This document shows positions 1-64,000 of a stretch of DNA of 64,000 nt, piece after piece. A program made the translations under genes and the position numbers. The stretch is from Phytomonospora endophytica (GTDB lineage Bacteria; Actinomycetota; Actinomycetes; Mycobacteriales; Micromonosporaceae). The DNA lies in contig NZ_JACHGT010000019.1 in NCBI RefSeq assembly GCF_014202425.1, forward strand, positions 77,367-141,366, written 5' to 3'. Within the stretch, counting starts at the first letter, position 1. Each line of letters opens with the position of its first letter. The notes beneath the pieces were generated by a model. That model saw only the letters and a program-made list of their open reading frames with translations. It ran no database searches and was not told where the DNA came from.

Positions 1-640
1 CGAGCCGGAGCCCGACCGCGGCACGCTCGGCCGGGTCCTGCGCGACCGGCCGTACATGCTCTTCGTCGGCCTGACCTTCATGCAGGCGCTGATGTTCTCC
101 CAGACGAGCAGCACGCTGCCCCTGGCGATGAAGCGCGACGGGCTGTCGGAGACCCAGTTCGGGACGGCGCTGGCCTGCGGGACGGTGCTGGTCGTCCTCG
201 GGCAGCTCGCCGTGCCGCGCCTGATCGACCGTTTCGGCAAGGCGCAGGTCCTCGCGGTGTCGCTGGCCGGTTCGGGTCTCGGTTTCGGGCTGCTCGGTTT
301 CGCTAGCACCTTCGCGATGTACGTGTCGTGCGTGCTGGTGTGGACGGTCGCGTCGATGCTGGCGGCGCCCCCGAACGCGACGATCATCGCCGAGCTGTCG
401 CCCGGCCCGATGCGCGGCCGGTACCAGGGCGTGTTCAGCGTGACCTTCGCGGCGGCGGCCTTCGTCGCGCCGACCGCGGGCGGCTTCACCCTCCAGTACC
501 TCGGCGACTGGCACTGGGCGATCGTGTGCCTGGTCGGCGTCGCCGCCGCGGCCGGTCACCTGCTCACCGGCCCCGCGCGCGAACGCGCGGCCAAGGAGCG
601 GGCCGCGCTCACCGCCGCCAACGCGGTCAAGGCCGCGTAA
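1..640 (+). CDS. MFS transporter, C-terminal part (5' end outside window)
   Basis: The reading frame is open from base 2 to a TAA at 638-640, so the start lies upstream of the window. The visible ~212 residues contain about six hydrophobic helices and the MRGRYQG loop motif typical of major facilitator drug or sugar exporters, so this is the C-terminal half of a ~400-residue inner-membrane transporter. It aligns by eye with the C-terminal half of the next gene (shared FVGLTF, VLVWT, MRGRYQ and LQYLG), so the two are tandem paralogues. The substrate is unknown. Confidence 0.85.
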   Translation, partial: EPEPDRGTLGRVLRDRPYMLFVGLTFMQALMFSQTSSTLPLAMKRDGLSETQFGTALACGTVLVVLGQLAVPRLIDRFGKAQVLAVSLAGSGLGFGLLGFASTFAMYVSCVLVWTVASMLAAPPNATIIAELSPGPMRGRYQGVFSVTFAAAAFVAPTAGGFTLQYLGDWHWAIVCLVGVAAAAGHLLTGPARERAAKERAALTAANAVKAA

Positions 641-693
641 GGACTGTAAGCAGGCTCACCGCTTATCGTCGCGACGCCGCGGGCCGCCCGGGA

Positions 694-727
694 GTGTAAT
701 GACTGTTATTCCTGACAGTCCTTACAC
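694..727. promoter_or_regulatory. Inverted-repeat operator upstream of second MFS gene
   Basis: Two 13-bp arms, GTGTAATGACTGT (694-706) and ACAGTCCTTACAC (715-727), form a dyad with one mismatch and an 8-nt spacer, ending 15 nt before the ATG. A further half-site, GTAAGGACTGT, lies at 637-647 over the stop codon of the preceding MFS gene. Three copies of one half-site in 90 bp suggest a repressor site controlling the transporter. The cognate regulator is not obvious in the window. Confidence 0.6.
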
Positions 728-742
728 CTTGGGAGGCCCGCG

Positions 743-1987
743 ATGCGCACGGCACGCAACTGGTTCACCGAGACCACCGGTGGCCTGCCGCGCACCTTCT
801 GGCACCTGTGGCTCGTCACCCTCATCAACCGGCTCGGCTCCTTCGTCGTCATCTACATGACCCTGTACCTGACCGTCGTGCGGAAGTTCGAGCCCTTCGA
901 GGTCGGCGTCCTCATCGCCGCACAGGGCGCCGGAGCCATCCTCGGAACACAGGTCGCGGGCGTCCTCGCCGACCGCTGGGGCCGCCGCAAGACCCTCCTG
1001 CTGTCGAACTTCTCGGCCGTCGCGGTCCTGCTCGCCCTGTCCTTCGCCGACGGCAAGTGGGCGATCGGCCTGCTCCTCGGCGCGATGGGCGCCGCGCTCA
1101 ACCTGGCCCGGCCCGCCTTCTCGGCGATGATCGCCGACCTCGTCGCGCCCGCCGACCGTATGCGCGCCTATACCCTCAACTACTGGGCCATCAACCTCGG
1201 CTTCGCCGGTGCCGCCCTGCTCGCCGGGCTCGTCGCCCAGTTCGACTACCGGCTGATCTTCCTGATCAACGCCGCCGCGATCGCGCTGACCGGCCTGATC
1301 GTGCTGCTCTTCGTGCCCGAGACGAAGCCCGCCTTCGAGGGCGTGCCCGACAGTCCGCGCGCCGCCCAGCCGCGCGGGGCCTTCCGCGCGATCCTGCGCG
1401 ACCGGGTCTTCCTGGCCTTCGTCGGACTGACCTTCCTGCCCGCCTTCCTGATGTCCTCGCTCGAAGTGCTGCTGCCCCTCCAGGTGACCGGTGTCGGGCT
1501 GACCGAACGCGAGTACGGCTGGATCATCGCCACCAACGGCGTGTTCATCGTCTTCGGTCAGCTCTTCGTGCCCCGGCTCGTCGGCCGGGCGCGGCGGACG
1601 CGCGTGCTGGCGCTGGCGTCGCTGTTCTGGGCGGCGGGCGTCGGCCTGACCGGGGTCGCGTCGAGTGTGCCCGTGTTCATGGCGACCGTGCTGGTGTGGA
1701 CCATCGGCGAGATGCTCCAGACCCCGGCGAACTCCGCGACCGTCGCCGACCTCGCGCCCGCCGACATGCGCGGCCGCTACCAGGCCGCGTTCTCGCTGTC
1801 CTACCAGGCCGCGACGCTGACCGCGCCCGTCCTCGGCGGCCTCGCCCTCCAGTACCTGGGCGGCGGCTGGTGGCTGCTGGCCGCGGGCATCGGGATCGCC
1901 GCCGCCGGCGGAAACCTCCTTGCCGAGCGTTCGCGGGAGCGGCGGCTGGCACCGGCCGAACCGGTGCCGGAGCCCGTCGTCGCATAG
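743..1987 (+). CDS. MFS transporter (multidrug-efflux type)
   Basis: This 414-residue inner-membrane protein has the length and the ~12 hydrophobic segments of a complete major facilitator. The motif-A loop is visible as ADRWGRRK near residues 73-80, and MRGRYQ marks the equivalent loop of the second half. A GGGAGG ribosome-binding site precedes the ATG by 7 nt. The gene follows a paralogue by about 100 nt, but the operator at 694-727 suggests its own promoter. Efflux of a small molecule is a family-level inference and the substrate cannot be told. Confidence 0.85.
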   Translation: MRTARNWFTETTGGLPRTFWHLWLVTLINRLGSFVVIYMTLYLTVVRKFEPFEVGVLIAAQGAGAILGTQVAGVLADRWGRRKTLLLSNFSAVAVLLALSFADGKWAIGLLLGAMGAALNLARPAFSAMIADLVAPADRMRAYTLNYWAINLGFAGAALLAGLVAQFDYRLIFLINAAAIALTGLIVLLFVPETKPAFEGVPDSPRAAQPRGAFRAILRDRVFLAFVGLTFLPAFLMSSLEVLLPLQVTGVGLTEREYGWIIATNGVFIVFGQLFVPRLVGRARRTRVLALASLFWAAGVGLTGVASSVPVFMATVLVWTIGEMLQTPANSATVADLAPADMRGRYQAAFSLSYQAATLTAPVLGGLALQYLGGGWWLLAAGIGIAAAGGNLLAERSRERRLAPAEPVPEPVVA

Positions 1988-1990
1988 GTC

Positions 1991-2043
1991 GTCAACCTGG
2001 GGTTGACGAACTCCATGCGTCAACCTATGGTTGACGCATGGAG
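1991..2043 (+). promoter_or_regulatory. Promoter enclosed by two palindromic operators (leaderless)
   Basis: Operator 1 is GTCAACC-TGG-GGTTGAC (1991-2007). Operator 2 has perfect 15-bp arms, CTCCATGCGTCAACC (2011-2025) and its complement (2029-2043), around TAT, and it includes the start codon. Both share GTCAACC-N3-GGTTGAC, with centres 28 bp apart. A promoter fits exactly inside them: TTGACG at 2003-2008, a 17-nt spacer, TATGGT at 2026-2031, then 6 nt to the ATG at 2038. A bound repressor would cover both promoter boxes and the first codons. The encoded protein has an HTH, so autoregulation is likely. Confidence 0.7.
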
Positions 2044-2772
2044 CGCTATCCCGTTCGCCTCGGCGACCTCATCGAATTCGTCAACCAGCAACCCGGCGGC
2101 CCGCTCGACCACCTGTCGGCCGCTTCGGAGATCGGTGCCTACCTGGACGAGATCTCCGACCATCTCATCGGCCACTTCGTCGACCAGGCCCGCCGGGCGG
2201 GCTCCTCCTGGAGCGAGATCGGCCAGTACATCGGCGTGAGCAAGCAGGCCGCGCAGAAGCGTTTCGTCGCCAAGGCCAGCGACCTGCCCACTCAGCTGTC
2301 GGGCGCCTTCGCCCGCTTCACCGCCCGGGCCCGGCACGTCACCGTCCAGTCCTCGGCCGAGGCGCGGGCCATGGGACACCAGGAGGTCGGCGGCGAGCAC
2401 ATCCTCCTGGCGCTGCTCGTCGAGCCCGACGCCCTCGCGGCCCGGGCGCTGGCCGAACAGGGCGCCGACGAGGCGAAGATCCGCGCGTCCGTGGCGGCCG
2501 CCCATCCGGCCACGGACGAGGAGACGCCCGAGCACATCCCCTTCAGCGCGGAGGCGAAGAAGATCCTCGACCTGACCTTGCGGGAGGCCCTGCGCTACGG
2601 CCACAACTACATCGGCACCGAGCACATGCTGCTCGGGATCCTGCGTGACGGGAAGGGTATCGGCGCCAAGGTCCTCGACGAGCTCGGCGTGCGGCGCAAG
2701 GTCGCCGAGGCGTGGATCGGCGGCGAGCTGGCGAAGCTGACGGCGGGCGGGGACGTCGGCGAGGCGGAGTAG
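2038..2772 (+). CDS. HTH plus Clp N-domain protein (putative autoregulator)
   Basis: The 244-residue protein has two parts. Residues ~1-80 include SWSEIGQYIGVSKQAAQKRF, a helix-turn-helix-like segment. Residues ~95-235 resemble a double Clp N-domain, with VGGEHILLALL and IGTEHMLLGIL as the two repeat hallmarks. No AAA+ ATPase module follows, so it is not a ClpC unfoldase; it may act as a regulator or substrate adaptor. Its start codon sits inside a 33-bp palindrome and the message would be leaderless. A strong hairpin terminator follows directly, so the gene is monocistronic. Function beyond DNA binding is inference. Confidence 0.75.
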   Translation: MERYPVRLGDLIEFVNQQPGGPLDHLSAASEIGAYLDEISDHLIGHFVDQARRAGSSWSEIGQYIGVSKQAAQKRFVAKASDLPTQLSGAFARFTARARHVTVQSSAEARAMGHQEVGGEHILLALLVEPDALAARALAEQGADEAKIRASVAAAHPATDEETPEHIPFSAEAKKILDLTLREALRYGHNYIGTEHMLLGILRDGKGIGAKVLDELGVRRKVAEAWIGGELAKLTAGGDVGEAE

Positions 2773-2779
2773 GCGGGGA

Positions 2780-2808
2780 GCGGGCGGGCCTGGTCCAGGC
2801 CCGCCCGC
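2780..2808 (+). terminator. Rho-independent-type hairpin
   Basis: Perfect 14-bp arms (2780-2793 and 2795-2808; GCGGGCGGGCCTGG and its complement) lie 8 nt after the stop codon of the ClpN/HTH gene. There is only a short T stretch, as is usual in high-GC actinobacteria. Confidence 0.7.
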
Positions 2809-2814
2809 TTGCGT

Positions 2815-2833
2815 ATACGAAACGTATTACACT
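2815..2833 (+). promoter_or_regulatory. Short dyad and -10 box for phosphatase/RHH pair
   Basis: ATACG-AAA-CGTAT (2815-2827) is a short AT-rich dyad. It is followed by TACACT (2828-2833), which sits 6 nt before the ATG at 2840, the spacing seen at other leaderless starts in this window. The dyad is a plausible operator for the ribbon-helix-helix protein encoded second in the pair. Confidence 0.45.
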
Positions 2834-2839
2834 CGGTCC

Positions 2840-3295
2840 ATGAATGAGCGAACAGCGACCTGGAGTGCCGGCACGGGCGTGCTCACGTTGCCGTCGGGGC
2901 GCCTGGTCCGTGGCCGGGGCCTGCGGCACGGGACGCCCGACGGTCCGCCGCCCGACTTCGGCGTCTATCTCCTCGGCAAGGCGCCGACCCTGCCGTGGGA
3001 GTCGCGCTGGCTGCGCTGCCGCGACTTCTGGGTCCCCGACGCCGCCGACGCCCACGCCGCCCTTGCCGAGGCCCTGGAACGCGCGGGTTCGGAGCGTGTC
3101 GAGGTCGCCTGCGGCGGTGGTCGCGGCCGGACCGGCCTCGCGCTGGCCTGCCTGGCGGTCCTCGACGGCGTCCCGGCGGCCGACGCCGTCGCCTACGTCC
3201 GCGCCGGTTACCACCCCGGCGCGGTCGAAGTCCCCTGGCAGCACCGCTTCGTGCGACGTTTCGGCATGGAGGAGGATCGGCCGCATGGACGCTGA
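2840..3295 (+). CDS. Protein-tyrosine-phosphatase-like protein
   Basis: The 151-residue protein carries ACGGGRGRTG near residues 92-101, which fits the C-X5-R phosphate-binding loop of Cys-based phosphatases (Cys, five residues, Arg, then Thr-Gly). The usual His before the Cys is replaced by Ala. The C-terminal RAGYHPGAVEVPWQ segment seems familiar from small actinobacterial phosphatase-like proteins. It overlaps the downstream RHH gene by 11 nt, so the two are translationally coupled. It is probably cytoplasmic. It could be an active phosphatase or a nucleotide/phosphate-sensing relative; catalysis is not proven. Confidence 0.65.
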   Translation: MNERTATWSAGTGVLTLPSGRLVRGRGLRHGTPDGPPPDFGVYLLGKAPTLPWESRWLRCRDFWVPDAADAHAALAEALERAGSERVEVACGGGRGRTGLALACLAVLDGVPAADAVAYVRAGYHPGAVEVPWQHRFVRRFGMEEDRPHGR

Positions 3296-3584
3296 CATCG
3301 AGCGCTTCGAGTTCGGCTCGGACGACGGCATCGCCTTGACCGACGCGCTCGACTTCGCCGACCCGAAGCCGGTCGACGTGGGGGCCATGGTCGTCAAGAC
3401 CGTGCGGGTCCCGCCGGAGACCGACCGGGCCGTCACCGCCGCGGCCGCCGCCGAGGGCGTCTCCCCGTCGGCGTGGATCCGCCGCGCCATCGAGGCCAAG
3501 CTCGCCGGTCGCGAACCGGGCGAACTCGTCAACGTCGAGGACGTGCTCAGGGCCGTGCGGGCGCTGCCCCGCGCCGAGGGCTGA
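3285..3584 (+). CDS. Ribbon-helix-helix DNA-binding protein
   Basis: The 99-residue protein contains KTVRVPPETDRAV followed by SPSAWIRRAIEAKL, the strand-helix-helix pattern of RHH/CopG-type repressors and antitoxins (roughly residues 33-67). I chose the ATG at 3285 because GGAGGA stands just upstream inside the phosphatase gene; longer in-frame starts would lie inside that gene. The acidic N-terminus (~30 residues) could contact a partner protein. Order and overlap with the phosphatase gene resemble a two-gene toxin-antitoxin module with the effector first, but no toxicity is shown. Confidence 0.7.
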   Translation: MDADIERFEFGSDDGIALTDALDFADPKPVDVGAMVVKTVRVPPETDRAVTAAAAAEGVSPSAWIRRAIEAKLAGREPGELVNVEDVLRAVRALPRAEG

Positions 3585-3617
3585 GCGGGCACTTCAGAAA
3601 TCGCTACCCCGGTCCAC

Positions 3618-3623
3618 TAAAAT
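3618..3623 (+). promoter_or_regulatory. -10 box TAAAAT, leaderless start
   Basis: TAAAAT ends 7 nt before the ATG at 3631, and there is no ribosome-binding site, so the hxlR-type message is probably leaderless. Confidence 0.5.
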
Positions 3624-3630
3624 CCGAAGC

Positions 3631-4296
3631 ATGTCCCGCCGCTCCTATAACCAGTACTGCGCGACCGCCCACGCCCTCGACCTCGTCGGCGAGCGCTGGA
3701 CCCTGCTCCTCGTCCGTGAGCTGCTGACCGGGCCGCGCCGTTTCGGCGACATCCTCGGCGGTCTGCCCGGGATGGGCACGGGCCTGCTCGCGGCACGGCT
3801 GAAGTTCCTGGTCGAGGAGGGCATCGTCGAGCAGGTGACGCTTCCGGCGCCGGCGAACACGCCCGCCTACGCACTCACCGAGGCCGGTGCGGCCCTGGAG
3901 CCGGCGGTTCTGGCGCTGGCCGACTGGGGCATGGCCTGGGCGCTGGGTGAGCGGCGGAAGGGTGAGGTCTTCCGCGCGGGCTGGGCGGTGCTGGCGATGC
4001 GTTCGGCCTACGTGCCGCGCGCGGGTTTCGCGGCCGTCTACGAGTTCCGCGTCGATGACGAGATCTTCCACGCCGCCGTCCGCGACGGTGACATCGCGAC
4101 CGTGCACGGTCCGGCGCAGCGGCCCGACGTCGTCATCACCGTCGACGACGGCGACACCTTCCGTGCGCTGCTGAACGGTGAGGACGTCGACGGCGGGGTC
4201 ACCGCCCTCGGGGACCCCGCCCTCGTCGCACTGCTGCCGACGCTCTTCGCCTGGCCCGAGGCCCGCGAGCGCGTCAGCTCAGCGCGACCCCGTTGA
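3631..4296 (+). CDS. HxlR-family regulator with SCP2-like C-terminal domain
   Basis: Residues ~5-100 form an HxlR winged helix: YCATAHALDLVGERWTLLLVREL opens it and GPRRFGDILGGLPGMGTGLLAARLK is the recognition region. Residues ~130-215 match the sterol-carrier-like domain often attached to these actinobacterial regulators, perhaps as a ligand pocket. HxlR proteins commonly sense electrophiles or redox stress. The gene converges on ohr and its last 23 nt overlap the end of ohr on the other strand, so the two transcripts are complementary at their 3' ends. Confidence 0.85.
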   Translation: MSRRSYNQYCATAHALDLVGERWTLLLVRELLTGPRRFGDILGGLPGMGTGLLAARLKFLVEEGIVEQVTLPAPANTPAYALTEAGAALEPAVLALADWGMAWALGERRKGEVFRAGWAVLAMRSAYVPRAGFAAVYEFRVDDEIFHAAVRDGDIATVHGPAQRPDVVITVDDGDTFRALLNGEDVDGGVTALGDPALVALLPTLFAWPEARERVSSARPR

Positions 4297-4711
4297 CCGT
4301 GAAGGCCACGTCGATGTTTCCGCGTGTGGCGGTCGAGTAGGGGCACAGCCCGTGCGCGGTCCGCACGAGCTCCTGCGCGGCGGCGGCGTCGGCGATCGAC
4401 GGCAGCGTCACGTCCAGTTCGGCGGCCAAAACGAAGCGCCCGCCGCCCGCCGGTACGAGGGAGACCGCGGCGTCGATGACGGCGTCACCGGCCTCGACGC
4501 CCTCCTTCTTCCCGACGAGCCCGAGGACCGCCTCGAAGCAGGCGGCCCACCCGACGGCGAACAGCTGCTCGGGGTTCACGCCGTCACCGTCGCCGCCGAG
4601 TTCCTTGGGCAGTGCCAGGCGGACGTCCAGTTCGCCGCCGGACGTGCTTCCCCGGCCGCCGTCGCGGCCGCCTTCGACGCGGGCGTGTGCGGTGTAGGCG
4701 GGCTTGGCCAT
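4274..4711 (-). CDS. ohr: Organic hydroperoxide resistance protein (Ohr/OsmC family)
   Basis: The 145-residue protein has the usual Ohr length. Both catalytic cysteines are present, in VGWAACFEAV and HGLCPYSTATRGN, and NPEQLFAVGW is the Ohr hallmark. Ohr reduces organic peroxides with lipoyl thiols in the cytoplasm. I use the start MAKPAYTAHA because longer versions add a non-conserved N-terminus. An AT-rich dyad at 4721-4756 lies immediately upstream and suggests peroxide-responsive repression. The nearest regulators are the convergent HxlR gene and distant MarR genes, so the cognate repressor is uncertain. Confidence 0.92.
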   Translation of the reverse strand: MAKPAYTAHARVEGGRDGGRGSTSGGELDVRLALPKELGGDGDGVNPEQLFAVGWAACFEAVLGLVGKKEGVEAGDAVIDAAVSLVPAGGGRFVLAAELDVTLPSIADAAAAQELVRTAHGLCPYSTATRGNIDVAFTVNGVALS

Positions 4712-4720
4712 CTCGACTCC

Positions 4721-4756
4721 TTCAAAAACAACAGGTGTGTGCTTCTTGTTTTTGAA
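4721..4756 (-). promoter_or_regulatory. AT-rich inverted repeat upstream of ohr
   Basis: TTCAAAAACAA (4721-4731) and TTGTTTTTGAA (4746-4756) form a perfect 11-bp inverted repeat with a 14-nt spacer, beginning 10 nt upstream of the ohr start. So A/T-rich a dyad is exceptional in this DNA. It is placed where an OhrR-type (MarR-family) repressor would bind. Confidence 0.6.
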
Positions 4757-4931
4757 CCATAGAGGGCGAGGGGGTGGGAACGCAAGCGGCCTGCGGGGGC
4801 CCGCCCTGTTCGAGGGCACGGCGAAGCACTCGGGTCTGACCCTGACCGAGGCCAAGGTCTGCCCGAGTGGTGTCGTCGGCCCGCGCTACTTCGCCTGGAC
4901 CGACGTTCAAAGGGGGCGGGGGAGACCCGCC

Positions 4932-5735
4932 CTAAAGGCCGTTCGGCTCGTTGCGCGCCGTCGCCGGGTGGATCGCGATGAGCCCCGACTTGCGCCGGGC
5001 CTGGCACAGCTCCACGAGCCGGTCGTAGGCGGGTTTCCCGATCAGCTCGGCCAGCTCCGCCGCGTAGGACTCGTACAGCGCCACCTTGCCCGTGTGCGCC
5101 TCCGGTGCCGACGTGCACCACCAGTGCAGGTCGTGCCCGCCTTCGCCCCAGCCACGCCGGTCGAACTCGGTGATCACGACGACCTGCTTCTCCGTGCCGT
5201 CGGCGTGGCGCAGCTTCTCGTAGTCGCGCTTGATCGGCAGCTGCCAGCACACGTCCGGCTTGTACTCCAGGGGATGGACCCCGTCGCGGAGGGCCTGGGC
5301 GTGCAGCGCGCACCCGAACCCACCGTCGAAGCCGAGCCGGTTGTGGAAGATGCAGGCACCGTCGACCGTCGCCGTGCGCAGCGCCGGCTCCGGTTCGCCC
5401 TCGTCGTTGTCGAGTTCGTCGGTCTCGGTGGCGTCCTTGAAACGCGGCCGGTAGTGCTGCCACGTCTCGGGCGTCAGCCGCGCGGCGGCCTTCCGCACGC
5501 GTTTGACGTCGTCGGCGTCGGTGAAGAAGGCGCCGTGCGTGCAACAGCCGTCGGCGGCTCCGCCGGGGTTGATGCCGTGGCAGCCACTGGCGAAGATGCA
5601 CGACCAGCCCGACAGCAGCCAGGTCAGGTCGGCGCGGATGAGGATGTCCGGGTCGTCGGGATCGAGGAACTCGATCCACTCACGCGGGAAGTCGAGGGCC
5701 ACCTCGTTCTTACGCGGATTGTCCGCAAGTGTCAC
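4932..5735 (-). CDS. Conserved cysteine-rich protein (DUF3109/YkgJ-like)
   Basis: The 267-residue protein has at least seven cysteines, clustered as [13 protein letters not shown] and [10 protein letters not shown] near the N-terminus, then GACIFH, FGCALH and DVCWQLP. The pattern resembles proteins predicted to bind zinc or an iron-sulfur cluster. [16 protein letters not shown] near residue 205 is another conserved-looking patch. The GTG start at 5735 is preceded by TACGCT at a 6-nt distance, so the gene looks leaderless and divergent from the Ppx gene. I do not know its reaction. Confidence 0.7.
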
Positions 5736-5741
5736 CGCTCA

Positions 5742-5784
5742 AGCGTACGTGCTGCGCAGGGGCAATGCCGTCAGCCGGTAGCGT
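5742..5784. promoter_or_regulatory. Divergent leaderless -10 boxes
   Basis: On the minus strand TACGCT (5747-5742) stands 6 nt before the GTG at 5735. On the plus strand TAGCGT (5779-5784) stands 6 nt before the ATG at 5791. Two divergent leaderless genes therefore share a 55-bp gap. Confidence 0.5.
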
Positions 5785-5790
5785 GGCGCC

Positions 5791-6720
5791 ATGAGGCTCG
5801 GTGTGCTCGACGTGGGATCCAACACCGTCCACCTGCTCGTGGTGGACGCGCACAGGGGCGCGCACCCGTGGCCGCTGCACTCCGAGAAGGCGGCGTTGCG
5901 CCTGGCAGAGCGCCTGGACGACGACGGGAACATCGAGGCGCAGGCCGTCGACGACCTCATCCACGCCGTCGACAACGCGCAGCGTTCCGCCCAGGAGATG
6001 GGCACCGAGGGACTCATCACCCTCGCCACCTCGGCCGTGCGCGACGCCACCAACGGTGAGGAGGTCCTCGCCCGCGTCCACGACGAGACCGGCATCGACC
6101 TCCAGGTCCTCGCCGGCGACGACGAGGCGCGGCTGACCTTCCTTGCGGTACGGCGGTGGTTCGGATGGTCGGCCGGCAAACTCCTGGTCCTCGACATCGG
6201 CGGGGGCTCCCTCGAAGTCGCCGCGGGCGTCGACGAACTGCCCGAGGTCGCGCTCTCGGTGCCCCTCGGCGCCGGCCGCCTGACCCGCGACTGGCTGCGC
6301 GAGGACCCGGCGACGCCCGAGAGCGTCGAGGCGCTCACCGACTACGTCACCACCGCGCTGAACGACGCCGCCGCGCGCGTGTCCAAGATCGGGCCCTTCG
6401 ACCGCGTCGCCGCGACCTCGAAGACGTTCCGCACGCTCGCGCGCCTCTCCGGCGCCGCGCCCTCCGCGGCCGGACTGCGCGCCCCCCGGTCGCTGACCCT
6501 CACCGGCCTGCACCAGACGGTGGGTTTCGTGCGGCGGCTGTCGTCGGCGGCCCTCGCCGAACTCGAAGGCGTCAGTCCCCGCCGCGCCCACCAGCTCATG
6601 GCCGGAGCCGTCGTCGCCGAGACCGCGATGTGGCGCCTCGGGGTCCGCGAGCTGGACATCTGCCCGTGGGCGCTCCGGGAAGGCGTGATCCTGCGGTACT
6701 TGGACCAGCTGGGGAGCTGA
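5791..6720 (+). CDS. ppx: Ppx/GppA-family phosphatase
   Basis: The 309-residue protein begins VLDVGSNTVHLLVV, the phosphate-1 loop of the actin-like ASKHA fold. It also has LATSAVRDATN and LVLDIGGGSLEVA (phosphate-2 region). Members hydrolyse polyphosphate or pppGpp, linking phosphate storage to the stringent response. The length matches the short two-domain actinobacterial Ppx1 type, which lacks the C-terminal HD domain. In mycobacteria ppx1 lies near senX3-regX3, and here the kinase/regulator pair is about 7 kb away. Which substrate is used is not visible. Confidence 0.88.
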   Translation: MRLGVLDVGSNTVHLLVVDAHRGAHPWPLHSEKAALRLAERLDDDGNIEAQAVDDLIHAVDNAQRSAQEMGTEGLITLATSAVRDATNGEEVLARVHDETGIDLQVLAGDDEARLTFLAVRRWFGWSAGKLLVLDIGGGSLEVAAGVDELPEVALSVPLGAGRLTRDWLREDPATPESVEALTDYVTTALNDAAARVSKIGPFDRVAATSKTFRTLARLSGAAPSAAGLRAPRSLTLTGLHQTVGFVRRLSSAALAELEGVSPRRAHQLMAGAVVAETAMWRLGVRELDICPWALREGVILRYLDQLGS

Positions 6721-6941
6721 CGGGGACACGTCGACCCGGGGCGCTCACCACCGCGCGCCCGCCGTGGCCGTCCCGGGCGGGTTGACGACACCAGGCATGC
6801 TGTGAGCCGGCGAGCGAACACGCTGGACACCCGTTCACGTCCGGCTTCCCGGCGCCCACGACCGGGAGTCCGTGCCCGGAAGACGGCTCGACCGGCGCCG
6901 CCCTCGTCCCGGCCTGATCCGCCGCAACCGAGAGGAGCCCC

Positions 6942-7175
6942 GTGCTCGCCTCCGAACCGCTCCTCCCCGAACCCGTCCGCGGCATCGTCGGCCCGGTCCT
7001 CGTCGGCGCGCTCGTCGCCTTCACCCTGGCCGGGGCGCTGTTCATGGTGATCTGGCCGAAGAAGATGAGTGCCTACCGCCCCGGCGGCCCCGGCCCGATC
7101 AGGCTCCGGATTCTCGGTATCGTCGGGCTGCTGATCTTCGCCGCGCTGGGCTGGGGCTACTTCTTCGGCGGCTGA
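6942..7175 (+). CDS. Small two-helix membrane protein
   Basis: The 77-residue protein has two hydrophobic segments (about residues 16-37 and 57-74) separated by a basic, proline-rich loop. The GTG start has GAGAGGAG 6 nt upstream. The gene lies alone between the Ppx gene and the thiolase gene. The upstream 220 nt hold no recognisable riboswitch. I do not recognise a family. Confidence 0.6.
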   Translation: MLASEPLLPEPVRGIVGPVLVGALVAFTLAGALFMVIWPKKMSAYRPGGPGPIRLRILGIVGLLIFAALGWGYFFGG

Positions 7176-7230
7176 GCCGTCGTCCCGACAGGTGAGACCG
7201 CCGCCACTCCCGCTTCACGCTCCGGGCCGA

Positions 7231-7236
7231 TAGGGT
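7231..7236 (+). promoter_or_regulatory. -10 box TAGGGT, leaderless start
   Basis: TAGGGT ends 6 nt before the GTG start of the thiolase gene at 7243, and no ribosome-binding site is present. Confidence 0.5.
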
Positions 7237-7242
7237 CACCAC

Positions 7243-8394
7243 GTGGACGCATACCTCATCGACGCGGTACGCACCCCCTTCGGCAAATTCCGGGGCGGGT
7301 TGTCGACCGTGCGCACCGACGACCTCGCCGCCCTGCCCATCGCCGAGTTGATGGCGCGTAACACGGGCGTTGATCCGTCCGATGTGGACGATGTGCTGCT
7401 CGGCGACGCCAACGGCGCCGGTGAGGACAACCGCAACGTCGCGCGCATGGCCGCGCTGCTGGCGGGCCTTCCCGTGACCGTGCCGGGCGTGACGATCAAC
7501 CGCCTGTGCGCCTCCGGCGGCGAGGCCCTCGTCCAGGGCGCCCGCGCGGTGTCCACAGGGGACGCCCGCTACGTCGTCGCGGGTGGCGTCGAGAGCATGA
7601 GCCGCGCGCCTTTCGTCATCCCCAAACCCGATGAGGCCCTGCCGCGCGCGATGGAGATGTACCCCACGCACCTCGGCTGGCGCATGGTCAACCCCGAATT
7701 CCCCGACGAGTGGACGCGCTCGCTGGGCGCCTGCTCGGAGAGCGTCGCCGACGAACTCGGCGTCGACCGTGTCGCCCAGGACGAGTGGGCGCTGCGCAGC
7801 CACCAGCTCGCCGCGGCCGCCTGGGACAAGGGCCTCCACGCTCCACATGTCATGGAGGTCAACGGCATCCGCCGCGACGAGAGCATCCGCGCCGACACCT
7901 CGATGGCCAAGCTCGCGTCCCTGAAGTCGTCCTTCTCACCCGACGGCGCCGTGACCGCCGGGAACTCCTCGCCGATCAACGACGGCGCCGCCGCCGTCCT
8001 CATCGGACCCCGCACGCAGGGTTCGCTCGGCCGGATCATCGGTTCGGCTACCGTGGGCATCGCCCCGGAGCGTTTCTCGGTGGCGCCCGCCGACGCGATC
8101 CGCAAACTCCTCGCCCGCCTGGATCTGTCCTTTGGGGACATTCACGCCTGGGAGATCAACGAGGCCTTCGCCGCCATGGTCCTGTCGAACCTGAAGCTGC
8201 TGCCCGAACTCGACCCGGCGAAGGTCAATGTGGACGGTGGCGCGATCGCCTACGGCCATCCGCTGGGCGCCTCGGCGGTCCGCGTGATCATCGACCTGTG
8301 CGCGCAGCTGCGGCGACGCGGCGGCGGCTACGGGATCGCCGCGGCCTGCATCGGTGTCGGGCAGGGGATCGCGGTGGCGGTCCACGTTGACTGA
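7243..8394 (+). CDS. Thiolase (acetyl-CoA C-acyltransferase)
   Basis: The 383-residue protein has the thiolase signature in order: nucleophile Cys in NRLCASGGEAL, GGVESMSRAP, the EINEAFA motif, YGHPLGASAVR with the catalytic His, and the C-terminal Cys in AACIGVGQG. It joins or cleaves acyl-CoA chains in fatty-acid or dicarboxylic-acid degradation, in the cytosol. The GTG start begins DAYLIDAVRTPFGKF, as in the beta-ketoadipyl-CoA thiolase group. The last 8 nt overlap the Nudix gene, so the two are co-transcribed. The exact substrate chain length is unknown. Confidence 0.92.
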   Translation: MDAYLIDAVRTPFGKFRGGLSTVRTDDLAALPIAELMARNTGVDPSDVDDVLLGDANGAGEDNRNVARMAALLAGLPVTVPGVTINRLCASGGEALVQGARAVSTGDARYVVAGGVESMSRAPFVIPKPDEALPRAMEMYPTHLGWRMVNPEFPDEWTRSLGACSESVADELGVDRVAQDEWALRSHQLAAAAWDKGLHAPHVMEVNGIRRDESIRADTSMAKLASLKSSFSPDGAVTAGNSSPINDGAAAVLIGPRTQGSLGRIIGSATVGIAPERFSVAPADAIRKLLARLDLSFGDIHAWEINEAFAAMVLSNLKLLPELDPAKVNVDGGAIAYGHPLGASAVRVIIDLCAQLRRRGGGYGIAAACIGVGQGIAVAVHVD

Positions 8395-9049
8395 CCTGCC
8401 CGCCGGCCCGCGCGGCGACGTCCGTGCCCTCCCGCCCGCCTTCGCCGCCCACGCCCGCGACTTCTACGCGGGCGACGCCGTACCGGCCGAACCGCGTGCG
8501 GCCGCGACGGTACTGCTGCTGCGCGACGCCGCCGATGTCGGCGTCGAGGTCTTCATGATCCGCCGGGCCGCGACGATGGTCTTCGCCGGTGGTCTCTACG
8601 CCTTCCCCGGCGGCCGCGCCGAACCGTCCGATGTGGACATCGCGGCGACCGCCTCCCGGGAACTCGAAGAGGAGACCGGAGTGTCCTCTGTGGAGCTTCG
8701 GGCCTGGTCGCGGTGGATCACCCCGGAGTTCGAGCCCCGCCGTTACGACACGTGGTTCTACGTCGCCGCCCTCCCCGGCGGCCAGGAGCCGGCCAACCTC
8801 GGCAGCGAGGCCGACCGCGCCATCTGGTGTGCGCCGAAGGACGCGCTCGACCGCTTCGCCGACATGATGCTCCCGCCGACCGCGGTGACCCTCGCCGACC
8901 TGGCCGAGCACCCGTCGACGGCCTCGGTGCTCAGCGCGGCCCTGAGTCGTGACCTCGCCCCGATCCTGCCGCGCGTCGTGCTCGACACCGACCCGCCGCG
9001 CATGGCGATCCCGGGAGACGCCGACTATCCGCGCCCGGACGGCGGGTAA
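8387..9049 (+). CDS. Nudix hydrolase (CoA/acyl-CoA pyrophosphatase-like)
   Basis: The Nudix box is visible as GGRAEPSDVD followed by RELEEETGV, with the REXXEE core at about residues 88-93. I use the TTG at 8387, which overlaps the thiolase stop by 8 nt, because the sequence from MTDLPAGPRG onward reads as natural protein while the longer frame runs back into the thiolase gene. That gives 220 residues. Coupling to a thiolase fits a housekeeping role on CoA derivatives; that role is inferred from context. Confidence 0.85.
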   Translation: MTDLPAGPRGDVRALPPAFAAHARDFYAGDAVPAEPRAAATVLLLRDAADVGVEVFMIRRAATMVFAGGLYAFPGGRAEPSDVDIAATASRELEEETGVSSVELRAWSRWITPEFEPRRYDTWFYVAALPGGQEPANLGSEADRAIWCAPKDALDRFADMMLPPTAVTLADLAEHPSTASVLSAALSRDLAPILPRVVLDTDPPRMAIPGDADYPRPDGG

Positions 9050-9079
9050 CCCGGCCCCGGCTCGTTCACGAGCTCCGCG

Positions 9080-9538
9080 CTACGCCTCCCGGAGCTGCTC
9101 GATCTGGCGTCGGGACAGCTCGACCGTCCGGCGCATGTGCCGCAGGAGCACCTGCTTTTCCTCGGGCGTGTTCTCCTCCAGCAGTTCGCGCCAGCCCGCG
9201 CCGAGGCGTGCCCACATGGCGCCGTACCCGGCGAGTGCCTCCGGGACGACGCGGACGAGGACCTTGCGGCGGTCGTCGGTGTCGCGCACGCGCTCGACGT
9301 AACCCGCCTTGACCAGCCGGTCGACCAGCCGGGTCGCCGAGCCGCTGGTCAGGCCGGTCATCTCGGCGATCGCGCCGGTCGTCACGGGCTCGGGCTCGGC
9401 GGTGATGAGGTTGAGGCACTGCACGTCGGTCGGGTGCATGCCGACGTGGTCGGCGACGGCCTGGTTGAACAGCACGTACGAGGCCATGTAGTGCCGCGAG
9501 GCGATCTCCAGCTCGGTGAGTCGAGTGCTGTGTGTCAC
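9080..9538 (-). CDS. MarR-family transcriptional regulator
   Basis: The 152-residue protein has a winged helix: TTGAIAEMTGLTSGSATRLVDRLVKAGYVERVRDTDDRRKV (recognition helix and wing) lies at residues ~52-92. The DRR motif of the MarR wing is intact. The gene starts with GTG at 9538. It is divergent from an NmrA-type gene, and a dyad between them covers that promoter, so it probably represses its neighbour and itself in response to a small phenolic or oxidant ligand. Confidence 0.88.
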   Translation of the reverse strand: MTHSTRLTELEIASRHYMASYVLFNQAVADHVGMHPTDVQCLNLITAEPEPVTTGAIAEMTGLTSGSATRLVDRLVKAGYVERVRDTDDRRKVLVRVVPEALAGYGAMWARLGAGWRELLEENTPEEKQVLLRHMRRTVELSRRQIEQLREA

Positions 9539-9556
9539 AGTCGTTCCATTCCTAAA

Positions 9557-9589
9557 TGCTTGCGCGACGCAGGCAATCCGACTTAGATT
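9557..9589. promoter_or_regulatory. MarR-type operator overlapping nmrA-like promoter
   Basis: TGCTTGCG (9557-9564) and CGCAGGCA (9568-9575) form a dyad with one mismatch and a 3-nt spacer. A promoter, TTGCGC (9560-9565), 18 nt, TAGATT (9584-9589), leads to the ATG at 9596 after 6 nt (leaderless). The dyad covers the -35 box. Confidence 0.55.
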
Positions 9590-9595
9590 ATCTGC

Positions 9596-10468
9596 ATGAC
9601 GCAGTCATCCTATCCTTCGGTCCACGCCGTCACCGGCGCCACCGGTGCCCAGGGCGGCGCCACCGCCCGCGCCCTCCTCACCCTCGGCCACCACGTCCGC
9701 GCCCTCACCCGCGACCCCGAGTCGATCGCCGCGAAAGAACTCGCCGAACTCGGTGCCGACGTCGTCCGCGCCGACTTCGACGACCCCGGCAGCCTCGACG
9801 CCGCCCTCGCCGGCGCCGACGGCCTGTTCGCCATGTCGACCCCCTTCGGCACCGACCTCGACACCGAGGTCCGCCAGTCCGTCACCCTCCTCGACCGCGC
9901 CAAGGCCGCCGGTGTCGGTCACATCGTGTACACCTCCGCCACCAACGCCGACCGCGCCACCGGCATCCCCCACTTCGACACCAAGTACCGCGTCGAACGG
10001 CACCTCCGCGACCTCGGCCACGACTGGACCGTCATCGGCCCCGCCGCGTTCCTCGACAACTGGACCTCCGGCTGGAGCATGGAAGGCCTGCGCAACGGCG
10101 TCTTCGCCCTGCCCATGCCCGCCGACCGGCTCCTCGCCGTGATCACCGCCGCCGACATCGGCGCCTTCGCCGCCCTCGCCCTCGACCGGCGCGCCGAGTT
10201 TGCCGGCCGCCGCGTGGACATCGCCTCCGACGAGCGCACCCCCGCCGAGATCGGCGCGGCCATCGCCGCCGCCTCGGGCTGGGAGCTCGTCTACGAGGAG
10301 GTCCCGCTCGACGTCACCCGCCGCTACTCCACCGACCTCGCCGCCATGTTCGGCTACTTCACCGAGACCGGCATGGACGTCGACGTCGCCGCCCTCCGCC
10401 GCGACCACCCGCAGGTCGGGTGGCACAGCGTGGAGGACTGGGCGGCGGGGGTTGACTGGGAGGGGTGA
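9596..10468 (+). CDS. NmrA-like NAD(P)-binding protein
   Basis: This 290-residue atypical short-chain dehydrogenase has a Rossmann fold: AVTGATGAQGGATARALL is the dinucleotide-binding loop, followed by VRALTRDPES and a central IVYTSATNA strand. NmrA-like proteins either sense NAD(P) redox state or reduce small quinones and enones. The divergent MarR gene and the operator between them suggest induction by a stress compound. No catalytic YxxxK motif is obvious, which favours the NmrA/HSCARG-type sensor or quinone-reductase group. Confidence 0.85.
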   Translation: MTQSSYPSVHAVTGATGAQGGATARALLTLGHHVRALTRDPESIAAKELAELGADVVRADFDDPGSLDAALAGADGLFAMSTPFGTDLDTEVRQSVTLLDRAKAAGVGHIVYTSATNADRATGIPHFDTKYRVERHLRDLGHDWTVIGPAAFLDNWTSGWSMEGLRNGVFALPMPADRLLAVITAADIGAFAALALDRRAEFAGRRVDIASDERTPAEIGAAIAAASGWELVYEEVPLDVTRRYSTDLAAMFGYFTETGMDVDVAALRRDHPQVGWHSVEDWAAGVDWEG

Positions 10469-10508
10469 GGGGCGGGGTGTTCGTTGAGGGGGCGCGGGTG
10501 CCGCGTCC

Positions 10509-11534
10509 TCACCCCAGCCGCGTCGCCAGCCAGTCCGCCGCCTTCGGCAGCCACTCGTGGCGCTGCTCCTCGACGAGATGTCCGCCTTCGGGGATCAGCA
10601 TGAGCTCGCCTTGCTTCGCGGCCCCGGCCAACTCCGCGAGGTTCCCCACGCCGGGGATCTCGTCCTTCCCGCCTTCGACGACCAGGGTCGGCACGGTCAG
10701 CTTCGGCGCGAGCCCGTTGCCGTCGACGTTCGCCGCGAAGGCTCGCGCGGCGGCTTCGCCGCCGGTGCGGCGCCGGAAGGTGTCGCTCACGTAGGGCACC
10801 AGTTCCGGCCAGCGCAGCTCGCCCGGCCCGCTCACCGCGACCAGCGCCCGCACGCGCGGCTCGTACGCCGCCGCCCTCGCCCCCAGCCAACCGCCCATGC
10901 TCATCGCCCACACCCCGACCGTCGCGACGTCCGGCAGCGCGTCGATCGCCCGCCCGACGACGCGCTCGAACTTCGGCTGCCAGCGTCCTGGGCACGCGCC
11001 CTGCCCCGGGCCGTCGATCGCGAGGACGGCCAGGCCGCGCCTGACCAGGACCTCGGCGACGCCGGTGAATTCGACCGCGCTGGAGTTCATTCCCGGCACG
11101 AGGATCACGGTGGTTGTCGAATGGTTTCGTTCGTGAACGGAATCGTTTGGGAAGTGAAGGAATCCGTGGAAGCCCTCCGCCGGGTGCTCGTCCACGACCG
11201 GCACCGCCGACGGGAGCGCCCGGGTCATGGCCTCGGCGGCGGCGGTCGCCGCCCGTGTCCGCCGCTCCTCGTCCGTGTCGGGCAGCACGGTCGCGAAGTG
11301 GAACAGCAGCGCCGCCGCCCGGTCGGCCTCGGCCCGCGTCGCCGCCGAGCCGTCCCGCGCGAGCGCCACCCGCGCCTCGGCGGCGGCGATGAACGCGCCC
11401 GGCCACTCGCGGATGTGCCCGATGCCGTCGATCACGCGGTCGTAGGCGTAGGGGTCGACGCCCGCGGCCAGGACGCGCGAACGGTTCGCGGCGATGAAGC
11501 CGGTGTGGACGTCGTCCAGGTCCAGAAAGTTCAT
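10509..11534 (-). CDS. Alpha/beta hydrolase (FrsA/DUF1100-like)
   Basis: The 341-residue protein has the nucleophile elbow AMSMGGW near residue 215 (G/A-x-S-x-G), an upstream VILVPGMNSS oxyanion strand, LAIDGPGQGACPGR, and a late EGGKDEIPG acid region with EGGHLVEEQ supplying the His. About 125 helical residues precede the hydrolase domain, as in FrsA-like esterases. The ATG at 11534 is preceded by TACTGT at 7 nt. It is divergent from a MarR gene and shares its palindromic operator, so it is a likely target. The substrate, presumably an ester, is unknown. Confidence 0.82.
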   Translation of the reverse strand: MNFLDLDDVHTGFIAANRSRVLAAGVDPYAYDRVIDGIGHIREWPGAFIAAAEARVALARDGSAATRAEADRAAALLFHFATVLPDTDEERRTRAATAAAEAMTRALPSAVPVVDEHPAEGFHGFLHFPNDSVHERNHSTTTVILVPGMNSSAVEFTGVAEVLVRRGLAVLAIDGPGQGACPGRWQPKFERVVGRAIDALPDVATVGVWAMSMGGWLGARAAAYEPRVRALVAVSGPGELRWPELVPYVSDTFRRRTGGEAAARAFAANVDGNGLAPKLTVPTLVVEGGKDEIPGVGNLAELAGAAKQGELMLIPEGGHLVEEQRHEWLPKAADWLATRLG

Positions 11535-11541
11535 GGCCGCG

Positions 11542-11592
11542 ACAGTATCAAAGCTTTGATAGTTCTCAAAGTCTTGATTACACCGCTAGTCT
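11542..11592. promoter_or_regulatory. Divergent promoters with two MarR-type operators
   Basis: The perfect 16-bp palindrome TATCAAAGCTTTGATA (11546-11561) and a diverged copy, TCTCAAAGTCTTGATT (11564-11579), start 18 bp apart. On the minus strand TTGAGA (11569-11564), 16 nt, TACTGT (11547-11542) leads to the hydrolase gene. On the plus strand TAGTCT (11587-11592) stands 6 nt before the marR ATG. Both promoters are covered by the operators. Confidence 0.7.
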
Positions 11593-11598
11593 GTAGCG

Positions 11599-12042
11599 AT
11601 GAGCATGCCCGCGAGCGAACGGCTCGGCCTCGACATCAAACGCACCGAACAAGAGCTCATGTCGGCCAAGAACGCCGCCGTCCGCGCCGCCGGGCTCACC
11701 GTCCCCCAGTACGCGGCCCTCTACGCCCTCGACGGCAACCCCGGCATGTCCGCCGCCGCCCTCGCGCGCGCCTGCCTGGTCACCCCCCAGGCCATGACCG
11801 TCGTCCTGCGCAACCTCGAAGAACACGCCCTCATCGAGCGGACCCCGCACGAGTGGCACCGCCACATCAAGGAGGTCCGCCTCACCGCCGCCGGCCGCGG
11901 CGCCCTGACCGCCGCCGACGAACGCGCGGTCACCGTCGAACGCGCCATCGCCGCCGCCCTCACCGCCGACGAGCGGGACACTCTCCGTGACCTGCTCAAA
12001 CGCGTCGGCGTCGCGATCGGTGAGGCCGCCGGGAAACTCTAG
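11599..12042 (+). CDS. MarR-family transcriptional regulator
   Basis: The 147-residue MarR protein carries the winged helix MSAAALARACLVTPQAMTVVLRNLEEHALIERTPHEWHRH (residues ~50-90). Here the DRR of the wing is replaced by WHRH, a common variant. The start at 11599 appears leaderless. The gene is divergent from an alpha/beta hydrolase gene and separated from it by two operator copies, so it most likely represses both. The inducer is unknown. Confidence 0.88.
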   Translation: MSMPASERLGLDIKRTEQELMSAKNAAVRAAGLTVPQYAALYALDGNPGMSAAALARACLVTPQAMTVVLRNLEEHALIERTPHEWHRHIKEVRLTAAGRGALTAADERAVTVERAIAAALTADERDTLRDLLKRVGVAIGEAAGKL

Positions 12043-12086
12043 GCGGGAAACGGAACCCCGGCCGGGCGTCCGGGCAAGAACAGGAC

Positions 12087-12692
12087 GTGACCACCATCCA
12101 CGCCGACATACCCGGCCTCGTCGCCCGCGGTTCACCCCGCCCGCGCGAGGCGACCGACACCGATGACGCCGAACACGTCCTCGGCGACGCCGACCGCTTC
12201 ACCGTCCTCTTCGACCGGCACGCCGCCGCGCTGCACCGCTACGCCGCCCGCCGCGTCGGCCCCGACCTCGCCGACGACCTCGTCTCCCAGACCTTCCTGA
12301 CGGCCTTCGCCAACCGCCACCGCTACGACCCGCGACGCCCCAGCGCGCTGCCCTGGCTGTACGGGATCTGCACGAACCTCATGCGACGGCACCGCCGGAC
12401 CGAAGCGCGCGCCTACAAGGCACTCGCCAAGACCGGCGTCGACCCCCTCAGGACGGCCGACGCCACCGACCGCAGCCTCGACCGCGTCGAGGCGCAGGGC
12501 ATGTCGCGCCGACTGGCCGACGCCCTCGCCTCCCTCAAGGCGAACCAGCGCGACGTGCTGCTGCTCTTCGCCGTCGCCGAACTCACCTACCCCGAGATCG
12601 CCGCGGCACTGCGCATCCCCGAAGGGACCGTGCGCTCGCGGCTGTCGAGGGCGCGAACCCACCTGCGCAAAAGACTGGGAACCACGCCATGA
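12087..12692 (+). CDS. ECF RNA polymerase sigma factor
   Basis: The 201-residue protein has sigma region 2 (FDRHAAALHRYAARRVGPDLADDLVSQTFLTAF, with PWLYGICTNLMRRHRR) and region 4 (LKANQRDVLLLFAVAELTYPEIAAALRIPEGTVRSRLSRARTHLRKRL; the GTVRSRLSRAR helix contacts the -35 box). It starts with GTG at 12087, so the first ~25 residues form a disordered leader. Its stop overlaps the next gene by ATGA. The sigma/membrane-protein pairing implies control by an envelope signal. Confidence 0.93.
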   Translation: MTTIHADIPGLVARGSPRPREATDTDDAEHVLGDADRFTVLFDRHAAALHRYAARRVGPDLADDLVSQTFLTAFANRHRYDPRRPSALPWLYGICTNLMRRHRRTEARAYKALAKTGVDPLRTADATDRSLDRVEAQGMSRRLADALASLKANQRDVLLLFAVAELTYPEIAAALRIPEGTVRSRLSRARTHLRKRLGTTP

Positions 12693-13675
12693 CCGACCAC
12701 GACGACGACCTGCGGCTCGTCGCCTCCTTCCGCGAAGACCTCGACGACGCGACCCCCGAGCGCCTCGCCTCCGTGCGCGCCACGTTCCTGAAACAGCAGA
12801 AGGGCAGCACCATGACCGCTCGCAGGGCCTTCCTCACCCCCAGCCGCATCGCCGTCGTCGCACTGCCTGCCGTCGCCGCCATCGCGCTCGGTGCGGTCGC
12901 GCTCGGCTCCCTCGGGGGCGAGACCACGCCCGAATCCCCCGGTGTGACCGGCACCTCCAACGGCCTCGCCGTCGACGCCGACGCCGCCGCCGTCCTGCGC
13001 TACACGGCCCTCAACACCGGCCGCTACACCGGCGCCGAGCACAGCACCGGCGACTACGTCTACGTCCGCGACACGTTCTACCTCGCCGACGACCCGGAGA
13101 ACCTCGACGTCCGCGAGTCCTGGCACGAGATCGACTTCGGCATGTTCATGGTCCTGCTCATCGAGAACGGCGAGCAGCTCATGCCCGACCCGTCCAACCC
13201 CAAGGAGGACATCGAGGCCGAACGCGCCGAGACCGCCGAGTACCTCGCGACGCACGGCCCGAGCCTGTCCATCCCGACCCGCGACTACCTCGCCTCGCTG
13301 CCCGAGGACGCCGAAGGCATGCTCGCGGCCCTGCGGGGAGGCCACGCGGAGACCGAGGCCCACGTGCTGTTCAAGAAGGGCTTCAGTGTGCTCACCACGA
13401 CCGGGGAGACCCTCGCGCCGGCGCAGCGGTCGGCCCTCTTCGAGGCCCTGGCCACGCTCGACGGCGTGACCCGCGCCGACGGGACCGTCGACGTGCTCGG
13501 CCGCACCGGCGTCGCCATCGGCTTCGAAGACGAGAGCGGCGCCCGCGAGGAGATCGTCATCGACCCCGAGACCTCCGACGTGCTCGGCACCCGCTACCGG
13601 GCGCCCGGCGAGGACGGCTGGTCGGTCCAGGCGAGCAGCACGAAGGTCGTCGCCGAACCCGGCGACACCGAGTAA
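12689..13675 (+). CDS. Sigma-associated membrane protein (CU044_5270-like)
   Basis: The 328-residue protein has a short cytoplasmic N-terminus (~50 residues, possibly the sigma-binding part), one membrane helix near residues 52-75 (VVALPAVAAIALGAVALG) and a ~250-residue extracytoplasmic domain. Start and stop overlap the sigma gene, so they are one operon. Proteins of this layout regularly follow ECF sigma genes in actinomycetes and are thought to sense envelope conditions. No zinc-binding anti-sigma motif (HxxxCxxC) is visible, so the mode of sigma control is unclear. Confidence 0.7.
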   Translation: MTDHDDDLRLVASFREDLDDATPERLASVRATFLKQQKGSTMTARRAFLTPSRIAVVALPAVAAIALGAVALGSLGGETTPESPGVTGTSNGLAVDADAAAVLRYTALNTGRYTGAEHSTGDYVYVRDTFYLADDPENLDVRESWHEIDFGMFMVLLIENGEQLMPDPSNPKEDIEAERAETAEYLATHGPSLSIPTRDYLASLPEDAEGMLAALRGGHAETEAHVLFKKGFSVLTTTGETLAPAQRSALFEALATLDGVTRADGTVDVLGRTGVAIGFEDESGAREEIVIDPETSDVLGTRYRAPGEDGWSVQASSTKVVAEPGDTE

Positions 13676-13683
13676 TCCACACC

Positions 13684-13750
13684 CCGTCCACAACTTGTCC
13701 ACAGCCACGGGCGGGTTTTCCACAGAGTTTTCCACAGGACCTGTGGACAA
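13684..13750. promoter_or_regulatory. Cluster of DnaA-box-like sequences
   Basis: Within 67 bp there are CCGTCCACA (13684-13692, weak), TTGTCCACA (13695-13703, the actinobacterial consensus), TTTTCCACA (13716-13724 and 13728-13736, one mismatch each) and TGTGGACAA (13742-13750, a perfect box on the other strand). Starts are 11, 21, 12 and 14 bp apart, close to helical phasing. The cluster lies between two convergent genes, so it is not a promoter, and no dnaA or dnaN is adjacent. Confidence 0.6.
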
Positions 13751-13754
13751 AGAA

Positions 13755-13778
13755 GGGCCGCGGCGTGAGCCGCGGCCC
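13755..13778. terminator. Bidirectional hairpin terminator
   Basis: Arms GGGCCGCGGC (13755-13764) and GCCGCGGCCC (13769-13778) with a GTGA loop. CTTTCCC follows on the plus strand and TTCTTTG on the minus strand. It separates the convergent sigma-associated gene and regX3. Confidence 0.75.
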
Positions 13779-13832
13779 TTTCCCCGGTCCGCGCCCGCCG
13801 AAGGCCCCCGCCCCGGCGTTCGCGGTCCTCGG

Positions 13833-14513
13833 TTAAGGCTCGAACTTGTACCCCAGGCCCCGCACCGTCACCAGGTGCTTGGGCTTGCCCGGCTCCACCT
13901 CGACCTTCGAGCGGAGCCGCTTGACGTGCACGTCCAAGGTCTTGGTGTCGCCGACATAGTCGGCGCCCCAGACACGGTCGATGAGCTGCCCCCGCGTCAG
14001 CACCCGGCCGGCGTTGCGCAGGAACATCTCCAGGAGCTCGAACTCCTTCAGCGGCATCGGCACCTGGTCGCCCTTGACCGACACGACGTGCCGGTCGACG
14101 TCCATGCGGACCGGGCCCGCCTCCAGAACCGTCACGAGCGGGTCGGTCGGTTCGGCGTGGCGCCGCAGCACCGCCCGGATACGGGCGACGAGCTCGCGCG
14201 GCGAGTACGGCTTGGTCACATAGTCGTCGGCGCCGATCTCCAGCCCGACGACCTTGTCGATCTCACTGTCCCTGGCCGTCACCATGATGATCGGCACGGA
14301 GGAGGTGGCCCGCAGCTCTCGACAAACCTCGGTGCCGGACTTCTCCGGCAGCATGAGATCCAGCAGTACGACATCGGCCCCATTGCGCTCGTACTCGCTG
14401 ATCGCGGCCTGCCCGGTGGCGGCCACGGAGACCTCAAAACCCTCTTTGCGAAGCATGTACGACAACGCGTCGGAGAACGACTCCTCGTCCTCCACGACTA
14501 GTACGCGGGTCAC
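13833..14513 (-). CDS. regX3: Response regulator RegX3 (OmpR/PhoB family)
   Basis: The 226-residue protein has a receiver domain (residues 1-~118) with acidic pocket E8/D9, phospho-acceptor D52 in LLDLMLPEKSG and the conserved Lys in VTKPYSP, then a winged-helix DNA-binding domain ending TVRGLGYKFEP. With the upstream SenX3 kinase and nearby gpmA the order matches the phosphate-starvation two-component system of mycobacteria and Streptomyces. RegX3 activates phosphate-scavenging genes when phosphorylated. A 59-nt gap separates it from senX3. Confidence 0.92.
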   Translation of the reverse strand: MTRVLVVEDEESFSDALSYMLRKEGFEVSVAATGQAAISEYERNGADVVLLDLMLPEKSGTEVCRELRATSSVPIIMVTARDSEIDKVVGLEIGADDYVTKPYSPRELVARIRAVLRRHAEPTDPLVTVLEAGPVRMDVDRHVVSVKGDQVPMPLKEFELLEMFLRNAGRVLTRGQLIDRVWGADYVGDTKTLDVHVKRLRSKVEVEPGKPKHLVTVRGLGYKFEP

Positions 14514-14572
14514 GACTTTCCCTTCAGCCCGGCAGCACGGCCCGACGACAGCCGTCGGACCTGCGAAGACTT

Positions 14573-15766
14573 CTACATCTCACCCTCTGTCGGTGCCGGG
14601 TCAGCGGATCGCACCGTACGGCTAGGCAACAACAAGGTGAACGTAGACCCGGTTCCGGGCGTACTGCTCACATAGACCCTACCGCCATGATTCCCCGCAA
14701 TATGCTTCACGATCGCCAGACCGAGACCGGTGCCACCCGTCGCGCGGGAGCGCGCCGGGTCGGCCCGGTAGAAGCGTTCGAAGATGCGATCGAGGTCGGC
14801 CTCGGCGATGCCGATGCCCTCGTCGGTGACCGAAACGGTCAACTCGGCGCCGCCGTTGCCGGTCTCGATCGTGACGGTCGTGTCGACCGGGCTGTAGTTG
14901 ATCGCGTTGTCGATCAGGTTGCCCAAGGCCGTGGCCAGCTGCGACTCACTGCCGTAGGTCACGAGGCCGCGCTCGCCGGTGACGTTGATGAAGATGTTCT
15001 TCGCCGCCGCACCCGTGCGCGCCCGGTCGAGCGCGTCGAGGATGATCCGGTCGATCTCGACGTCGACGGGCTCCGGCGTCGCCTCGGCGCCCTGCACGCG
15101 CGACAGTTCGAGGAGCTCGGTGACCAGCCGCGCCATCCGCGCCGACTCGTGCTGGATGCGCGACGTGAACCGCGCCGCCGCCTCGGGGTCGTCGACGGCG
15201 TCCTGCAGCGCCTCCGCGAGCAGCTGCATGGCCCCGACCGGGGTCTTCAGTTCGTGGCTGACGTTGGCGACGAAGTCGCGCCGGACCCGCTCGACGCGGT
15301 GCAGCTCGCTGATGTCCTCGGCCTCGATGACGATGCTGTCGTCGGGCAGGGCCGTCACGCGGATCCGCACCGACACCGGCTCGCCCCCGCCCTTGCGCGG
15401 GAGTTCCAGCTCGGCGTCGCGGCTCTTGCCGCTGCGCCGGACGTGCGAGACGAGACCGCGCAGGACGGAGGAGTCGAGGTGGCCCTCGCCGACGACGCCG
15501 AGACTCACCGCGGCCTTGTTGGCGTACTCCAGCTGGTCGCGGGCGCCGAGCAGCACCACCCCGGCTCGCAGGGTGGCGAGGACCTTCTCACCTGGGATGT
15601 CGGTGATGACCGGGCTCCCTTCCGGGACGGTGCCAACGGCTCCGGTGGACGGTGGGACGGAGGCACGGGCGCGCATGCTGCGGTGGGTGAGGACGTAGAC
15701 CATCGCGGCGCCGAGAAGGGCGCCGCAGACGAGTGCCGTCGCCGCGAGCAGGTCCGCTGTGTTCAC
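14573..15766 (-). CDS. senX3: Sensor histidine kinase SenX3
   Basis: The 397-residue membrane kinase has one clear N-terminal helix (residues ~6-27), then a PAS-like region (VLATLRAGVVLLGARDQLEYAN), a HisKA dimerisation helix with phospho-acceptor His in FVANVSHELKTPVGAMQ (about residue 170), and an ATPase domain with the N box GNLIDNAINYS, the G1 box VTDEGIGIAEADLDRIFERFYR and G2 GGTGLGLAIVKHI. It is the partner of RegX3 directly downstream and senses phosphate limitation, in mycobacteria through PhoU and the Pst transporter. Confidence 0.92.
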   Translation of the reverse strand: MNTADLLAATALVCGALLGAAMVYVLTHRSMRARASVPPSTGAVGTVPEGSPVITDIPGEKVLATLRAGVVLLGARDQLEYANKAAVSLGVVGEGHLDSSVLRGLVSHVRRSGKSRDAELELPRKGGGEPVSVRIRVTALPDDSIVIEAEDISELHRVERVRRDFVANVSHELKTPVGAMQLLAEALQDAVDDPEAAARFTSRIQHESARMARLVTELLELSRVQGAEATPEPVDVEIDRIILDALDRARTGAAAKNIFINVTGERGLVTYGSESQLATALGNLIDNAINYSPVDTTVTIETGNGGAELTVSVTDEGIGIAEADLDRIFERFYRADPARSRATGGTGLGLAIVKHIAGNHGGRVYVSSTPGTGSTFTLLLPSRTVRSADPAPTEGEM

Positions 15767-15827
15767 GCCGCCGATTTTAGGACCGGAGACACGCTGACCG
15801 CACGGCCAGCGTGCACTCGGCCGTTCG

Positions 15828-16586
15828 CTACTTGCGTCCCTGCGCCGCGACTGCTGCGGCGGCCGTGGCGGCCGCCTCCGGGTCGAGGTAGGTGCCGCCG
15901 GGGTTCGTCGGCTTGAGCCCGGCGTCGAGGTCGTACCGCAGCGGGATGCCGGTCGGGATGTTCAGGCCGGCGATGTCGGCGTCGGAGATCCCGTCCAGGT
16001 GCTTGACCAGCGCCCGGAGGCTGTTGCCGTGCGCGGCGACGAGGACCGTCTTCCCGGCGAGCAGGTCGGGGACGACCGCGTCGTACCAGTACGGCAGCAT
16101 CCGGACACCGACGTCCTTGAGGCACTCCGTGAGAGGAGCGAGCTCGGGAGGCAGCTCCGCGTAACGCGGGTCACCCGACTGCGAGTACTCGTCGCCCGGG
16201 TCGATCGCCGGCGGAGGCGTGTCGTACGAGCGGCGCCACAACATGAACTGCTCCTCGCCGTACTCGGCGAGCGTCTCGGCCTTGTTCTTGCCCTGAAGGG
16301 CGCCGTAGTGACGCTCGTTGAGACGCCACGACCGCTTCACCGGAATCCAGTGCCGGTCGGCCGCGTGCAGCGAGAGCTCGGCGGTGCGGATCGCACGACG
16401 CTGCACCGACGTGTGGACGACATCGGGAAGGAGCCCATGCTCGACGAGCAGCGCGCCGCCACGCCGGGCCTCGCCCTCGCCCTTCGCGGTGAGGTCGACG
16501 TCCACCCAGCCGGTGAACAGGTTCTTCGCGTTCCACTCGCTCTCGCCGTGGCGGAGGAGGACAAGGGTGCCGATGTCGGTGCTCAT
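15828..16586 (-). CDS. gpmA: 2,3-bisphosphoglycerate-dependent phosphoglycerate mutase
   Basis: I start the 252-residue protein at [19 protein letters not shown]; a longer frame adds a proline-rich segment not typical of the family. The phosphohistidine motif [10 protein letters not shown], the [14 protein letters not shown] substrate loop and the second catalytic His in [17 protein letters not shown] are present. The enzyme interconverts 3- and 2-phosphoglycerate in glycolysis and gluconeogenesis. The gpm-senX3-regX3 order is a classic actinobacterial block, here with 61 nt between gpmA and senX3. Confidence 0.94.
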
Positions 16587-16796
16587 GGAGACGATATTGC
16601 CGTATGGGGGTGGCGGGCGGGGAACGAGGCGGGGGAGAGGGGTTGAAGTTGGGGGGCTCGCCACTCGGCGCGTTCATTTCTGGCGTTGGGTGGGGTGGTG
16701 TTCAGGGGGTGGGGGGTTCACCGGAATGTCTGGTTCCTTGGGGGCGGGTTCGCCCGCTGCGGCGAGGGGTCTTTTTCTTTGGGTGCGGGGGCGTTG

Positions 16797-16846
16797 CCGG
16801 GGCTCTGCCCCGGACCCCGCAAGGGGCTTCGCCCCCTTGACCCCCG
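16797..16846. repeat. GC-rich palindromic repeat
   Basis: Two adjoining stem-loops, CCGGGGC-TCT-GCCCCGG (16797-16813) and CAAGGGGC-TTC-GCCCCCTTG (16820-16839), are followed by ACCCCCG. Similar GGGGCTNNGCCCC-GACCCC repeats are common in actinomycete intergenic DNA, and a related decayed copy lies near 28610-28650. The flanks (16600-16800) are strongly G-rich on the plus strand and I see no gene there. Confidence 0.6.
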
Positions 16847-16910
16847 GCCTCGCTCGGGAGACTGGGGGTGCCTTAGCGGTCTGCGGCCGGGTGGCCGGGG
16901 TGCGGGCTGA

Positions 16911-17056
16911 GGTTGTTCGGCACAACCTGTCTCCGTCTTATCGGCCTTTTCAAGGGCACATGAAGAACCTGGGGCAATCAAGGGAAAGAGCGCCCTTGAC
17001 AGCCCCAGAACCTTCATGTCGTCCAATCAACGGCCGAAGCGACGGAGACACAGGTT
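16911..17056. other. 133-nt imperfect hairpin (ncRNA or MITE candidate)
   Basis: Bases 16924-16937 pair with 17041-17056 (two bases bulged), CGGCC 16942-16946 with 17032-17036, ACATGAAG 16958-16965 with 17012-17019, TGGGGC 16970-16975 with 17002-17007 and TCAAGGG 16978-16984 with 16993-16999. An 11/12-nt bubble separates the outer and inner stems. GGTTGT (16911-16916) can instead pair with ACAACC (16922-16927), breaking the outer stem. The rest of the 632-bp gap between gpmA and the next gene holds only the repeat at 16797-16846 and small hairpins. Confidence 0.55.
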
Positions 17057-17218
17057 AGTAGTGGTGGGGGGTGTGTCGCGCTGCGCGCGACCTGGTGCGG
17101 GAAAGCGAACCCGCCGTCGTCGCTGGGGGTGGGGTGCGGTGTGATGCGGTTGTCGTGTCCGCTTCGCTGATCGCGGAAAGTAAGGTGCCCGGCGTTAGGG
17201 CTGGTCGAGCGCGGATGT

Positions 17219-19519
17219 TTAGCTCGGCTCTTCGAGTGACGCGGCGGTGATGCGGTGTAGGGCGACCGTGTGCAGTGTGTCCGTTCGCTGGTCCTCAGCG
17301 CGTAGGTAACCCGCGCCGAGGGAGACGGGTAGCAGTCGTCGCGTGACTTGTGCTCCGTGGCCGTCCAGGTAGCCGACCCACACCGGCTGCTTTTCCCTTA
17401 GGGCCTGTTGCAGCACTGATAGGGCGGCTGACGAGTCGCTCACCGACGTCATCGCGGCTGGTCTGCTGCGGACGTGGGCGTCGACGCGGCGGAGGCGTTC
17501 GATCAGGGCGAGGAGGGGGACACCGTCGATTCTGGGGACGGCGTCGGTGGCGTGCGGTGGGCGGGCCGCGTAGGCTGCTCGCCGTGCGGTGGGGCGGGTG
17601 AGCACGGCGGCGCCTGCGGCGTCCTCGGGGACGGGGGCGTAGCCGTATTCACGGAGGGCATCGAGCAACTCGGTGATGGGGGCCCTGGTGATGAGGACCG
17701 TGGGGGCGATGCGCCGCAGTCCGAAGCGGGCGAGGCGGCGGTCGGCGAAGACTTCGGTGAGCAGGGCGGCGTCCTCACCGCGCAGGTAGCAGCCTCCGGT
17801 ACCGACGCGCAGGCCTCCGTGGAGCCGGGAGGTGTCGTCGATGAGGTAGGTGAGCGCCTGCGGAATCTCCGTACGGGAACGCCTGCGGACGAGGGCGTGC
17901 AGGTCTTCGGCGGTGTATCCGGCGTCGAGTGCGCGGCGGATGGAGGCCGGGGAGACACGGTAGACGGTCGGCGATTCGCGTTCGGCGAGCATCTGCAGTT
18001 CCGTCGCCAGTGTCGTCGAGGGTGGGCCGGGAACGACGACGGTGAGGTCGGCTTGGACGACGACCTCATCGACCGGTGGTGGGAGGAGCGCGTCGAGGCG
18101 TTCGACGACGGGGTCGACCTCGGGCGCGGTGACGCCCAGGGGATCGTCGTCGGGGTTCCTTTCGGCGAGCAGCATCCGGCCGTAGGAGGTGAGGGCGTCG
18201 CGGGCGGTGACGCCCAGGGCGGCCGCTTCGCGCAGAACGGCTCGGGAGCGGTCGAGGTCGCGTGCCCGGGGATGGTGCCAGGACAGCAACGCGAGGACGT
18301 CGTCGACGGTCGGCGCGCTCCCCGCGGGCAGCCCCGCGACGATGCCGAGGGCCTCGGTGCGGCGTTTGGGCACGATCGTGCGGCTCAGCTCGGGCGCGAG
18401 GACGTTGAAGGGCTTGCCCTTGTCGTCCTTGCCGCCGACGAGGGCGACTTCGCGGGGCATCGTCAGCCAGGCACGGGCGATGCGCGCCCAGCGCGACGCG
18501 ATGGGAATGGTGCGCCACATGTCGAAGGCCGACGACGGGAGCCATTCCTCCTCGGCGCCCAGGAGCCCGGCGGCGTAGGCGGTTTCGAGGAGCAGGGCGG
18601 CGAGCGCGTTGTCGATGTCGGCGCCGGCGGCGAGGCGGCGCAGGTCGCGGACGCCCATGCCGCCGCCTTTGAGGGTGGGCGCGGGGGCGTCGGCGAGTGC
18701 GGTGAGGAGGGCTTCGGTGAGCCTGACGGCTTCCATGACGGCGCCCGCTCCGGCGTTGTCGACGGCGCGGCTGTCGACGACGGGGTAGTCGGGCTGGGGC
18801 GGTGCGGACTGGATCGCGCCGAGTGGGCCGGTGTCGCGGCGGAGGAGGATGCCGATCTCGCGGGGCAGTTCGACGGTGCGGTCGTCGCCTTCGTCGCCGA
18901 CGAGGGCGAGGAGGCGGTGCCGGACGAGCCAGCGGAGCGGGGTGTCGGCGGCGTCGTCGCGGAGGGATCCGGTGCGGACGGTGCCGAGGGGGCCGTCGGC
19001 GGCGAGGCGGTCGAGGACGGCGCGCGCGGCGGGGGGCGCGGCCATGATCGTGCGGCGGAGTGTCGCGGGGTCGGCGACGACGGCGGCGACGTCGGGATCG
19101 AGTTCTTCGGCGGGCCGTCCGAGGCCCGCGACGTAGCGGCCGAGGAGGTCGGCGGCGGCGTCGCTGACGCGGATCTGCGCGTCGGGGCCCCACACGAGCG
19201 CGAGTCCGCGGAGGCGGTCGACGGTGGCGAGGGTGTTCTCGGTGTCGTCGACGAGGGTGAGGAGGGCGTCGAGGTCGGCGGTTCCGTCGGTGGCGACGTA
19301 GCGCAGTCCGTCGAGGATCTGGAGGGCGAAACGGTCGAGGCCGTCGAGGGCGCGGGCGACGGAGGCGCGGGCCGTGGCGCGGGCGGCGAGCGCGGTGAAG
19401 TCGGCGGGCTCGGGCACGGCGAGGTCCGGCCTGTCGCGGAGCAGGCCGGCGAGGGCTTCGTCGGACATGCGGCGGAGCCGGACGGCGAGCTGGTCTCCTG
19501 GTAGGGCGGGTGCGGACAT
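17219..19519 (-). CDS. Helicase-associated protein (XPB partner)
   Basis: The 766-residue protein lacks Walker motifs. It matches in length and character the actinobacterial 'helicase-associated/helicase C-terminal-like' proteins normally encoded beside the XPB helicase. The N-terminal third is helical. Residues ~590-690 (YLRGEDAALLTEVFADRRLARFGLRRIAPTVLIT) resemble XPB/Ssl2-type accessory repeats, and the C-terminus (PVWVGYLDGHGAQVTRRLLPVSLG) looks WYL-like, with possible nucleic-acid or ligand binding. Here the XPB gene is 6 kb away. TACCTT 7 nt before the ATG implies a leaderless start. Confidence 0.75.
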   Translation of the reverse strand: MSAPALPGDQLAVRLRRMSDEALAGLLRDRPDLAVPEPADFTALAARATARASVARALDGLDRFALQILDGLRYVATDGTADLDALLTLVDDTENTLATVDRLRGLALVWGPDAQIRVSDAAADLLGRYVAGLGRPAEELDPDVAAVVADPATLRRTIMAAPPAARAVLDRLAADGPLGTVRTGSLRDDAADTPLRWLVRHRLLALVGDEGDDRTVELPREIGILLRRDTGPLGAIQSAPPQPDYPVVDSRAVDNAGAGAVMEAVRLTEALLTALADAPAPTLKGGGMGVRDLRRLAAGADIDNALAALLLETAYAAGLLGAEEEWLPSSAFDMWRTIPIASRWARIARAWLTMPREVALVGGKDDKGKPFNVLAPELSRTIVPKRRTEALGIVAGLPAGSAPTVDDVLALLSWHHPRARDLDRSRAVLREAAALGVTARDALTSYGRMLLAERNPDDDPLGVTAPEVDPVVERLDALLPPPVDEVVVQADLTVVVPGPPSTTLATELQMLAERESPTVYRVSPASIRRALDAGYTAEDLHALVRRRSRTEIPQALTYLIDDTSRLHGGLRVGTGGCYLRGEDAALLTEVFADRRLARFGLRRIAPTVLITRAPITELLDALREYGYAPVPEDAAGAAVLTRPTARRAAYAARPPHATDAVPRIDGVPLLALIERLRRVDAHVRSRPAAMTSVSDSSAALSVLQQALREKQPVWVGYLDGHGAQVTRRLLPVSLGAGYLRAEDQRTDTLHTVALHRITAASLEEPS

Positions 19520-19526
19520 CTCGTCA

Positions 19527-19613
19527 AAGGTACGCCGTGCACACGGCTACCGACGCGTGGCCGCGCGTGACGCGCTAATGCGGATGCATGCGCGGGGGTC
19601 CGGCCCATAGCCT
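19527..19613. promoter_or_regulatory. Divergent leaderless -10 boxes
   Basis: TACCTT on the minus strand (19532-19527) stands 7 nt before the ATG at 19519. TAGCCT on the plus strand (19608-19613) stands 6 nt before the ATG at 19620. Neither gene has a ribosome-binding site. Confidence 0.45.
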
Positions 19614-19619
19614 GCGCGA

Positions 19620-20417
19620 ATGACCGATTGGCGGAAGATCATCGACGGCGGGTTCGCCGTGCCCGACGGCGCGGGGGTTCCCGGGCTCGTCACGGAGCTG
19701 TGCGAGGCCCTGCGTTCGCGGGATCCGGTGGTGCGCGACCGGCACGGCTACAGCGTGCTGGCCACGTGGATCGGGCGCGGGGTGCTCGACGAGGACGCGT
19801 TGCGGGAACTGGGCGACGCGATGGCGGCGAGGTTCGCCGACCCGGAGATCCAGGCGCGGACCTTCGCGCCGCTCATCCTCGACGCGATCGTGTCGGCGGG
19901 GGTGTTCGAGTCGCGGTGGGTGGAGGCGTTCAGCGACTGGTACACCGGTGAGGAGGATCTGCGCGGGCTGGATCCGGAGCTGGGCTGGCTGCACGCGGTC
20001 GCGCACGGCGCCGACCTCCTCGGGACCTTCGGGCGGCGGCCGGAGGTCGACGCGGTGGAGATGCTGGCGCTGGCGGCGCGGCGGATGACGACCCCGGCAC
20101 CGCATGTGTGGGACGCGATGGAGGACGACCGGCTCGCGCACGCCGTCGCGCTGACGCTGACCCGCGCCGAGCTCGGCGAGGAGGACGCGACGGGCTGGCT
20201 GTCGACGGTGGCCGCGGCCTTCGAGGGGCGCGACCGGAGCCGGATCGAGCCGCTCGTCGCCAACGCCCTGCGGACCCTGCGTGTCCTCTACCTGCTGGCC
20301 GACCGGGGCGTGCGGCCGCACTGGCGCGCCGACCCGGTCCTGGCGCTCGTCCACCGCGACGTTCTGCGTGAGCGGATCGCCGCGACGACGGCCGTCGTCG
20401 CGCCCATCGCGGGCTGA
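19620..20417 (+). CDS. DUF2785 domain protein
   Basis: The 265-residue helical protein resembles DUF2785. Typical segments are GYSVLATWIGRGVLDED, WYTGEEDLRGLDPELGWLHAVAHGADLLG (conserved Glu/Asp and a His-Ala-Val-Ala-His-Gly-Ala-Asp motif) and LRVLYLLADRG near the end. The HxxxHxxD pattern could be a metal or ligand site. No signal peptide or membrane helix is seen. Its neighbours give no functional hint, and the family has no assigned reaction that I know of. Confidence 0.72.
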   Translation: MTDWRKIIDGGFAVPDGAGVPGLVTELCEALRSRDPVVRDRHGYSVLATWIGRGVLDEDALRELGDAMAARFADPEIQARTFAPLILDAIVSAGVFESRWVEAFSDWYTGEEDLRGLDPELGWLHAVAHGADLLGTFGRRPEVDAVEMLALAARRMTTPAPHVWDAMEDDRLAHAVALTLTRAELGEEDATGWLSTVAAAFEGRDRSRIEPLVANALRTLRVLYLLADRGVRPHWRADPVLALVHRDVLRERIAATTAVVAPIAG

Positions 20418-20454
20418 GCGGGCGACGGCGGCGCGGGCATGTCAAACTAGCGCC

Positions 20455-20664
20455 ATGGCGTCCTCAGCTGTGAAGAAGTCCCGCGTCAAGGTCGTGACGG
20501 AAGGCGACGGTCACCTGCCGCTGACCGAGCTCACCTCGGACCGTCCGGCGGCCGGTTCGCCCTTCGGCGACGACCTGACCTTCCCGCTGCCCGTCGAGGG
20601 TCTCAACTGGGAGCACTCGACCCCGGTCGAGCCGCGCCTCGACTCCTACGCGGGCGGGCACTAG
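20455..20664 (+). CDS. Small conserved-looking protein, unknown function
   Basis: The 69-residue protein starts at ATG 20455 (MASSAVKKSRVKVVTEGDG). A basic N-terminus precedes a mixed, proline-containing tail (FPLPVEGLNWEHSTPVEPRLDSY). Third-position GC is high, as in its neighbours, which supports coding. CAAACT lies 6 nt upstream of the ATG. A hairpin terminator follows at 20682-20701. I do not recognise a family, and longer in-frame starts lie inside the preceding gene. Confidence 0.55.
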   Translation: MASSAVKKSRVKVVTEGDGHLPLTELTSDRPAAGSPFGDDLTFPLPVEGLNWEHSTPVEPRLDSYAGGH

Positions 20665-20681
20665 AACCGCACGACCACGCG

Positions 20682-20701
20682 GGCCCGGCTCCGGCCGGGC
20701 C
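20682..20701 (+). terminator. Hairpin terminator
   Basis: GGCCCGG (20682-20688) pairs with CCGGGCC (20695-20701) around CTCCGG, 18 nt after the small gene's stop codon. No T run follows. Confidence 0.5.
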
Positions 20702-20799
20702 TGACGCGTGCCCGGGTATGACCAAAGCACCCGAGCCTTCGCCCGTCTTGCCCTAATCTGTCCAGATCCACCCGGTCCGGACAGCACGGCGGTCGCGCG

Positions 20800-21921
20800 A
20801 TGTTCCAGCACTACCTCCTCCCCGTCGAGACGGCCGTCTACGTCTTCCCCGTCCTCGCCGCCCTCATCGTCCTGCCCGCCGCGTTCGTGTCCTACCGGCG
20901 ACGCGGCCGCGCCGGCGGCTGGGCCGGGCTGGTCTTCTACACCTTCGTGTTCTACGCGCTCGCCGCGTTCCTCCAGACGGTCATCCCGCTGCCCGTCGAC
21001 CGGGCGGCGACCTGTGCGGCCCACACCTACGCGTCCCGGCCGAACCTGACGCCCTTCAACTTCGTCGGCGACATCACGCGCAACGGCACCGCCGCGCTGT
21101 GGCCGACGCTGCTCAACGTCGCGCTGCTGTTCCCCCTCGGCTTCTACCTGCGCTACCTGTGGCGGCGCGGACTGCCGTCGTCGCTGCTGGTCGCCTTCGG
21201 CACCTCGCTGTTCTTCGAGCTGACGCAACTGACGGGCCTGTGGTTCGTCTACCCGTGCCCCTACCGCCAGTTCAACGTCGACGACCTCATGTGCAACACC
21301 GCTGGCGCCGTCCTCGGCTGGCTCGTCGCCGGGCCCTGTTCGCGGCTGCTCCCCCGCGTCGATCCCGCGCGCGACCGTGACCGCTTCGCCGGGCGCGTCA
21401 CCTTCACCCGTCGCGCCATCGCCTACCTGACCGACCTGCTGGGGTGGCTGTTCGCGTTCACGCTGATCGTCGGCGGGCTCGTGCTCGCCGGTGTCGCCGT
21501 CGGCGACGGGCCGCTCGTCGCGATCGGCGCGGGCGTCGGCCTCGCCTGGTTCTGGCTCGTGCCGTGGGCGACGGGCGGGTGGACGGTCGGGAAGCGCGCG
21601 GTGCTGCTGCGCGTGACCGGCGACGACGGCGCGCGCCCCGGCCCCGGTGAGCTGCTGCTGCGGTACGGGGTGCTGCTCGCGCCGCTGTGGCTGATCTGGT
21701 TCGGGATCGGGTTGTCGGCGACCGGTGACGACACCTCCGAGCCCTGGTACCGGTGGCTGATCCTGGTGGCGGTCCTGGTCGCGTGGGTGTGGTCGCCGCT
21801 GGCCGCGCTGTTCGGGCGCGACCGTCGCACTCCGTACGAGCGACTGTCTCGGACCGTGAACACCACGATCGACCGTAATCCGTTGCTCACTCGTAACCTG
21901 GAGACCGCCGCCGACCGATAA
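20800..21921 (+). CDS. VanZ-RDD fusion membrane protein
   Basis: In the 373-residue protein residues ~1-190 form a VanZ-like domain with about five helices and the motifs NLTPFNFVGD and ELTQLTGLW...FNVDDLMCNTAGAVLGW (the VanZ FDxxDxxxNxxG-type signature). Residues ~205-345 form an RDD domain (RRAIAYLTDLLGWL opens it, GGWTVGKRAVLLRVTGDDG follows). VanZ proteins are linked to teicoplanin resistance and envelope processes, while RDD proteins are often small-ion or compatible-solute transport components. The fusion is plausible but its role is unknown. The next gene begins 11 nt downstream, so they are co-transcribed. Confidence 0.8.
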   Translation: MFQHYLLPVETAVYVFPVLAALIVLPAAFVSYRRRGRAGGWAGLVFYTFVFYALAAFLQTVIPLPVDRAATCAAHTYASRPNLTPFNFVGDITRNGTAALWPTLLNVALLFPLGFYLRYLWRRGLPSSLLVAFGTSLFFELTQLTGLWFVYPCPYRQFNVDDLMCNTAGAVLGWLVAGPCSRLLPRVDPARDRDRFAGRVTFTRRAIAYLTDLLGWLFAFTLIVGGLVLAGVAVGDGPLVAIGAGVGLAWFWLVPWATGGWTVGKRAVLLRVTGDDGARPGPGELLLRYGVLLAPLWLIWFGIGLSATGDDTSEPWYRWLILVAVLVAWVWSPLAALFGRDRRTPYERLSRTVNTTIDRNPLLTRNLETAADR

Positions 21922-21932
21922 AGTCTCCGGAA

Positions 21933-23090
21933 ATGCTGAGAATCCTTTTCTTCCTGGGCCTCGGGTTCCTCGTCGGCGGGATCGCCCTCACCGCGACGAC
22001 AGGCGACACGGACTTCATCTGGATGTGGACGACGGCGCTGCCCGTCACGATCATCCTGGGCGTGTTCACGATGCTCGGAGCGAGCATGCGCCGCCTGGCG
22101 ACGCCGACGCCGGGCGAGACGGCCGGTGCCGTCGCCGAGGGCCGGGTCGCGCTCGCGCGCGTCGTCTCCATCGACCGGACCGGCACCCGGATCAACGACG
22201 TGCTGGTGTGCCGCGTCGGTCTCGTCGTGGCCCCGCGCGAGCGGGCGGCCTACCGGACCGAGGTGCGGATGCTGGTCGACCCGGTCGCGATGCCGCGGTT
22301 CCAGCCCGGTCAGATCAAGGTGGCCGGGCGGCACGCCCTCGACCGGCCCGAAGTGTGGATCATCGCCGAGCCGGACTCGACCTGGCGAAACGCCGCCGAG
22401 GAGGGCGGCGCGGCCGTCCCGGCGCACGCCCCCGAATGGAAGAGCGACGAGAACGCGCCCGGCGTCGGACGGCAGCCGATCATCGGCGTGGGCCGGCGGG
22501 GCCGTGGCGCGCGGATGGCCGTGTACGCGGTCGTGTTCGCGCTGGCCGCGGGCATCCCGGTGGCGCTGAACTGGAAGCAGGTCACGGCCTCCAACGACTT
22601 CGTCTACGGCGACGACGCGCCCACCGCCGTCGAGGAGCTCATCAAGGTGATGGGCGACTCGAAGGTCGTCGACATCACCTTCCACGACGACTTCGTGACC
22701 GTCGAGGCGCCGAGCGTCCCGGGCGCGGTCACCATCGACGACTTCACGTACCGCTACGGCGAGGCCGAACGCGAAGGCCCGACGCTGATCCAGCCCGACG
22801 ACCTCGCGATGGAACTGTTCGACCTCGACGACGTGGACTTCACCGTCTTCCCGGCGATCAGCGCCGCCGCGGTGCGCGCCACCGGCATCGACGACACCGA
22901 GTCGCCGCTGATCGTGGTCTCGCGCGGATCGTCGAGCGACGGCGTGCCGGGCCCGATCGAGATCGGCGTCTCCCTCAGCGACGAATACTTCAGCGGCTAC
23001 TACACGACCGACGCGAAGGGGAACCTGCTCAGCATGAGCGGCGGACGCCCCGAGTCGGACGCCTACAAGGCGGAGCACGCGGAGGACTGA
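21933..23090 (+). CDS. Membrane protein, unknown function
   Basis: The 385-residue protein has two N-terminal helices (residues ~3-22 and 30-50), a soluble loop of ~135 residues, a third helix (MAVYAVVFALAAGIPVAL, near residue 195) and a ~180-residue C-terminal domain with repeated beta-like segments (VVDITFHDDFVTVEAPS, TIDDFTYRYGEAE). The C-terminal part is probably outside the membrane. It lies directly after the VanZ-RDD gene. TAAAGT stands 8 nt before the ATG, so it may also have its own promoter. I do not recognise a family. Confidence 0.65.
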   Translation: MLRILFFLGLGFLVGGIALTATTGDTDFIWMWTTALPVTIILGVFTMLGASMRRLATPTPGETAGAVAEGRVALARVVSIDRTGTRINDVLVCRVGLVVAPRERAAYRTEVRMLVDPVAMPRFQPGQIKVAGRHALDRPEVWIIAEPDSTWRNAAEEGGAAVPAHAPEWKSDENAPGVGRQPIIGVGRRGRGARMAVYAVVFALAAGIPVALNWKQVTASNDFVYGDDAPTAVEELIKVMGDSKVVDITFHDDFVTVEAPSVPGAVTIDDFTYRYGEAEREGPTLIQPDDLAMELFDLDDVDFTVFPAISAAAVRATGIDDTESPLIVVSRGSSSDGVPGPIEIGVSLSDEYFSGYYTTDAKGNLLSMSGGRPESDAYKAEHAED

Positions 23091-23110
23091 CGGGGTGGGT
23101 CGGCGCGCGG

Positions 23111-23136
23111 GCGGGTCTTGATAGATCGCTCTAGCG
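23111..23136 (+). repeat. 26-bp repeat, copy A
   Basis: It is identical to copy B at 23241-23266 over 26 bp, with core CTTGATAGATCGCTCTAG. GGCGGGT before it and ACCCGCC after it can pair, placing the core in a loop. The core contains the dyad TAGA-TCGC-TCTA. The 397-bp gap 23091-23487 holds copies A and B and no gene that I can support. Confidence 0.7.
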
Positions 23137-23240
23137 TCACCCGCCGGCCGGACCCATGCCGCCGGGGCCGCCCGCGCGGCTCGGTGATCCGCACGGCGGG
23201 GGTGGACGCCGGAGATGACGGACGGGGCGGCCCGCCGAGA

Positions 23241-23266
23241 GCGGGTCTTGATAGATCGCTCTAGCG
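23241..23266 (+). repeat. 26-bp repeat, copy B
   Basis: Exact repeat of copy A, starting 130 bp after it in the same orientation, 222 nt upstream of the aldo/keto reductase start. Confidence 0.7.
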
Positions 23267-23487
23267 CCACCCTCCCGGTCTCACATCACCAGGCAGCCCT
23301 TGGAGCACGGCGATCCACGGCGGAGACGGCCGACCGGGCCGGTCGAAGATCAGCCCGAACGCGGCCGCCCCCGCCCGATCCGCGCGAGGATTCACCCGTG
23401 ACTTAATCCTTCGCCGGAATGCGGGACCGCACGCGAGAGTTGGCCTCCGTTGCACAGCGAACCGATCACCACCGAAAGGCCCGACTC

Positions 23488-24426
23488 ATGCCACGCATCG
23501 GCAACTCCGACCTCAACGTCCACCCCCTCGCGCTCGGCGGGAACGTCTTCGGCTGGACCGCCGACGAAGAGGCCTCCTTCGCCGTCCTGGACGCCTACGT
23601 CGCCGGTGGTGGCAACTTCATCGACACCGCCGACTCCTACTCCGCCTGGGTCCCCGGCAACTCCGGCGGCGAGTCGGAGTCCATCATCGGGCGCTGGATG
23701 GCCGCGCGCGGCAACCGCGACGACCTCGTCATCGCCACCAAGGTCGCCCGCCACCCGCAGCGGCCGGGCCTGTCGGCGGCCAACATCGCCGCCGCGGCCG
23801 AGGACTCCCTGCGCCGGCTGGGCACCGACCGTATCGACCTCTACTACTCGCACTTCGACGACGAGCCCTACGTCCCCGTCGCCGACACCCTCCGCGCCTA
23901 CGACGCCCTCATCAAGGCCGGCAAGGTCCGCCACATCGGCATGTCGAACATGACCCCCGAGCGCCTCACCGAGTCGCTCGACACCTCCGCCCGCGAAGGC
24001 CTAGCCTCCTACATCGCGATCCAGCCGAACTACAACCTCGTCTCCCGCGACACCTACGAGGGTGCGCGCGCCGACATCGTCGCCGCGCACGGCATGTCGG
24101 CGGTCCCCTACTACGGCCTCGCCTCGGGCTTCCTGACCGGCAAGTACCGTCCCGGCACCACCGTCGACAGCGCCCGCGCGGGCGGAGCCGCCAAGCACCT
24201 GGAGACGCCGAAGGGCCGCGCGGTCCTCGCCGCGCTCGACGAGGTCGCCGCCCGGCACGACGCCGAACTCGCCACGATCGCCCTCGCCTGGCTCCTCGCG
24301 AAGCCGACCGTCGTCGCGCCCATCGCCAGCGCGCGCACGCCCGAGCAGGTCCCGGCGCTGCTCGCCGTCGCCGACGTCAAGCTCACCACCGAGGACGTCG
24401 CGCTGCTCGACGAGGCCTCGGCCTAG
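23488..24426 (+). CDS. Aldo/keto reductase
   Basis: The 312-residue TIM-barrel oxidoreductase begins at MPRIGNSDLNVHPLALGG, with GAAAGG 8 nt upstream; a longer in-frame start is unlikely. The catalytic tetrad is visible: Asp in FIDTADSY, Tyr in the same motif, Lys in LVIATKVARH and His in DLYYSHFDD. NADPH-binding residues sit in PIASARTPEQV. It reduces aldehydes or ketones in the cytosol. It lies downstream of two copies of the 26-bp repeat, which could be operators for it. Confidence 0.9.
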   Translation: MPRIGNSDLNVHPLALGGNVFGWTADEEASFAVLDAYVAGGGNFIDTADSYSAWVPGNSGGESESIIGRWMAARGNRDDLVIATKVARHPQRPGLSAANIAAAAEDSLRRLGTDRIDLYYSHFDDEPYVPVADTLRAYDALIKAGKVRHIGMSNMTPERLTESLDTSAREGLASYIAIQPNYNLVSRDTYEGARADIVAAHGMSAVPYYGLASGFLTGKYRPGTTVDSARAGGAAKHLETPKGRAVLAALDEVAARHDAELATIALAWLLAKPTVVAPIASARTPEQVPALLAVADVKLTTEDVALLDEASA

Positions 24427-24443
24427 GACGCGGTCGGGACGGA

Positions 24444-24474
24444 CCGCGATCCCCCGTCGTCGTGATGATCGCGG
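24444..24474 (+). terminator. Hairpin after aldo/keto reductase gene
   Basis: CCGCGATC (24444-24451) pairs with GATCGCGG (24467-24474), 18 nt after the stop codon, with a 15-nt loop. Confidence 0.45.
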
Positions 24475-24643
24475 ACCGCCCCGACTCCCCCACCTTGGCG
24501 CGCGCCGCCACAGCCGCGCCACGGCTTGGCCACACGCACGCACGGAAGTGACCTTCACCACCCACCCGATATGCACCGTTACGACCCTCTCGGCGCGAAT
24601 GACCGGTACGAAGGAACCACACGACCGACAGGGGGAGTCGACC

Positions 24644-25180
24644 ATGAAGATCCGCATCGCCGCCGTCGCGGCCGCCGCCGGGCTCGCCGCGCTCGCGACC
24701 GCCGCGCCCTCGTACGCCACCGACACCGCGCCCACCCCGGCGACCTTCGCCGCCGACGTCCTCGACGCCCACAACGCCTACCGCGACCGGCACGGCGCGC
24801 CCCACCTCGCCCACGACGCCGAACTCGGCGCCAAGGCGGAGGACGTCGCCGGTGAACTCGCCGCCTCCGGCGACCTCAGCGCCGACGCCGCCGCGCAACT
24901 CGCCGACGGCCTCGGCGTCAACCTCGCCTGGACCAACGGTGGCGACCTGGACGGTCACGCCATCGTCGAGACCTGGTACGACCAGATCACCGCCTACGAC
25001 TTCGACGAACCCGGCTACTCCGAGCAGACCGGGTCCTTCACGCAGGTCGTGTGGCGCGACTCGACCGGCCTCGGCACCGGCTACGCCGAACTCGACGGCG
25101 GCGGCTGGCTCGTCGTGACGCTGTACTCGCCCGCCGGGAACGTCGACGGCGAGTTCGAGGGGAACGTGGCGCGGCCCTGA
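24644..25180 (+). CDS. Secreted CAP/SCP (PR-1) domain protein
   Basis: The 178-residue protein has a Sec signal peptide (MKIRIAAVAAAAGLAALATAAP, probable cleavage near SYA-TD) followed by one CAP domain: LDAHNAYRDRHGAP at the start, then WYDQITAYDF and GSFTQVVWRDSTGLGTG, the last being the CAP signature 1 region. The short GAPR-1-like layout lacks extra domains. CAP proteins bind lipids or sterols, or act on the cell surface. GGGGGAG precedes the ATG by 8 nt. A heptanucleotide array starts 4 nt after the stop codon. Confidence 0.85.
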   Translation: MKIRIAAVAAAAGLAALATAAPSYATDTAPTPATFAADVLDAHNAYRDRHGAPHLAHDAELGAKAEDVAGELAASGDLSADAAAQLADGLGVNLAWTNGGDLDGHAIVETWYDQITAYDFDEPGYSEQTGSFTQVVWRDSTGLGTGYAELDGGGWLVVTLYSPAGNVDGEFEGNVARP

Positions 25181-25183
25181 ACC

Positions 25184-25302
25184 GGCACCCGGCACCCGGC
25201 GTTCGGCGTTCGGCGTTCGGCGCTCAACGTTCGGCGTTCGGCGTTCGGCGTTCGGCGTTCGGCGTTCGGCACCCGGCACCCGGCACCCGGCACCCGGCAC
25301 CC
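25184..25302. repeat. Heptanucleotide tandem array
   Basis: Seventeen 7-bp units without interruption: GGCACCC x2, GGCGTTC x3, GGCGCTC, AACGTTC, GGCGTTC x5, GGCACCC x5. The two unit types sit in blocks (A-B-A). The period is not a multiple of three and the array follows a stop codon, so it is not coding. Confidence 0.9.
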
Positions 25303-25598
25303 GGCAGGTTCTCTGAGCACGCGTGAAACCTACTCACACCGCAGAAATGTCACACCTCACCCGTACCGTGATTTTCGGGGCCCCTTTGAGGCGAGCGGGA
25401 GGACGCGCGTTTCGCACGTCCCTCCGCCACCGACCGCTGCCCACAAGACGGCAGCCGCGACGCTAGAGCGATCTATCAAGAACCGCGACGAGAACGGCGC
25501 CCCGACCGCACTGGCCGGGGCGCCGTTTCAGCGCCTCGATCACGCGGTCATCCGGCGCGCAGGCGTGGCTCTAACGCTCTCAAGCGTGCCGCCGGCCC
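25303..25598. other. Gene-free stretch between CAP and XPB genes
   Basis: It holds 26-bp repeat copy C (25462-25487) and a hairpin terminator, AACGGCGCCC (25494-25503) with GGGCGCCGTT (25518-25527) followed by TC, that would end the XPB transcript from the right. Nothing else was recognised. Confidence 0.6.
25462..25487 (-). repeat. 26-bp repeat, copy C (inverted)
   Basis: Reverse complement of copies A and B with one mismatch (25/26). Here the 20-bp core 25464-25483 is flanked by the direct 8-mer CCGCGACG (25456-25463 and 25484-25491). Confidence 0.65.
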
Positions 25599-27251
25599 TC
25601 ACCCGTCCAGCGGCCGCAGCACGTCGTCGCCGTCGACGATCGTGTACGCGTACCCCTGCTCGGACAGGAAGCGCTGCCGGTGCGCGGCGTACTCCGTGTC
25701 GATCGTGTCGCGCGCGACGACGGTGTAGAAGTGCGCCTGCCGCCCGTCGGCCTTCGGCCGCAGGACACGGCCGAGACGCTGTGCCTCCTCCTGTCGCGAC
25801 CCGAAGGTCCCCGACACCTGCACGGCCACCGCGGCCTCGGGCAGGTCGATGGAGAAGTTCGCCACCCGGCTCACCACCAGCGTCGACACCTCACCGGTGC
25901 GGAACGCCTCGTAGAGCTCCTCGCGCTTCTTCGTCGACGTCGAACCCTCGATGATCGGGGCGCCCAGATGCTCCGACAGCTGATGCAACTGCTCCAAATA
26001 GGCGCCGATGACCAGAACCTGCTCGCCCTCGTGCCGGTCGACGATCGCCTTCACCACCGGCAGCTTCGTGCGTGCCGTCGACGACACCCGGTACTTCTCG
26101 TTCGTCTCGGACGTCGCGTACGTCATGCGCTCGGCGTCGGTGAGCGTCACGCGCACCTCGGTGCAGTCCGCGGGCGCGATCCAGCCCTGGTTCTCGATGT
26201 CCTTCCAGGGCGCGTCGTAACGCTTCGGGCCGATCAGCGAGAACACGTCGCCCTCGCGGCCGTCCTCGCGCACGAGCGTCGCGGTCAGCCCGAGACGTCG
26301 GCGGGCCTGGAGGTCGGCGGTGAACCGGAAGATCGGCGCGGGCAGCAGGTGCACCTCGTCGTAGAGGACGAGGCCCCAGTCACGCGCGCCGAACAGGTCG
26401 AGGTGCCTGAACGCGCCCTTCGAGCGAGCCGTCATGACCTGGTAGGTCGCGATCGTGACCGGGCGGATCTCCTTGCGCTCGCCGGAGTACTCGCCGATCT
26501 CGTCCTCGGTCAGGGAGGTGCGGGCGATGAGCTCGCGACGCCACTGGTGGACCGAGACGGTGTTGGTGACCAGGATCAGCGTCGTCGCCTTCGCCTGCGC
26601 CATCACGCCCGCGCCGACGAGGGTCTTCCCCGCGCCGCAGGGCAGCACGATCACGCCCGAGCCGCCCGCCCAGAAGGACTCGACGGCCTCCTTCTGGTAC
26701 GGCCGCAGCGACCAGCCGTCCTCGGCGAGCTCGATGTCGTGCGCCTCACCGTCGACGTAGCCTGCGAGGTCCTCGCAGGGCCAGCCGAGCTTGAGGAGGG
26801 CCTGCTTGAGGCGGCCGCGTTCGGAGGGGTGCACGGCGACGGTGTCGGCGTCGTGGAAGGCGCCGAGCATGCCCGCGAGCTTCTTCGACTTGGCGACCTC
26901 GACGAGGACGGCGCGGTCGAGGCCGTGCAGGACCAGGCCGTGCGTCGGGTGGTTGAGGAGCTGGAGGCGGCCGTAACGGTCCATGGTCTCGGCGACGTCG
27001 ACCAGCAGCGAGTGCGGGACGGGGAAACGCGAGAACTTGATGAGGGCGTCGACGACGCTCTCGGCGTCGTGGCCGGCCGCGCGCGCGTTCCACAGGCCGA
27101 GCGGGGTGATGCGGTAGGTGTGGACGTGCTCGGGGGCGCGTTCGAGTTCGGTGAAGGGCGCGATGGCCACGCGGGCCTCGGCGGCCTCGGGATGTCCGAC
27201 CTCCAGAAGGAGCGTCTTGTCAGACTGGACGATGAGCGGCCCCGTGGACAC
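25599..27251 (-). CDS. XPB/Ssl2-type DNA repair helicase
   Basis: The 550-residue superfamily-2 helicase starts at GTG 27251 (VSTGPLIVQSDKTLLLEV), with GGAGGG 8 nt upstream. The motifs occur in order: Q-like RPYQKEAVESF, Walker A PCGAGKTLVG, Ia ILVTNTVSVHQW, DEVH (motif II), LGLTATLVRED (III), and the VI region RLGRVLRPK. An N-terminal damage-recognition-like region precedes them. The layout fits the bacterial XPB of M. tuberculosis, a 3'-to-5' helicase. It ends 25 nt after the second stem arm (25527) of the terminator. Its usual partner gene is separate (17219-19519). Confidence 0.92.
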   Translation of the reverse strand: MSTGPLIVQSDKTLLLEVGHPEAAEARVAIAPFTELERAPEHVHTYRITPLGLWNARAAGHDAESVVDALIKFSRFPVPHSLLVDVAETMDRYGRLQLLNHPTHGLVLHGLDRAVLVEVAKSKKLAGMLGAFHDADTVAVHPSERGRLKQALLKLGWPCEDLAGYVDGEAHDIELAEDGWSLRPYQKEAVESFWAGGSGVIVLPCGAGKTLVGAGVMAQAKATTLILVTNTVSVHQWRRELIARTSLTEDEIGEYSGERKEIRPVTIATYQVMTARSKGAFRHLDLFGARDWGLVLYDEVHLLPAPIFRFTADLQARRRLGLTATLVREDGREGDVFSLIGPKRYDAPWKDIENQGWIAPADCTEVRVTLTDAERMTYATSETNEKYRVSSTARTKLPVVKAIVDRHEGEQVLVIGAYLEQLHQLSEHLGAPIIEGSTSTKKREELYEAFRTGEVSTLVVSRVANFSIDLPEAAVAVQVSGTFGSRQEEAQRLGRVLRPKADGRQAHFYTVVARDTIDTEYAAHRQRFLSEQGYAYTIVDGDDVLRPLDG

Positions 27252-27457
27252 GAGCGGCCCTCCTCTCGGGCGCGAAAACAGATCTTCCAGTGTGGCACGA
27301 ATCCGGGTGACCCCGAAGTAAGCGCTCGCACAGACTCGGGTTGGTCTCAATACGGACACAGGCGCAACTTCCGGCTGTTCAGCGCGCGTCTTCTTCTGTA
27401 TCAAGGTCTTGCCGGCGCTCCCTGAGTCGGCATCATGGCAAGGGGAGGGCAGGAACG

Positions 27458-28288
27458 ATGCGGGTGAGACGATCGGTGCTGATCACCGCCGCGGTGGTCG
27501 CCGCCGCCGGGCTGATCGCGGGCGGCACCTACGCGTTCGCCGGCGACGAGGGCGACAAGGGCGCCAACCCCACGGTCCAGGACCCGTCGACGGGGCCCGA
27601 GCCGCGTCTCGGCCCGACCGAATCGCCCGGTTCGGCCACGCCCGACCCGTCGTCCTCCGAGTCGAGCGAGTCGCCTCCGCCGAAGGAGGAGAAGCACAAC
27701 TGCCCGGTCGGCAAGAAGCAGGCGAAGGTCGAGAAGCTCCTCAACCAGCTCGGTGGCTTCGGGACCCTCGTCGAGGACGGGGAACAGAGCAAGGCCGACT
27801 GCGCGGCGATCAAGAAGTTCCAGAAGCGTTACGACATCCGGCCGTCCGAGGGCAGCGCCGGCCCGCTCACCGAGAAGATCGCCAAGCGCCTCGTCGAGAC
27901 CGACATCGACAAGTGCGACGGCGATAAGGGCCTCGTCGCGTGCATCGACCTCACCCACCAGACGACGTGGATCATGAAGGACGGCGAGATCATCGTCGAC
28001 CCGACGATCACGCGCACCGGCATGGGCGGCGGATACCAGACGCCCGACGGGAAGTTCACGATCGACTGGCGCAGCGAGAAGGCCTGGTCGAAGCCGTACA
28101 AGGTGTGGCTGCCCTACTGGCAGCACTTCATCGACGGCATGGGCTTCCACGAGACGACGACGTACATCCACGACAGTTTCGGGTCACACGGATGTGTGAA
28201 CCTGCTGCACAAGGATGCCGTAAAATTCTACGAAACCCTCAAAATGGATACGACCGTCCACACGTTCGGTCGCAAGCCGGGTACGTAG
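27458..28288 (+). CDS. L,D-transpeptidase with peptidoglycan-binding-like domain
   Basis: The 276-residue protein has an N-terminal signal or anchor helix (residues ~6-30), a Ser/Pro/Glu-rich linker, a peptidoglycan-binding-like helical domain (residues ~80-145) and a YkuD domain. The catalytic motif HETTTYIHDSFGSHGCVNL carries the His and the nucleophile Cys of the S/T-H-G-C-x-N signature. L,D-transpeptidases make 3-3 cross-links in the wall and resist most beta-lactams. AGGGCAGG precedes the ATG. It is divergent from the XPB gene. The long repeat locus starts after its stop codon. Confidence 0.9.
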   Translation: MRVRRSVLITAAVVAAAGLIAGGTYAFAGDEGDKGANPTVQDPSTGPEPRLGPTESPGSATPDPSSSESSESPPPKEEKHNCPVGKKQAKVEKLLNQLGGFGTLVEDGEQSKADCAAIKKFQKRYDIRPSEGSAGPLTEKIAKRLVETDIDKCDGDKGLVACIDLTHQTTWIMKDGEIIVDPTITRTGMGGGYQTPDGKFTIDWRSEKAWSKPYKVWLPYWQHFIDGMGFHETTTYIHDSFGSHGCVNLLHKDAVKFYETLKMDTTVHTFGRKPGT

Positions 28289-28337
28289 CGGTCACCAGCG
28301 CTCTGGAGATGGGTGAAATTCCCAGGAAGTTCCCAGA

Positions 28338-28423
28338 GTGCCCCAAGCCTCAACTCAGCCCCCGGCGTCAAAGTAATAGTTGTTCCGGTCAAGCCGACTA
28401 GCTGATCGATCAGGCTTGGGCAC
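28338..28423. other. Inverted repeat downstream of L,D-transpeptidase gene
   Basis: GTGCCCCAAGCCT (28338-28350) pairs with AGGCTTGGGCAC (28412-28423) apart from one bulged C, enclosing 61 nt. The palindrome CTGATCGATCAG (28402-28413) overlaps the right arm, so two structures compete. It may be a terminator or a structured RNA. No tRNA T-loop is present. Confidence 0.4.
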
Positions 28424-28502
28424 CCGACCGATCGGCGCGGAACGAACTCCGGGGGCACGCGCCGGGGCAGGACCAACGGGCACGGTCCTCCCCGGCGCAT
28501 CA

Positions 28503-28561
28503 TTGTTTGTTGGCGGCGTTGTTTGTTGGCGGCGTTGTTTGTTGGCGGCGTTGTTTGGTGG
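28503..28561 (+). repeat. 16-bp tandem repeat
   Basis: TTGTTTGTTGGCGGCG occurs three times in a row from 28503 to 28550, then a diverged partial copy. It is T-rich, unlike its surroundings. Confidence 0.9.
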
Positions 28562-28655
28562 CGACTTCGTCGCCGTTGAGGGGAGACTCCGTCTCCACCC
28601 CAAGCCCCCCTCTGCTGGAGGCTTCGCCCCCTAGACCCCGATCCTGCTTCGCCGG

Positions 28656-28709
28656 CACCTGTGGGTGCGGTGGGTGGGTTAGCGACACCTGTGGGTGCGG
28701 TGGGTGAGT
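28656..28709 (+). repeat. 30-bp direct repeat, two copies
   Basis: CACCTGTGGGTGCGGTGGGT with a few more bases recurs at 28656 and 28686, a 30-bp period. A GC-rich hairpin block related to 16797-16846 lies just before it. Confidence 0.75.
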
Positions 28710-28807
28710 CGGCGGCGTTCGGGCTGGGGCCTCGGTGAGGGCCAGGGTGCGGCGTTCCGGCTCGCCACCTTGATGAGATTTGGTGCGGCTCGCGGACGGG
28801 GCTCGCG

Positions 28808-28863
28808 CCCCCGCACCCCCGCACCCCCGCACCCCCGCACCCCCGCACCCCCGCACCCCCGCC
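28808..28863 (+). repeat. Octanucleotide array 1
   Basis: Six units of CCCCCGCA and a seventh ending GCC. Confidence 0.95.
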
Positions 28864-29032
28864 TCGGAGTGTGCGACCCGCGCGCGAGCCGATCGCGAGG
28901 CGGGAAGTACCGGGGCAGCGAGAAGAGCTACGTGCGGCTCGCGCGCGAGCCGATCGCGTGCCGATGCCGAAAACGCGGCGGCGGCCGTGTAGCTCGCGGA
29001 CGGGGCTTGCTTCGCTCGCCGGTTGGCTCGCG

Positions 29033-29136
29033 TCCTCGCGTCCCCGCGTCCCCGCGTCCCCGCGTCCCCGCGTCCCCGCGTCCCCGCGTCCCCGCGTCCC
29101 CGCGTCCCCGCGTCCTCGCGTCCTCGCGTCCTCGCG
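29033..29136 (+). repeat. Octanucleotide array 2
   Basis: Thirteen units: TCCTCGCG once, TCCCCGCG nine times, TCCTCGCG three times. Confidence 0.95.
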
Positions 29137-29244
29137 TCGGAGTGTGCGACTCGCGCGCGAGCCGAGCGCGAGCCGATGCCGAAGACGCGGCGGCGGCCGT
29201 GTAGCTCGCGGACGGGGCTTGCTTCGCTCGCCGGTTGGCTCGCG

Positions 29245-29428
29245 TCCCCGCGTCCCCGCGTCCCCGCGTCCCCGCGTCCCGGCGTCCCGGCGTCCCGGCG
29301 TCCCGGCGTCCCGGCGTCCCGGCGTCCCGGCGTCCCGGCGTCCCCGCGTCCCGGCGTCCCCGCGTCCCGGCGTCCCGGCGTCCCGGCGTCCCCGCGTCCC
29401 CGCGTCCCCGCGTCCCCGCGTCCCCGCG
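29245..29428 (+). repeat. Octanucleotide array 3
   Basis: Twenty-three units of two kinds, TCCCCGCG (C) and TCCCGGCG (G), in the order 4C, 8G, C, G, C, 3G, 5C. Confidence 0.95.
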
Positions 29429-29500
29429 TCGGAGTGTGCGACTCGCGCGAGCCGAGCGCGAGCCGATGCCGAAGACGCGGCGGCGGCCGTGTTGTAGCCC

Positions 29501-30226
29501 GCGCCGGTGAGCCGATCGCGTGTAGGCAGCGATCCCGACCCTTTCGGTCGCACACCCGAGCGAGTGACGTCCGCAGATCGCGCCTGCTCGGATCACTCCC
29601 GCAGGTGAGTCACTTTCACGACCGCAGGCGGCCGGACTCCGCGCGGTGCCCGATGACGAGCCGCCGCGCCTTCACGTCACGTCCGCAGACGGCCGGACTC
29701 CGCAGGCCGCGCCTCCGAGCGGGAGCCGTCCGCGAGTCCCGTACCCGCAAGCGGATCACGCCTGCGAATGGGTCACGGTCCCACCCGCGAGCAGTGACCT
29801 TCTCCCCTCTCGTCTGAGGGTGTCCCGAGCAGCAGCACCGGTCGTTACGGTGCCGGGGGTGGGTGCGTTCGAAGAGTTCAAGGGGCAGGCGCTGGAGACC
29901 CGCGTGAGGCGTACGTCTTACTCCAGTTACTCCAGCAGGCGTGCGGGAAGACCGTTGAGGCGCGCGCTCGGCTTCTTGCGGCTACCGAGGGGGCCGGGAC
30001 TGCGGCCGTTGACGCCTCGGCGGCGGTTGGGGAGGCCCTGGCCGAAGCGGCCGGGGAGTTCACGACCTACCCCGTGGAGATCGGGGCGGGCGGGGGACGT
30101 CGCCGGTTCCGCACAGCCGAGCCGCGCCGGGCAGGTCTTCTGAGCCCGTGAGGCTCAAGGACTTCGAGCCCACGGCGATCCATCGCGAGGCGCTCTGGAG
30201 CTCGCCCGGGCGGGCTGGCCACCGCG
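29501..30226. other. Gene-poor stretch with decayed repeats and a broken ORF
   Basis: Short dispersed repeats occur at 29570-29720 (for example CGGCCGGACTCCGC near 29627 and 29687). From about 29900 to 30130 one plus frame reads like protein (AYVLLQLLQQACGKTVEARA, then AGEFTTYPVE) but has no clear start, and the likely N-terminus (VGAFEEFKGQALETRV, GTG near 29860) is in another frame, so this may be a frameshifted gene remnant. ACGACCTACCCCGTGGAGA occurs near 30063 and again at the start of the next gene. Confidence 0.35.
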
Positions 30227-30505
30227 ATGGCCACGACCTACCCCGTGGAGAGCAAGTTGGCCGCACTCGTCCGTGGCCGGGAAGACCCTTCCGGACCGAC
30301 AACGGCATACCTGGCGATGACGCGACGCGTCATCGGAACCGCCGGCCTGTGGGAGAAGGCCGAGGAGCTCGGCTCGGCCGCGCTGGAGCGCTGCGCCATC
30401 GGCCTCGGGCTCGCTCCGCCGGAGGAACCGGCCGGCTACCCGTGGAAGGTCGTGGTCAGCCACCCGGACGTCTCTACCGAGCCCGAACGCAAGGTCCCGG
30501 CGTAG
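30227..30505 (+). CDS. Small protein of unknown function
   Basis: The 92-residue protein (MATTYPVESKLAALVRG...) has normal amino-acid balance and an amphipathic helical middle (WEKAEELGSAALERCAIGLGL), then PYPW-like and VVVSHP segments. No membrane helix or known motif is visible. It lies at the right edge of the repeat locus. The first ten codons resemble the tail of the broken ORF upstream, which suggests the region arose by duplication. Its reality as a gene is moderately supported. Confidence 0.4.
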   Translation: MATTYPVESKLAALVRGREDPSGPTTAYLAMTRRVIGTAGLWEKAEELGSAALERCAIGLGLAPPEEPAGYPWKVVVSHPDVSTEPERKVPA

Positions 30506-30578
30506 CTCGGGCCGGACGGTGACGCTCCTGACGAAAGCGAACTGTGGGACGAGCCCCAGCGGCAACCGCCGGGTGCCT

Positions 30579-31670
30579 TCAGACCGCATCGAATCGGACG
30601 CTAAGCACCAGCCCTCCATCCCCCCGCGCCTGCGCCCCCACGTCGCCGCCGTGCGCGTCCGCGATCGCCCGCACGATCGACAGGCCGAGGCCCGCGCCGG
30701 GGTGTTCCGCGCTCAGCCCTCGGGTGAACGGCTCGAACAGACCGTCGACGTCCTCGGTCGCGACCAGCGGGCCGGTGTTCTCGACGCGGATCGTCGCCGT
30801 CCCGTCTTCTGTCCCGGTCCTCACGTCGACGTGGCCGCCGGGCTTGTTGTGGCGGACGGCGTTGGTGAGCAGGTTCTCGACCATGCGGGCCAACAGCGCC
30901 GGCTCGCCCTGGACCTCGGCCGGCTCCAGGCGGGTGGTCACCGTCAGGCCCGCGTCGGCCGTCGGCAGGGCCGTCTTCGCCAGTTCCGCGAGGTCGGCGG
31001 GTGCGCGGCGGAGTCGCGTCGTCTGGGCCCTGGCGAGTACGAGCAGGCCGTCGAGGGTGCGCTGGCTGCGCTCGGTCTCCACGCGGACGTCGGCGGCCAT
31101 GGCGAGCAGCTCCTCTCTCGTCGGGTCGCCGTCGAGGGTGACGTCGACGGCGGTCCTGGTGGTGGCCAGGGGCGTCCTGAGCTCGTGGGCGGCGTTGGCG
31201 ACGAACATCCGGTGCGCGTCCAGCCCGCGCTGGACGCGGTCGAGCATGCCGTTGAGGGTCGTGGCGAGCGCGGCGAGTTCGTCGGCGGGGGCGGTGACGG
31301 GGACGCGTTCGTCGAGGTGTTCGGCCGAGAGGCGGTCGGCGGTCGCCGTCATGGTCCGGATGGGGCGGAGGACCTTGCCGGCGACCAGCCAGCCGAGGAG
31401 GGCGGCCAGGGCGGTGACGACGGTCAGCGCGATGGCGGAGCGGGTGAGGAGGTCTTCGACGACCTGGTCGCGGAGGGCGTCGGCGGAGGGGACGTCGGGG
31501 GCGGGTGGGATGTCGCCGTGGCCGGTTCCCAGCAGCAGCACGGTGAAGCGGCGTTCGAGGCTCTGGCGGACCAGGACGTGCGTGATGGCGATGAGGGCGA
31601 TGCCCGCCGCGAGCACCAGACCGGTGAACAGGACGGTCAGGCGGGCTCGGGCGGACATCCTCGGGGTCAC
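30579..31670 (-). CDS. Sensor histidine kinase without adjacent regulator
   Basis: The 363-residue kinase has two membrane helices (residues ~9-30 and ~77-99) enclosing a short 45-residue sensor loop, a HAMP domain (KVLRPIRTMTATADRLS), the HisKA motif FVANAAHELRTPLATTRTAVD with phospho-acceptor His, and an ATPase domain (NLLTNAVRHN; GAGLGLSIVRAIADAHGG). The GTG start overlaps the stop of the preceding gene, so the two are coupled. No response regulator is encoded on either side. The overlapping membrane gene could supply the signal. Confidence 0.88.
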   Translation of the reverse strand: MTPRMSARARLTVLFTGLVLAAGIALIAITHVLVRQSLERRFTVLLLGTGHGDIPPAPDVPSADALRDQVVEDLLTRSAIALTVVTALAALLGWLVAGKVLRPIRTMTATADRLSAEHLDERVPVTAPADELAALATTLNGMLDRVQRGLDAHRMFVANAAHELRTPLATTRTAVDVTLDGDPTREELLAMAADVRVETERSQRTLDGLLVLARAQTTRLRRAPADLAELAKTALPTADAGLTVTTRLEPAEVQGEPALLARMVENLLTNAVRHNKPGGHVDVRTGTEDGTATIRVENTGPLVATEDVDGLFEPFTRGLSAEHPGAGLGLSIVRAIADAHGGDVGAQARGDGGLVLSVRFDAV

Positions 31671-32617
31671 CGGGCAAGCCTACGGAGCGAGACGGCCCGG
31701 ATGACCAGTGTCGCCACGGCGGTGAGGGTCGCGATCGCGGCGAGGGCGGTCCAGGTCGCGGTGTCGGGGTGGATCAGCGACTGACCGCGGGCGGCCTGCC
31801 AGGCGACGACACCGAACAGGCCGGTGTGGGCGAAGGCGGCGGTCGTCATGAGCCGGGCGCGGACCTTCTCGTCGCGAAGCCAGGCGCGGCGGGCGGCGAG
31901 CGCGCCGAGGGCGAGGGTCAGCAGCAGCAGGACGTGGATGCCGTGGAGGCCGACGAAGTGGGGGATGCGGACGTCGCCGCCGTCGGCGTTCCAGTTCGTG
32001 ACGGCCATGCCGTGGCCGTCGCCGCCGATGCCGTGGCCGCCGAGCAGTTCGACGTTCTCCCCGGCGGCGTTGAGGGCGGTGCGCGGGGCCGGGTCCATGA
32101 ACGGGCCGAGGAAGGCGATGACGAGCATGCCCGCCGTGGCCAGGAGGACCCCGGCGCGGATGGCGACGTTGAGGGCCCGGTCTCCGGTGCGCTGTCTCAG
32201 GACCAGGATCGCGACGAGCACATTGGACAGCAGGATCGGCGGGACGCCGTAGGAGAAGACGGCCTGGACGAGGGTGTTGAAGGAGCCGGTGGAGACGTTG
32301 AAGTGGCTGAAGGTGCCGAGCGCGGCGGCCGCGGTGATGACGGCGATGTCGGCGACGGAGAAGACGGCGTGCGCCAGACCGGTCCACCAGCCGAAGCGCC
32401 TTCCCTTGCGCAGCTTGGCGAGCAGCCAGGCCAGGGTGAGGCCGTAGAGGGTGAAGGCGAAGCCGAATTTCAGCGGCTTCAGCCAGACCGACTCGCCCAG
32501 GAGGGTCCGGTCGTCGACGATGAGGCCGACGGCCGAGACGACCATGACGACGGCCATGAAGGCCGCGTTGACCAGCAGTGGGCGGTGCCAGGCGCGTACG
32601 TTTCGCAGAAGGTTCAC
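31667..32617 (-). CDS. Polytopic membrane protein coupled to kinase gene
   Basis: The 316-residue protein has about seven to eight hydrophobic helices. HFVGLHGIHVLLLLTLALG and a loop with several His (ELLGGHGIGGDGHG) could bind metal or haem. Its stop overlaps the kinase start by 4 nt, so the two proteins are made together. It might be the sensory or effector membrane partner of the kinase, but this is inference. No family was recognised. Confidence 0.65.
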   Translation of the reverse strand: MNLLRNVRAWHRPLLVNAAFMAVVMVVSAVGLIVDDRTLLGESVWLKPLKFGFAFTLYGLTLAWLLAKLRKGRRFGWWTGLAHAVFSVADIAVITAAAALGTFSHFNVSTGSFNTLVQAVFSYGVPPILLSNVLVAILVLRQRTGDRALNVAIRAGVLLATAGMLVIAFLGPFMDPAPRTALNAAGENVELLGGHGIGGDGHGMAVTNWNADGGDVRIPHFVGLHGIHVLLLLTLALGALAARRAWLRDEKVRARLMTTAAFAHTGLFGVVAWQAARGQSLIHPDTATWTALAAIATLTAVATLVIRAVSLRRLAR

Positions 32618-32785
32618 GGTGTTCCCGTCCTTGTCGCGGCCGGGTCTTTCCCGGGCCGGCGAAAGCGTGCGGGGTCGCGGATACAGTGCGGTTTCATCGC
32701 TCCTTCACGCGGTTTCGGCCGCCTACAGGCCGATCCCGGCGGCGGTGGACTTGGCGCGCCGGGCACGGCGGTGGATGCTGGTCGG

Positions 32786-33634
32786 ATGTCGTCTTTGAGC
32801 GGCGTCGAACTCGACGCCTATCTCGCCCGCATCGGCCACTCCGCCGACGTCCGTCCCGACCTCGCGACGCTGCGCTCGGTGCACCGCGCGCACCTGGCGG
32901 CGATCCCCTACGAGGCCCTCGACATCCAGCTCTCCCGGGGTGTCAGCCTCAACGGGACCGATGTCGTCGCGAAGCTCGTCACGAACCGGCGCGGCGGTTT
33001 CTGCTACGAACAGAACGCGCTCATGGCCCGGGCCTTGCGCGCGATCGGTTTCACCGTCACGTATGTGGAGGGCGCGGTGATGCGCGCCGCTCGCGGTGAC
33101 GACATGTGGCGCAATCACATGCCGCTGCTGGTCGACCTGCCCGAAGGCCGTTTCCTCGCCGACGCCGGGCTCGGCGACGGTTTCCTCGAACCCCTGCCGC
33201 TGACCGAAGGCGTGCACGCCGACGGGATCTGGTCGCATCGGCTGGAGTTCCTCGCCGAGGGCGTGTGGCGCTGTCATCCCGACCCGCGCGGCTCGGTGGA
33301 GTCCTTCGACTTCCGCACCGAACCGCGTGAGGTCGCCGACTTCGTCGAGGCGTGCGCCTACCGCGCCGACTCCCCCGATTCGCCGTTCAAGCGCGTCCTG
33401 GTGGTGCAGCAGCCGCGACCAGAGTCCAAAGTGGTCGTTCGCGGCTGCACCCACATCGTCGTGACCGCCGGCGAGCGCACCGAGCGGGTCCTTGCGGATC
33501 CGGACGCCTTCGGCGCGGTCCTGTCGGCCGAGTTCGGGCTGAGCCTGCCCGGCGAGGACGTCCGGGCACTGTGGACTCAGGCTTGGGCGAAGCACCTGGA
33601 GTGGCTGGCGGAGAAGGAGAACACCCCGGCCTAG
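32786..33634 (+). CDS. nat: Arylamine N-acetyltransferase
   Basis: The 282-residue protein has the NAT catalytic triad: Cys in TNRRGGFCYEQN, His in MWRNHMPLLVDL and Asp in RFLADAGLGDG. The N-terminal IPYEALDIQLSRG is also typical. NATs move acetyl from acetyl-CoA to arylamines or hydrazines, or serve in polyketide amide formation. I start at ATG 32786 (MSSLSGVELDAYLARIG), with GATGCT 6 nt upstream as a possible -10 box. The stop codon overlaps that of the decayed monooxygenase on the other strand. Confidence 0.9.
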   Translation: MSSLSGVELDAYLARIGHSADVRPDLATLRSVHRAHLAAIPYEALDIQLSRGVSLNGTDVVAKLVTNRRGGFCYEQNALMARALRAIGFTVTYVEGAVMRAARGDDMWRNHMPLLVDLPEGRFLADAGLGDGFLEPLPLTEGVHADGIWSHRLEFLAEGVWRCHPDPRGSVESFDFRTEPREVADFVEACAYRADSPDSPFKRVLVVQQPRPESKVVVRGCTHIVVTAGERTERVLADPDAFGAVLSAEFGLSLPGEDVRALWTQAWAKHLEWLAEKENTPA

Positions 33635-33950
33635 GCGCCGAGCCGTCGCAGGTACTCGTTGATCGGCCGGGTCCACCGGCCCGGGCGGCGATGTAGCCGT
33701 CGGGGCGGATCAGGACGAGTGCGGGACCGGTGACGCCGTGGGCGTCCCGGGCGGGCCGGTCGTTGATCTCCTGGACGCACAGGTCGATCCAGGGCATCAC
33801 GGGCGGGCCGGGGTCGCCGCGCCGAAGACCAGGACCGTCCACTGTGGTCCGCGCAGGACGTCGCAGAGGCGGCGGCCTCCGGCGACGTCGGGTGCGCGGT
33901 CCCCCGGCCGTGCCACGGGACCTGACGAGGCTCCTCGGCCGCCTCATCGA
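33631..33950 (-). pseudogene. Remnant of FAD-dependent aromatic monooxygenase (C-terminal end)
   Basis: On the minus strand three frames each give a piece of the thioredoxin-like tail of class A flavin monooxygenases: PGDRAPDVAGGRRLCDVLRG with QWTVLVFGAATPA, which meets a stop; then CVQEINDRPARDAHGVTGPA with LIRPDGYIAAR in a second frame; then RPINEYLRRLGA-stop in a third. At least two frameshifts are needed to join them. The catalytic FAD domain is missing; the acyl-CoA ligase gene begins where it should continue. Confidence 0.75.
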
Positions 33951-33974
33951 CGACCTCGCCGCACACGCGGCCGC

Positions 33975-35537
33975 CTAGCCCTCCAGTTCGGCCGCCAGTT
34001 CGCGTTTGAGGATCTTGCCCGTCGCGGTCATCGGCAGGGCGTCGCGGAACTCGACGATCCTCGGGTACTTGTAGGCGGCCATGTTCTCGCGGCACCAGGC
34101 GATCAGCTCGTCCTCGGTGACGGTCGCGGCCGCCTTGCGGATCACGTAGGCCTTGATCTCCTCGCCCTGGGACTCGTGGGGAACACCGATGACCGCGGCG
34201 AGGCTCACGTCGGGATGGGTCAGCAGCACCTCCTCGACCTCGCGCGGATAGACGTTGAAGCCACCGCGGATGATCAGATCCTTGATGCGGTCGACGATGT
34301 AGAAGTAGCCGTCGGCGTCGCGGCGGGCGACGTCGCCGGTACGGAACCAGCCCCGCCCGTCGAGCACCTCGGCCGTCTCCTGTGGACGGTTGAGGTAGCC
34401 CTTCATGACGTTGTGCCCGCGCACCCGGATCTCGCCGGGTTCGTCCACATCGGACTCGGTGCCGTCGGGGCGGGTCACCTTGACCTGCACGCCCCACACC
34501 GGCAGGCCGATCGAACCGGGCCGGCGGGGCCGGTCGACCCGGTTGAACGTCGCGATCGGGCTCGTCTCGGACAGCCCGTAGCCTTCGAGGATCGGCACCC
34601 CGAACCGCTCCTCGAAGCCCTTCAGGACCTCAAGGGGCAACGCCGAACCGCCCGAGACGGCGATGCGCATGTCGCGGGCGATCTTGGCCAGATCGAAGCT
34701 CTCGGCATCCGGATGGTTGAGCAGCGCCCAGAACATCGTCGGGACACCCGCGAAGAAGCTCACCGACTCCGCCCGCATCAGCCCCAGCGCGGCACCGGCG
34801 TCGAAACGCGGAAGCAGGACCAGCGTCGACGCCGTCGAGAAACCCGCGTTCATCTGCACCGACTGGCCGAAGGAGTGGAACAGCGGCAGCGCCAGCAGAT
34901 GCACCTCGTGCTCCGCCGTCCCGAACAGGCGGTTGGCGAGGATCGCGTTCTGGACCATGTTGCTGTGGCTGAGTTCGGCGCCTTTCGGGCGGCCCGTCGT
35001 GCCGCTGGTGTAGAGCACGACGGCCGTGTCGGTCTCCGCCGTCGCCGCGGCGTCGAAGGCCGCCGGGGAGCCCGCCGTCGCCGCCGCGAGCGTCTCGGCG
35101 CCCTCGACCGGCGACTCCGCGGCGGGATCGGCGGTGATGAGCAGGAAGTGCTCGCACCCCTCCGAGCCCTCGAATGCCGCGAAACCGTTGCGGCCCATGG
35201 GCAGTTCGGCCGTGCCCTCGAAACACAGGTAGGCGCGGGCGCCGGAGTCGGCGAGGTGGTAGGCGATCTCGCGCTCGTTGAGCAGGACGTTGAGGGGCAC
35301 GACCGCCGCGCCCGTCTTGAGGATCCCGTAGTAGGCGATCGGGAAGTACGGCAGGTTCGGGCAGGTCAGCGCGACCCGGTCGCCCGGACCGATGCCACGT
35401 GCAGCCAGCACGTGCGCCACCTGCGACGCCGCGGCGTCGACCTGCGCGTACGTCAGACGGGTCGGGCCGAGCACGACGGCGTCGCGGTCGGCGAACTCAC
35501 GGGCGGAGTCCTCCAGGAGGACGGCGAGGTTGAGCAT
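33975..35537 (-). CDS. Long-chain acyl-CoA ligase (ANL superfamily)
   Basis: The 520-residue adenylate-forming enzyme starts at MLNLAVLLEDSAREFADRDA. The P-loop-like motif LYTSGTTGRPKG, the A5 motif YGLSETSP, GWFRTGDVARRDADGYFYIVDR and the catalytic Lys in TATGKILKRELA are all present. It activates a fatty or aryl acid as acyl-AMP and then acyl-CoA. GAGAGG precedes the ATG. It lies next to the decayed monooxygenase, so the region may be a reduced catabolic cluster. The acid substrate is not evident. Confidence 0.92.
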   Translation of the reverse strand: MLNLAVLLEDSAREFADRDAVVLGPTRLTYAQVDAAASQVAHVLAARGIGPGDRVALTCPNLPYFPIAYYGILKTGAAVVPLNVLLNEREIAYHLADSGARAYLCFEGTAELPMGRNGFAAFEGSEGCEHFLLITADPAAESPVEGAETLAAATAGSPAAFDAAATAETDTAVVLYTSGTTGRPKGAELSHSNMVQNAILANRLFGTAEHEVHLLALPLFHSFGQSVQMNAGFSTASTLVLLPRFDAGAALGLMRAESVSFFAGVPTMFWALLNHPDAESFDLAKIARDMRIAVSGGSALPLEVLKGFEERFGVPILEGYGLSETSPIATFNRVDRPRRPGSIGLPVWGVQVKVTRPDGTESDVDEPGEIRVRGHNVMKGYLNRPQETAEVLDGRGWFRTGDVARRDADGYFYIVDRIKDLIIRGGFNVYPREVEEVLLTHPDVSLAAVIGVPHESQGEEIKAYVIRKAAATVTEDELIAWCRENMAAYKYPRIVEFRDALPMTATGKILKRELAAELEG

Positions 35538-35629
35538 GAGGGGGGCCTCTCGCGTCGATGGCTGCGTGGCAAACATCTTGGCAGGTGACGAGGGGGTGAT
35601 GTGCTGTCGACCACAGGGTTTTCGATCCG

Positions 35630-36406
35630 TCAGGCGCCGATCAGACGCGCGCCCGCCCGCCGCAGCCACTCCCGCGAGCGCGCGTTCATCGCCTCGTACC
35701 CGCCGGCCCACATCTCCGCGAAGCCCGGATGGCCCGCCCGGGCGGCCTCGCCGACCGAGTCCAGCGCGTCGGCCAGGAACACGGCGAGGAGCTCCAGCAC
35801 CCGCCCGCGACCGGCCTCGCCGAGGCCGTGCACGTCGGTGAAGGCCCGGAACCGGGCGGCCTGGTCGAGACCCGCGCGGGCGTCGGCGATGTCGGCGGGG
35901 TCCCGCAGCGGGATCCAGTGCCGCACGGCGATCGCGATGTCGTAGAGCCGCTCGGCGGGCCGCGCGAGATCGAAGTCGATGAACGCGGCCGCGCGGCCGT
36001 CGCGGACGACCGTGTTCTCCAGGCACAGGTCGAGATGGCACATCAGCCCGCCGCGGCCCTCCGGCGGGAGCTCGCGACCATCCAGAACCCCGACCGGCGC
36101 CCACCCGGCGGCGGCCTCGTGCAGCGAACGCTGGAGCTCGGCGACGCTGACCAGCAGCTCCTCGCCGGCCGCCCAGTCCGGGAACGGCGGGACCGCGACC
36201 GCGCCGGGCTCGAAGCTCAGCACCTCGCGCCCGTCGGGAGCCGTCCCGAGGACGCGCGGCGCCGCCGTGAAACCCGCTGAGGCCAGGTGCGACAGGAAGT
36301 CGCGGACCACGGCGGCGTTCGGCCCACCCGGCCGGTACACGCTGTCGCCGACGCGCACGACCGCCCCGGCGCTCGCGATCCCGCCGGGCAATGCCCGCTC
36401 CTCCAT
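35630..36406 (-). CDS. Phosphotransferase (APH-like)
   Basis: The 258-residue protein kinase-like phosphotransferase has the catalytic loop MCHLDLCLENTVV (H-x-D-x4-N) and the metal-binding FIDFDLA. The start MEERALPGGIASAG lies 3 nt after the stop of the FAD-oxidase gene, so it is the second gene of an operon with it. APH-like enzymes phosphorylate antibiotics, choline, sugars or other small molecules. No resistance can be claimed from sequence alone. Confidence 0.82.
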   Translation of the reverse strand: MEERALPGGIASAGAVVRVGDSVYRPGGPNAAVVRDFLSHLASAGFTAAPRVLGTAPDGREVLSFEPGAVAVPPFPDWAAGEELLVSVAELQRSLHEAAAGWAPVGVLDGRELPPEGRGGLMCHLDLCLENTVVRDGRAAAFIDFDLARPAERLYDIAIAVRHWIPLRDPADIADARAGLDQAARFRAFTDVHGLGEAGRGRVLELLAVFLADALDSVGEAARAGHPGFAEMWAGGYEAMNARSREWLRRAGARLIGA

Positions 36407-36408
36407 CC

Positions 36409-37773
36409 CTACCCCAGCACCTTCCCCGGGTTGAGGACGCCCGCCGGGTCGAAGGCGTGCTTGACGGCCTTCTGCATCGAGTAGTTCACGTGGTCGAGTT
36501 CGCGCTCCAGCCAGTCGCGCTTGAGCAGCCCGACCCCGTGCTCGCCGGTGCTGGTGCCGCCCATGTCCAGTGCCATCGCGAGGATCTCCTCGAAGGCGCG
36601 GCGGCCGCGTTCGACGGAGGCCGGGTCGGTGCGGTCGACGACGATGTTGGGGTGCAGGTTCCCGTCTCCGGCGTGGGCGATGACGCCGACGTGCGCGCCG
36701 GTCTTCGCGGCGATCGCGGCGACGCCGTCGAGGGCCTCGGCGAGGCGCGAGCGCGGTACGGCGATGTCGTCGACGATGACCGCGCCGAGTTTCTCCATCG
36801 CGTGGTAGGCGAGGCGCCGTGAGGTGAGCAGGGCCTCGGCCTCCTGTTCGTCGGTGGCCTGGAAGACCTCGGTGGCGCCGGACTGTTCGCACAGGCGGGC
36901 GATGGTGCCGAGGTCTTCGGCGACGCCGCTGTCGGAGGCGGCGAGGAGGAGCGCGGCGGCGTCGGTCGGCAGGCCCTGCGGCGCGAGGGCCTCGATGGCG
37001 CGCAGGTGCACGTTGTCGACGAGTTCCAGCAGGCTCGGGACGCATCCGGCGGCGGTGATGGCGGTGACGGCGGCGCCCGCGGCAGTCGTCGACTCGAACA
37101 CCGCGGCGAGGCTCAGCGCGGGCTTCGGCGTCGGCTGAAGCTTCAGGGTGATCTCGGTGATGACGCCGAGGGTGCCCTCGCTGCCGACGAACAGGCGCAC
37201 CAGGTCGTAGCCCGCGACGCCTTTCGCGGTCCGCCGTCCGCAGCGCATGACGCGCCCGTCGGCGAGGACGACTTCGAGGCCGAGGACGTATTCGGCGGTG
37301 ACGCCGTACTTGACGCAGCACATGCCGCCGGCGTTGGTGGCGACGTTCCCGCCGATGGTGGAGGACTCGTAGGAGCCGGGGTCGGGCATGTAGCGCAGGC
37401 CGTGGGGGGCGACGGCCTTGGTGACGTCGGCGTTGACCACGCCGGGCTGGACCACGGCGAGACGGTTGACCGGGTCGATCTCCAGGATCCTGTTCATCGC
37501 CGACAGCGACAGCAGCACGCAGCCGTCGACGGCGTTGGCCGCGCCCGCCAGGCCGGTCCGCGCGCCCTGCGGGACGACCGGGACGCCGTGCGCGGAGGCC
37601 AGGGCGAGGACGATGCCGACCTGGTTGGTGTCACGCGGCCGGACCAGCGCGACGGGCGCGCCCGCGTCGCAGAGGTCGGCGTGGTCGCGGGTGTGGGCGG
37701 CGAGCACGTCGGGGTCGGTGACCACGACGCCCTCGGGCAGCGCGTCGGTCAAGGCGGCGATGATCTCGGTCAT
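36409..37773 (-). CDS. FAD-linked oxidase (glycolate/D-lactate dehydrogenase type)
   Basis: The 454-residue protein starts at MTEIIAALTDALPEG. It has an N-terminal FAD-binding PCMH domain (VVPQGARTGLAGAANAVDG; PDPGSYESSTIGGNVATNAGGM) and the C-terminal oxidase domain ending GTSTGEHGVGLLKRDWL, with IAHAGDGNLHPNI as the substrate and metal site. GlcD-like enzymes oxidise 2-hydroxy acids and pass electrons to the respiratory chain. No glcE or glcF partner is adjacent. It is the first gene of a two-gene operon with the phosphotransferase. Confidence 0.9.
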   Translation of the reverse strand: MTEIIAALTDALPEGVVVTDPDVLAAHTRDHADLCDAGAPVALVRPRDTNQVGIVLALASAHGVPVVPQGARTGLAGAANAVDGCVLLSLSAMNRILEIDPVNRLAVVQPGVVNADVTKAVAPHGLRYMPDPGSYESSTIGGNVATNAGGMCCVKYGVTAEYVLGLEVVLADGRVMRCGRRTAKGVAGYDLVRLFVGSEGTLGVITEITLKLQPTPKPALSLAAVFESTTAAGAAVTAITAAGCVPSLLELVDNVHLRAIEALAPQGLPTDAAALLLAASDSGVAEDLGTIARLCEQSGATEVFQATDEQEAEALLTSRRLAYHAMEKLGAVIVDDIAVPRSRLAEALDGVAAIAAKTGAHVGVIAHAGDGNLHPNIVVDRTDPASVERGRRAFEEILAMALDMGGTSTGEHGVGLLKRDWLERELDHVNYSMQKAVKHAFDPAGVLNPGKVLG

Positions 37774-37835
37774 GCCCAGGATGCTGCCCGGACACGCCGT
37801 GACCTGTCCACCCGGGGTCCGGCTGCCGGGAACCG

Positions 37836-37841
37836 TAGGCT
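37836..37841 (+). promoter_or_regulatory. -10 box TAGGCT, leaderless start
   Basis: TAGGCT ends 6 nt before the ATG at 37848 and no ribosome-binding site is seen. Confidence 0.5.
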
Positions 37842-37847
37842 TGGGCG

Positions 37848-38423
37848 ATGCGTCACAGGACCATGCGCCTGACACGATTCCGCCTGCCCCGGTGCCTCGC
37901 CGTTTCGGCGGCCGTGGCGGCCGCGGGCCTGGCCTTGGCCGCCTGCGGTGGTTCGGGTCCCGGCGACGGCACGGGCGGTTCGACGCCGCCGAGTGCCTCC
38001 GGGACGGTGCCGCCTCCGTCCACGTCCGGTTCCGGGGAGCAGTCGATGGGTCCTGACGACGGCAAGGTCAAGCCGGGCTACGCCCTGCAGATCATCGTGA
38101 CGAAGACCGGTGGTTTCGCCGGGGTGGAGGACCGCCTCGTCATCGCCGAGGACGGGACCTGGGAGTACACCGGGTCGCGGAAACCCGAAGGCGAGTCGGG
38201 GACCTTGAACTCCGACGAGCTGCGGCGGTTGCAGACCCTGGCGGTGTCGACGGAGCTGTTCGCGCCGCCGGAGAAGACGAAACCGGACCACCAGTGCGCC
38301 GACATGTTCCAGTACGGGCTGACCGTCGGGGACATGACGACCCGCACGAACGAGTGCGGCGAACCGCCGAACGACACCTTCAAGGACATGATGGCGATCG
38401 TGCACGAGGCGACGCCGATGTAG
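37848..38423 (+). CDS. Lipoprotein of unknown function
   Basis: The 191-residue protein has a lipoprotein signal peptide ending LALAACGGS (Cys near residue 33), a Gly/Ser/Pro/Thr-rich linker, and a ~110-residue extracytoplasmic domain (IIVTKTGGFAGVEDRLVIAEDG...LNSDELRRLQTLAVSTELF). Two cysteines (HQCADMF, NECGEP) may form a disulfide. Such small lipoproteins resemble protease-inhibitor-like (protealysin/I78-like) folds, but I cannot assign one. Confidence 0.75.
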   Translation: MRHRTMRLTRFRLPRCLAVSAAVAAAGLALAACGGSGPGDGTGGSTPPSASGTVPPPSTSGSGEQSMGPDDGKVKPGYALQIIVTKTGGFAGVEDRLVIAEDGTWEYTGSRKPEGESGTLNSDELRRLQTLAVSTELFAPPEKTKPDHQCADMFQYGLTVGDMTTRTNECGEPPNDTFKDMMAIVHEATPM

Positions 38424-38445
38424 GCGTGTTCGGCGGAAGCGGTGC

Positions 38446-39417
38446 TCAGCGGTAGAAGTCCGCCACGGCCGCGACCTCCGCGGCCATCGCCTCCACCAGT
38501 TCCGGCGGGCCGAGGACCCTGGCGTCCCGCCCGAATCGCAGCAGCTGCCCCACCGCGTGTCCCGTCGACTCCATCGGGAGCGTCACCTCACGCCAGCCGT
38601 CGGCGTCGGGTGGCGCCGCGTCGTCCCCGGCGCGTTTCGGCACCGTCGGGAGCAGATCGGTGAGGTCGGCGAAACCTCTCGGCGACAGCGACACCCGCGC
38701 GTGCGTGCGGCTCACCCGCGACTCGTACTCGGCGACGCCCGACGCCCAGTGCGCGGCGAGGTCGAAGCCCGGCGGCCGGATCGCCTCGTCGTCGAGGATC
38801 TCGATCGAGCGGATCGTCGCCACCCGATAGGTTCGGGGCTTCCCGCCGCGAGCCGCGACCAGGTACCACGTCCCCGCTTTCAGGACCAGGCCGAGCGGGT
38901 CGAGGGTGCGCGTCACCGTCTCCCGCGTCGGTTCCCAACGGCGGTAACGGATCCGCACCCGCCGCTCCCGCCACACCGCGTCGGCGACCGTCAGCAGGTG
39001 CGGCACGTCGTCGGGCTCGCGGAACCAGCCGCGGGCGTCGAGATGGAAACGCTCGCGGATGCGGCCCGACGCCTCCCGGTACGACACCGGCAGGGCCGCG
39101 GTCAGCTTCAGCTCGGCGGCCGCGAGGTTCGCGCCCAGACCCAGTTCCGCCGCCGGTTGCGGCATCCCCGACAGGAACAACGCCTCCGCCTCGGCGGGTG
39201 TCAGGCCCGTCAGGCGGGTGCGGTAGCCGTCGAGCAGCTGGTAGCCGCCGAGCGGGCCGTGTTCGCCGTAGACGGGGACGCCCGCGGCGGCCAGGGCGTT
39301 GATGTCGCGGTAGACGGTCCGGACGGACACGTCGAGTTCGGCGGCGAGGGCGGGCGCGCTCATCCGGCCGCGGTTCTGGAGCAGCAGGAGCAGGGACAGC
39401 AGTCGGCTGGCGCGCAT
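38446..39417 (-). CDS. YafY-type HTH/WYL transcriptional regulator
   Basis: The 323-residue protein has an N-terminal HTH_11 domain (RASRLLSLLLLLQNRGRMSAPALAAELDVSVRTVYRDINALAAAG) and a C-terminal WYL domain (RVRIRYRRWEPTRETVTRTLDPLGLVLKAGTWYLVAARGGK), here with YRRW in place of WYL. A WCX-like tail completes it. WYL domains bind ligands or nucleic acid. TAGATT 7 nt before the ATG suggests a leaderless start. It is divergent from a DUF1579-like gene, with a dyad in between that is its likely site. Confidence 0.88.
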   Translation of the reverse strand: MRASRLLSLLLLLQNRGRMSAPALAAELDVSVRTVYRDINALAAAGVPVYGEHGPLGGYQLLDGYRTRLTGLTPAEAEALFLSGMPQPAAELGLGANLAAAELKLTAALPVSYREASGRIRERFHLDARGWFREPDDVPHLLTVADAVWRERRVRIRYRRWEPTRETVTRTLDPLGLVLKAGTWYLVAARGGKPRTYRVATIRSIEILDDEAIRPPGFDLAAHWASGVAEYESRVSRTHARVSLSPRGFADLTDLLPTVPKRAGDDAAPPDADGWREVTLPMESTGHAVGQLLRFGRDARVLGPPELVEAMAAEVAAVADFYR

Positions 39418-39424
39418 GTCCTGA

Positions 39425-39457
39425 AATCTATCCCGGGATGCTGACAGAAGATGTCAG
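39425..39457. promoter_or_regulatory. Divergent promoter and WYL-regulator operator
   Basis: On the minus strand TAGATT (39430-39425) stands 7 nt before the regulator's ATG. CTGACA-GAAGA-TGTCAG (39441-39457) is a perfect dyad located where the regulator could repress both genes. It covers the ATG at 39451, which argues for a later start of the plus-strand gene. Confidence 0.6.
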
Positions 39458-39480
39458 GTATGCCGGTGAGCATGGTCTCC

Positions 39481-39924
39481 ATGAACGACTTCGATTTCCT
39501 CATCGGTTCCTGGAACGTCGCCAACCGCCAGCTCAAGGAGCTGTTCACCGGCTGCGAGGAGTGGGACCACTACGCCGCCACCGCCGAGTGCCACTCCTTC
39601 TTCGAAGGCGGCGGGAACTTCGACGAGATCGTCTTCCCGAGCGGTTCACGCGGCGCGACGCTGCGCCTCTACGACGTGGAGGCGAAAGAGTGGTCGCTGT
39701 ACTGGACCAACTCGAAGGGACGCCTGTTCCCGCCGGTGGTGGGCGGGTTCGACGGCCCGACCGGCGTCTTCGAAGGCGACGACACCCACGACGGTGAGCC
39801 GATCAGGGCGCGCTTCGTGTGGTCGGGCACCGACACGGACGCACCGCGCTGGGAGCAGTTCTTCTCCAAGGACGGTGGACAGACCTGGGAATCGAACTGG
39901 GTCATGGAGTTCTCCCGCCGGTGA
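39481..39924 (+). CDS. DUF1579-like conserved protein
   Basis: The 147-residue protein is predicted from MNDFDFLIGSWNVANRQL, the usual beginning of this family. Upstream in-frame ATGs (39451, 39460, 39472) lie in or near the operator, and GGTGAG sits 10 nt before 39481. FDFLIGSW and EWSLYWTNS are calycin/lipocalin-like features, so a small-ligand-binding beta-barrel is likely. It is the apparent target of the divergent WYL regulator. Its function is unknown. Confidence 0.72.
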   Translation: MNDFDFLIGSWNVANRQLKELFTGCEEWDHYAATAECHSFFEGGGNFDEIVFPSGSRGATLRLYDVEAKEWSLYWTNSKGRLFPPVVGGFDGPTGVFEGDDTHDGEPIRARFVWSGTDTDAPRWEQFFSKDGGQTWESNWVMEFSRR

Positions 39925-39979
39925 CGGGGGCGGGCGCGGGCGCGTCTGGGGTCGCCCGCGCCCGGTAGCGTCGGCGCGC

Positions 39980-42094
39980 ATGGAGACCTTCGTCATCCGC
40001 AAGACGATGCGCGTCCCGGTACCGGCCGCGCCGCCCGGCGACGGGACGGCCATGGCACGGCGGCTCGACGCCGCGCTGCTGTCGGTGGGTTTCACCCTCT
40101 CCCCCGAACTCCTCGCCGAACTCTCCGGCCGCGACCCGAGTGCCGTGACGACCCTCGCGGTGAAAGTCCTCGCGGCGGTGCGGGAACTCGTCGGCGACCA
40201 CGTCGCCCACAACGTCTACTTCGCCGACTTCCCCGCCAACGTGCCCGACACCATGGAGTTCTGGCTCGGCCTGGCCCGCAAGGCGGCGACCACACCGGGC
40301 GGCGAGGCCGTCGTCCGGGATCTGCTCTCCCTGCCCGGGTACGGCCGCTACCGGCACACCTTCGAGGACATGGCCGCCGTCCACGAGGACTTCCTGGAAC
40401 TGGCCTCCGACCGCGTGACCGTACTCAACCTGGGCGGGACGCCCGAGGAGGAGGCCGCCGCGCTCTACCTCGCGCTGGCCGCAAGCACCGTCCCGCTCAA
40501 CGCCGCCGACCTCGCCGGGCTCGCCGCCCTGGCGAAGACCTTTGTGGACGGTCCGGAGCCCGAAACCGTTCCGGTGCGGGAGAACAAGGCCGTCGTCAAC
40601 GCCGCCCGGCTCGCGCGCGGCCTGCCGATCCGGGCCGACACGGTCACCGACGTGCTGCGCGCCGCCTGCGGCCTGTCCGGCGGGGACGTTACCCTCCTCG
40701 AACCGACACGCTTCGGCTCCTTCACGCGAGCGCAGCGCACATCGTTGCTGTCCACTCTGGACGCGATCGCCGCCGACGCGGAGAAACTCGCCGACGTCGG
40801 CCGCCACACCGAACGCTGGAAACGCCTCGGCGAGCGCCTCCACCCGCACGAGTACCCGCGCTGGCCGGGCGCCGCCGCGGTCTTCGCCGTCGCGCGCGGC
40901 GACCGGTCCGCGCCGACCCTCGCCGCCCGGGTCGAGCGCGCGCTGTCCACAGGGGACGGAGGAGCCGCGATCGGTCTGCTGCGCGCGGCCCCGGGGGTCC
41001 TGCTGCGCTCGGTGGACCGGCTCGCGCGAGCCGGAGCGCCCGGCCTGTTCGAGGCGGTCCGCGACGTCGCCCCCGGAACCTCGACGCGCATGCTGCTGGC
41101 ACTGCGCCAGCACCTCGGCGATCGCGACGCACCGAGCGGGCCGCGCCTGTTCGTCAACCGCTCATCGCTGGCCTGGGCCCGATCCGACGGCCTGCCGCCG
41201 CTCGACGCGGGACTCGTCGCCGAACTGCGCACGCTGCTCGACACCGAGATCACCGACCGGCTGCCCGACCCCGGCGCGGTCGTCTACGACCCCGCGGTCC
41301 TGGATGTGGCACTGCCCCTGAGCCAGAAAGGCGACGCCGCCGGCTTCGGCGTCCTCCCGCGCGGTTCGCGCACACCCGTGCGCGGCGAACTGCTGCGCTT
41401 CTTCACGCACTGGCGGCAGAACCGCCACACCACCGACTACGACCTGTCGGCGCTCCTGCTCGACGACCGCCTCGCCACCGCCGGATGGCTGTCCTTCACC
41501 GAGCTGAAAGGCTTCGGCGGCACGCACTCCGGCGACATCACCGCCGCGCCCGACGGCGCCTCGGAGTTCATCGACCTCGCGCTCTCCGAGGTCGAGGCCC
41601 GGTACATCGTCGCCCAGGTGGACATCTATGACGGCGAGGGCTTCGCCAACGCCGCCGAGTCCTACTTCGGCTACATGGAGCGCGACGCCACCCAGCTGGG
41701 CATGCCTTTCGAGGCCCGGACCGTGCGGATGAAGTCCGACGTACGCGGTGCCGGACGGGTCGCGCTGCCGCTGCTGTTCGCCCGCGACGACGCCGGGGGC
41801 TGGTCGGCGGTCTGGCTGCACCTCTTCCTCCAGGGGCGGCCCGACTTCAACATGGTCGAGGACAACGCGGCCTCGACGACGCTGATGGTGCGCGGGGTAC
41901 TCGGCCGCGCCCCTCTGACGATGAGGTACCTCTTCGACCTGTGGCGATCCCTCGGCGTCGAGGTCGCGGCGTGGGACCCGCTCGCCGTCCCCGCCGGAAA
42001 GGTGACCTGGATCGGCTTCGAACCGCCCGAAGGGCTGCCCCCGGGGGCCGACGTCCACCGTCCGGAGCGGTTCGCGGAGCTGGTGCCCGAGTAG
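39980..42094 (+). CDS. TerD-domain protein of MXAN_6230/SCO0854-like type, no RING
   Basis: The 704-residue protein starts at METFVIRKTMRVPVPAAPPG. The N-terminal ~180 residues (SVGFTLSPELLAELSG, NVYFADFPANVPDTMEFW, LLSLPGYGRYRHTFEDMAAVHEDFL) look like the large actinobacterial/myxobacterial TerD-associated family. The C-terminus (THSGDITAAPDGASEFIDL...VAQVDIYDGEGFA) is TerD-like, a fold that binds calcium in tellurite-resistance and stress-signalling modules. A RING finger, often present in relatives, is absent: the protein has almost no Cys. TAGCGT stands 8 nt before the ATG. Confidence 0.7.
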   Translation: METFVIRKTMRVPVPAAPPGDGTAMARRLDAALLSVGFTLSPELLAELSGRDPSAVTTLAVKVLAAVRELVGDHVAHNVYFADFPANVPDTMEFWLGLARKAATTPGGEAVVRDLLSLPGYGRYRHTFEDMAAVHEDFLELASDRVTVLNLGGTPEEEAAALYLALAASTVPLNAADLAGLAALAKTFVDGPEPETVPVRENKAVVNAARLARGLPIRADTVTDVLRAACGLSGGDVTLLEPTRFGSFTRAQRTSLLSTLDAIAADAEKLADVGRHTERWKRLGERLHPHEYPRWPGAAAVFAVARGDRSAPTLAARVERALSTGDGGAAIGLLRAAPGVLLRSVDRLARAGAPGLFEAVRDVAPGTSTRMLLALRQHLGDRDAPSGPRLFVNRSSLAWARSDGLPPLDAGLVAELRTLLDTEITDRLPDPGAVVYDPAVLDVALPLSQKGDAAGFGVLPRGSRTPVRGELLRFFTHWRQNRHTTDYDLSALLLDDRLATAGWLSFTELKGFGGTHSGDITAAPDGASEFIDLALSEVEARYIVAQVDIYDGEGFANAAESYFGYMERDATQLGMPFEARTVRMKSDVRGAGRVALPLLFARDDAGGWSAVWLHLFLQGRPDFNMVEDNAASTTLMVRGVLGRAPLTMRYLFDLWRSLGVEVAAWDPLAVPAGKVTWIGFEPPEGLPPGADVHRPERFAELVPE

Positions 42095-42186
42095 GCTGGC
42101 GGCGAGGCCATGCGGCGGCTTCCTTCTCCTATCCAAGGCTTTAGCCGCCGCGCTCTCCTCACCGGGCCGCCGACACCGTCGGCGGC

Positions 42187-42702
42187 CTATTTGCGCGCCG
42201 ACTCCGGTTGCGCGGCGAGCCAGTCGGCGACCTCCCGGGGCCCGCGCAACCGCGCGAAAGGCGTGTCGGGGGCGTGCTCGGCGATCCGGTCGAGCAGGAT
42301 CCGGCGGCCGCGCACCGGGTAGTCCCAGATCCATTTCAGGAAGCCCCAGGTGATCCGCTCCGGCGAGCCGTCCAGCTGGTCGACGCGGTCGCGCAGCACC
42401 CGGCGCCGGATCGCGCGGTACAGGGTTCGGCGGCGCGGCTGGTCGAGCAGGACGATCAGGTCGGCGCGCGGCAGGCGCAGGTCGAGTGTCCCGCCGTAGT
42501 TGCCGTCCATGACCCAGCGCTCGGCGGCGACGAGCCCGGCCACCTGGCCACGCCACTCCTCTGTGGACGGTTCGACCCAACCGGGACGCCAGTAGTGCTG
42601 GTCGAGGTGGACCAGTGGCAGCCCGAGGCGGGCGGCGAGGGCGGTGCCCAATGTGGACTTCCCGGCGGCGCAGGAGCCGACGATGAGGATGCGCTGTGCC
42701 AT
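42187..42702 (-). CDS. P-loop nucleotide kinase (FlaR/topology-modulation-like)
   Basis: The 171-residue protein has Walker A GSCAAGKST at residues ~8-16, the DQHYWRPGW motif (LVHLDQHYW) and DLIVLLDQPRRRTLYR, all typical of the adenylate-kinase-like 'DNA topology modulation' family. It is probably a small-molecule or nucleotide kinase. TAGCAT lies 7 nt before the ATG. It is transcribed in the same direction as the trypsin-STAND gene, 14 nt downstream of that gene's end. Confidence 0.82.
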   Translation of the reverse strand: MAQRILIVGSCAAGKSTLGTALAARLGLPLVHLDQHYWRPGWVEPSTEEWRGQVAGLVAAERWVMDGNYGGTLDLRLPRADLIVLLDQPRRRTLYRAIRRRVLRDRVDQLDGSPERITWGFLKWIWDYPVRGRRILLDRIAEHAPDTPFARLRGPREVADWLAAQPESARK

Positions 42703-42716
42703 TGCCCGAATGCTAG

Positions 42717-45700
42717 TCAGTCGGGCGGGTTCGGGGTGGGATCGCCGGGCGCGGCGAGTTCGGCGCGGATGCGGTCCACCCGCCCCGTCAACTCGGCGGC
42801 GGTGTCCGGGTCGCCGATCCGGGCGATCGACTCCCCGGCCTGTGTGAGGGCCTCCCGCGCGCCGTCGGCGTCCCCGGCCCGGCCGCGCACCAGCGCGATG
42901 ACCGCGTCGAGGCGGGCCAGTTCCTCCGGATCGCCGTCCAGGCCGGTCGTGATCGACGCGCGGCACTCGTCGGCGAGTGCGGTGTCGAACGCGAGCCCCG
43001 CCTGGTGGCGCAGCAGGAGCAGCACGGTCGCGGCCTGGACGAAGATCGCGGCGAACATCGGCGGTGGGACCTCGCTCGTGGTGCCGCGTGCGGCGCGCAG
43101 CCGCTCGAACAGCCGCTCGACCTCGGCCCGGTCGACGATGAGGCCCATGCCCAGCATGTTCACGGCCGTGGTGAGCGCGAAGGCGGGGTCGAGGTCGTCG
43201 CGCAGTTCGCGCCACAGCGGCCCGGCCTCGGCGACCACGTCGTCGGTGTCGCGGCCGAGTTCGTGCCGGGCGCCCAGGAGCGCCATCAGGCTGAACAGCA
43301 GGTCGTGCCGGGAGTCGACGTCCTCGCTCACCTGCTCACGGGCCAGGGCGGCGTCGGCTTCGGCGAGACGCAGGGACTCCTCGTGCTCCCCGAGCCCGCT
43401 GGCCGCCGCGCCGCGTTCGCGGAGGATCGTGCGGGGAATCTCGGGGTCGTCGGTCCCGGCGGCGAGCTCCTCGGCCTCGTCGAGCGCGTCGCGGGCCTCG
43501 GCGTGCCGGTCGAGCGCGGTGAGGGCGCCCGCTTCGTCGAGTTTCACGTACGCGCGCAGCACGGCGGAGGCGCCCGCGGCGTCGAGTGCCGGGAGGACCC
43601 AGGCGATGTCGCGCAACATGCCCTCGTGGTCGGCGATCCGGGCGCGTGCGGCGACGAGCCGGCTGCCGGCGCTGGAGGCCGGGACGTCCCCGGCGACGTC
43701 CCGCACGAACGCGACGACGGTCTCGTAGAGGCCGACGTCCTCGGGCGGGCCGATCTCGGCCGAGACGGCGAGGACGAGTTCGTCGAACGCGCGCGCCGCG
43801 GTGCGCTCGCGGGGCACCGTGTCGAGTGCCGCGACGGCCCGGCGAGTGAGGTCGACGGCGGCTCTGCGCAGCTCCGTTGGCAGGCCGGAGGGGACGCCGA
43901 ACCTGTTGTGCAGCAGGAAACCGGCGGGCACGGCGTCGGCCCCGCCGGGTTCCCACGGCGGGAAGTGGCCGGTGGCGGTGGCGACCGCGGTGACGATGTC
44001 GTCCTCGCCGACGATCGCGGCGGCCGCCTGCAGCGAGGTGGCCGCGCCACGGAGGTCGCGGCGCCAGGAGCGCACGACGGCCTGGTCGATGTGGGCGGCG
44101 GCGAGGTGCCCGTCGTTTCCGGCGTTGAGGGAGACGGCCTCCTCGGTGTGCTCGGCGGCTTCCTCGGGCCGGGCCTGGATGAAGGCGAGGACGGCGGCGG
44201 CGGTGTGCAGCAGCGGAACGGGAACCCGGGTGCGGAGGGCGTCGGCGACGATCTTCGCGGCGAGGTCGATCCGCCGGTCCTGGAGCCAGTAGACGGCCAG
44301 GTCGGCGGCGGTCTCGGCGAAGCGTCGCGCGTCGCCGACGGTCTTGTACCGGTCGGCGGCACCGGCCGCGATCGTGGCGCGCAGCGGCCAGTGCCGGAAC
44401 TGGTCGCCGATCCCTTCGGCGACCTCGGCGCAGGCGGCGTTGAGGGCCGGGCGCAGGCGCGGGTCGCGGGTCAGCAGCCGGAGCGCGGTGTCGAGGGCGG
44501 GGGCGAGGACGGCCTTGTCGTCGGACAGGGCCGACGCGGCAAGGCGCGGCAGGTGCGCGGCGAGGGCGTGGGTCAGCGCCGCCCGGACGCGCGCCGAGCC
44601 GGCCGCGAGCCGCGCGGTCTCCAGGATCCGGGCGAGGCCGGCGCGGTCGGCGGTGGCGTCGATGAGCCCGTCGAGCAGGACAGGCAGGTCCTCGGTGCGA
44701 TCGAGGAGCTCCTCGGTGAGGATGTCGGGCCCGAACACGAGCCTGCGTTCCCCGCCGGGGAAGACCGTGGCCAGCCAGCGGGTGAGCCGCCGCCGGACCG
44801 GGCCGTCCACATCGGGCAGTGCGGCCAGGACGTCGCCCGCTTCGGTTCGCAACGGTGAGGCCAGGGCGACGAGCGCGACGGCCTGGCCGGTGAGGATCCG
44901 GTCCTCGTCGTCGGGCGCGGGTGTCCACGCGTCGAGCCAGAGCCGTTCCTCGCGGGCGAGGAACTGGCCGAGGACGCCTTCGCGGGTGCCGGGCTCCTCC
45001 TCGCGGGCGGTGAGCAGGGCGGCCATGTGCAGGCGCATCGGGTGGGAGTACTCGGGAGTGTCGAGGGCGGGCAGTTCGGTTCCCGGTGCGGCGCCGAAGG
45101 CGGTCAGCGCGGCGGCGGCGTGCGCGCCACGCTCCTCAATGGACAGCGGGATGGAGTTGAGGGGCGCCAGCGGCGGGCGCAGGTGCTCGGCGAGGCCTTC
45201 GCTGCGGGCGTTGAGGTCGCGCCACCAGCGGCCGTCGCGGACATCGGTGCGGGCGACGAGCAGGAGCCGCACGGGCGGGCCGTGGCCGCGTGCGTTCATG
45301 GCGCGGATGAAGGCGCCGACGGCCTCGGCGTGCGGTTCGGCGTAGTCGACGACGAGCAGCGTCGGGCGCAGGACCTCCGGCGGCGGCAGCAGGGCGTCGT
45401 CGGCGATGAAGCCGGAATCCCAGCCCTCGGCGGTGATCTCGGCGCAGATCTGGGCGGCGAGGCGGGTCTTCCCGGCGCCGCCCTCGCCGGTGATGACGGC
45501 GAGGTCGAAGGCGCGCGGGCCGCGGCACCAGCCGAGCAGTCCGGGGCGAACCTCGTCGCGGCCCTGGAAGGGGACGACGGCGTAGCGGGGCAGCAGGAGC
45601 TGCCAGTCGGAATGCTCGGCGGGCAGCGGGATCGACGGCGGCGTGAGCAGGGTGTCGACTGTGGACACCTCGCGGCGGGCGACGTGTTCCACGGTTTCGG

Positions 45701-46325
45701 CGTGGCACCCGACGAGCGCGGCGAACTCCGCGTCGCCGAGCAGTTCGGCCGCCGGGATCAGCTCAAGGCGGCGGCCCCGGTAGGCGGCGGGGTCGAAGGC
45801 GACGACGCCGATCACCTGGAGCGCGGGTTCGGCCAGCGCGACCGCGCCCGACATGCCGCGCCAGTAGCCGTCCTCGCCCGAGAGCAGTTCGGGGGTCGCG
45901 ATGTCGACGGAGTGGCGTCCGGCGACCAGGCCCGTGGCGTGGTCGACGGTGCCGCGCATGGTCTCCAGATCGCGGGCGCCCTCACCGGCCTTGGCCTTGG
46001 GGAAGCCGCGCGCGACGACCGGCACGCCGTCGCCTTCCGGTGTGCCCCAGCGGGTCCAGGCGATGCCGGGGTCGTCGCGCCACGGCGCCGACGGCACCCG
46101 CAGCAGCGCGGCGTCCACAGTGGACGAGCCGCGCCACACGACGGCCGCGTCGGCCGGATCGCCGCCCAGGGGCCGGATCCGGCAGGTGTCGGCGTCGCCG
46201 AGACCGTGCCGGGTGGTGAGCACCAGGTCGGCGGCGACGGCGAACCCGGAGGACACGCGGCCGCCCGCCCGGATCTCGGCGACCCGGTGCGCGCCACTGC
46301 GGCGCAGGGAGTCCTCGGCGGGCAT
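42717..46325 (-). CDS. Trypsin-like protease-STAND ATPase-TPR protein
   Basis: The 1202-residue protein has three parts. Residues ~10-200 form a trypsin-like domain with a candidate triad H40 (LVLTTRHGL), D71 (STVDAALLRV) and S159 (GMSGAVAL). Residues ~245-560 form a STAND-type NTPase with Walker A GEGGAGKT (280-287) and Walker B LLVVDYAEP. The last ~600 residues are helical repeats (TPR-like: EARDALDEAEELA, EESLRLAEADAALA). This architecture matches predicted bacterial conflict effectors, in which repeat binding of a foreign signal drives oligomerisation and protease activation. No signal peptide is present, so it acts in the cytoplasm. A hairpin masks its ribosome-binding site. Confidence 0.85.
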   Translation of the reverse strand: MPAEDSLRRSGAHRVAEIRAGGRVSSGFAVAADLVLTTRHGLGDADTCRIRPLGGDPADAAVVWRGSSTVDAALLRVPSAPWRDDPGIAWTRWGTPEGDGVPVVARGFPKAKAGEGARDLETMRGTVDHATGLVAGRHSVDIATPELLSGEDGYWRGMSGAVALAEPALQVIGVVAFDPAAYRGRRLELIPAAELLGDAEFAALVGCHAETVEHVARREVSTVDTLLTPPSIPLPAEHSDWQLLLPRYAVVPFQGRDEVRPGLLGWCRGPRAFDLAVITGEGGAGKTRLAAQICAEITAEGWDSGFIADDALLPPPEVLRPTLLVVDYAEPHAEAVGAFIRAMNARGHGPPVRLLLVARTDVRDGRWWRDLNARSEGLAEHLRPPLAPLNSIPLSIEERGAHAAAALTAFGAAPGTELPALDTPEYSHPMRLHMAALLTAREEEPGTREGVLGQFLAREERLWLDAWTPAPDDEDRILTGQAVALVALASPLRTEAGDVLAALPDVDGPVRRRLTRWLATVFPGGERRLVFGPDILTEELLDRTEDLPVLLDGLIDATADRAGLARILETARLAAGSARVRAALTHALAAHLPRLAASALSDDKAVLAPALDTALRLLTRDPRLRPALNAACAEVAEGIGDQFRHWPLRATIAAGAADRYKTVGDARRFAETAADLAVYWLQDRRIDLAAKIVADALRTRVPVPLLHTAAAVLAFIQARPEEAAEHTEEAVSLNAGNDGHLAAAHIDQAVVRSWRRDLRGAATSLQAAAAIVGEDDIVTAVATATGHFPPWEPGGADAVPAGFLLHNRFGVPSGLPTELRRAAVDLTRRAVAALDTVPRERTAARAFDELVLAVSAEIGPPEDVGLYETVVAFVRDVAGDVPASSAGSRLVAARARIADHEGMLRDIAWVLPALDAAGASAVLRAYVKLDEAGALTALDRHAEARDALDEAEELAAGTDDPEIPRTILRERGAAASGLGEHEESLRLAEADAALAREQVSEDVDSRHDLLFSLMALLGARHELGRDTDDVVAEAGPLWRELRDDLDPAFALTTAVNMLGMGLIVDRAEVERLFERLRAARGTTSEVPPPMFAAIFVQAATVLLLLRHQAGLAFDTALADECRASITTGLDGDPEELARLDAVIALVRGRAGDADGAREALTQAGESIARIGDPDTAAELTGRVDRIRAELAAPGDPTPNPPD

Positions 46326-46332
46326 GGCGTCC

Positions 46333-46351
46333 CCTCTCCTCTGTGGAGAGG
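46333..46351 (-). promoter_or_regulatory. Hairpin sequestering ribosome-binding site of STAND gene
   Basis: In the mRNA CCTCTCC (46351-46345) can pair with GGAGAGG (46339-46333), the Shine-Dalgarno sequence, across a 5-nt loop; 7 nt then lead to the ATG at 46325. Translation may be low unless the stem is opened. GGTTAACC (46350-46357) lies at its base. Confidence 0.5.
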
Positions 46352-46373
46352 TTAACCGCGCGACGCTTCCCGG

Positions 46374-48110
46374 CTAGGGATGCGGGATCCGCACGTCGGC
46401 CGCCCCGAGGCGGGCCGCGTCGGCGGTGTTGTCGTCGGGCTGGCGCTGGGAGTCGCGTTCGGCGTCGACGCGCGCCAGGTAGTGCCGGACCTCCAGGTCG
46501 CGCTCGGCGGCGTCCCAGTCGAGTTCGGCGGCCATGATGTCGGCGACCTGCTCGACGCACTCGGTGCCGCGATGCGGTGTCTCGATGGAGATCCGGGTCC
46601 GGCGAGCCATCACGTCGTCGACGTGCAGGGCGCCTTCGGCGCGGGCCGCGTAGGCGACCTCGGCGGCCAGGTACTCCGGCGCCCCGGTCAGCGAGACGCC
46701 CAGCGCGGGATTCTCGTCGACGAGCTTGAGGACTTCCCGGGCGAGGGACCCGTAGCGTTCGAGGAGGTGCTCGACGACCCCGACGGTCGTGCCGTGCCGG
46801 CGGGCGATGCCGCTGCGGTCGGCCCAGGCGACCTGGAAGCCGTCGGCGCCGACGAGCGGGATGTCGGCGGTCCGCGACGGCCGCACCTTCCCCAGGCGCC
46901 GGGCGGCGTGGTCGACGACGTCCGCGGCCATGACCCGGTAGGTGGTGAACTTCCCGCCCGCGACCAGCATCAACCCGAGCATCGGCTCGACGACGGCGTG
47001 CTCGCGCGACAGTTTCGAGGTCTGCTCGTCCTCGCCCGACAGCAGCGGCCGCAACCCGGCGTAGACGCCCTCGATGTCGCTGGTCTTCAGTGGACGGTCG
47101 AGGATCGTGTTGACGTGGTCGAGCAGGTACTCGATGTCGGCCGCCGAGGCCGCCGGGTGCGCGCGGTCGAGGGTCCAGTCGGTGTCTGTGGTCCCGATGA
47201 TCCAGTGCCCGCCCCAGGGGATCACGAACAGCACGGACTTCTCGGTGCGCAGGATCAGCCCGGCGTCGCCGTTGATCGCGCTGCGCGGGACGAGCAGGTG
47301 GATGCCCTTGCTGGCGCGTACGCGCAGTCCGGGACGGTCGGTGAACATCTGCGAGACGTCGTCGCTCCACACACCGGTGGCCGCGATGACCGTGCGGGCG
47401 TGGATCTCGTACTCCTCACCGGATTCCATGTCCTTCACCCGCACGCCGACGACCTCGCGGGCGTCGCGCAGCAGGTCGACGACCCGGGTCGAGGTCAGCA
47501 CGTGGGCGCCGTAGGAGGCGGCGGTCCGGGCCAGCGACAGCACGAAGCGCGCGTCGTCGACCTGCCCGTCGTAGTAACGGATCGCGCCGTGCAGGCCCTC
47601 CGTCCGCAGCGACGGGAACTCCCGCCGCACGGCCCGCTTCGACAGGTGCCGGTGCCACGGCATCCCGCGCCCGTGCCCGAGGGCCGTGGCGAGCGTGTCG
47701 TACAGGGCGACGCCCGCGCCGTAGTACGCGCGCTGCCACACCGGCGCTTCGAGCGGCACGAGGAACGGCACCGGCCGCACCAGGTGCGGGGCCAGGCGGG
47801 TGTAGAGCAGCCCGCGCTCGGTCAGGGCCTCGTGGACGAGACCGAACTCGAACTGCTCCAGGTAGCGCAGGCCGCCGTGGATGAGCTTGCTGGAACGGCT
47901 CGACGTGCCGGCCGCGAGGTCTCGCGCCTCAACGAGCGCGACGGACAGGCCGCGGCTGGCCGCGTCGAGGGCCGCGCCGGCGCCGGTCACGCCGCCGCCG
48001 ATGACGCAGACGTCGACCTTCTCGGCACGGACGGCCGCCGCGTCGGCCGCACGGCGCTGCGGACCGAGGCGGGCGGCGGTGTTACGGGTGGTCTTCGGAT
48101 CACGAGGCAC
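46374..48110 (-). CDS. glpD: Aerobic glycerol-3-phosphate dehydrogenase
   Basis: The 578-residue flavoenzyme has the N-terminal FAD loop VCVIGGGVTGAGAALDAASRG, the signature RSSKLIHGGLRYLEQF and the C-terminal regulatory domain. It oxidises glycerol-3-phosphate to dihydroxyacetone phosphate at the membrane and feeds electrons to quinone. The GTG start at 48110 is preceded by TACGGT at 6 nt (leaderless). No glpK or glpF is adjacent. The first ~30 residues are a charged extension before the FAD loop, common in actinobacteria. Confidence 0.94.
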   Translation of the reverse strand: MPRDPKTTRNTAARLGPQRRAADAAAVRAEKVDVCVIGGGVTGAGAALDAASRGLSVALVEARDLAAGTSSRSSKLIHGGLRYLEQFEFGLVHEALTERGLLYTRLAPHLVRPVPFLVPLEAPVWQRAYYGAGVALYDTLATALGHGRGMPWHRHLSKRAVRREFPSLRTEGLHGAIRYYDGQVDDARFVLSLARTAASYGAHVLTSTRVVDLLRDAREVVGVRVKDMESGEEYEIHARTVIAATGVWSDDVSQMFTDRPGLRVRASKGIHLLVPRSAINGDAGLILRTEKSVLFVIPWGGHWIIGTTDTDWTLDRAHPAASAADIEYLLDHVNTILDRPLKTSDIEGVYAGLRPLLSGEDEQTSKLSREHAVVEPMLGLMLVAGGKFTTYRVMAADVVDHAARRLGKVRPSRTADIPLVGADGFQVAWADRSGIARRHGTTVGVVEHLLERYGSLAREVLKLVDENPALGVSLTGAPEYLAAEVAYAARAEGALHVDDVMARRTRISIETPHRGTECVEQVADIMAAELDWDAAERDLEVRHYLARVDAERDSQRQPDDNTADAARLGAADVRIPHP

Positions 48111-48160
48111 GTGTTGACCGTAGCTCCCGGCGGCTCACCTCGGGAAGAGAAGGGGCCCCG

Positions 48161-48769
48161 TTACTTGATCACGCGGTACTTCAGGTGGGTGCCGCCTTCG
48201 CCGTCGACGTTGCGCACGAGCTCCAGCGGCGCCGGGAAGTCCCCGAAGAGCCGCACACCGGCCCCGAGCAGGACCGGGACGAGGTGCAGCTGCACCTCGT
48301 CGACGAGACCGGCGGCGAGGGCCTGCTGGAACACGTCGGCGCCGCCGGCGATGTCGACGTCACGGTCCCCGGCGACGGCCTTCGCCCGCGCGACGGCGGA
48401 GGCCACGCCGTCGGTGACGAAGGTGTAGGAGTTGCCGCCTTCGAGTTCGAGGGTGGGGCGGGGCCGGTTGGTGACGATGAAGACGGGCGTCCTGAACGGC
48501 GGGTCCTCGCCCCAGAAGGCTTCGCCCTGGTCGAACATCATGCGGCCCATGACGACCGCGCCGGTGCCGTCGAACCATTCGCGGATGACGCCGTCGTCGG
48601 TGTTGACCAGTCCGCCCTCCATGCCCTGGCGGGCCCGCCACGAGGCGAGCTCGGCGACCCACTCGTGCAGGACGGCCCCGCCGTCGCCGACGGCGTTGTC
48701 GGCGGAGATGCCGGATCCGGCGATGAAACCGTCGACGGAGATCATCATGCTGGCGGTGACGATGGTCAT
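48161..48769 (-). CDS. Dihydrofolate-reductase-like (RibD C-terminal) protein
   Basis: The 202-residue protein is of the RibD-C/DHFR-like family often annotated 'dihydrofolate reductase family protein'. Typical segments are MMISVDGFIAGSG, TGAVVMGRMMFDQGEAFWG, FIVTNRPRP, VDIAGGADVFQQALAAGLVDEVQLHLVPVLLGAGVRLF. The fold binds NADPH, but the true substrate in these stand-alone members is unknown. It lies downstream of the lectin gene on the same strand, separated by a terminator-like hairpin. Confidence 0.88.
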   Translation of the reverse strand: MTIVTASMMISVDGFIAGSGISADNAVGDGGAVLHEWVAELASWRARQGMEGGLVNTDDGVIREWFDGTGAVVMGRMMFDQGEAFWGEDPPFRTPVFIVTNRPRPTLELEGGNSYTFVTDGVASAVARAKAVAGDRDVDIAGGADVFQQALAAGLVDEVQLHLVPVLLGAGVRLFGDFPAPLELVRNVDGEGGTHLKYRVIK

Positions 48770-48885
48770 GGGGCGATCCTCTCGTGGGTCCCGCCCCTGG
48801 TGGGCGGGTTCCGCAAGGGGGTCGGGACGGTGCGGCGGGTTTCGACATACCGCCGGCCGGATTCGCCGCGTGACGTGTGACACAG

Positions 48886-48918
48886 GTGCCCGGGCGGCCC
48901 GAGGGCCGTCCGGGGCAC
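48886..48918 (-). terminator. Hairpin downstream of lectin gene
   Basis: GTGCCCGGGCGGCCC (48886-48900) pairs with GGGCCGTCCGGGGCAC (48903-48918), with one extra base and one G-T pair, just after the lectin stop codon. No T run follows. Confidence 0.5.
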
Positions 48919-48921
48919 GGG

Positions 48922-49437
48922 TCAGGCGACGCGGGTCAGGATGAGCATGGGCGGGGTGGAGGCGCTGCAGTTGAGCTGCTGGAGCGAGTAAGTGAGGGGG
49001 CCGAGGACGACACCGAGACATTCGTTGCCGCCGGCCTGCCGGATCTGCTGCGGCCCGGTCGCCGTGGGGCTCAGATAGAAGCGTTGCTGATTGCCACCGT
49101 GGCAGCCCCAGAGGTGGACGATGCGGGGATCGCTGTCGGGGCCGTCGAGGCACTTGTTCTGGGCGGCGTACTTGAAGGACTGGAACATGTAGTTGTTCTG
49201 GTCGTCGAGCCGGTAGATGCGCCATTTCTGGATCTCGGCGCCGAAGGAGCAGTTCTGCGGGTAGATGAGGGCGCCGTTGGCGCTGGAGTTGCCCGAGACC
49301 CCCATGCAGAGGCCGCCGGAGCTGATCGTGAAGTCGCCCTGCCAGATGAAGGCGGCCTGGGCGGGCGCGGCGGGTACGAACACGAGGCCGATGGCGAGGA
49401 CGAGGGCCGAAAGGACGGCTGAGAGCCTGCGTTGCAT
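48922..49437 (-). CDS. Secreted ricin-type beta-trefoil lectin domain protein
   Basis: The 171-residue protein has a Sec signal peptide (RRLSAVLSALVLAIGLVFVP, cleavage near AQA-AF) followed by one beta-trefoil. Repeats are recognisable from GLCMGVSGNSSANGALIYPQNC, NKCLDGPDSDPRIVHLWGCHGGNQQRF and NECLGVV, with paired cysteines. No catalytic domain is attached, unlike most actinobacterial ricin-domain proteins, which are glycoside hydrolases. AAGGAG precedes the ATG. It probably binds a glycan outside the cell. Confidence 0.85.
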   Translation of the reverse strand: MQRRLSAVLSALVLAIGLVFVPAAPAQAAFIWQGDFTISSGGLCMGVSGNSSANGALIYPQNCSFGAEIQKWRIYRLDDQNNYMFQSFKYAAQNKCLDGPDSDPRIVHLWGCHGGNQQRFYLSPTATGPQQIRQAGGNECLGVVLGPLTYSLQQLNCSASTPPMLILTRVA

Positions 49438-49511
49438 GTCGTCTCCTTGCTGGTGCGGTGCCCCGTTCCGGCGGGCACGCAGGCCACGGTGGCCGGGCTC
49501 GCGTGGAAGCA

Positions 49512-50891
49512 CTAGGGCCGAAGGGCCGTCGCGAGGCGCCGCAGGCCCTCCGGGACGCGTTCGGCGGTGATGACACCGAAGCCGAGCACGAGCCCCTGGC
49601 GGGTGCCGCCGAAGCGGGTCACCTCGCGGACGCGGACGCCGAGGCGGGCGGCGCGTTCGGCGACGGCGACGCCGTCGAAGTCGCCGTGGACGCACACGTG
49701 CAGGCCCGCCGAACCGGGGACGAGGGTGAGGCCGCCGATCGCGGCGAGTCCTTCGGTGAGGCGTTCCCAGCGGGCCGCGTAGAGACGGGTCGCCTTGCGG
49801 ACGTGGCGGCCGAGCTGCCCTTCGTCGATGAAGCGGGCGAGCGCGGCCTGCGTCCACCATTCGCCGTGCCAGCCCGACAGGCGCCGGGCCGTCCGCAGCG
49901 GGCCGCGCAGGGCGGGCGGCGCGATCAGGAAACCGACGCGGAGCAGGGGCGACAGGACTTTCGAGAAGGAGCCGACGTAGAGGACTCGCCCGCGCCCGCC
50001 GCCGAGGCTGTAGAGCGGTTCGAGGGGCCGTTCGGAGTAGCGGAACTCGCTGTCGTAGTCGTCTTCGACGATGACGCCGTCGTGCCGTTCGGCCCAGTCG
50101 AGCAGGGCGCGGCGGCGGGCGAGGCTCATCGGCATGCCGAGCGGGAACTGGTGGGAGGGCGTGACGTAGACCAGGCGCGTCCCGGGCGGGATGCGGTCGA
50201 CGTCGATGCCCTCGGCGTCGACGGGCACCGGCGCGATCCGGGCGCCGAGGGCGGCGAAGAGGTCGCGGGCGGGCGGGTAGCCGGGATCTTCGACGGCGAC
50301 GGTGTCGCCGGGCTCGACCAGGACGCGGCTGGTCAGGTCGAGGGCCTGTTGCGCGCCCTGCGTGATCAGGACGTCCTCGGGGTCGGCGCGCACGGCCCGG
50401 GACAGGCCGATGTGGCGGGCGACGGCCTCGCGCAGCCCGGGATGCCCGGCGGCCGAGGCGTAGCCGGGCAGGGGCGCCGCCGAGGGACGCAGTTCGCGGG
50501 AGACGAGGCGGCGCCAGGCTACGTAGGGGAACAGGGCCGGGTCGGGCACGCCGATCTGGAAGTCGTAGTCGAAGCGGCGCGGGTCGGGCGCCGGGTCGGT
50601 CCGCCACTGCGGGCGGGGCGACGGCGAGGTACCGGTCGCGGCGGGCTCCCCGGGCTCGGTGAAGGCGACGAAGGTGCCCGAACCGACGCGCGCCGAACAG
50701 AAACCCTCGGCGATGAGCCGCTCGTAGGCGACCGCGACGGTGTTGCGGGAGACCGCCAGCCGCCCGGCGAAGTCCCGCGTCGACGGGAGCCGCTCCCCCG
50801 GCCGCAGCCGCCCGTCGACGATCGCCTCGCGCAGCTGGCGGTAGATGCCCGCCGCGAGGTCACCGTCGGCGAGGCTCACATGCAGTTCCAT
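49512..50891 (-). CDS. MocR/PdxR-type GntR-aminotransferase regulator
   Basis: The 459-residue protein fuses an N-terminal GntR winged helix (AAGIYRQLREAIVDGRLRPGERLPSTRDFAGRLAVSRNTVAVAYERL) to an aminotransferase fold. The PLP lysine region is visible in LYVGSFSKVLSPLLRVGF. I start at ATG 50891 because the longer version (50903) would read through one of the repeated sites. Such regulators control vitamin B6, GABA or other amine genes. Here it faces a nitroreductase-MFS series, its likely target. Confidence 0.85.
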   Translation of the reverse strand: MELHVSLADGDLAAGIYRQLREAIVDGRLRPGERLPSTRDFAGRLAVSRNTVAVAYERLIAEGFCSARVGSGTFVAFTEPGEPAATGTSPSPRPQWRTDPAPDPRRFDYDFQIGVPDPALFPYVAWRRLVSRELRPSAAPLPGYASAAGHPGLREAVARHIGLSRAVRADPEDVLITQGAQQALDLTSRVLVEPGDTVAVEDPGYPPARDLFAALGARIAPVPVDAEGIDVDRIPPGTRLVYVTPSHQFPLGMPMSLARRRALLDWAERHDGVIVEDDYDSEFRYSERPLEPLYSLGGGRGRVLYVGSFSKVLSPLLRVGFLIAPPALRGPLRTARRLSGWHGEWWTQAALARFIDEGQLGRHVRKATRLYAARWERLTEGLAAIGGLTLVPGSAGLHVCVHGDFDGVAVAERAARLGVRVREVTRFGGTRQGLVLGFGVITAERVPEGLRRLATALRP

Positions 50892-50950
50892 TGGCCCAAT
50901 CATCTCACGCGAAATTGGTACTTACGCCCGGCCAATCACGCTCATAGGTT
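50890..50950. promoter_or_regulatory. Repeated MocR-type sites and leaderless promoter
   Basis: ATTGG-C-CCAAT (50890-50900) overlaps the regulator's start codon. ATTGG (50914-50918) and CCAAT (50932-50936) follow, and GGCC(C)AATCA occurs directly repeated at 50893 and 50930. TAGGTT (50945-50950) stands 6 nt before the ATG at 50957. Confidence 0.5.
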
Positions 50951-50956
50951 GATCAC

Positions 50957-51571
50957 ATGCAGATCGACATGTGGTTCGACCCCAAGTGCCCCTGGGCCTG
51001 GATCGCCTCCCGCTGGCTCCTGGAGGCCGAACGGGTCCGCGACGTCGAGACCCGCTTCCACGTCATGAGCCTGTCCGTCCTCAACGAAGGCCGCGAAGGC
51101 CTTGACGACTGGTACGCCACGTGGCTCGCCGACACCCGCGGTCCCGTCCGCGTCGCCATCGCCGCCGAACAGAAGTACGGCGACGAGATCCTCCGCGACC
51201 TCTACACCGCCCTCGGCACCCGCATCCACCGCGACAGGCGCGCCATCGGCCCCGAGCTCTACGCCGACGCCCTCGCCGAACTCGGCCTCGACCCCTCCCT
51301 CGCCGAAGCCGCCGACACCGACAAGTACGACGAAGCCCTCCTCGCCAGCCACCACGCCGGACTCGACCTCGTCGGCGAAGACCTCGGCACCCCGACCATC
51401 CACCTCCCCGGCCCCGACGGGGAACCCGTCGCCTTCTTCGGGCCCGTCATCACCCCCATCCCCCGCGGCGAGGACGCCGGCCGCATCCTCGACGGCGTCC
51501 TCGCGCTCGCCTCCGCCCCCGGCTTCTACGAACTCAAACGCGGCGGCCGCCCGCGCCCGGCGACGCGGTGA
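50957..51571 (+). CDS. DsbA-family mycothiol-dependent nitroreductase-like protein
   Basis: In the 204-residue thioredoxin-fold protein the active site is FDPKCPWAWIASRW (C-P-W-A at residues ~11-14), matching the CPWC/CPWA motif of Rv2466c-type proteins, which use mycothiol to reduce nitro-compounds or disulfides. LGTPTIHLP carries the cis-Pro-like segment. There is no signal peptide, so it is cytosolic. Its stop overlaps the MFS gene start (GTGA). The leaderless start is divergent from the MocR gene. Confidence 0.85.
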   Translation: MQIDMWFDPKCPWAWIASRWLLEAERVRDVETRFHVMSLSVLNEGREGLDDWYATWLADTRGPVRVAIAAEQKYGDEILRDLYTALGTRIHRDRRAIGPELYADALAELGLDPSLAEAADTDKYDEALLASHHAGLDLVGEDLGTPTIHLPGPDGEPVAFFGPVITPIPRGEDAGRILDGVLALASAPGFYELKRGGRPRPATR

Positions 51572-52761
51572 ACACCCGCCGCCTGGCCCTCGCGCAACTG
51601 GCCAACTCCATCGGCGACGGCGCCTACTACGTCACCTCCGCCCTGTTCTTCACCACCATCGTCGGCCTCTCCCCCGTCCGCGTCGGCCTCGCGCTGACCG
51701 TCGCCTGGGGCATCGGGGCACTCGCCGGAGTACCGATCGGCGCGCTCGCCGACCGGCGCGGGCCGCGCGGGGTCGCGGTCCTGCTGGCCGTGGGCACCGC
51801 CGTCGCGGTCTCGGCCTTCCTGACGGTGCGGTCGTTCTGGCCGTTCCTGGCGGTCCTCGTGGTGTACGCGACCTGCCAAAGTGGACTGTCGGCCGCACGG
51901 CAGGCACTGCTCGCCGGACTCGTCGAAGCGGGTGAACGCACGAAGGTCCGGGCACGGATCCAGGCGACCTCGAACGCGGGAATCGCCGTGGGCGCGGGGA
52001 TCGGCGGGGTGGCGCTGAGCGTCGGGACCGAGTCGGCCTACCTGGCGGCGTTCGGGATGGACGCGGTGGCCTTCGTCCTCGCGGCGGTGCTGCTGGCCCG
52101 CGTCGGGGCCGTCGCGGGCACGCCCGCGACGGGTGCGCGGCGGCTGGAGGTGCTGCGGGACAGGCCGTACGCGGCCCTGGCCGGACTGAACGCGGTGATG
52201 CTGCTGACGATGCCGCTGCTGTCGGTGATCCTGCCGCTGTGGATCGCGCAGCGCACCGACGCTCCCAAGTGGATGGTGGCGGCGCTGTTCGTGCTCAACA
52301 CCGGCGGTGTCGTGCTGTTCCAGGTGCGCGTGGCGAAGGGCGTGCGGACGTTGACCGACGCGGGCCGTTGCGTCCGCTGGGCCGGGATCGTGCTCGCGGC
52401 CTCGTGCGGAATCCTCGCCCTGTCGGGGATGTGGCGGGGAGCCTGGGCGGCCGGTCTGGTCCTGCTGGCGGGAGCCGCGTCGCAGGTCCTCGGGGAGATG
52501 CTGCTGGCGGCGGGTTCGTGGGAGATCAGCTTCGGGCTGGCACCCGAGGGCTCGCAGGGGCAGTATCAGGGCTTCTTCGGCACGGGAGTGCCGGTGGCGA
52601 GGATGGCGGGGCCGGGACTGCTGGCGGTGGCGGTCCTGGAGTGGGGCGCGCCGGGGTGGGCACTGCTCGGGGCGATGTTCCTGGCGGCGGGACTGGCGAC
52701 CGGGCCGGTGGCGCGGTGGGCGTCACGCAAGCGGGCCGGGGAGGTCGTGGCGGCTGCCTAG
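51568..52761 (+). CDS. MFS transporter
   Basis: The 397-residue inner-membrane transporter starts at GTG 51568, overlapping the preceding stop by 4 nt. About 12 hydrophobic helices are seen. GALADRRGPRG is the motif-A loop and EGSQGQYQGFFGTG the later loop. It resembles actinobacterial drug exporters. Its coupling to a mycothiol-dependent reductase suggests that the pair detoxifies and expels an electrophile or nitro compound; this is inference. Confidence 0.88.
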   Translation: MNTRRLALAQLANSIGDGAYYVTSALFFTTIVGLSPVRVGLALTVAWGIGALAGVPIGALADRRGPRGVAVLLAVGTAVAVSAFLTVRSFWPFLAVLVVYATCQSGLSAARQALLAGLVEAGERTKVRARIQATSNAGIAVGAGIGGVALSVGTESAYLAAFGMDAVAFVLAAVLLARVGAVAGTPATGARRLEVLRDRPYAALAGLNAVMLLTMPLLSVILPLWIAQRTDAPKWMVAALFVLNTGGVVLFQVRVAKGVRTLTDAGRCVRWAGIVLAASCGILALSGMWRGAWAAGLVLLAGAASQVLGEMLLAAGSWEISFGLAPEGSQGQYQGFFGTGVPVARMAGPGLLAVAVLEWGAPGWALLGAMFLAAGLATGPVARWASRKRAGEVVAAA

Positions 52762-52764
52762 TGT
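52759..52764 (+). promoter_or_regulatory. -10 box TAGTGT overlapping MFS stop codon
   Basis: TAGTGT, whose TAG is the stop codon of the MFS gene, ends 6 nt before the ATG of the epoxide hydrolase gene at 52771. Confidence 0.4.
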
Positions 52765-52770
52765 GGGGGG

Positions 52771-53901
52771 ATGGCAGCGATCGTCCCCTTCCGCCGGTCC
52801 ACCCCGCCCGAGGCGCTCGACGACCTGCGCCGCCGCATCGACGCGACCCGCTGGCCAGCCGAGATCCCCGGCACCGGCTGGGAACGCGGCGTCCCGGTCG
52901 GGTACCTCCGCCGGCTCGCCGAACACTGGCGGCACGACTACGACTGGACGGCCTGGGAGGCGCGGCTCAACGCCCACCCGCAGTTCACGACCGAGATCGA
53001 CGGCCAGAACCTCCACTTCCTGCACGTCCGCTCCCCCGAGCCCGGCGCGCTGCCGCTGATCCTCACGCACGGCTGGCCGGGCTCGGTCGCGGAGTTCCTT
53101 GAGGTCATCGGCCCGCTGACCGACCCGCGCGCCCACGGCGGCGACCCGGCCGACGCCTTCCACGTCGTGGCCCCGTCGGTGCCCGGCTTCGGGTATTCGA
53201 CACCGCTGCTGCCCGGCTGGAACCACGCCCGCATCGCCCACGCCTGGGCCGTGCTGATGGACCGGCTCGGCTACGAACGCTACGGCGCCCAGGGCGGCGA
53301 CACCGGCTCCCTGGTCTCGCCGGAGCTCGGCCGGATCGCGTCCGAGCGGGTCGTCGGCGTGCACGTCAACGGCGGCCTCGCCTTCCCCGAAGGGGACCTG
53401 AGCGGGCTCTCGCCGCGTGAACGCGAGCGGATCGCCGCCGCCGAACGGCTCCGCGCGACGGGCACCGGCTACGCCGAGCTCCAGTCCACCAAGCCGCAGA
53501 CGGTCGCCTACGCCCTGCACGACTCACCGGTCGGGCAGCTGTCCTGGATCGTCGAGAAGTTCCACGGCTGGACCGACCCGGCCCGCGACCTCCCCGAGGA
53601 CGCCGTACCCGTCGGCCACCTGCTGACGAACGTGACGCTCTACTGGCTGACCGGCACCGGCGCGACCTCGGCCCACCTCTACTACGAGGTCCGCGCCGCC
53701 CCGGTCGCCCCGCCGGGCCCGGACGGCGTCCCGACGGGCGTCGCGGTCTTCCCGACCGACCCCGCGATCCGGCGGCTGATGGAACGCGACCACCACGTCG
53801 TGCACTGGTCGGAGTTCGACCGCGGTGGCCACTTCGCGGCCCTCGAAGCGCCCGACCTGCTCGTCGGCGACGTCCGCGCGTTCTTTCGGACACTGCGCTG
53901 A
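52771..53901 (+). CDS. Epoxide hydrolase
   Basis: The 376-residue protein has an N-terminal EHN domain ([25 protein letters not shown]) and an alpha/beta hydrolase fold. The oxyanion motif [12 protein letters not shown], the nucleophile Asp in [13 protein letters not shown], Tyr residues for epoxide opening and the catalytic His in [13 protein letters not shown] are present. It opens epoxides to diols in the cytosol. It follows the MFS gene by 9 nt, so it may be a third gene of the detoxification operon despite its own -10 box. Confidence 0.92.
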
Positions 53902-53908
53902 CGTCTAC

Positions 53909-53937
53909 TTGACGCCTTTCACTCGGAGACGTATATT
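53909..53937 (+). promoter_or_regulatory. Consensus sigma70-like promoter of padR-type gene
   Basis: TTGACG (53909-53914), a 17-nt spacer, and TATATT (53932-53937). AT-rich repeats ending CGGAG (53923-53927, 53949-53953) lie around it and may be the PadR operator. The untranslated leader carries GGAGG before the ATG at 53973. Confidence 0.7.
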
Positions 53938-53972
53938 CGCCTACGAGTATTCGGAGTCTTCGGAGGACCGTC

Positions 53973-54611
53973 ATGGCACAGCGACGCAAGGTCGGCAACA
54001 TCCTCGGCCTCGCCCTGCTGTCCCTGCTCGTCCCAGGAGACGCCCTCCACCCCTACGAGATGGCCCGCATCCTTCGCCACACCGGCAAGGAGCAGGACAT
54101 GAACATCAAGGTCGGCTCGCTCTACACCGTCGTGCAGAACCTTGAGAAGCACGGCTTCATCGAGGCGGTCACCGCCGAACGCGACGGGCGCCGCCCCGAG
54201 CGCACCCCTTACAAGATCACCCCCGCCGGGCGCGCGGAGCTGACCGACTGGCTCGGCGAGCTCGTCGCCGTCCCGCAGCACGAGTACCCGCGCTTCCGCG
54301 CGGCCCTGTCGATCCTGGGCGTGCTCTCCCCCGACGACGTCGTGCGGCTGCTGGAGCGGCGGCTCGACGCGCTCGACGCCGAGAGCGCCGCACAGCGCCG
54401 GGAGCTGGACGACGCCGGTGACCTGCCGCGCGTGTTCCTCATCGAGGTCGAGTACACCCTCGCGATGCGCGAGGCCGAGGCCGCGTGGGTTCGCGGGCTG
54501 CTCGCCGCGATCGCGGACGACTCACTGTCGGGCGTGCGGGAGTGGCGGGAGTTCCACGACGCCGGAGGCCGTCCGCCACCGGAATGGAAGGAGATGCTCG
54601 ACAGCGAATAA
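53973..54611 (+). CDS. PadR-family transcriptional regulator
   Basis: The 212-residue protein has the PadR winged helix (LLSLLVPGDALHPYEMARILRHTGKE; GSLYTVVQNLEKHGFIEAV) at residues ~10-75 and a C-terminal dimerisation helix region (Vir_C-like). It is encoded directly upstream of a DrrAB-type exporter, the common arrangement in which PadR represses the pump until a drug binds. CGGTGCGG/CCGCACCG after the gene can act as an attenuating hairpin. Confidence 0.88.
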   Translation: MAQRRKVGNILGLALLSLLVPGDALHPYEMARILRHTGKEQDMNIKVGSLYTVVQNLEKHGFIEAVTAERDGRRPERTPYKITPAGRAELTDWLGELVAVPQHEYPRFRAALSILGVLSPDDVVRLLERRLDALDAESAAQRRELDDAGDLPRVFLIEVEYTLAMREAEAAWVRGLLAAIADDSLSGVREWREFHDAGGRPPPEWKEMLDSE

Positions 54612-54625
54612 CCGCGCACCCGGCG

Positions 54626-54646
54626 CGGTGCGGGAACACCGCACCG
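54626..54646 (+). terminator. Hairpin between padR-type and ABC genes
   Basis: CGGTGCGG (54626-54633) pairs with CCGCACCG (54639-54646) with a 5-nt loop, 15 nt after the PadR stop codon, and without a T run. It could reduce read-through into the ABC genes. Confidence 0.4.
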
Positions 54647-54775
54647 GGGCGCAGTACCACGCAACCGTCCCGCGGGAACGGGACTCCTGGTCGCAGAGTT
54701 GGCACTCGCAAGGTTAACCAGGAACTCCATCCCCGCGGGCGTGACATCGCATACCCCGCGAAACGGAGCACCGCC

Positions 54776-55723
54776 ATGCACGTCGAGGCGCACGACCTCG
54801 TCAAGACCTACCCGCCGGGCGTTCGCGCGCTCGACGGACTGTCCATCACCATCGAGCCCGGTGAGGTGTTCGGCCTGCTCGGGCCGAACGGCGCCGGGAA
54901 GTCCACGACCGTCAAGATCCTGACCACCCTCGCCCGCGCCGACTCCGGCACGGCGTCCGTGGCCGGGCACGACCTGGCGCGCCATCCCGACCGGGTCCGG
55001 CGCGCGATCGGCGTCGTCGCGCAGAACTCGGGCGCCGACCCGCTCGCCACCGCGCGCGACAACCTGCTGCTCCAGGGCCGCCTGTACGGCGTGCGCGGCC
55101 GTGACCTGCGAACGCGCGTCGGCGAACTGCTGGACCGCTTCGATCTCGCCGGAGCCGCCGACCGGCCGGTGAAGGGCTTCTCCGGCGGCATGCGCCGGCG
55201 GCTCGACGTCGCCCTCGGCCTCGTCCACCGGCCGGTGGTGCTGTTCCTGGACGAGCCGACCAACGGCCTCGACCCGGAGGCGCGATCGGCGATGTGGGCC
55301 GAGATCTCCCGCCTGGCGGGATCGGAGGGGCTGACGATCCTGCTGACGACGCACTACCTGGAGGAGGCCGACCGGCTCACCGACCGGCTGGCCATCGTGG
55401 ACGAGGGCAAGGTCCTGGTGACCGGGACCGCCGACGCCCTCAAGGGCTCCCTGCGCGGCGACGCCGTCCACGTCGAACTGTCCGGCGACCTCGACGAGGC
55501 CCTCGTCCGGCAGGCGATCGGGGCCGTCGTGCGCGATGTGACGGTCGACGGCCGGGTCCTGTCGGCCCGCGCCGACGACGGCGCGGCGGCCGTCCCCGGC
55601 GTCCTCGCCGCCCTCGACCGCGCGGGCTCGCCCGCGGCCGCGGTCACCGTCGCCCGCCCGTCCCTCGACGACGTGTACCTGCGCCACGTCGGCCGCCGCT
55701 TCGCCGAAGGAGTCGCGCGATGA
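54776..55723 (+). CDS. DrrA-type ABC exporter ATPase
   Basis: The 315-residue ATP-binding subunit has Walker A GLLGPNGAGKSTTVK, the signature FSGGMRRRLDVA and Walker B VLFLDEPTNGLDPE, with the H-loop LLTTHYLEEADR. The C-terminal ~90-residue extension (LSGDLDEALV...PSLDDVYLRHVG) is the DrrA-type regulatory domain. Its stop overlaps the permease ATG (ATGA). With the permease it forms a 2+2 exporter for hydrophobic drugs or lipids. Confidence 0.92.
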   Translation: MHVEAHDLVKTYPPGVRALDGLSITIEPGEVFGLLGPNGAGKSTTVKILTTLARADSGTASVAGHDLARHPDRVRRAIGVVAQNSGADPLATARDNLLLQGRLYGVRGRDLRTRVGELLDRFDLAGAADRPVKGFSGGMRRRLDVALGLVHRPVVLFLDEPTNGLDPEARSAMWAEISRLAGSEGLTILLTTHYLEEADRLTDRLAIVDEGKVLVTGTADALKGSLRGDAVHVELSGDLDEALVRQAIGAVVRDVTVDGRVLSARADDGAAAVPGVLAALDRAGSPAAAVTVARPSLDDVYLRHVGRRFAEGVAR

Positions 55724-56487
55724 TCCGTCAGACCTGGTGGCTGACCCACCGGCAGCTCAAGGCCCTGGCTCGCCAGCCCGGGGTCCTCGTCATCACCTTG
55801 ATGCAGCCGGTCGTCTGGCTGTTCCTGTTCGGGAACCTCTTCCGCCGGATCGTCGACCTGCCCGGCTTCGGCGCCGGGTCCTACCTGGACTACCTGGTGC
55901 CGGGGATCGTCGTCATGAACGCCGTCTCGGCGAACATGTGGGCGGGGATGACGACGATCGACGAGATCGAGCGCGGCACCCTCGACCGCTTCCTGACCGC
56001 GCCGGTCCGCCGTGGCGCGATCATGAACGCCAACGTGATCGTGGCGGCGGCGAGCACGGCCCTGCAGTCGACGATCATCGTGCTGCTCGGCTGGGCCGCC
56101 GGCGCCCACTACCCGGGCGGCGTCTTCGGTCCGGTCGCCCTGGTGGTGCTGTCGATGGTGCTGGGCACGGTGTTCACGGGACTGTCGAACGCCTTCGGCA
56201 TGGCCGTCCGCCAGCGCGAGAGCGTGATCGGGTTGAGCATCTTCCTGCTGCTGCCGCTGACCTTCCTGTCGACGGCGTTCATGGCCGAGTCCCTCATGCC
56301 CGGCTGGATGCAGGGCGTCGCGGCGGCGAACCCGGTGAACTGGTCCCTCGAAGCGGCGCGGGGGGCCCTCGCCGCCTCCGTGGACTGGCCGATGCTCCTC
56401 GGGCGCGGTGGCTGGCTGCTGGCCCTGGCCGCGGCGATGGTGTGGCTCTCGACGCTGACCTTCGGCGGCTACCAGCGCAAGGTGTGA
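55720..56487 (+). CDS. DrrB-type ABC-2 permease
   Basis: The 255-residue ABC-2 membrane protein has about six helices (QPVVWLFLFGNLF; LDYLVPGIVVMNAVSANMWAG; the motif DEIERGTLDRFLTAPVRRGAI coupling to the ATPase; PLTFLSTAFMAESLMPGW). It overlaps the ATPase gene by 4 nt. With the ATPase and upstream PadR it completes a regulated export operon. The substrate is unknown. Confidence 0.92.
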   Translation: MIRQTWWLTHRQLKALARQPGVLVITLMQPVVWLFLFGNLFRRIVDLPGFGAGSYLDYLVPGIVVMNAVSANMWAGMTTIDEIERGTLDRFLTAPVRRGAIMNANVIVAAASTALQSTIIVLLGWAAGAHYPGGVFGPVALVVLSMVLGTVFTGLSNAFGMAVRQRESVIGLSIFLLLPLTFLSTAFMAESLMPGWMQGVAAANPVNWSLEAARGALAASVDWPMLLGRGGWLLALAAAMVWLSTLTFGGYQRKV

Positions 56488-56569
56488 ACCGGGCGGCGGG
56501 CGGCGGCCCACCGCCGCCCGCCGCTTAATCGCTTGCGGCGACTTCCGGGCTCGGTGTCTCATCCCGGTC

Positions 56570-57436
56570 ATGACGATTGCGCTGGAAACGCCGACGGTCG
56601 ACGAGGTCCGCAGCGCCATGGCCGCACTGCGGGAATGGCAGTACGACGAGGCACCGATGCAGTTCCACGCGGGGGACATCGGCTGGAACCACCGCTTCGG
56701 CACGCCCGAGACGGCCGCCGCGGTCCGGACCTGGAGCCGGGACGGGCGGATCCTCGCCGTCGGGATGCAGGACTCGCCGACGCTGGTGCGGATGACGGTC
56801 GCCCCCGACGCCTTCCGGGACGAAGAGCTCGCGCGGCGGCTCGTCGAGGACTTCTCGCTCCCCGAGCGCGGGGTGCTGCCGGCGGGTGCGGTGTCGATCG
56901 AGGCACCGACGGGCCTGCTGATGCACGACCTGCTCGCCGAGGCGGGCTGGGGCCTCGACGAGCCGTGGACGCCGTTCTTCCGCGACCTCGCCGAGCCGGT
57001 CGAGGACCCGGGCGTCCGGCTCGAAGCGATCGGCGCGGAGCGGGCGGAGGACTTCGCGCACGTCCTGCGCTCGGCGTTCAACACCAAGCGGCCCACGCGT
57101 GAGTACTGGGAGAAGATGTCGCTGGCGCCGTTCTTCTCCGACGCCCGCTGCCTTGGCGCCTATGACGACGACGGCAGCGTGGCGGCGGTGGTGACGGTGT
57201 GGTCGGCCGGCCCGGGTAAGCCGGGACTCGTCGAGCCGATGGGCGTGCACGAGGACCACCGCGGTCGCGGCTACGGGCGGGCGATCACCGTGGCCGGGGC
57301 GGCGGCACTGCGGGAGATGGGCGCGTCGAGCGCGCGCGTCTGCACGCCGACGTCCAACGTCGGCGGTGTCGCCACGTACAGGGCGGCCGGGTTCGTGACG
57401 CAGCCGGAGGTGCACGACCGGATCCGGACGGCCTGA
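56570..57436 (+). CDS. GNAT-family N-acetyltransferase
   Basis: In the 288-residue protein the C-terminal ~140 residues carry the acetyl-CoA-binding motif VHEDHRGRGYGRAIT (Q/RxxGxG/A) and NVGGVATYRAAGF, standard for GNAT. The N-terminal ~130 residues may be a degenerate second GNAT fold, as in two-domain actinobacterial members. It is likely cytosolic. The substrate is not indicated. Confidence 0.88.
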   Translation: MTIALETPTVDEVRSAMAALREWQYDEAPMQFHAGDIGWNHRFGTPETAAAVRTWSRDGRILAVGMQDSPTLVRMTVAPDAFRDEELARRLVEDFSLPERGVLPAGAVSIEAPTGLLMHDLLAEAGWGLDEPWTPFFRDLAEPVEDPGVRLEAIGAERAEDFAHVLRSAFNTKRPTREYWEKMSLAPFFSDARCLGAYDDDGSVAAVVTVWSAGPGKPGLVEPMGVHEDHRGRGYGRAITVAGAAALREMGASSARVCTPTSNVGGVATYRAAGFVTQPEVHDRIRTA

Positions 57437-57449
57437 TCCGGGCATGCGA

Positions 57450-57477
57450 AAGGGCCCCGGCGTACGCCGGGGCCCTT
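57450..57477. terminator. Bidirectional hairpin terminator
   Basis: AAGGGCCCCGGCG (57450-57462) pairs with CGCCGGGGCCCTT (57465-57477) around TA, between convergent GNAT and solute-binding genes. Confidence 0.8.
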
Positions 57478-57492
57478 CACGTCGAACGGGGG

Positions 57493-58491
57493 TCAGCCCG
57501 CCGCGAGCCCGCCGTCGGTCGACAGCGTCGTCCCGACGGTGATCTCGCCGGCCTTGAGGGCGGCCTGCGTCAGCGGCCCGACGTCCAGGCTGGAGAATTG
57601 CCCGAACTCGATCCCGTAGGTGTCCTTCAGGCCCGGCTGGCAGAACGCGCGCTCGGGGCACTCCGGCGGTCCGCCGAGGATGGAGGCCTTGCCGCTGCAC
57701 TTGGCGGCGAAGTCCGACAGGGTCTTCACCTGGTGCTGGTCGGCGAACTCCTTCGTCACCGCGTACACGTTGACGTCCGCGGCGGGCGAGGCCTCGCCCA
57801 CGACGAGGCCGTTCTTCTCGGCGAGGCCCTGCAGGGCGGTGACCGTCGCGGCGAGGTCGGAGCTGGCGACCGGCGCGGCGTCCTTGCCGTTGGTCTTGCC
57901 GTTGAGGAACTCCGCGAGGGTCGCGGCGTACTCGGGCATGACCTGGATGTCGCCCTTCTCCAGGGCCGGCTCGTAGAGTTCGCGGTTGCCGACGTCCTGC
58001 AGCTTCACGGTGAAGCCGGACGCCTCTAGGGCGATCTTGTACAGCTCGGCGATCGTGTTCGACTCCGAGAAGTTGCCGTGGCCGACCGTGATGTCGCCGG
58101 ATCCGCCGCTCAGCCCGGTCGCCAGACCGGCCGTCGTGGCGAACTCCTCGGCGGCCTGTGCCGGGGTCTTGCGGTCGACGTCGACGGCCTTGTTGAGGCC
58201 GACGAGCTTCTGCGTGTCGAGCGAGGCGGCGACCTTGTTGACGGCCGCGAGCAGCGACTCGCTCGCGGCGTCGGCGTTGACGGCCGCGATGATGTTGTCG
58301 GCGTTCTGCAGCTTCTTGTCGTCTTCGAGGACGACGAGTGAGGTCCCGGCGACGGGGGCGCAACCGGCGCCCGCCACGTCATCCGGGGCGTCGGTTCCCG
58401 AGGAACCGGCCTTGCCGCACGCCGCCAGCGCCAGCGCCATCAGCCCGATGGCCGGCACCGCGATGAGGGATTTGCTCCGTGTGAGGGACAT
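57493..58491 (-). CDS. Glycine-betaine/choline-type solute-binding lipoprotein
   Basis: The 332-residue protein has a lipobox LALAACGKA near residue 25, then an OpuAC/ProX-like domain (GSGDITVGHGNFSESNTIAELYKIALEASG; QVMPEYAATLAEFLNG; SPAADVNVYAVTKEFADQHQVKTLSDFA). The segment LEDDKKLQNADNIIAAVN near the N-terminus and a CSGKASILGGPPEC pair look like the actinobacterial ProX subtype. It delivers an osmoprotectant or quaternary amine to the permeases encoded upstream. TACGGT 7 nt before the ATG also permits separate leaderless expression. Confidence 0.9.
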   Translation of the reverse strand: MSLTRSKSLIAVPAIGLMALALAACGKAGSSGTDAPDDVAGAGCAPVAGTSLVVLEDDKKLQNADNIIAAVNADAASESLLAAVNKVAASLDTQKLVGLNKAVDVDRKTPAQAAEEFATTAGLATGLSGGSGDITVGHGNFSESNTIAELYKIALEASGFTVKLQDVGNRELYEPALEKGDIQVMPEYAATLAEFLNGKTNGKDAAPVASSDLAATVTALQGLAEKNGLVVGEASPAADVNVYAVTKEFADQHQVKTLSDFAAKCSGKASILGGPPECPERAFCQPGLKDTYGIEFGQFSSLDVGPLTQAALKAGEITVGTTLSTDGGLAAG

Positions 58492-58498
58492 GCACAAG

Positions 58499-58504
58499 AC
58501 CGTA
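58499..58504 (-). promoter_or_regulatory. -10 box TACGGT before solute-binding gene
   Basis: TACGGT (58504-58499 on the minus strand) ends 7 nt before the ATG at 58491, inside the 32-nt gap to the permease gene. Confidence 0.4.
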
Positions 58505-58523
58505 CTGGAAGGGAGCGACCTCG

Positions 58524-59207
58524 TCACCGAGCTGGGCGAAGAGAACGCGGGGTGAGCACCTTCTCCACCAGCGCGAGCAGCCCTTCGATCACCAGTGCGA
58601 CGAGCGCCACAAGGATCCCGCCGGCCAGGATCTGCCCGCCGCCGACGGACATGCCGAGCCCGAAACCGCGCGAGATGATCAGCCCGAGGCCGCCGCCGTT
58701 GACGAGCGCGGCGAGCGTCGCGGTGGCCACGACCTGTACCGCGGCGGTCCGGAAACCACTGGCGAGCTGCGGTACGGCCAGGGGCAGCTCGACCCGCCAC
58801 AGCACCTGGCGGCCCGACAGGCCCATGCCGTAGGCGGCGTCGCGGGCGTCGGCGTCGGCGTCGCGGACCCCGTTGTAGGCGGTCGCCAGCAGCGGCGGGA
58901 TCGCGAACACGGCGAGCGCGGGCACGACCGAGGGCGCCCCGAAGCCCAGCGCGGTCAGCGGGAGCAGGCTGAGCAGGGCGAGGGTCGGGACGGCCCGGGT
59001 GACGTTGGAGACGGCGACGGTGAGGCCGCCGCCGCGGCCGGTGTGGCCGACCCAGATGCCCAGCGGCCAGGCGATGAGGCAACCGAGGAGGACCGCGAGC
59101 GCCGAGAGCCACAGGTGCTCGATGAGCAGGTCGATGACACCTTGGGGGTTGGTCCAGTTCAGCGGGTCGTTGAGCCAGGCGATCGCCTGGGAGATGGTGT
59201 CGCCCAT
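58524..59207 (-). CDS. ABC permease (glycine-betaine type)
   Basis: The 227-residue binding-protein-dependent permease has about five helices. The EAA-like loop RDAAYGMGLSGRQVLWRVELPLAVPQLASGF that docks to the ATPase is present. The start overlaps the stop of the other permease (TGATG), so the two permeases and the binding protein form one operon. It assembles with the second permease and the divergent ATPase. Confidence 0.9.
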   Translation of the reverse strand: MGDTISQAIAWLNDPLNWTNPQGVIDLLIEHLWLSALAVLLGCLIAWPLGIWVGHTGRGGGLTVAVSNVTRAVPTLALLSLLPLTALGFGAPSVVPALAVFAIPPLLATAYNGVRDADADARDAAYGMGLSGRQVLWRVELPLAVPQLASGFRTAAVQVVATATLAALVNGGGLGLIISRGFGLGMSVGGGQILAGGILVALVALVIEGLLALVEKVLTPRSLRPAR

Positions 59208-59881
59208 CAGGAGGCCACCGCCTTCCGGGTCCAGGGAGTCACGAGTTTCCCGAGCCAGGAGAGGAGCAGATCACACGCGAGGGCGAGCGCGACGCACAAC
59301 ACGGTCGCGGTGACGATCTGGGGTTTGTAGAGGTTGTTGCGGAACCCCGAGAGGATCAGTCCGCCGAGACCGCCTTTGCCGAGGACGGCACCGACGGTGA
59401 CCAGCGCGACCGTGGAGACGGCGGCGATGCGCAGGCCGGTGAGAATACTCGGGAGCGCGAGGGGTATCTCGATGCGCATGAGCATCGCGAAGCTGCCGTA
59501 CCCCATGCCGTCGGCGGCGTCGCGGACCTCTTCGGGCACCTGGCGCAAACCGGTCAAGGTGCCTCTTACGATGATCAACAGCGCGTACATGACCAGGCCG
59601 ACGAGTACCGTGGTCGCGGTCAAACCCATGAACGGCGCGAGCAACGCGAACAGCGCCAGTGAAGGCACCGTGTACAAAACACCCGAGAGTGCGAGGATGG
59701 GAGCCGTGAGCCAGCGGGTCCGGTACGCGAGAATCCCCAGGGGTATCGCGAGAACCGCGGCGAACAGCATCGCCAGAGCCGTCAACTCGACGTGTTCGGT
59801 AAAAGCCGCGCCGAGAGACTCGGCGTTGTTCTGTATGTACGACCAGGAGAACCAGGGATCGTCCGGCACGGCGTCGAGCAT
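59207..59881 (-). CDS. ABC permease (glycine-betaine type)
   Basis: The 224-residue permease (starting at MLDAVPDDPWFSWSYIQNN) has five or six helices. The coupling loop RDAADGMGYGSFAMLMRIEIPLALPSILTGL is present. A longer start at 59929 adds 16 residues but would leave 3 bp to the divergent ATPase start, so I prefer 59881; either is possible. It is the first gene of the minus-strand importer operon. Confidence 0.88.
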   Translation of the reverse strand: MLDAVPDDPWFSWSYIQNNAESLGAAFTEHVELTALAMLFAAVLAIPLGILAYRTRWLTAPILALSGVLYTVPSLALFALLAPFMGLTATTVLVGLVMYALLIIVRGTLTGLRQVPEEVRDAADGMGYGSFAMLMRIEIPLALPSILTGLRIAAVSTVALVTVGAVLGKGGLGGLILSGFRNNLYKPQIVTATVLCVALALACDLLLSWLGKLVTPWTRKAVAS

Positions 59882-59932
59882 GGCCGACACCGCGTCCGGG
59901 CGCAAGTCCGCTCCGCTGGGGAAAGGCATGAC

Positions 59933-60913
59933 ATGGACGCTACCGCCGCGGCCGATATCGAGTTGTCCGGTGTGCGAAAGGAATATGCCGGGGGGAGCGT
60001 CGCGGTGTCCCATCTGGACCTGCACGTCCCGGCCGGCTCGCTGACCGTGCTGGTTGGACCGTCGGGATGCGGGAAGTCGACCGTGCTGCGCATGGTCAAC
60101 CGCCTCATCGCACCGACGGCCGGGAACATCCTCCTCGACGGCGCCGACACCGCCGGTGTGGACAAGGTGCGACTGCGCCGAAAGATCGGTTACGTGATCC
60201 AGCACGTGGGACTGTTCCCGCATCAGACGGTGGCGCAGAACGTCGCGACCGTCCCGAAGCTGCTGGGCTGGCCGAAGGCGCGCATCTCGGCTCGTGTCGA
60301 GGAGCTCCTCGACCTCGTCGGCCTCGACGACGGCCTGCACGGGAAGCGCTATCCGCATCAGCTGTCCGGTGGGCAGCGGCAGCGTGTCGGCGTGGCCCGC
60401 GCGCTGGCCGCCGACCCGGTCGTGCTGCTGATGGACGAGCCGTTCTCGGCGGTCGACCCGATCGTGCGCCACCGCCTGCAGGGCGAGTTCCTGCGGTTGC
60501 AGGAGACCGTGCGCAAGACGATCCTGCTGGTGACGCACGACGTCGACGAGGCCGTCCGGCTCGGTGACCGGATCGCGCTGCTGTCGGAGGGCGGGAAGCT
60601 GGAGCAGTACGCGCCGCCCGCGGAGTTGCTGGCCCGGCCGGCCTCGGCCTTCGTCGCGGAGTTCATCGGCGCCGACCGCGGCATCAAGCGCCTTTCGGTG
60701 ACCGATATCGATCCGGAGCTGCTGCGCCCGGTCGGTGAGGCGGACGGGGACTCGCCGGAGGTCTCCTCGGCCGGGACGCTGTACGACGCGCTGGCCGCGC
60801 TGCTTGAGGGCGGGACCGGGCACGTCGTGGTGAGGCGTGGCGAGGACCTGCTGGGTGCGATGAACGCCGACGACATCTACCGGGCGGCTCAGGTGGAGAG
60901 CGCGGCGGCCTAG
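59933..60913 (+). CDS. ABC importer ATPase (glycine-betaine type, CBS-like tail)
   Basis: The 326-residue protein has Walker A VGPSGCGKST, signature LSGGQRQRVGVARAL, Walker B LLMDEPFSAVDPI and H-loop LLVTHDVDEAV. The C-terminal ~60 residues (GTLYDALAALLEGGTGHVVVRRGEDLLGAMNADDI) look like a shortened CBS domain, which in OpuA-type ATPases senses ionic strength. GGAAAGG precedes the ATG. It faces away from the permease/binding-protein operon it should serve, an unusual split. Confidence 0.92.
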   Translation: MDATAAADIELSGVRKEYAGGSVAVSHLDLHVPAGSLTVLVGPSGCGKSTVLRMVNRLIAPTAGNILLDGADTAGVDKVRLRRKIGYVIQHVGLFPHQTVAQNVATVPKLLGWPKARISARVEELLDLVGLDDGLHGKRYPHQLSGGQRQRVGVARALAADPVVLLMDEPFSAVDPIVRHRLQGEFLRLQETVRKTILLVTHDVDEAVRLGDRIALLSEGGKLEQYAPPAELLARPASAFVAEFIGADRGIKRLSVTDIDPELLRPVGEADGDSPEVSSAGTLYDALAALLEGGTGHVVVRRGEDLLGAMNADDIYRAAQVESAAA

Positions 60914-60921
60914 GACGCGGT

Positions 60922-60953
60922 GAAGGACCCGCGACGGGCGTCGCGGGTCCTTC
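60922..60953. terminator. Bidirectional hairpin terminator
   Basis: GAAGGACCCGCGAC (60922-60935) pairs perfectly with its complement (60940-60953) around GGGC, between convergent ATPase and sigma-partner genes. Confidence 0.8.
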
Positions 60954-60957
60954 CCTG

Positions 60958-61542
60958 CTAGAAGTCCCCCGGAACGATCTCGCAGGGCCGGACCGGTCCC
61001 TCGACGATCCAGACGTCGCCGGTGACTCCCTTGGAGTCCCCTTCCCCGTGGGTGTGGATCTCCCACACCAGTGTCTGCCCGGGTTCGAGGCGGCTCGGGT
61101 CGATCCGGTAGTTCCAGTGCGACCAGTCGTCGTCGTCGAACCCGCTGTCCGTCTGGGTGATGAACCCGTCCGGCGGCGACCCGTCCTCATCGCCGACGTA
61201 GGCCCCGCGCGGTCCGGCGCAGTCCTCGCCGCCGCGGAGGAGGTCGACGACCGCCGGAACGCCGAAGAACTCCAGCTTGCGCTGGATGGCGGCGGCGTCG
61301 GCGGGCTCGATGTCGAAACCGGCCTTGACCTTGATCGTCCCGTCCGGCTCCCGCTCCACCGCGTAAGCCGGATCCTCTCCCAGCATCGGCACGCCCACGA
61401 TCGCGGCCCCCGCCACCACCGCGGCGAACCCCGCCGCGAGCGCGTACTTCCGCCGGTGCGAGCGCGCCGGCCGGGCCGGCTCCCGGGACGCGACCTCTTC
61501 CTTCAGCGCCACGAGCAGGCGCTCCTTGAACGGATCTGCCAT
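60958..61542 (-). CDS. Sigma-associated single-pass membrane protein
   Basis: In the 194-residue protein a ~30-residue basic cytoplasmic part precedes one membrane helix (KYALAAGFAAVVAGAAIVGVP) and an extracytoplasmic domain starting AYAVEREPDGTIKVKAGFDIEPADAAAIQRKLEFFGVPAVVDLL, a motif I associate with actinobacterial sigma-linked sensor proteins. Two Cys (EDCAGPR, RPCEIVPG) could form a disulfide. AGGAG precedes the ATG; the sigma gene ends 14 nt upstream. A role in sensing for the sigma factor is inferred. Confidence 0.7.
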   Translation of the reverse strand: MADPFKERLLVALKEEVASREPARPARSHRRKYALAAGFAAVVAGAAIVGVPMLGEDPAYAVEREPDGTIKVKAGFDIEPADAAAIQRKLEFFGVPAVVDLLRGGEDCAGPRGAYVGDEDGSPPDGFITQTDSGFDDDDWSHWNYRIDPSRLEPGQTLVWEIHTHGEGDSKGVTGDVWIVEGPVRPCEIVPGDF

Positions 61543-61556
61543 CTCCTTCTCCCCTC

Positions 61557-62108
61557 TCACACGTAGACCGGCTCGGGTTCGACCACCGCGGCCAGGGTCT
61601 TGCGGGCCCGGTGCAGCCGGACGCTCGCCGCGACGCGGGTGACGCCCAGCGCGGCGGCCGCCTCGGCGACGGTGAGCCCGTCGACGGCGATGAGTTCCAG
61701 CAACGCCCGCGTCTTCTCGGGCAGCCCGTCGAGGGCCGCGACGATCCGCCGGGCGGCGTGTTCGGCGTCGATGCGCTCCTCCATCCGCGCGACGCCTTCG
61801 GCGTCGAGCAGGCGGCGGCCGGTGATCCGGCGGACGGCGGCGAGGTCGCGCCCCCGGCGCCGCCGCTCCTCGGCGACGACGTTGCGCGCGACTCCGTAAA
61901 GCCACCCGGTGACCGTCCCCTTCCGGGGCCGGTAGGTGTGCGCGGTGTCGACGACGGCGAGGAACACCTCGGCGGTGAGGTCTGCCGCGGTGCAGGGGTC
62001 GTCGACGCGGCGGGCGATGAACCGGGTGACGCGCTCGTAGTGCGCGCGGTAGAAGCGCTCGAAGGCGTCGGCGTCGGTGCCGACGTCCTTCGGGTGAACT
62101 TCGTCCAT
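61557..62108 (-). CDS. ECF RNA polymerase sigma factor
   Basis: The 183-residue protein has sigma region 2 (FERFYRAHYERVTRFIARRVDDPCTAADLTAEVFLAV; TVTGWLYGVARNVVAEERRRR) and region 4 (LPEKTRALLELIAVDGLTVAEAAAALGVTRVAASVRLHRARKTL). It is the first gene of a two-gene operon with the membrane protein downstream. GAGAGGAGG precedes the ATG by 5 nt. It is distinct from the sigma factor at 12087, which has a different type of membrane partner. Confidence 0.92.
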   Translation of the reverse strand: MDEVHPKDVGTDADAFERFYRAHYERVTRFIARRVDDPCTAADLTAEVFLAVVDTAHTYRPRKGTVTGWLYGVARNVVAEERRRRGRDLAAVRRITGRRLLDAEGVARMEERIDAEHAARRIVAALDGLPEKTRALLELIAVDGLTVAEAAAALGVTRVAASVRLHRARKTLAAVVEPEPVYV

Positions 62109-62171
62109 GAACTCCTCCTCTCGTTGTTCTCACCCGGTGCTTCGTTCGGGAGAAGTGTGCTGTTACACGAG

Positions 62172-62203
62172 AACGGGGCCTTTCCCGAAGGAAAGGCCCC
62201 GTT
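62172..62203. terminator. Hairpin terminator
   Basis: AACGGGGCCTTTCC (62172-62185) pairs perfectly with GGAAAGGCCCCGTT (62190-62203) around CGAA, downstream of the minus-strand membrane gene and upstream of the sigma operon. Confidence 0.75.
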
Positions 62204-62214
62204 GACGTGAGTCG

Positions 62215-63465
62215 TCACCGCAGGGAGGCGAAGGACTCCCGGTCGCGCTCGCGCTTGCCGTCGTCGGCGCTGTAGTCGGGCACCTCGTCGGGCTTGCCGA
62301 GGGTCTCGACGAGCCAGGTCGCGACCAGTCCGGCGACGAGGCCGCCGGCGACGTAGACGGCCGGGTGGAGGTGCCAGTCCTGGGCGGCGCCGAGCTGGAC
62401 GACGCCGACCATGACGGCGGTCCCGAGCAGGGTCCCGGCGAAGCCGCCGCGGCGGCCCTGCGCGCTGGTCCCGCCGAGGAGCGCGCCGGCCAGGGCGAGC
62501 CCGCCGTAGAGGAGCGCGGTCTGGGAGGTCGGGCCGGTCGGCATGCCCTGGGCGGTGCCGAGGGCGATGACGACGCCCGCCACGCCCGCCAGGGCGGTCG
62601 ATCCGAGGGTGCCGAAGAGGGTGAGGGTCACGGCGCCGCGCGTGCGGCGGCCACCGGTGTCGCCGTCGCGGCAGGCGCCGAGGAGCCTGCGGGTGCCGGG
62701 GAGGGAGCCGACGACGCCGCCGACGATGGACAGCGCGGCGGCCAGGCCGAGGACGATGACGCCCCGGTCGTTGATGTTGAAGGCGTAGTCGGGCGCCAGT
62801 GCCGGCAGCTTGATCGACTCGACGCCGGCGAACAGGGCGAGGCCGACACCGAGTCCGGCGGCCCAGCCGGGGACCTTGAACAGCAGGATCAGCAGCGCGA
62901 GGACCAGTCCGGCGCCGAGGCAGGCGCCGACGGCGACGACCGCCGCGATCGCGGTGCCCTGGCCGTCGTAGAACTTGAAGAACAGGGCCGCCGCGGCCAG
63001 CGCGAAGGCGAAGAGGCCGAGGTTGACCGCGCGGACCCGCAGCGTCAGGGCGGTCGCGGTGGCCAGCAGCAGCACGGCGCTGAAGCCGAGGACGAGGTGC
63101 TTGAGGGGGGTGCCCTCGAAGAGGGTGGAGTCGGTCGAGCGGGCCCAGAAGAAGACGCCGGCGGCCGCCAGCATCAAGACGACTTCGAGGACGATGTGCA
63201 CCAGGAGCCGGTCGTTGGCGTCGCGTCCGCCGACTTCGTCGTAGACGTGGTCGAGGCGGTCGCCGATCGCGGTCACCGGGTCGGGCGTGTACCGGTTGTC
63301 GGCGGTCGGGAGGTCCGACGAGGCCGAGTAGGGGTCGTCGCGGTAGTCCGGCGACGAGGAGTATCCGGGCGGATCGTCACGATAGTCGCCGTGGGCGGGT
63401 GGGTTGCTGTCGTCGGGCGGCCCGTACCCGTCGGGGTATCTGCGGCCTCCGTCGTCATACGCCAT
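62215..63465 (-). CDS. Polytopic membrane protein (ABC-2/BPD_transp_2-like)
   Basis: The 416-residue protein has a ~65-residue Pro/Tyr/Asp-rich cytoplasmic N-terminus (repeats of DYRDDP and SSPDYRDDPYS) followed by about ten hydrophobic helices. The membrane part has Gly/Ala-rich segments similar to ribose-type ABC permeases (GSTALAGVAGVVIALG; LLYGGLALAGALLGG), but no ATPase or binding protein is adjacent, so it may be a derived, non-transport protein. The family is uncertain. Confidence 0.6.
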   Translation of the reverse strand: MAYDDGGRRYPDGYGPPDDSNPPAHGDYRDDPPGYSSSPDYRDDPYSASSDLPTADNRYTPDPVTAIGDRLDHVYDEVGGRDANDRLLVHIVLEVVLMLAAAGVFFWARSTDSTLFEGTPLKHLVLGFSAVLLLATATALTLRVRAVNLGLFAFALAAAALFFKFYDGQGTAIAAVVAVGACLGAGLVLALLILLFKVPGWAAGLGVGLALFAGVESIKLPALAPDYAFNINDRGVIVLGLAAALSIVGGVVGSLPGTRRLLGACRDGDTGGRRTRGAVTLTLFGTLGSTALAGVAGVVIALGTAQGMPTGPTSQTALLYGGLALAGALLGGTSAQGRRGGFAGTLLGTAVMVGVVQLGAAQDWHLHPAVYVAGGLVAGLVATWLVETLGKPDEVPDYSADDGKRERDRESFASLR

Positions 63466-63608
63466 GACGGCTCACTCCTGCGGAAATCACCCATGCGTCT
63501 CGGGGGTAAGACGGGGTCGATCCGCACGGTACAAGCACCGGGGTGTCCCACGACACCCCTTCAAGGTCGAAGGGACCTTAAAAGCGGCTAATGCTTGCCG
63601 GGGTCGTC

Positions 63609-63998
63609 TCAGGCGCTCGCGGGGCCGCCGTCCTCAGTGGACTCGTCGTCGGGGCGGCGGGGGATGCGGCAGGCGCGTTCCAGCCAGAGCGCGGCGGCGA
63701 CGAGGAGCAGTCCGGCGACGAAGCTGAAGGCCGTGGGGAGGAGGTCGTCGGCGGCGGCCTGGAGACGTCCGCGCTGGGCGATGGAGTAGACGAGGAGCGC
63801 GGCGTACCAGCCGGTGAACAGCGCGCCGCCGAGGGAGCAGGCCTTGGAGAAGGCGGCGAAGCGGGCCACCGACAGCGGCTCGACGGGCCGGGTCCCGGGG
63901 CGCCGTTCGATGCGCGCGCGGGTCTGTACGGCGCTGTAGCCGCACACGACGGCGACCAGCAGCAGCGAGGCGCCCGTGAACCAGGAGGCTCCGGGCAT
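63609..63998 (-). CDS. DUF3180-like membrane protein (5' end may lie outside window)
   Basis: About four hydrophobic helices occur in 129 visible residues. PLSVARFAAFSKACSLGGALFTGWYAALLVYSI and the tail ALWLERACRIPRRPDDE resemble DUF3180 proteins, which in actinobacteria sit beside folate-biosynthesis genes. The ATG at 63996-63998 is possible, but the family normally has a longer N-terminus, so the real start is probably beyond the window end. Confidence 0.6.
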   Translation of the reverse strand: MPGASWFTGASLLLVAVVCGYSAVQTRARIERRPGTRPVEPLSVARFAAFSKACSLGGALFTGWYAALLVYSIAQRGRLQAAADDLLPTAFSFVAGLLLVAAALWLERACRIPRRPDDESTEDGGPASA

Positions 63999-64000
63999 GT

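Follow-up and report, generated by a model that had tools for sequence, protein, structure and literature searches.

A ClpC2 ortholog in Phytomonospora endophytica, its paired operators, and the N-terminal helix-turn-helix that probably reads them

Introduction

Near the start of the 64,000-nucleotide stretch of Phytomonospora endophytica DNA analysed here (the window) lies a gene whose sequence identifies it as an ortholog of ClpC2 (Rv2667) of mycobacteria. By analogy with that system, its product is very likely a dimeric autorepressor and Clp decoy that reads its operators through a helix-turn-helix (HTH) and is released from them upon binding of a ligand. The system is already known, and the window holds an ordinary member of it in a new organism; the earlier observation holds, but most of it already has an explanation. 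New here is the argument that the published view of the N-terminal domain rests on a truncated HTH, together with a set of split, two-gene operons having a shifted operator spacer. The present analysis contributes the gene, its domains and its operators, as well as the conservation of these operators and their exclusivity to clpC2.

In mycobacteria, ClpC2 represses its own promoter via CGTCAAC-n5-GTTGACG sites (Taylor et al., 2023; PMC10030653). One such operator is found 1–2 nt upstream of the ORF and a second copy upstream, across the -35 and -10 elements, and the clpC2 transcripts were inferred by these workers to be apparently leaderless (PMC10030653). Cyclomarin A binds ClpC2 with a KD of 2.2 nM, resulting in derepression and in sponging of the ligand; binding of ClpC1 to the clpC2 operator is weak and of little specificity (PMC10030653). 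The core idea of an earlier note on this DNA, that of a sensor of Clp ligands or substrates repressing its own leaderless promoter, agrees with what has been published for this ortholog (PMC10030653).

Results

The protein is a ClpC2 ortholog

The features of the locus are collected in Table 1. The Clp_N domain is matched with E=1e-28, and no AAA+ domain or ATPase was found in the 244-residue protein. The earlier note held this combination of a Clp N-domain and a DNA-binding segment without an ATPase to be unusual; our ortholog searches instead find the architecture to be common enough in actinomycetes, with the other orthologs ~50% identical to the window protein. Residues 3-67 match the solved M. 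tuberculosis ClpC2 N-domain (8ada, E=4e-17), to which the predicted structure aligns across residues 5-67 with a Z of 11.1 and an rmsd of 1.4, and the C-terminal half matches both the ClpC2 C-domain (8ad9) and the N-terminal domain of ClpC1. The latter shares 44% identity across the Clp_N domain and the same fold, although in ClpC1 it belongs to an AAA+ unfoldase. A Foldseek search with the whole protein returned, among the matches listed, only Clp_N hits. The linker at residues 80-86 is modelled with low confidence.

The likeness to ClpC2 of M. tuberculosis and M. smegmatis extends from the domain order and the Clp_N C-domain to the dimer residues of the N-domain, which is homologous to residues 4-72 of Rv2667 and in which the D46/R57 salt-bridge pair of the M. 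tuberculosis protein corresponds to D41/R52 here and is invariant in 55/55 orthologs. Within the ligand site (F2, F80 and E89 in the cyclomarin site of ClpC1), F91 and F169 are retained. The equivalent of E89 is an aspartate (D178), a difference from Rv2667 owing to which the ligand here may be a different one.

Table 1. Features of the clpC2 locus and of the split operons of the same genome (window positions unless a contig is given)
Feature	Position	Strand	Description
Distal operator O2	1991-2007	.	GTCAACC-TGG-GGTTGAC, GTCAACCTGGGGTTGAC; right arm overlaps -35 box
-35 box TTGACG	2003-2008	+	promoter scan
15-bp-arm palindrome across start codon	2011-2043	.	CTCCATGCGTCAACC-TAT-GGTTGACGCATGGAG; outer arms without conservation
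Proximal operator O1	2019-2035	.	GTCAACC-TAT-GGTTGAC, GTCAACCTATGGTTGAC; contains -10 box; ends 2 nt upstream of ATG
-10 box TATGGT	2026-2031	+	inside O1
clpC2 ortholog	2038-2772	+	244 aa, ATG start, probably leaderless mRNA; ORF, domain and homolog searches
N-terminal five-helix domain, residues 8-76	2059-2265	+	AlphaFold2 prediction; predicted HTH, helices 58-65 and 69-76
Clp_N domain, residues about 91-221	2308-2700	+	like ClpC1 N-terminal domain
Perfect 15-bp-arm hairpin	2779-2809	.	7 nt past clpC2 stop codon; no T tract
Split operon L043/L125	G000:C3, about 109.2 kb		HTH mini-protein of 70 aa and Clp_N-only gene; two N4 palindromes before ATG
Split operon L042	G000:C18, about 195.8 kb		HTH mini-protein of 76 aa and Clp_N-only gene; degenerate palindromes

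Paired operators straddle the promoter

The two operators, whose starts are separated by 28 bp, bracket the TTGACG-17-TATGGT element, the sole promoter-like site in the scanned region 1900-2900 (shuffled mean 0.0). As in mycobacterial ClpC2, the element CGTCAAC-n5-GTTGACG is present next to the ORF, with the ATG straight after it, and is repeated upstream, across the -35 and -10 boxes. The ATG begins, with its first base at 2038, 7 nt past the -10 box, a spacing that fits a putative leaderless clpC2 mRNA. The palindromes and promoter boxes thus lie where the earlier note had placed them, except that TTGACG does not fall wholly within the palindromes, as it extends one base beyond the distal 17-mer. 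The genome search proposed in that note for GTCAACC-N3-GGTTGAC, an exact 14-base motif, finds it exclusive to this gene: the 8.35-Mb genome has 2 copies, both at this locus, as against ~0.02 expected per genome from base composition. A wider N5-operator regulon in this genome was considered and rejected; the only other GTCAAC-N5-GTTGAC site (C1:379252) is single and lies inside a CAP-domain gene, and we take it to be a chance occurrence.

The pairing is maintained across actinomycetes. We assembled 109 orthologs, namely 29 from the family (the window's included) and 80 named orthologs, and the paired sites are kept in every one of them, the distal one with ≤2 mismatches, the proximal site ending 2–3 nt upstream of an ATG and the operator starts lying 28 or 29 bp apart, corresponding to a promoter spacer of 17 or 18 bp. 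The homologs lacking upstream palindromes that would have spoken against autoregulation were thus sought and not encountered among these 109. Only C-GTCAAC...GTTGAC-G forms the conserved core. At positions 7-8 of the proximal site, which are the T and A of the -10 box, conservation reaches 99%, whereas the equivalent positions of the distal site are nearly random. This contrast shows that the proximal operator has the -10 box built into it and that the actual palindrome consists of CGTCAAC/GTTGACG. The 15-bp-arm palindrome across the start codon, to which the earlier note drew attention, does exist, but only the ~8-bp arms CGTCAACC/GGTTGACG are conserved; because arm pairing past this point drops to 0.39, 0.31 and 0.17 in the 109 orthologs, the longer arms are incidental, and we have ruled the palindrome out as a special element.

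Could these palindromes be a mere by-product, either of chance or of a terminator for the upstream MFS gene, whose stop codon at 1987 is followed 3 nt later by the start of O2? There is no T tract, the position is fixed relative to clpC2 at a distance from the ATG that is kept in 109 orthologs, and the reversed pattern used as a control gives 0 matches in 101 Micromonosporaceae genomes and 0 in 198 genomes class-wide; by chance, about 0.02 copies would be expected per genome. The conservation refutes this explanation, to which we attach next to no probability. The true N5 pair occurs in exactly one copy in each of 59/101 Micromonosporaceae genomes, at clpC2 wherever coordinates were compared, and in 39/198 genomes class-wide.

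Two flanking elements are recorded for completeness. The hairpin downstream of clpC2 is possibly a terminator. A 14-nt inverted repeat, GTAAGGACTGTAAG / CTGACAGTCCTTAC (637-650 and 712-725, 93% complementary), lies between two tandem MFS transporter genes and is possibly an operator of another regulator.

Which domain reads the DNA

In the published work, the N-domain is a bundle of four helices that serves dimerisation, and contact with DNA is inferred from two arginines of the C-domain (PMC10030653). An AlphaFold2 model built on 55 orthologs predicts five N-terminal helices, the final two of which (58-65 and 69-76) adopt an HTH arrangement, with residues 69-76 as the predicted recognition helix; this fifth helix bears Q70, A71, Q73 and K74, invariant in the 55 orthologs. 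The 8ada crystal fragment, shortened by proteolysis, covers residues 5-67 and lacks the fifth helix altogether. Because the solved N-domain ends just before the predicted recognition helix, the dimerisation-only view of this domain rests on a truncated HTH. When the N-domain alone was submitted to a fold search, 8ada was returned along with weak HTH matches (ParB, KorB) of moderate score (Z about 6). Since there is no strong HTH fold match, the HTH assignment rests on the layout of the helices, on the Pfam hits of the split homologs described below, and on a match to RelI. The same region of ClpC2 has already been termed an HTH in the RelI paper (NAR, 2026), where HHpred relates the two at 99% (PMC13284704), and we also recover this match. 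The RelI antitoxin (Rv2664) differs from ClpC2 in being the short antitoxin of a toxin-antitoxin pair, without a Clp_N domain.

The rival proposal, that of Taylor et al. (2023), is that the Clp_N C-terminal domain reads the operator by way of the helix carrying R182/R186 (R185/R189 in M. tuberculosis), with the N-domain serving to dimerise only. The R185A/R189A double mutant indeed binds DNA more weakly by EMSA and is derepressed 2.0-fold (PMC10030653). Both arginines are present in the window protein and conserved in 54/55 and 53/55 orthologs, respectively, and R186 is replaced by Q in ClpC1. On the other hand, the N-domain mutant R57A is derepressed 4.6-fold, more than the C-domain mutant (PMC10030653), and some orthologs with perfect operators (L012, L013, L019) carry A or Q in place of R182. 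Neither does this proposal sit well with the absence of the predicted recognition helix from the crystal, or with the split relatives. There, the same half-sites accompany HTH mini-proteins that have no Clp_N domain fused to them (29/30 family and 28/28 class loci read), and just 13/29 of the Clp_N partners have R where ClpC2 has R186, even if such a partner might join in DNA binding. We regard reading by the C-terminal domain as unlikely. The base-specific contacts with the operator are probably made by the HTH and not by the Clp_N domain, as the model suggests, and the C-terminal domain may also contribute to DNA binding in the fused protein, given its conserved arginines. The N-terminal DNA-binding segment of the earlier note is thereby supported by model, family and operator evidence, against the published placement of DNA contact in the C-terminal domain.

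Split relatives and the operator spacer

The same genome encodes two HTH mini-proteins, each followed immediately by a Clp_N-only gene. The split mini-protein exceeds the Pfam HTH_23 cut-off and has V67, [ST]68, [KR]69, Q70 and K74 in common with ClpC2. These operons resemble clpC2 in having a homologous HTH, a Clp_N protein, and GTCAAC...GTTGAC sites that stand, in pairs or singly, immediately before the ATG in promoters that are leaderless-like; they differ in making two separate proteins and in an operator spacer of N4 rather than N5. Among 30 family relatives of the first mini-protein, 29 have two GTCAAY-N4-RTTGAC sites ending 3–4 nt before the ATG, one has no site in the region read, and 29/30 partner genes were extracted as Clp_N-type proteins. 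In a class-wide split set (n=28, 3 loci of which are also in the family set), N4 sites are found at 28/28 loci and N5 sites at 0/28, and 26/28 have an adjoining Clp_N gene. Our literature search turned up no description of the operator of the split operons. The Clp_N-only protein may correspond to mycobacterial ClpC3.

Since the fused and split forms share the HTH and the half-site, yet differ in the arrangement of Clp_N, it is the HTH that would read the half-site. The presence in one genome of two paralogous mini-proteins (L042, L043) with very similar half-sites also raises the question of whether the palindromes at clpC2 are bound mainly by another regulator, such as one of these HTH and Clp_N paralogs, and not by ClpC2 itself. 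We judge this very improbable: the spacer classes are unmixed, with N4 sites at 0/109 fused-gene promoters and, in the class set, N5 sites at none of the split ones, and binding in vitro has been shown for mycobacterial ClpC2 and the N5 operator of its own gene (PMC10030653). It is possible, from these sequence patterns, that spacer length (N5 for fused, N4 for split) insulates the paralogs from one another.

Paired N4 sites are also seen elsewhere. A second pair in this genome (L157 1501-1544; G000:C3:350094-350137) stands 4 nt upstream of the start codon (ATG) for a DUF998-like membrane protein, and a MarR-type gene comes next (both named by eye), the candidate regulators being the MarR protein itself or the split HTH. 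In other Micromonosporaceae (L160, L168, L171, L173, L174, L175), such pairs, often GTCAACTACGGTTGAC or its complement and 29 bp apart, stand upstream of FAD monooxygenase, alpha/beta hydrolase and DUF998-like genes, possibly constituting a detoxification regulon.

Discussion

Autorepression, operator binding, cyclomarin binding and derepression are known from the mycobacterial orthologs, and we infer the same behaviour for the protein of the window. The N-terminal domain would dimerise and place the HTH, with its predicted recognition helix 69-76, on the two 17-bp operators, whose occupancy across the -35 and -10 boxes would restrict the leaderless clpC2 transcript to a low level. In the C-terminal half, the Clp_N domain would mimic the substrate-receptor domain of ClpC1, and its binding of a ClpC1-type ligand, such as a cyclomarin-like peptide or possibly an unfolded protein, would cause DNA binding to be lost. 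Induced in this way, ClpC2 would soak up the ligand, and ClpC1 would be spared.

On balance, we favour a broader reading, with less assurance than the assignment of this one protein: that ClpC2 represses as a genuine HTH protein, the helix that reads the DNA being absent from the only N-domain crystal, and that it is one member of a larger family of HTH/Clp_N sensors in actinomycetes, fused or split, with the GTCAAC half-site in common and with paralogs separated in one cell by a single-bp difference in spacer (N5 vs N4). ClpC2 weakens the effect of cyclomarin, a lead compound directed at the essential ClpC1 protease, and has been the subject of recent work on Clp-targeting antibiotics and protein degraders. 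If the HTH does read the operator, then derepression would need a signal passing between the domains, as opposed to direct occlusion, and the split operons suggest further Clp-ligand sensors, widespread in actinomycetes.
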